Source: Bacillota bacterium (GTDB taxonomy: Bacteria > Bacillota_E > Sulfobacillia > Sulfobacillales > Sulfobacillaceae). From it: a stretch of 9,976 nucleotides of DNA. Every line of letters begins with the position of its first letter. Position 1 is the stretch's first letter. The notes under the pieces were generated by a model that worked only from the letters and a program-made list of their open reading frames with translations, was not told where the DNA came from and ran no database searches. The stretch is taken from NCBI GenBank assembly GCA_021802375.1, contig JAKAAL010000097.1:1-9976 (forward strand), given 5' to 3'. This document shows, piece after piece, positions 1 through 9,976 of this stretch. Both the position numbers and the translations under genes were made by a program.

Positions 1-498
1 GAGTGGCCCACATCGCCACGCAAATCGTTCTCTTGCCATTGCCCACGCATAATGCCCTCTTATCCTATGGGATTATTCCCGTGACTGGGCTCGTCGGGCT
101 CCTCCTCTGGCATCAATGGCATCGGCCGCATCTCAACCAAGAGCACGCCTTGTGACCCCTCAGGTCGGTCACAAATTAGACCATGCGTATTTGTGGGCGG
201 GCCTGCCGAGTGGGAATGTAATGCGTTGGCAGAAGCGCTCCTAATCCCTTCCGATGATGTGCGGAGCATGACGGCTCAAATCGCAGAGAATCCGCTTCCT
301 CTGCAAGAATGGGACCGGCGGGAGCTCAGTGATGGGGCCATTACCCGTTTAGCGCAGCGTTATGGCGTGGGGTATAATGCGTTAATTAGTGCCTGAGGGA
401 ATTATGGCTGCATCCAAGATGTGCGGCCCGGTACGGTGCGGTTGACCGGAGATACCCTGTTTGAAACCGACCGACAATACTATCAAGCACAGAAGTGA
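1..498 (+). pseudogene. Decayed ImmA/IrrE-type zinc metallopeptidase, 3' part
   Basis: A broken gene whose pieces together read like the C-terminal part of an ImmA/IrrE (COG2856) peptidase, a family that usually cleaves phage or mobile-element repressors. Frame 2 (from base 2) reads ANRSLAIAH, which matches the segment leading into the HExxH zinc site, but the rest of the site is missing. Frame 3 then reads HNALLSYG and onward to a TGA at 153-155. Frame 1 continues with AEWECNALAEALLIP, like the family's E..AN.FA..LL.P segment, and LAQRYGVGYNALISA, like its C-terminal helix. An in-frame TGA stops this at 394-396, yet the same frame runs on with protein-like sequence (DVRPGTVRLTGDTLFETDRQ) to a TGA at 496-498. 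I infer a deletion of about 8 bases at the zinc motif near 46, a frameshift near 150 and a nonsense change. The 5' end lies outside the window. Family assignment is by motif memory only; the pseudogene state is better supported than the name. Confidence 0.45.
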
Positions 499-540
499 CG
501 AGACGGTCCAGCCTGACGCGATCTATTCCACCCTAATAAA

Positions 541-603
541 TTACCGGAATGCCTGTTCACGACATTCCGAAGGCGATCACTCGGATCCTTGGCGATCCGG
601 TAA
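541..603. repeat. Imperfect inverted repeat between the peptidase remnant and the cyclase gene
   Basis: TTACCGGA at 541-548 is the exact reverse complement of TCCGGTAA at 596-603. Pairing continues inward after one A/A mismatch (TGCC 550-553 with GGCG 591-594, one G-U), giving about 12 pairs. A smaller TCCGA/TCGGA stem lies in the 37-base loop. There is no T-run on either side, so it is not a classic intrinsic terminator. It lies downstream of the minus-strand cyclase gene and could stabilise its mRNA end or be a relic of a mobile element. The rest of 499-728 shows nothing I can name. Confidence 0.4.
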
Positions 604-728
604 TGCGGCGTCACGTCTGCGCCATGGCCTCCCCAGCCCTCACCGTCACGGAGCCCCGCCTGGCCCTGGCCCGCCAATCCTTCCCCTAATCGAGCCCGAA
701 TTGGGGTGACGTCTGCGGGCAGCGCAGC

Positions 729-1718
729 CTACCGAGTCTCTCCAGAACCCTCCGAGTTAAGGTGGGACAAATGATAAATATCCGGAGATTGGACGACGGC
801 ACAGCATTGGCGACCGGACTCTTTGGCCCGGTAGAGCGCGACATCGGCGTGATGATATAAGGTGTCCGGACTATCCCCATCCCGGGGATACCAGGAGACT
901 CCCGCCGAAAATCTGGCCGGATACGTCGGGGCAAAAGATGCAGCCAATCTCTGGAGGCGTTCCACCAGGGGTTGGACGCGGGGAACATCGGCCACCCACC
1001 AGGCAAATTCATCCCCGCCCAGTCGTGCGAAGGCGTCGCCGGTTCGGGCCAAAGACTGTCCGAGTCGGGCAAAGGTTTGCAACACCTCGTCGCCATAGGG
1101 GTGGCCGTGGCCATCGTTGACCCGTTTAAAGTGGTCCAAGTCCATTAATACGAAAGCGGCCGAAGGGATCCGGCTCGCGGCATCGTGTTGGACCCGTTCC
1201 CAGAATCCGCGCCGATTCAAGATCCCGGTCAGGGGGTCGGTCAGCGCCAAGTCGCTCAGCCGGGTAATTTGCGCATTGACGACCACATCATACGTGTCGA
1301 GGGTGACTTTAACGTCCTCGACCCATCTGCGCCGCACAGTGGAGAGCCGCGGCAGAGACGGAGAGGCCGGATTATCGGTGCTAGAAAGATAGACCACAAA
1401 GAGCAAACTGTACACTTCGACATACCATGAGGGGAGCACATGGGTCCGAATGTGGGCAAATCCCACACCCCGGGAGGCATCCAGGGCCTCGGGATCGCGA
1501 GGCGAACCGCAAAAGACGGACCGGTGGGCTTCCAAATGATCCCGGAGCCATTCGGCCGGGTCGTCCCTTGGCGGGATTCGTGCCACCATGTCGTCGTCCG
1601 CGATGATCGTCTCGATGGCGCGGTTACGCCACATCGTATAGAGGAGATGAATGCCCTCTTGATAGGTTTGCCATTGGCGTTCGTCCTCGTCGGACCAATC
1701 CCCGGGTATGTTTCGCAT
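729..1718 (-). CDS. Diguanylate cyclase with probable globin-coupled sensor domain
   Basis: A 329-residue protein predicted to make cyclic di-GMP from two GTP. The GGDEF domain fills roughly residues 155-312: DPLTGILNRR at 161-170, the metal/guanine segment DLDHFKRVND at 193-202, and the catalytic GGDEF at 234-238. The RxxD inhibitory site (RTGD, 225-228) sits five residues before GGDEF, as in product-inhibited enzymes. Residues 1-150 resemble a protoglobin-type sensor: an aromatic helix, HLEAHRSVF at 61-69, then VGFAHIRTHVLPSWYVEVY at 85-103, like the globin-sensor pattern around the proximal haem histidine, which would be His89. No membrane segment or signal peptide is seen, so it should be cytosolic. 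The ATG start is chosen because GAGGTGG ends 5 bases before it. A TTG at 1779-1781 in the same frame, behind a perfect AAGGAGGA (1790-1797), is a possible alternative start adding 21 residues. The cyclase call is firm; the globin call is an inference. Confidence 0.9.
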   Translation of the reverse strand: MRNIPGDWSDEDERQWQTYQEGIHLLYTMWRNRAIETIIADDDMVARIPPRDDPAEWLRDHLEAHRSVFCGSPRDPEALDASRGVGFAHIRTHVLPSWYVEVYSLLFVVYLSSTDNPASPSLPRLSTVRRRWVEDVKVTLDTYDVVVNAQITRLSDLALTDPLTGILNRRGFWERVQHDAASRIPSAAFVLMDLDHFKRVNDGHGHPYGDEVLQTFARLGQSLARTGDAFARLGGDEFAWWVADVPRVQPLVERLQRLAASFAPTYPARFSAGVSWYPRDGDSPDTLYHHADVALYRAKESGRQCCAVVQSPDIYHLSHLNSEGSGETR

Positions 1719-1789
1719 TCCTTCCACCTCTTTTGTATGGTCTCTTTTGCTCTCTTTGAACACCCTAATTCGACACTGCAACCGAAAAA

Positions 1790-1797
1790 TCCTCCTT
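1790..1797 (-). promoter_or_regulatory. Perfect Shine-Dalgarno upstream of the cyclase gene
   Basis: The minus strand reads AAGGAGGA here, the best ribosome-binding site in the window, about 70 bases before the chosen cyclase ATG. The TTG at 1779-1781 lies 9 bases after its AAGGAGG core and is in frame with the cyclase, with no stop between. It either marks the true start or promotes translation of an N-terminal extension. Confidence 0.4.
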
Positions 1798-1898
1798 ATG
1801 AGACACGAATTCAAGCCCACAGGCTCGCTGAGGAGTCATAAAAAAGTGGCCACGGACGACGTGGAGCCCCGACCCCGGCACCAAATCGGGACATTCCG

Positions 1899-1951
1899 CC
1901 GGGGATTTTGGGCTGGGTTCCCACCTGAACGCGCCAGACCCCAAAATCCGG
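1899..1951. repeat. Long imperfect hairpin
   Basis: GGATTTTGGG at 1903-1912 is the exact reverse complement of CCCAAAATCC at 1940-1949. The stem extends inward as CTGG (1913-1916) with CCAG (1934-1937) after a two-base bulge, and outward as CC (1899-1900) with GG (1950-1951) after another two-base bulge, for about 16 pairs. A further partial arm, CCAAATCGGG, occurs just upstream near 1881-1890. There is no T-run after either arm, so it is unlikely to be a simple terminator. It could be an mRNA leader structure for the cyclase or a remnant of a small non-autonomous element. Confidence 0.45.
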
Positions 1952-2051
1952 GCGACACGCTTCGACGTTGGCCGACGGACATGTTCCTTGCCCCGCGTCA
2001 TCCCACCGGGCCACCAGGAGGGATTGATCCGGCCACCCTGGGTCTTCGGCA

Positions 2052-2063
2052 ACCGGATCCGGT
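2052..2063. repeat. Perfect 12-bp palindrome ACCGGATCCGGT
   Basis: A perfect dyad in non-coding DNA upstream of the cyclase gene. It could be an operator half-site pair, but a related GATCCGG core recurs at several other places in the window (for example 596-600, 2024-2030, 4723-4729), so it may simply reflect local sequence bias. No regulator gene is adjacent. Confidence 0.3.
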
Positions 2064-2315
2064 CGAAATTGTTGAGCGATCATGCCCCTCATGTCCCCCC
2101 CGTCCTGGCTCATCCGACCACACAAAAAAGCCCCTGGGAACGATCATTGTACACGAGATCCTCCAGTGAATCATGATGGACCCTACGGACACCGCTCGGC
2201 ATGGCCCCCCAGACCAGCACTCCCTCCTGTACTGAACGGTTCATTCCGCGTTAGCCGGTTTTGGGACACGCCCCTTGCCGTCGACGAGGAACCCTCGGCT
2301 GGGAACGACGGATTA

Positions 2316-2349
2316 AGGAAGAACTTCCTGGGGGAGTACTCCCCCAGGA
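2316..2349. repeat. Two overlapping perfect palindromes
   Basis: Bases 2316-2329 (AGGAAG-AA-CTTCCT) form a perfect 14-bp palindrome. Bases 2326-2349 form a second perfect palindrome of 24 bp, reading TCCTGGGGGA, then GTAC, then the exact complement. The two share TCCT (2326-2329), so as RNA only one hairpin can form at a time. The minus strand after the long stem is pyrimidine-rich (AGTTCTTCCTTAAT), a weak terminator-like tail in the direction of the cyclase gene; the plus strand has no T-run. It could be a terminator, an attenuator-like switch, a protein-binding dyad or an insertion relic. The symmetry is certain, the role is not. Confidence 0.6.
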
Positions 2350-2414
2350 GACAAAAATCATCCGGGCTACCTGGTCTTCTGGGCTGATTCTGCGCGCCTG
2401 CATGTCAGGTTTTG

Positions 2415-2423
2415 TGCTATCAT
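2415..2423 (+). promoter_or_regulatory. Candidate extended -10 promoter element
   Basis: TGCTATCAT fits the extended -10 form TGnTATAAT with one mismatch. No good -35 box is visible at the right spacing. GTGCT (2414-2418) and AGCAC (2428-2432) form a short dyad across it that could be an operator. It would drive transcription towards the short stub at 2459 and possibly the SIR2 gene some 500 bases on. Weak evidence. Confidence 0.25.
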
Positions 2424-2458
2424 AGGCAGCACATATTTCCATAAAAGAGGGATGCCGT

Positions 2459-2503
2459 ATGATCAGCGAATCGAAAATCGCGCCCCTGCTTCAGTCAACT
2501 TGA
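2459..2503 (+). pseudogene. 14-codon leader or truncated gene start
   Basis: AGAGGG at 2446-2451 lies 7 bases before an ATG that opens MISESKIAPLLQST and then stops at TGA. Together with the promoter-like site about 40 bases upstream it has the layout of a genuine gene start that was cut off, or of a leader peptide. I do not recognise the sequence. The layout could also be chance. Confidence 0.2.
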
Positions 2504-2927
2504 AGTCTCCCTTGCGCTCCGAGCCGCTTTGACGGCGTTCCCCTTGAACAGCCGGAGTCTTTCTAAAGAAACCAACAACCGGCGCTTTCCCTTGGCAACA
2601 CCAGCCAGGGATTTCTGCCACGGGGATGTCAGTTTTGGTGCGAGAAGCAGATCAATTTCTGATGGATGGTTTAGTATGACTGATGCCCCAACCTGTGGTA
2701 GTTTTTATTGAAACAGACGGTTTATCAGTTTGGGGTCATAGGATGTTGCGCGTTTCATCGGTCGAAAGATACAAGAGACCATCACATCTGAAATTACGTG
2801 CTCGTCTCTTTTTATCTCTCCTGTACACCTCTTCTCCGCACGTTGTGAAGGGCCAACCGCTGATCCTGAAGCAGTGATCCCCTTTAAACAACAATAATTT
2901 CGTGGAGGGGCACGTCAACGAATTCAG

Positions 2928-2932
2928 GGAGG
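2928..2932 (+). promoter_or_regulatory. Shine-Dalgarno of the SIR2 gene
   Basis: GGAGG sits 5 bases before the ATG at 2938 and decides the start. The in-frame GTG at 2902 has only an AT-rich stretch before it and no ribosome-binding site, so the longer form is unlikely. Confidence 0.75.
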
Positions 2933-2937
2933 CCCTT

Positions 2938-4287
2938 ATGTCAAAAGATGCCAATAACGTGAAGCAGGTAATGATTCTCTTAGGGGCAGGAGCCTCACCA
3001 TCTCCTATCCCCACAACTGCCCAATTAACAGAATGGCTTTGCCAAGATTTTAGGCGCTATCGATTGCCTTGCCCGCATGAATCTGCCAACCTCATGTCGG
3101 TATCGGAGCAAGGTGCTCACGATTGGCGTCAACCTTATTTTGGAGCGTTGCATGATTTACTCAAGCGATACTATGGCCGTCATGATTACTTGCTAAATTT
3201 TGAGATGTTATTGCACACTGCATGGCTTATCGGGGAGGCATCTTCGTCTAGCGGAACCCGGTCTCCGCTTGATTCCTTACTTCATCCCTTCTTTCGGTTC
3301 GATGAACAGTTTAGTTCGTTTGGCGGTATGGCAATGGAAGCCCTTGTCGAAGACGCGGGTAATGAAATCCTGAAGTTAATAGCCAAGCAGCAAGATGATA
3401 AGCGCATTCAGATGGGTACACCTCTAGCTCACGGAATTGCCCGTTTAGCAGAGGAAGCAGCGTTGCGGATATTCTCGCTGAACTATGACACCGTTGCTCT
3501 CGTTCGTCCTAAAAAAACATTTTCCGTCCACACTGGATTTAGTTCCGATAGCGCGGAAAACCAACAGTTTCACCCCACATTGGTCCATCAGCGCGAGTCT
3601 TCAGACCATCTCTTTTATCAATTGCATGGCTCCGTGCACTTTGGATATGAGAATGCGACCGACATTGTAAGGTTCAGTTCTTTATGCAATGCCCTTAAAA
3701 ATCGTGATCGTTCGGGGATTGTTACTTTGCCGCACCAAGACCGAACATCGAATATTCGCTTACCGGCTGTTATGGGATTTCGAAAACCTGACGCCATCCT
3801 CCGAGAGCCGTTTTTCTCTTACCATCACGCATTTGTCGAGGAGGCCGTGACCTGTAAACGGTGGCTAATTGTGGGATACGGGGGAGCAGATGATGACATA
3901 AATGCCGTTCTCCGCCACGCCTGGACTGTGCATGAATCGGACGCAGATTTTCGTTGCGTAATCGTGAATTGGCTAGATCCGCATATGTGGGAATATGAAC
4001 CGAATGAAGACGGTTCTTGCCAAGGAGTTATGCACGATTTGGAGTACGGGGACACTCGCATTCACAATCCTCAAATTCCAACGATCTATCCCATGTATGG
4101 TGCTTGGAAACCCCTAAAAGTTGTTGCGGCGGGCGTTCCTGCACCGAAGCGCCAAGCCTTGCGCTTCCGAAAAGGAATACCGCTTCAGAGCCTCGATGAT
4201 GAACGTGTGAAGCTTTCCATTGTTGGGACCGATTTAGCTTTCAGCTGTTACCTCGATGAAATCATGAAGTTTCTGGACATTATGTAA
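2938..4287 (+). CDS. SIR2-like domain protein, predicted NAD-consuming defence effector
   Basis: A soluble 449-residue protein of the SIR2-like (SIR2_2 type) group. The nucleotide-binding motifs appear in order: MILLGAGASPSP at 12-23 (the GAGxS loop), FSLNYDTV at 179-186 with the NYD asparagine Asn182, QLHGSVHF at 228-235 with the catalytic-type His230, and IVGYGGADDDI at 311-321. In defence SIR2 proteins such as ThsA the matching Asn and His are needed for NAD cleavage, so an NADase is more likely than a protein deacetylase; no CxxC zinc cluster is seen. Residues from about 330 to 449 (NWLDPHMWEYEPNEDG onward) match nothing I recognise and may sense the trigger or make oligomers. The gene is more AT-rich than the cyclase and helicase genes, fitting transfer. 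It stands alone and runs towards the methylase/helicase operon, so it is probably an independent module in the same island. The fold is sure; the anti-phage role is inferred. Confidence 0.88.
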   Translation: MSKDANNVKQVMILLGAGASPSPIPTTAQLTEWLCQDFRRYRLPCPHESANLMSVSEQGAHDWRQPYFGALHDLLKRYYGRHDYLLNFEMLLHTAWLIGEASSSSGTRSPLDSLLHPFFRFDEQFSSFGGMAMEALVEDAGNEILKLIAKQQDDKRIQMGTPLAHGIARLAEEAALRIFSLNYDTVALVRPKKTFSVHTGFSSDSAENQQFHPTLVHQRESSDHLFYQLHGSVHFGYENATDIVRFSSLCNALKNRDRSGIVTLPHQDRTSNIRLPAVMGFRKPDAILREPFFSYHHAFVEEAVTCKRWLIVGYGGADDDINAVLRHAWTVHESDADFRCVIVNWLDPHMWEYEPNEDGSCQGVMHDLEYGDTRIHNPQIPTIYPMYGAWKPLKVVAAGVPAPKRQALRFRKGIPLQSLDDERVKLSIVGTDLAFSCYLDEIMKFLDIM

Positions 4288-4465
4288 TTTTCCGACCTAT
4301 ACCATTCACCCCGGTAGGCACTAAGAAGATCTGAAATTTCAACAGACGAATAGGACGGTCATGTTGGACAACGGCTCCGCGTCTTGCGAGGCTTCGTTGA
4401 AAACTCTCACGAGGGAGCGGATAAGAGGCAAGCTTTAGATTGGAACGAGGCGGAACGGAAGCATT

Positions 4466-4487
4466 AGCGCCGGATGTCGGCGCTTTT
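4466..4487 (+). terminator. Probable intrinsic terminator downstream of the SIR2 gene
   Basis: AGCGCCG (4466-4472) and CGGCGCT (4478-4484) form a perfect 7-bp GC-rich stem around GATGT, and the stem is followed by three more T (a TTTT run including its last base) and then AT. It lies about 180 bases after the SIR2 stop codon. The U-tract is short, so termination may be partial. Confidence 0.5.
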
Positions 4488-4689
4488 ATCCGGGCATTTA
4501 GAGGCCACCCGAATCGTGGGAGCAGCGAAGACTTTGGCGTTAGGTGCGGACAGTCACCGTGCCGTTGGGGTGATCCCGGGGCTGACCATGGATACCCTAC
4601 CACTGGGCATCGCCCAACTTCCAGGCGACGTGCCCCGCCCGGCACCGAGAATCCGCTGCCCTGGCGGCCGCAAGGAGATTCCCGAGTGA
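4474..4689 (+). pseudogene. Possible gene remnant, origin uncertain
   Basis: A 71-codon open stretch reads KTLALGADSHRAVGVIPG and MDTLPLGIAQLPGDVP. The order 'ALGAD ... G ... PLGIA' faintly recalls the FMN-barrel end of ferredoxin-type glutamate synthases (ALGADAVYIGT ... CPLGIAT), but the cysteines are absent and the flanks do not match. There is no ribosome-binding site, and the terminator stem overlaps its start. It may equally be chance coding in GC-rich DNA. I list it because it is the only protein-like trace in this gap. Confidence 0.15.
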
Positions 4690-4693
4690 TTTA

Positions 4694-4730
4694 TCCGGAT
4701 CGGGTTCCTACCTCATGCAAGGGATCCGGA
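4694..4730. repeat. Inverted repeat with 8-bp perfect arms
   Basis: TCCGGATC at 4694-4701 and GATCCGGA at 4723-4730 are exact reverse complements around a 21-base loop. It lies about 90 bases beyond the helicase stop on the minus strand. No T-run follows on that strand, so a terminator role is doubtful. Its arms share the CCGGATC core with the palindrome at 2052-2063 and the repeat near 583-600. Confidence 0.4.
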
Positions 4731-4817
4731 ATCGCCCTTACTGTGGACCTCGACGAATCTGAGCCATCGGGCGGATGAGCGCACGGAACGCGGGATGCCG
4801 GTAAGCACGAAAACGGT

Positions 4818-7800
4818 TTAACTGTCTTTGTTCGGACGCCCTATGCTTGCCCACGTCTCTACCAGTTGGCGCACGTCCGGTCTACCGAGGTCAAACCATG
4901 CCACTTCGCTATACTTGTCAAAGACGGCCGGATTCGCCGTCATTAACTGGTACTGGCCGTGCAACAGGATGTCGGCAACGTCCTCTTCACCGTCCGCCAT
5001 CACGCGAGAATGCCCCATCATCTGACCATACAAGGCGACCCATTCACGCATTCGCGACTGAAGCTCCCCGACCTGTCCTGACAGGGTGGTCGCCGTCAAT
5101 CCCGATTTGAGGGCTAAAGTTTGTTCCGCGATCGCCAACCGCTCTTGCTCCTGTTGCAGTCGTTCCACGGCCGTCGCCACCCGACGCCGCCGATCGACGG
5201 GATGCCCTTCAGCCATAATTGTCCCGATGACGGCATCTACCTCGCCCAACACCGCTTGAAGCGGTCCCACAGCGGAGACAAACAAATCCAGACGTTCCCG
5301 TAACGCTTGATACACTAGCTGGTCGACAGAATCTTGATAATAATAGTTATGGACCTGAATCGTTGACGCCTGTTGGCCAATGCGGTCGATGCGCCCAATC
5401 CGTTGTTCCACACGCATGGGATTCCATGGCATATCATAATTAATCAACACCGAACATGACTGTAAGTCGAATCCTTCACTGGCGGCGTCGGTGCATAGCA
5501 GAATGCGCAATGTCTCTCCGAGGCGAAATTCCTCTAATAATGTGGACTTATCCAACGGCACCCAGGTTACACCATCCCAGCGCTCGCCCCCGCGGCCACT
5601 GTAACAAGCCAACCGTTTGCCAAACACGTGGACTAAACGCTCTCGCAAGTGGTCCAGCGAGTCCGTGTATTGGGTAAAGACTATGGCAGAGCGATGCTGC
5701 AACAATAATTGGTCTAAATCACGACGCAACTGAGCGAATTTGCTGTCCGTAGTGATGCTGTCCAGTTCATGCAACAAATCCTGAATACGAGCGAGTTCCT
5801 CAGAACGGGCGTGATCGCCGAACAAGTCTACCGTCTCGTCCGGATCCGCTCCCACCGCCTCGAGCTCAATGGTTTCAAACGCTTCTGGAACGCCATCCCG
5901 AATCCTCTGAAACCGCCGGATGAGGCTCTGATGCGCGGCTGCGAGGCTGCTGGTTAGACGACGTAGATACAAGGTTTTCATAAATCCCAACCCTTTTTTC
6001 GTCATCTCCGCGTTGCGATAAACTTGGACGAAATACGCCTCCAAGTGCTGGTAGGCGATCTGTTCCTCGCGGGACATTGGCACCACAACGTCCTGAACTT
6101 GGCGCTCGGGTAAAGGTTCCTTGGTAAGACCTTGGCGAAAATACTCTTTGAGCAACGATCGCGTATGTCGACTCATCACCCGTTGTAATGGGGTGTGCGA
6201 CGCGGCAACTTGGCTGATTTCAGCCGGGGTCAGCGTCGTCCGTAGGTCGACCGCCATCAATTGCGGATGTTGCAGGGCCTGCTCGATCGCCCATGCCTTG
6301 TTTCCCCCCAGCGCTTGTAAAGTCGTCGTAGAAATGTCCATTCCATAGGCTTTTAGTGTGGCTTGGACGGCTTGAAGGAGCCAGGGGAGCTCCTCCCAAT
6401 GGCCAGCCCGCAATGCGGCTAACGTGCCATAAAACCCCCGAAACCATGTCTCGTCCGACCATGGTCCGTCAATGCCTAACACCCGCAACAAATCGAAGAG
6501 CTCGATCGGATCCATCTGCATCGGGGTTGCAGTCAACAGCAGTTCATGCCGAAATTTGCCGTCTCGGCGCAGTCGTAAAAAGGTCTGAAGGAGCAGGTTC
6601 GGTTTAGGTTTCTTCACACTCTTAAAATCCTCGCGACGGAGATTATGGGCCTCATCAACAACCACCACGTCCCAGACGCACGACGCATCGACCCAGGGCC
6701 GGCGCTCTTTGCGGCTCAATAAAGACTTGGACAATACGATCCATGGAGCCGTGTTGCCGTCTAGGGGATTAGCGACGCCGACATCCCGCACTGACCCATC
6801 GCGATAGGTTAAGGTGCCTCGCTCGTAAAAAGGAACATCCCATCCCCCTTTACTCCACAACTGCTCCTGCCATTGGCGCATCAGTCCCGCAGGAACCGCA
6901 AACAATACCCGCTCGGCTTCTCCGCGAAGTTTTAAACTACGCACAATCAGAGCGACTTCGATGGTCTTGCCGAGGCCCACCTCATCACAGAGCAACCGCC
7001 GAATCGGGGTTTGCACCCACGCATCACGGAGCACGGTCACCTGATGAGGCCAGGGAGTTAAGGGAGAGGTAGATATCGTCTGGCTGACCAAATCCAGCGA
7101 TTGAAACTGCGTTAGGATGTCCTGAGACAATACGGTTAAGGCGTACGTAGAGGGATCCAGAGATGATACCGACTCTTCATGATGGGCGCCTGAAGTTTCC
7201 CGCTGTTGACTGAGGAACGGTTCCTCAGTGGGTTCCCAATCCTCCGCCGGAATCCATGTCAGCAACTCCTGCCGCAGGGCATCCGGTAATGATAGAACCC
7301 GGAGCATGGGAGACTGACCCGTCCAGCGTCGTTCAAACGATTCCGCATCCGCAGCTACATGGGCGGTCTCACCTGCCCGCCATGAACCAAAGACATGGAA
7401 GTTTTCAATATTGGCCGTCCAACCATGGGCAGACTCGTTTAGACTCCCACTAAAAGCCAGGCGCTCCCCGACCTCATCAACAAGGAGTCCGACCTTGGGA
7501 TGATACAGGGCGGCTGCCGTTAAGGGAATCCCAATGCGAATTTCGAGGTACCCTTCCTTGAGGAGCCACGCCAACATGTGGAGCCGTTCGCAAATGAGCA
7601 GATCGGCCGGCACATCCCACCGGGACCGAATGTCTTGTACCACGCGTTCGGTAAGCTCCCGGTCACTCATCGCCTCATAATCATCTTCCGTGAGCTGGGC
7701 GCTCGTTAACAAACGCACAGCCGGTCGGGCAATGAGATTCTGTCGCGCTCGAGTGAATAGAGCGGAGAATCCTTCAGCGGCAACAGCGAGGGCTGTACTG

Positions 7801-7925
7801 CTAAAGTATCCGGTCTCGCGCGCATAATGGGTCGCTGTTTGGAGTGCCGGAATATAAAAATCTCGCACCAGTTCCGCACTATCCGACGCATAGGCCACGC
7901 CCCAATCCCGGTCGGCTAGTCGCAT
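4818..7925 (-). CDS. PLD-like/SNF2 superfamily helicase, defence type
   Basis: A cytosolic 1,035-residue ATP-dependent DNA translocase. Residues 1-230 look like a phospholipase-D-type module: YHPKVGLLVD at 141-150 followed by FSGSLNESAHGW at 158-169 resembles HxK...D...GSxN, but five residues separate Lys144 from Asp150 instead of four and only one such motif is seen, so nuclease activity is uncertain. The SNF2 motor follows: PWPHQ at 291-295, Walker A DEVGLGKT at 314-321, DEAH at 424-427, TATP at 465-468, then in the second lobe IVFTQYTDSLDHL at 748-760, LLCTDAASEGFDLQ at 809-822 and the arginine-finger motif QRIGRIDRIGQ at 841-851. All key residues are intact. Residues 915-970 are likely coiled coil; the tail is unassigned. 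The ATG directly follows the methylase TAA, with GGAGGG (7932-7937) 6 bases before it, so the two are translationally coupled. A remodeller or translocase in a methylation-linked defence system is the likely role; the exact system is inferred. Confidence 0.93.
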   Translation of the reverse strand: MRLADRDWGVAYASDSAELVRDFYIPALQTATHYARETGYFSSTALAVAAEGFSALFTRARQNLIARPAVRLLTSAQLTEDDYEAMSDRELTERVVQDIRSRWDVPADLLICERLHMLAWLLKEGYLEIRIGIPLTAAALYHPKVGLLVDEVGERLAFSGSLNESAHGWTANIENFHVFGSWRAGETAHVAADAESFERRWTGQSPMLRVLSLPDALRQELLTWIPAEDWEPTEEPFLSQQRETSGAHHEESVSSLDPSTYALTVLSQDILTQFQSLDLVSQTISTSPLTPWPHQVTVLRDAWVQTPIRRLLCDEVGLGKTIEVALIVRSLKLRGEAERVLFAVPAGLMRQWQEQLWSKGGWDVPFYERGTLTYRDGSVRDVGVANPLDGNTAPWIVLSKSLLSRKERRPWVDASCVWDVVVVDEAHNLRREDFKSVKKPKPNLLLQTFLRLRRDGKFRHELLLTATPMQMDPIELFDLLRVLGIDGPWSDETWFRGFYGTLAALRAGHWEELPWLLQAVQATLKAYGMDISTTTLQALGGNKAWAIEQALQHPQLMAVDLRTTLTPAEISQVAASHTPLQRVMSRHTRSLLKEYFRQGLTKEPLPERQVQDVVVPMSREEQIAYQHLEAYFVQVYRNAEMTKKGLGFMKTLYLRRLTSSLAAAHQSLIRRFQRIRDGVPEAFETIELEAVGADPDETVDLFGDHARSEELARIQDLLHELDSITTDSKFAQLRRDLDQLLLQHRSAIVFTQYTDSLDHLRERLVHVFGKRLACYSGRGGERWDGVTWVPLDKSTLLEEFRLGETLRILLCTDAASEGFDLQSCSVLINYDMPWNPMRVEQRIGRIDRIGQQASTIQVHNYYYQDSVDQLVYQALRERLDLFVSAVGPLQAVLGEVDAVIGTIMAEGHPVDRRRRVATAVERLQQEQERLAIAEQTLALKSGLTATTLSGQVGELQSRMREWVALYGQMMGHSRVMADGEEDVADILLHGQYQLMTANPAVFDKYSEVAWFDLGRPDVRQLVETWASIGRPNKDS

Positions 7926-9976
7926 TTATAACCCTCCATTCTCCGAGGCCAAATCGAGCGTTATTTGCTCGAGCACCTGACTGGTATGACGGAAATGGGC
8001 CACAGCAAAGGACTGCAGCGCCTTCCACTCGGGACGAACACGCGGAATGGCGAGAAGGCACGCGTCCACCAGGGCTTGAAACTGCGGGTCATTCAAGAGA
8101 TTATACCGTACCAAATATTGACTCGCCACGGTTGCGCCATCCCTTTGGTGCCGATTCAGCGCAAGGTGCAGACCATCCAGCAGGGATCCGGGGGATTGAT
8201 CACCATCACCCCGTCGGTGCCCATCCATGCGGCCCTCAGGCGATTGCAACACCACATACTTACCTGACTTGGTCGCCACCCCCTGTTCCTTAATGATGGT
8301 GCGGTCCAATTCGATCCCACACGTCATCGCGAGGAGACGGGCTTCGTCATACGGAAATTTTTCGGCCCCAAAGACATCCCAGGCGAGGAGGTACCAACGA
8401 GTGATGGGATCGAAAACCACTTGGCGATGGTGCACCAATTCCGTGACACGCAACTGAGTAACCAACGACCGGGCTTCTTCTAGCACACGCTCTGGTTGTA
8501 CCAATTGCCCCGTACTATCCTTGACAGGCCAGTGTTCGGACAGGACCTGCAAGGCGGGTCCGTAGGTCGCCAACATCAAATCCAGCTTGCGAAATCCTTT
8601 TGCCTCAAAGGCCTTGGCCCGCTCAAGCACGCGATCGCGAACCAGTGGCAGCAATTCATCCCACCATCCTCCCTGGGAGGCTTCGCGCTTCCGGCAAACC
8701 AGCATAATGGTGCTCTCGGCCGCATTTTTATTGGCAATGTGCATGCTGTGTTCCGACTCCGTGTGTACCGGCCACGACGCAGTAATTTCAAATCCCGCAT
8801 GAATCAACGCCGACGCTAAGGTGTCCCACGCCTCCACCCGCTTATGGGTAAACATCAGTGTCAACACGCCATCATCTCTTAACACCCGGTATATCTCTTG
8901 AAACACCTCTTGCATTTTTTCCTGATAGTTTTGCTCCGCTCGTTTTTTGGGCTTTATGCCTCGCTCTTCGGAAAACAACGACGGATTTGCCACGGCCTCA
9001 CTAGTCTTGTCGGTAAGCTCTTCGAGAAACACTTCGGGATACAGATCTCCTATCGTGCGTTTTTGCCAGACATAGAAGAAGTCGGCCATCTCCGCATACA
9101 TCACGTTGTCATAATAGGGAGGATCCACCACGACCGTGTGGACGGAGCCATTAGCAATGTCATAAAGATCGGTGGCTGATCCGAGACGTACGGTAGGTTC
9201 GGTAGTCTCTCGCTCAAACCATTGGATATTCTCTTTATCTCCCAGTAATCTGCACAAGCTCGCGTACGCATCGACGACTTGGTCCACGGCCCAATCAAAA
9301 CCCATACCTGGTGTGGTTAAATTCATTTCAGCGAACGACCACTTAAAGGAATAATCGTGGCGATCGAAAGTGCCAGCGATCACGGTTCGGGAAGCATGCC
9401 AACGAGTCATACGCGAATTGTAGTCGCATGTTTTGTCGAAAGCGAATGCTAGATACGTTAGAATTGCACGTGCTTCGGCAAAAGTATGTTTAGCCAACAC
9501 TTCGGCTTTTACTTCGTGAAACGCCTCGAGATAAGTTATTAGGCTTAGGAGCTGACGAGGTGAAAACATATCTTTCCATTGGGACATGCCGTATTGAGTG
9601 GGTCTGGCATCGTTTGTTATGACGGGATAGGCCTCATTGGGTATCCACCCCTTGTCGTTCCAATTCGGCGCATTGTGTTCCAACATATTCATGGCGACCA
9701 AGACAGAATCTTCGTCCGCGGGGGTCGGTTCTCGAAATTCGCCCCCACCCTTGACTTTAAGGGCCAATGCATACAATTGAAGTCCTAATCCCTTAGTCTG
9801 CGCCTGGCGCTTTATAACGTCGCCTTCAAAAACGTTGTGGCAACGCGGGCATATCCCCGCACCTTTTTTGACGGTGCCCTGTTCCGGATCCAATACCTCT
9901 CGCGTTAAATCCACAACATGGGGAACCAGTTTGTCCCCCGCTCCCTCAATCCATTTGACGGCTATCTTTTGCTTTG
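7926..9976 (-). CDS. DUF1156-type DNA methyltransferase, partial (5' end beyond window)
   Basis: The last 682 residues of a large DNA methyltransferase predicted to methylate adenine N6 or cytosine N4. Counting from the first full codon, a CPRC zinc-type pair lies at 42-45, YGMSQWKDMFSPRQLLSL at 128-145, and the catalytic VVDPPYYDNVMYAEMADFF at 282-300. The DPPY motif is that of amino-methylases. LTLMFTHK at 371-378 fits the strand near the end of the catalytic fold. FDPITRWYLLAWDVFG at 521-536 and the RQLL segment are features I associate with the DUF1156 family. The AdoMet-binding FxGxG motif, expected nearer the N terminus, is not in view and should lie upstream. The reading frame stays open to the window edge, so the GTG at 9912-9914 is not taken as the start. 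It is co-translated with the helicase downstream. In such cassettes the methylase probably marks self DNA. Family call is fairly sure; target base and sequence are unknown. Confidence 0.9.
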   Translation of the reverse strand, partial: KQKIAVKWIEGAGDKLVPHVVDLTREVLDPEQGTVKKGAGICPRCHNVFEGDVIKRQAQTKGLGLQLYALALKVKGGGEFREPTPADEDSVLVAMNMLEHNAPNWNDKGWIPNEAYPVITNDARPTQYGMSQWKDMFSPRQLLSLITYLEAFHEVKAEVLAKHTFAEARAILTYLAFAFDKTCDYNSRMTRWHASRTVIAGTFDRHDYSFKWSFAEMNLTTPGMGFDWAVDQVVDAYASLCRLLGDKENIQWFERETTEPTVRLGSATDLYDIANGSVHTVVVDPPYYDNVMYAEMADFFYVWQKRTIGDLYPEVFLEELTDKTSEAVANPSLFSEERGIKPKKRAEQNYQEKMQEVFQEIYRVLRDDGVLTLMFTHKRVEAWDTLASALIHAGFEITASWPVHTESEHSMHIANKNAAESTIMLVCRKREASQGGWWDELLPLVRDRVLERAKAFEAKGFRKLDLMLATYGPALQVLSEHWPVKDSTGQLVQPERVLEEARSLVTQLRVTELVHHRQVVFDPITRWYLLAWDVFGAEKFPYDEARLLAMTCGIELDRTIIKEQGVATKSGKYVVLQSPEGRMDGHRRGDGDQSPGSLLDGLHLALNRHQRDGATVASQYLVRYNLLNDPQFQALVDACLLAIPRVRPEWKALQSFAVAHFRHTSQVLEQITLDLASENGGL
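7932..7937 (-). promoter_or_regulatory. Shine-Dalgarno of the helicase gene, inside the methylase gene
   Basis: The minus strand reads GGAGGG here, within the codons for the last Asn-Gly-Gly-Leu of the methylase. Six bases (TTATAA, the last Leu codon plus stop) separate it from the helicase ATG. The abutting TAA-ATG arrangement indicates translational coupling and supports the helicase start. Confidence 0.8.

What the first reader, a model, noticed from the sequence alone, without database searches (positions are those of the whole stretch)
4818..9976. Methylase plus PLD-SNF2 helicase operon: part of a probable DISARM-like defence system
Seen: an amino-methyltransferase with DPPY and DUF1156-like segments is directly coupled to a helicase carrying a PLD-like module and intact SNF2 motifs. 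Known: DISARM combines a methylase, SNF2 helicase and PLD protein, and DUF1156 methylases recur with DUF499 ATPases and helicases in defence islands (from memory). Inference: this is the end of a larger operon whose remaining genes lie past 9976 and whose fused PLD-SNF2 architecture may make it a distinct variant.
Basis: partly seen in the sequence, partly recalled or inferred. Interest (0 to 1): 0.7.

Follow-up and report, generated by a model that had tools for sequence, protein, structure and literature searches.

The report
Sulfobacillus methylase and nuclease-helicase defence operon
The window holds the last two genes of a four-gene, restriction-like and probably anti-virus operon of a Sulfobacillus-like bacterium; it belongs to an already described class of defence systems and not to DISARM, and its one unusual feature is a small fourth protein that the defence catalogues searched here do not list.

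Summary
In detail: two coupled minus-strand genes, an N6-type methylase (9974-7926, cut by the window's end) and a 1035-aa fusion of a PLD-family (HKD) domain with an intact SNF2 helicase (7925-4818). A near-identical assembly (1453 of 1454 bases over 8523-9976) runs past the window's end and shows the methylase N-terminus, a 146-aa DUF7680 protein and the C-terminus of a DUF499 ATPase. S. acidophilus carries the complete operon DUF499-DUF7680-DUF1156 methylase-PLD/SNF2. The layout recurs across phyla: of 80 loci fetched, 66 hold DUF499 upstream, 64 of them with DUF7680. This is a DUF499-centred restriction-like system, described in 2020 (Bell), 2021 (Hma) and 2026 (BREX-related). The DISARM label fails: no DrmA, DrmB or DrmC in the operon, helicase far below the DrmD cut-off; though S. 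acidophilus has a separate DrmA/DrmB gene row nearby. The PLD-SNF2 fusion is not new. Less ordinary: the small protein is DUF7680, not the DUF3780 that marks published Type-2 systems (0 of 80 loci), although predicted topology and weak profile similarity suggest remote kinship; and the core proteins score far below the Type-2 models. Modest interest: a widespread variant of a known kind. Anti-phage function is inferred, not shown.

The parts
7926..9974 (-). DUF1156-family N6-adenine-type DNA methylase, C-terminal 682 aa; the 5' end lies beyond the window
   Evidence: HmaB 186.4 bits; NF042963 151.2 bits, cut-off 1000
9840..9851 (-). CPRC, one half of a possible Cys4 zinc finger
   Evidence: Cys residues 42 and 45 of the fragment; zinc binding inferred
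9114..9125 (-). methylase motif IV, DPPY
   Evidence: invariant in the 23 rows
7919..7935 (-). methylase stop TAA abutting helicase ATG, with GGAGG upstream (translational coupling)
4818..7925 (-). PLD (HKD) - SNF2 helicase fusion, 1035 aa
7434..7502 (-). HKD-type motif H142-x-K144...D150...GSxNE of the PLD domain
6006..7004 (-). SNF2 N-terminal motor lobe with Walker A (DEVGLGKT) and DEAH
5376..5720 (-). Helicase_C lobe with motifs V and VI (QRIGRIDRIGQ)

Best explanation
The two genes are the 3' half of a four-gene operon - DUF499 AAA+ ATPase, DUF7680 small protein, DUF1156 N6-adenine methylase, PLD-SNF2 helicase - that is a DUF499-centred (Hma-like, 'BREX-related') restriction-like defence system of a Sulfobacillus-like bacterium. 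Most likely mechanism: the methylase marks a short motif in host DNA; the DUF499 ATPase, perhaps with DUF7680, loads on or scans DNA that lacks the mark; the SNF2 motor moves along it and the HKD domain, probably as a dimer, nicks or cuts it. Shown here: operon content and order, intact motor and HKD motifs, methylase motif IV, wide conservation. Inferred: methylation target, self/non-self logic, cleavage, the role of DUF7680 and anti-phage activity itself.
For: A conspecific contig overlaps the window end (1453 of 1454 bases) and adds DUF7680 and the DUF499 C-terminus. Full operon in S. acidophilus. Of 80 loci fetched, 66 have DUF499 upstream on the same strand, 64 of these DUF7680, and 55 of the 56 that also have the helicase downstream. 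Models hit are defence families: PbeA, DrmD, PLD_Helicase, HmaA, HmaB, HmaC. Defence-type neighbours in S. acidophilus and a SIR2-like gene in the window. Same core trio described as a predicted restriction-like system (PMC7641849 passages; PMC12839542 sections 29, 30, 33).
Against: No experiment on this branch. Curated NCBIfam cut-offs are missed by far (339.9 of 1100; 151.2 of 1000 for the fragment; 252.1 of 1000 for the full-length P0129). The L118 fragment itself gives no Pfam or PADLOC hit for DUF499 and rests on 52% identity to the S. acidophilus protein; a PF04465 search of G427 found nothing. The PLD domain is below Pfam's cut-off. The window's own contig past 9976 was not seen, only a near-identical one.
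Confidence: 0.75

Rival explanations
1. Same operon, but a replication block rather than cutting: the PLD-SNF2 protein and DUF499 bind and stall unmarked DNA, as PbeABCD is reported to do.
For: PbeA is the best PADLOC match, over residues 4-442; PbeA has a PLD domain plus helicase, and DndCDEA-PbeABCD stops replication without cleaving viral DNA (PMC6459918, passages). Bell 2020 predicted that DUF499 might interfere with replication of foreign DNA (passages).
Against: H, K and N of the HKD motif are each kept in 73 of 75 sequences and D in 72, which suggests catalysis. No Dnd or other Pbe match among the S. acidophilus proteins tested (one L117 protein has a marginal PbeC match, E 2.7e-4).
Confidence: 0.2
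2. A DISARM system or DISARM variant.
For: The helicase resembles DrmD (PADLOC 214.4 bits; NCBIfam 237.7). S. acidophilus has DrmA and DrmB genes in a gene row that starts about 5 kb downstream of its helicase, and a C5 methylase upstream that matches DrmMII models (152.7 bits) though DruM better (286).
Against: DrmD cut-off is 610 bits. No DrmA, DrmB or DrmC in the operon. The DrmA/DrmB row is separated by genes on the other strand. The DUF1998/MZB search found only that one gene in G336 and none in G427. The operon has DUF499 and DUF7680, which are not DISARM genes (DISARM gene set recalled).
Confidence: 0.03
3. A canonical Type-2 BREX-related system with a DUF3780 that is merely diverged and has its own Pfam name, DUF7680; nothing beyond a new member.
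For: Same gene order as annotated DUF3780 operons. AlphaFold models of the two families show the same order of elements. Profile-profile score above 28 of 28 decoys in both directions. The 2026 paper mentions ASCH-fused DUF3780, and ASCH-fused DUF7680 occurs here (L001).
Against: DUF3780 profile 0 of 80 loci. Weak statistics: E 0.019 and 0.0044, and one decoy nearly equalled the first (score 20.9 against 21.8, E 0.017). Models were not superposed, and the DUF3780 model is of middling confidence (pLDDT 73.4). Core proteins score 93-209 bits on PADLOC's Type-2 models, where DUF3780-type proteins score 999-1451.
Confidence: 0.4

Closest known systems
Type-2 BREX-related (BR) systems: DUF499, DUF3780, DUF1156 methylase, HKD-Swi2/Snf2 helicase (PMC12839542; outline, passages and sections 29, 30, 33 read; NCBIfam NF042962-NF042964)
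   Same: Core trio, gene order, HKD domain fused N-terminal to the SNF2 helicase, small fourth protein between DUF499 and methylase
   Different: Small protein is DUF7680 by profile, not DUF3780; core proteins far below the curated models
Hma / Type-1 BR systems (PMC8565338, passages; PMC12839542 section 29)
   Same: DUF499 and methylase match HmaC and HmaB better than the Type-2 models
   Different: Annotated examples have the order helicase-methylase-DUF499 (L137, L138, L140, L141), no DUF7680 in L140/L141, and no nuclease was found C-terminal in the window helicase by Pfam
SWI2/SNF2 helicase fused to PD-(D/E)XK or PLDc + COG1743 methylase + DUF499 (Bell 2020, PMC7641849, passages)
   Same: Exactly this trio, PLDc version named
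   Different: No DUF7680 or DUF3780 is mentioned (0 occurrences of DUF3780); reported there with EVE proteins in archaea
PbeABCD (PMC6459918, passages)
   Same: PbeA: PLD domain plus helicase in one chain; best PADLOC match of residues 4-442
   Different: Works with DNA phosphorothioation (Dnd), other partner genes, no methylase
DISARM
   Same: Methylase, SNF2 helicase and PLD activity in one system (recalled)
   Different: No DrmA, DrmB or DrmC in the operon; DrmD cut-off missed

Membership tests
DUF499-centred BREX-related (Hma-like) class | DUF499 AAA+ ATPase gene in the locus | tested here: met
   S. acidophilus: PF04465 112.1 bits. Window's conspecific: C-terminal 401 aa, 52% identical to it, no Pfam hit of its own
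DUF499-centred BREX-related (Hma-like) class | N6-methylase with DUF1156 | tested here: met
   P0122 and P0129 over the PF06634 cut-off; window fragment HmaB 186.4 bits
DUF499-centred BREX-related (Hma-like) class | Swi2/Snf2 helicase | tested here: met
   PF00176 and PF00271 over cut-offs
DUF499-centred BREX-related (Hma-like) class | phage restriction and host methylation | not testable with these tools
   needs experiments
Type-2 BR | N-terminal HKD nuclease domain in the helicase in place of TUDOR | tested here: met
   Pfam PLD models below cut-off
Type-2 BR | DUF3780 gene (98% of published taxa) | tested here: not met
   PF12635 in 0 of 10 genomes, no control rang; own DUF3780 profile 0 of 80 loci while finding both reference operons; DUF7680 in its place, probably a remote relative
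Type-2 BR | NCBIfam equivalog cut-offs NF042962-NF042964 | tested here: not met
   242.2 of 1200 (L009), 252.1 of 1000 (P0129), 339.9 of 1100 (window)
Type-1 BR / Hma | helicase with N-terminal TUDOR and C-terminal PD-(D/E)XK nuclease (79%) | tested here: not met
   N-terminal HKD domain instead; no further Pfam hit in the helicase
Type-3 BR | PglZ in the locus | tested here: not met
   no PglZ among 8 proteins around the S. acidophilus operon
DISARM | DrmA, DrmB, DrmC core (recalled) | tested here: not met
   none in the operon; DrmA and DrmB occur in a separate gene row nearby in S. acidophilus
DISARM | DrmD helicase | tested here: not met
   237.7 bits, cut-off 610
PbeABCD | Dnd phosphorothioation genes and PbeB-D | tested here: not met
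   no Dnd match among the 8 S. acidophilus proteins and 6; one marginal PbeC match (E 2.7e-4)

The most novel reading that the evidence does not exclude
The DUF7680 operons are a lineage of their own among DUF499-centred systems, neither Type-1/Hma nor DUF3780 Type-2: an HKD-SNF2 effector combined with Hma-like methylase and ATPase, with DUF7680 (ASCH-fused in some loci) as hallmark adaptor or reader of modified bases. It would be a fourth, widespread subtype missing from the catalogues, and perhaps the link between Type-1 and Type-2.
Probability: 0.35. Interest if true: 0.5.

Novelty: new variant of a known kind. Interest (0 to 1): 0.33.

Why it matters
It replaces a DISARM label by the right class and supplies the missing half of the operon. 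It also shows that DUF7680, which no PADLOC or NCBIfam model matched in the proteins tested, is a near-constant partner in a widespread branch of DUF499-centred systems (64 of 66 loci) and probably a remote relative of DUF3780, whose role is unknown. That makes the function of the small fourth protein of these systems directly testable.

Tried and rejected
Rejected: DISARM, Type-3 BR and PbeABCD membership (see the membership test); a broken pair of genes (both frames are open and the motifs conserved).

Led nowhere: a viral-contig scan with the methylase fragment found nothing. No solved structure resembles the methylase fragment or the L009 DUF499 by sequence. The DUF7680 model has no convincing PDB match (best E 0.19). 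The tree position of the branch is unsure: the trees are unrooted, long branches meet, and DUF7680-type DUF499 is not separated from Type-1.

Counting notes: ORF clustering first gave DUF7680 in 49 of 80 loci, because longer opposite-strand ORFs hid it (my inference); a six-frame search gave 64 of 66. That profile was built from the 50 cluster members plus three more sequences, so its hits in those loci are not independent. Of the two misses, L039 has a DUF7680 hit that my position rule did not accept and L070 has none. The DUF7680 model used 34 of 39 short plus-strand cluster members (dropped: L017, L034, L046, L049, L076); the DUF3780 model used 28 of the 120 listed proteins. The 75 helicases are the window, S. 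acidophilus, two DUF3780-type, 66 of 71 cluster members and five close relatives. The trees used random samples of DUF7680-type rows (30, 18 and 18) plus named rows. In the Type-1 group the L130 row is a gene annotated only as a HEPN protein.
Full report
WHAT IS THERE. On the minus strand lie a methylase fragment (9974-7926, 682 aa, open at the window's end) and a 1035-aa helicase (7925-4818). The methylase stop TAA abuts the helicase ATG, with GGAGG just upstream, so translational coupling is likely. The helicase has SNF2 and Helicase_C domains over Pfam's cut-offs and unbroken Walker A, DEAH, motif III and motif V/VI sequences, checked column by column in 75 aligned sequences. Its N-terminal part is a PLD-family domain: H142, K144, D150 and the GSxNE segment are kept in 70-74 of 75, and a 17-row profile of this part finds mitochondrial cardiolipin hydrolase, a PLD-family enzyme, at E 2.8e-4. 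In the window protein itself Pfam reports no PLD domain, and in two relatives PLDc_2 stays below its cut-off. The methylase carries DPPYYDNV.

WHOSE IT IS. Apart from near-identical copies, the closest proteins are 57-82% (helicase) and 69-84% (methylase) identical; those that carry a source name are Sulfobacillus. No genome is held for the window. Searches of 398 genomes of one phylum and 42 of one order found two close relatives: G336, whose proteins read like those named S. acidophilus TPY, and G427, whose contig C235 matches window 8523-9976 at 1453 of 1454 bases.

THE MISSING HALF. The G427 contig runs 2572 bases past the window's end. It encodes the rest of the methylase, a 146-aa DUF7680 protein (PF24728, 119.7 bits) and, at its far end, 401 residues that match residues 603-997 of the S. 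acidophilus DUF499 protein at 52% identity. This fragment has no Pfam or PADLOC hit of its own and a PF04465 search of G427 found nothing, as it would if the ATPase part of the gene was not assembled. S. acidophilus shows the whole operon: DUF499 (999 aa), DUF7680 (144 aa), DUF1156 methylase (923 aa), PLD-SNF2 helicase (1028 aa).

HOW WIDESPREAD. A helicase relative is found in 72 of the 80. DUF499 lies upstream on the same strand in 66; 64 of these have DUF7680 upstream too, and so do 55 of the 56 that also have the helicase downstream. Record titles name many phyla, archaea included. In the order of G336, DUF7680 occurs in 2 of 42 genomes, G336 and G427, and DUF499 in 10 of 42; two of those loci (L140, L141) have the order helicase-methylase-DUF499 and no DUF7680.

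NEIGHBOURHOOD. In S. acidophilus the operon follows a Vsr endonuclease, a C5 methylase and a UvrD-PD-(D/E)XK protein. A separate row of six genes starts about 5 kb downstream and includes DrmA (649 bits) and DrmB (261 bits), about 12-17 kb from the helicase's end. In the window a SIR2-like gene (2902-4287, +) faces the helicase. This looks like a defence island.

WHAT IT IS NOT. Not DISARM: no DrmA, DrmB or DrmC in the operon, 237.7 bits against the 610-bit DrmD cut-off, no DrmM match for the methylase. Against this stand a PADLOC DrmD score of 214.4 bits, close to the best helicase models, and the DrmA/DrmB genes nearby, which lie beyond genes on the other strand.

WHAT IT IS. DUF499, DUF1156 methylase and SNF2 helicase-nuclease form a known predicted restriction-like system. 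Bell et al. 2020 describe it, PLDc fusion included (PMC7641849, passages). Payne et al. 2021 name the trio Hma (PMC8565338, passages). Rakesh and Krishnan 2026 call it BREX-related and define Type-2 by an N-terminal HKD domain and a DUF3780 gene, found in 98% (PMC12839542; outline, passages, sections 29, 30 and 33). That paper says that a later study confirmed phage defence by the HmaA helicase; I could not read that study.

WHERE IT DIFFERS. By profile the small protein is DUF7680, not DUF3780: the DUF3780 profile matches 0 of 80 loci but both reference operons searched with them. The word DUF7680 occurs in no paper of the held library (one search; open-licence PMC only). The two families may still be related. 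AlphaFold models (mean pLDDT 94.6 for DUF7680, 73.4 for DUF3780) share the order three strands, helix region, strand, four helices; the DUF3780 model adds one helix. The models were not superposed. Profile-profile scores exceed 28 of 28 decoys in both directions, but E-values are weak (0.019 and 0.0044) and one decoy came close (score 20.9 against 21.8, with E 0.017). The core proteins are far from the Type-2 models: seven DUF3780-type proteins score 999-1451 bits on PADLOC's three models, the proteins of this branch that were scanned 93-209. DUF499 and methylase score higher on HmaC and HmaB than on those models wherever both scores were shown. In three unrooted trees the DUF3780-type and the Type-1 proteins are each one fully or nearly fully supported group. 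DUF7680-type helicases and methylases group with moderate or weak support (91/95 and 83/65); for DUF499 they are not separated from Type-1 (one side of a branch in 10% of bootstrap trees). A separate subtype is possible, not shown.

MECHANISM. Most likely restriction-like: the methylase marks self, DUF499 with DUF7680 recognises or loads on unmarked DNA, the SNF2 motor moves along it and the HKD domain cuts it. One HKD motif was recognised per chain, and single-motif PLD nucleases such as BfiI act as dimers (recalled), so a dimer is expected. The main alternative is a block of replication without cutting, as reported for PbeABCD, whose PbeA has the same PLD-plus-helicase build (PMC6459918, passages). 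Operon content, motifs and conservation are shown; function is inferred.

VERDICT. A real, probably defensive operon, well spotted and wrongly named: a DUF499-centred system with DUF7680 where the published Type-2 has DUF3780. A variant of a known kind, of modest interest.

Noticed in passing
window 2902-4287 (+): SIR2-like gene (PADLOC Aga_SIR2 50.6 bits; Pfam SIR2_2 below cut-off) facing the helicase; distant matches in 2 of 42 genomes of the order, none in G336 or G427.
   Followed up: partly
window 729-1820 (-): GGDEF diguanylate cyclase with a sub-threshold protoglobin match at its N-terminal side: perhaps a globin-coupled sensor.
   Followed up: no
L117:2283-14622: Six closely packed genes in S. 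acidophilus, with a UvrD-like helicase, DrmA and DrmB; the first has no PADLOC match. Possibly an unusual DrmAB system.
   Followed up: partly
L009:9546-9965 and relatives; P0241: DUF7680 and DUF3780 probably share a fold (same order of predicted elements) and have no clear match in the PDB for DUF7680.
   Followed up: partly
L140, L141: Other members of the same order carry DUF499 systems in the order helicase-methylase-DUF499 without DUF7680.
   Followed up: partly
L128:3281-17169: In a Picosynechococcus plasmid the same operon is split by toxin-antitoxin and other small genes between DUF7680 and methylase and between methylase and helicase.
   Followed up: no
window 4318-4422: A 105-bp stretch after the helicase gene recurs at 84% identity on another contig of G427 (C211), so it may belong to a repeated element.
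   Followed up: no
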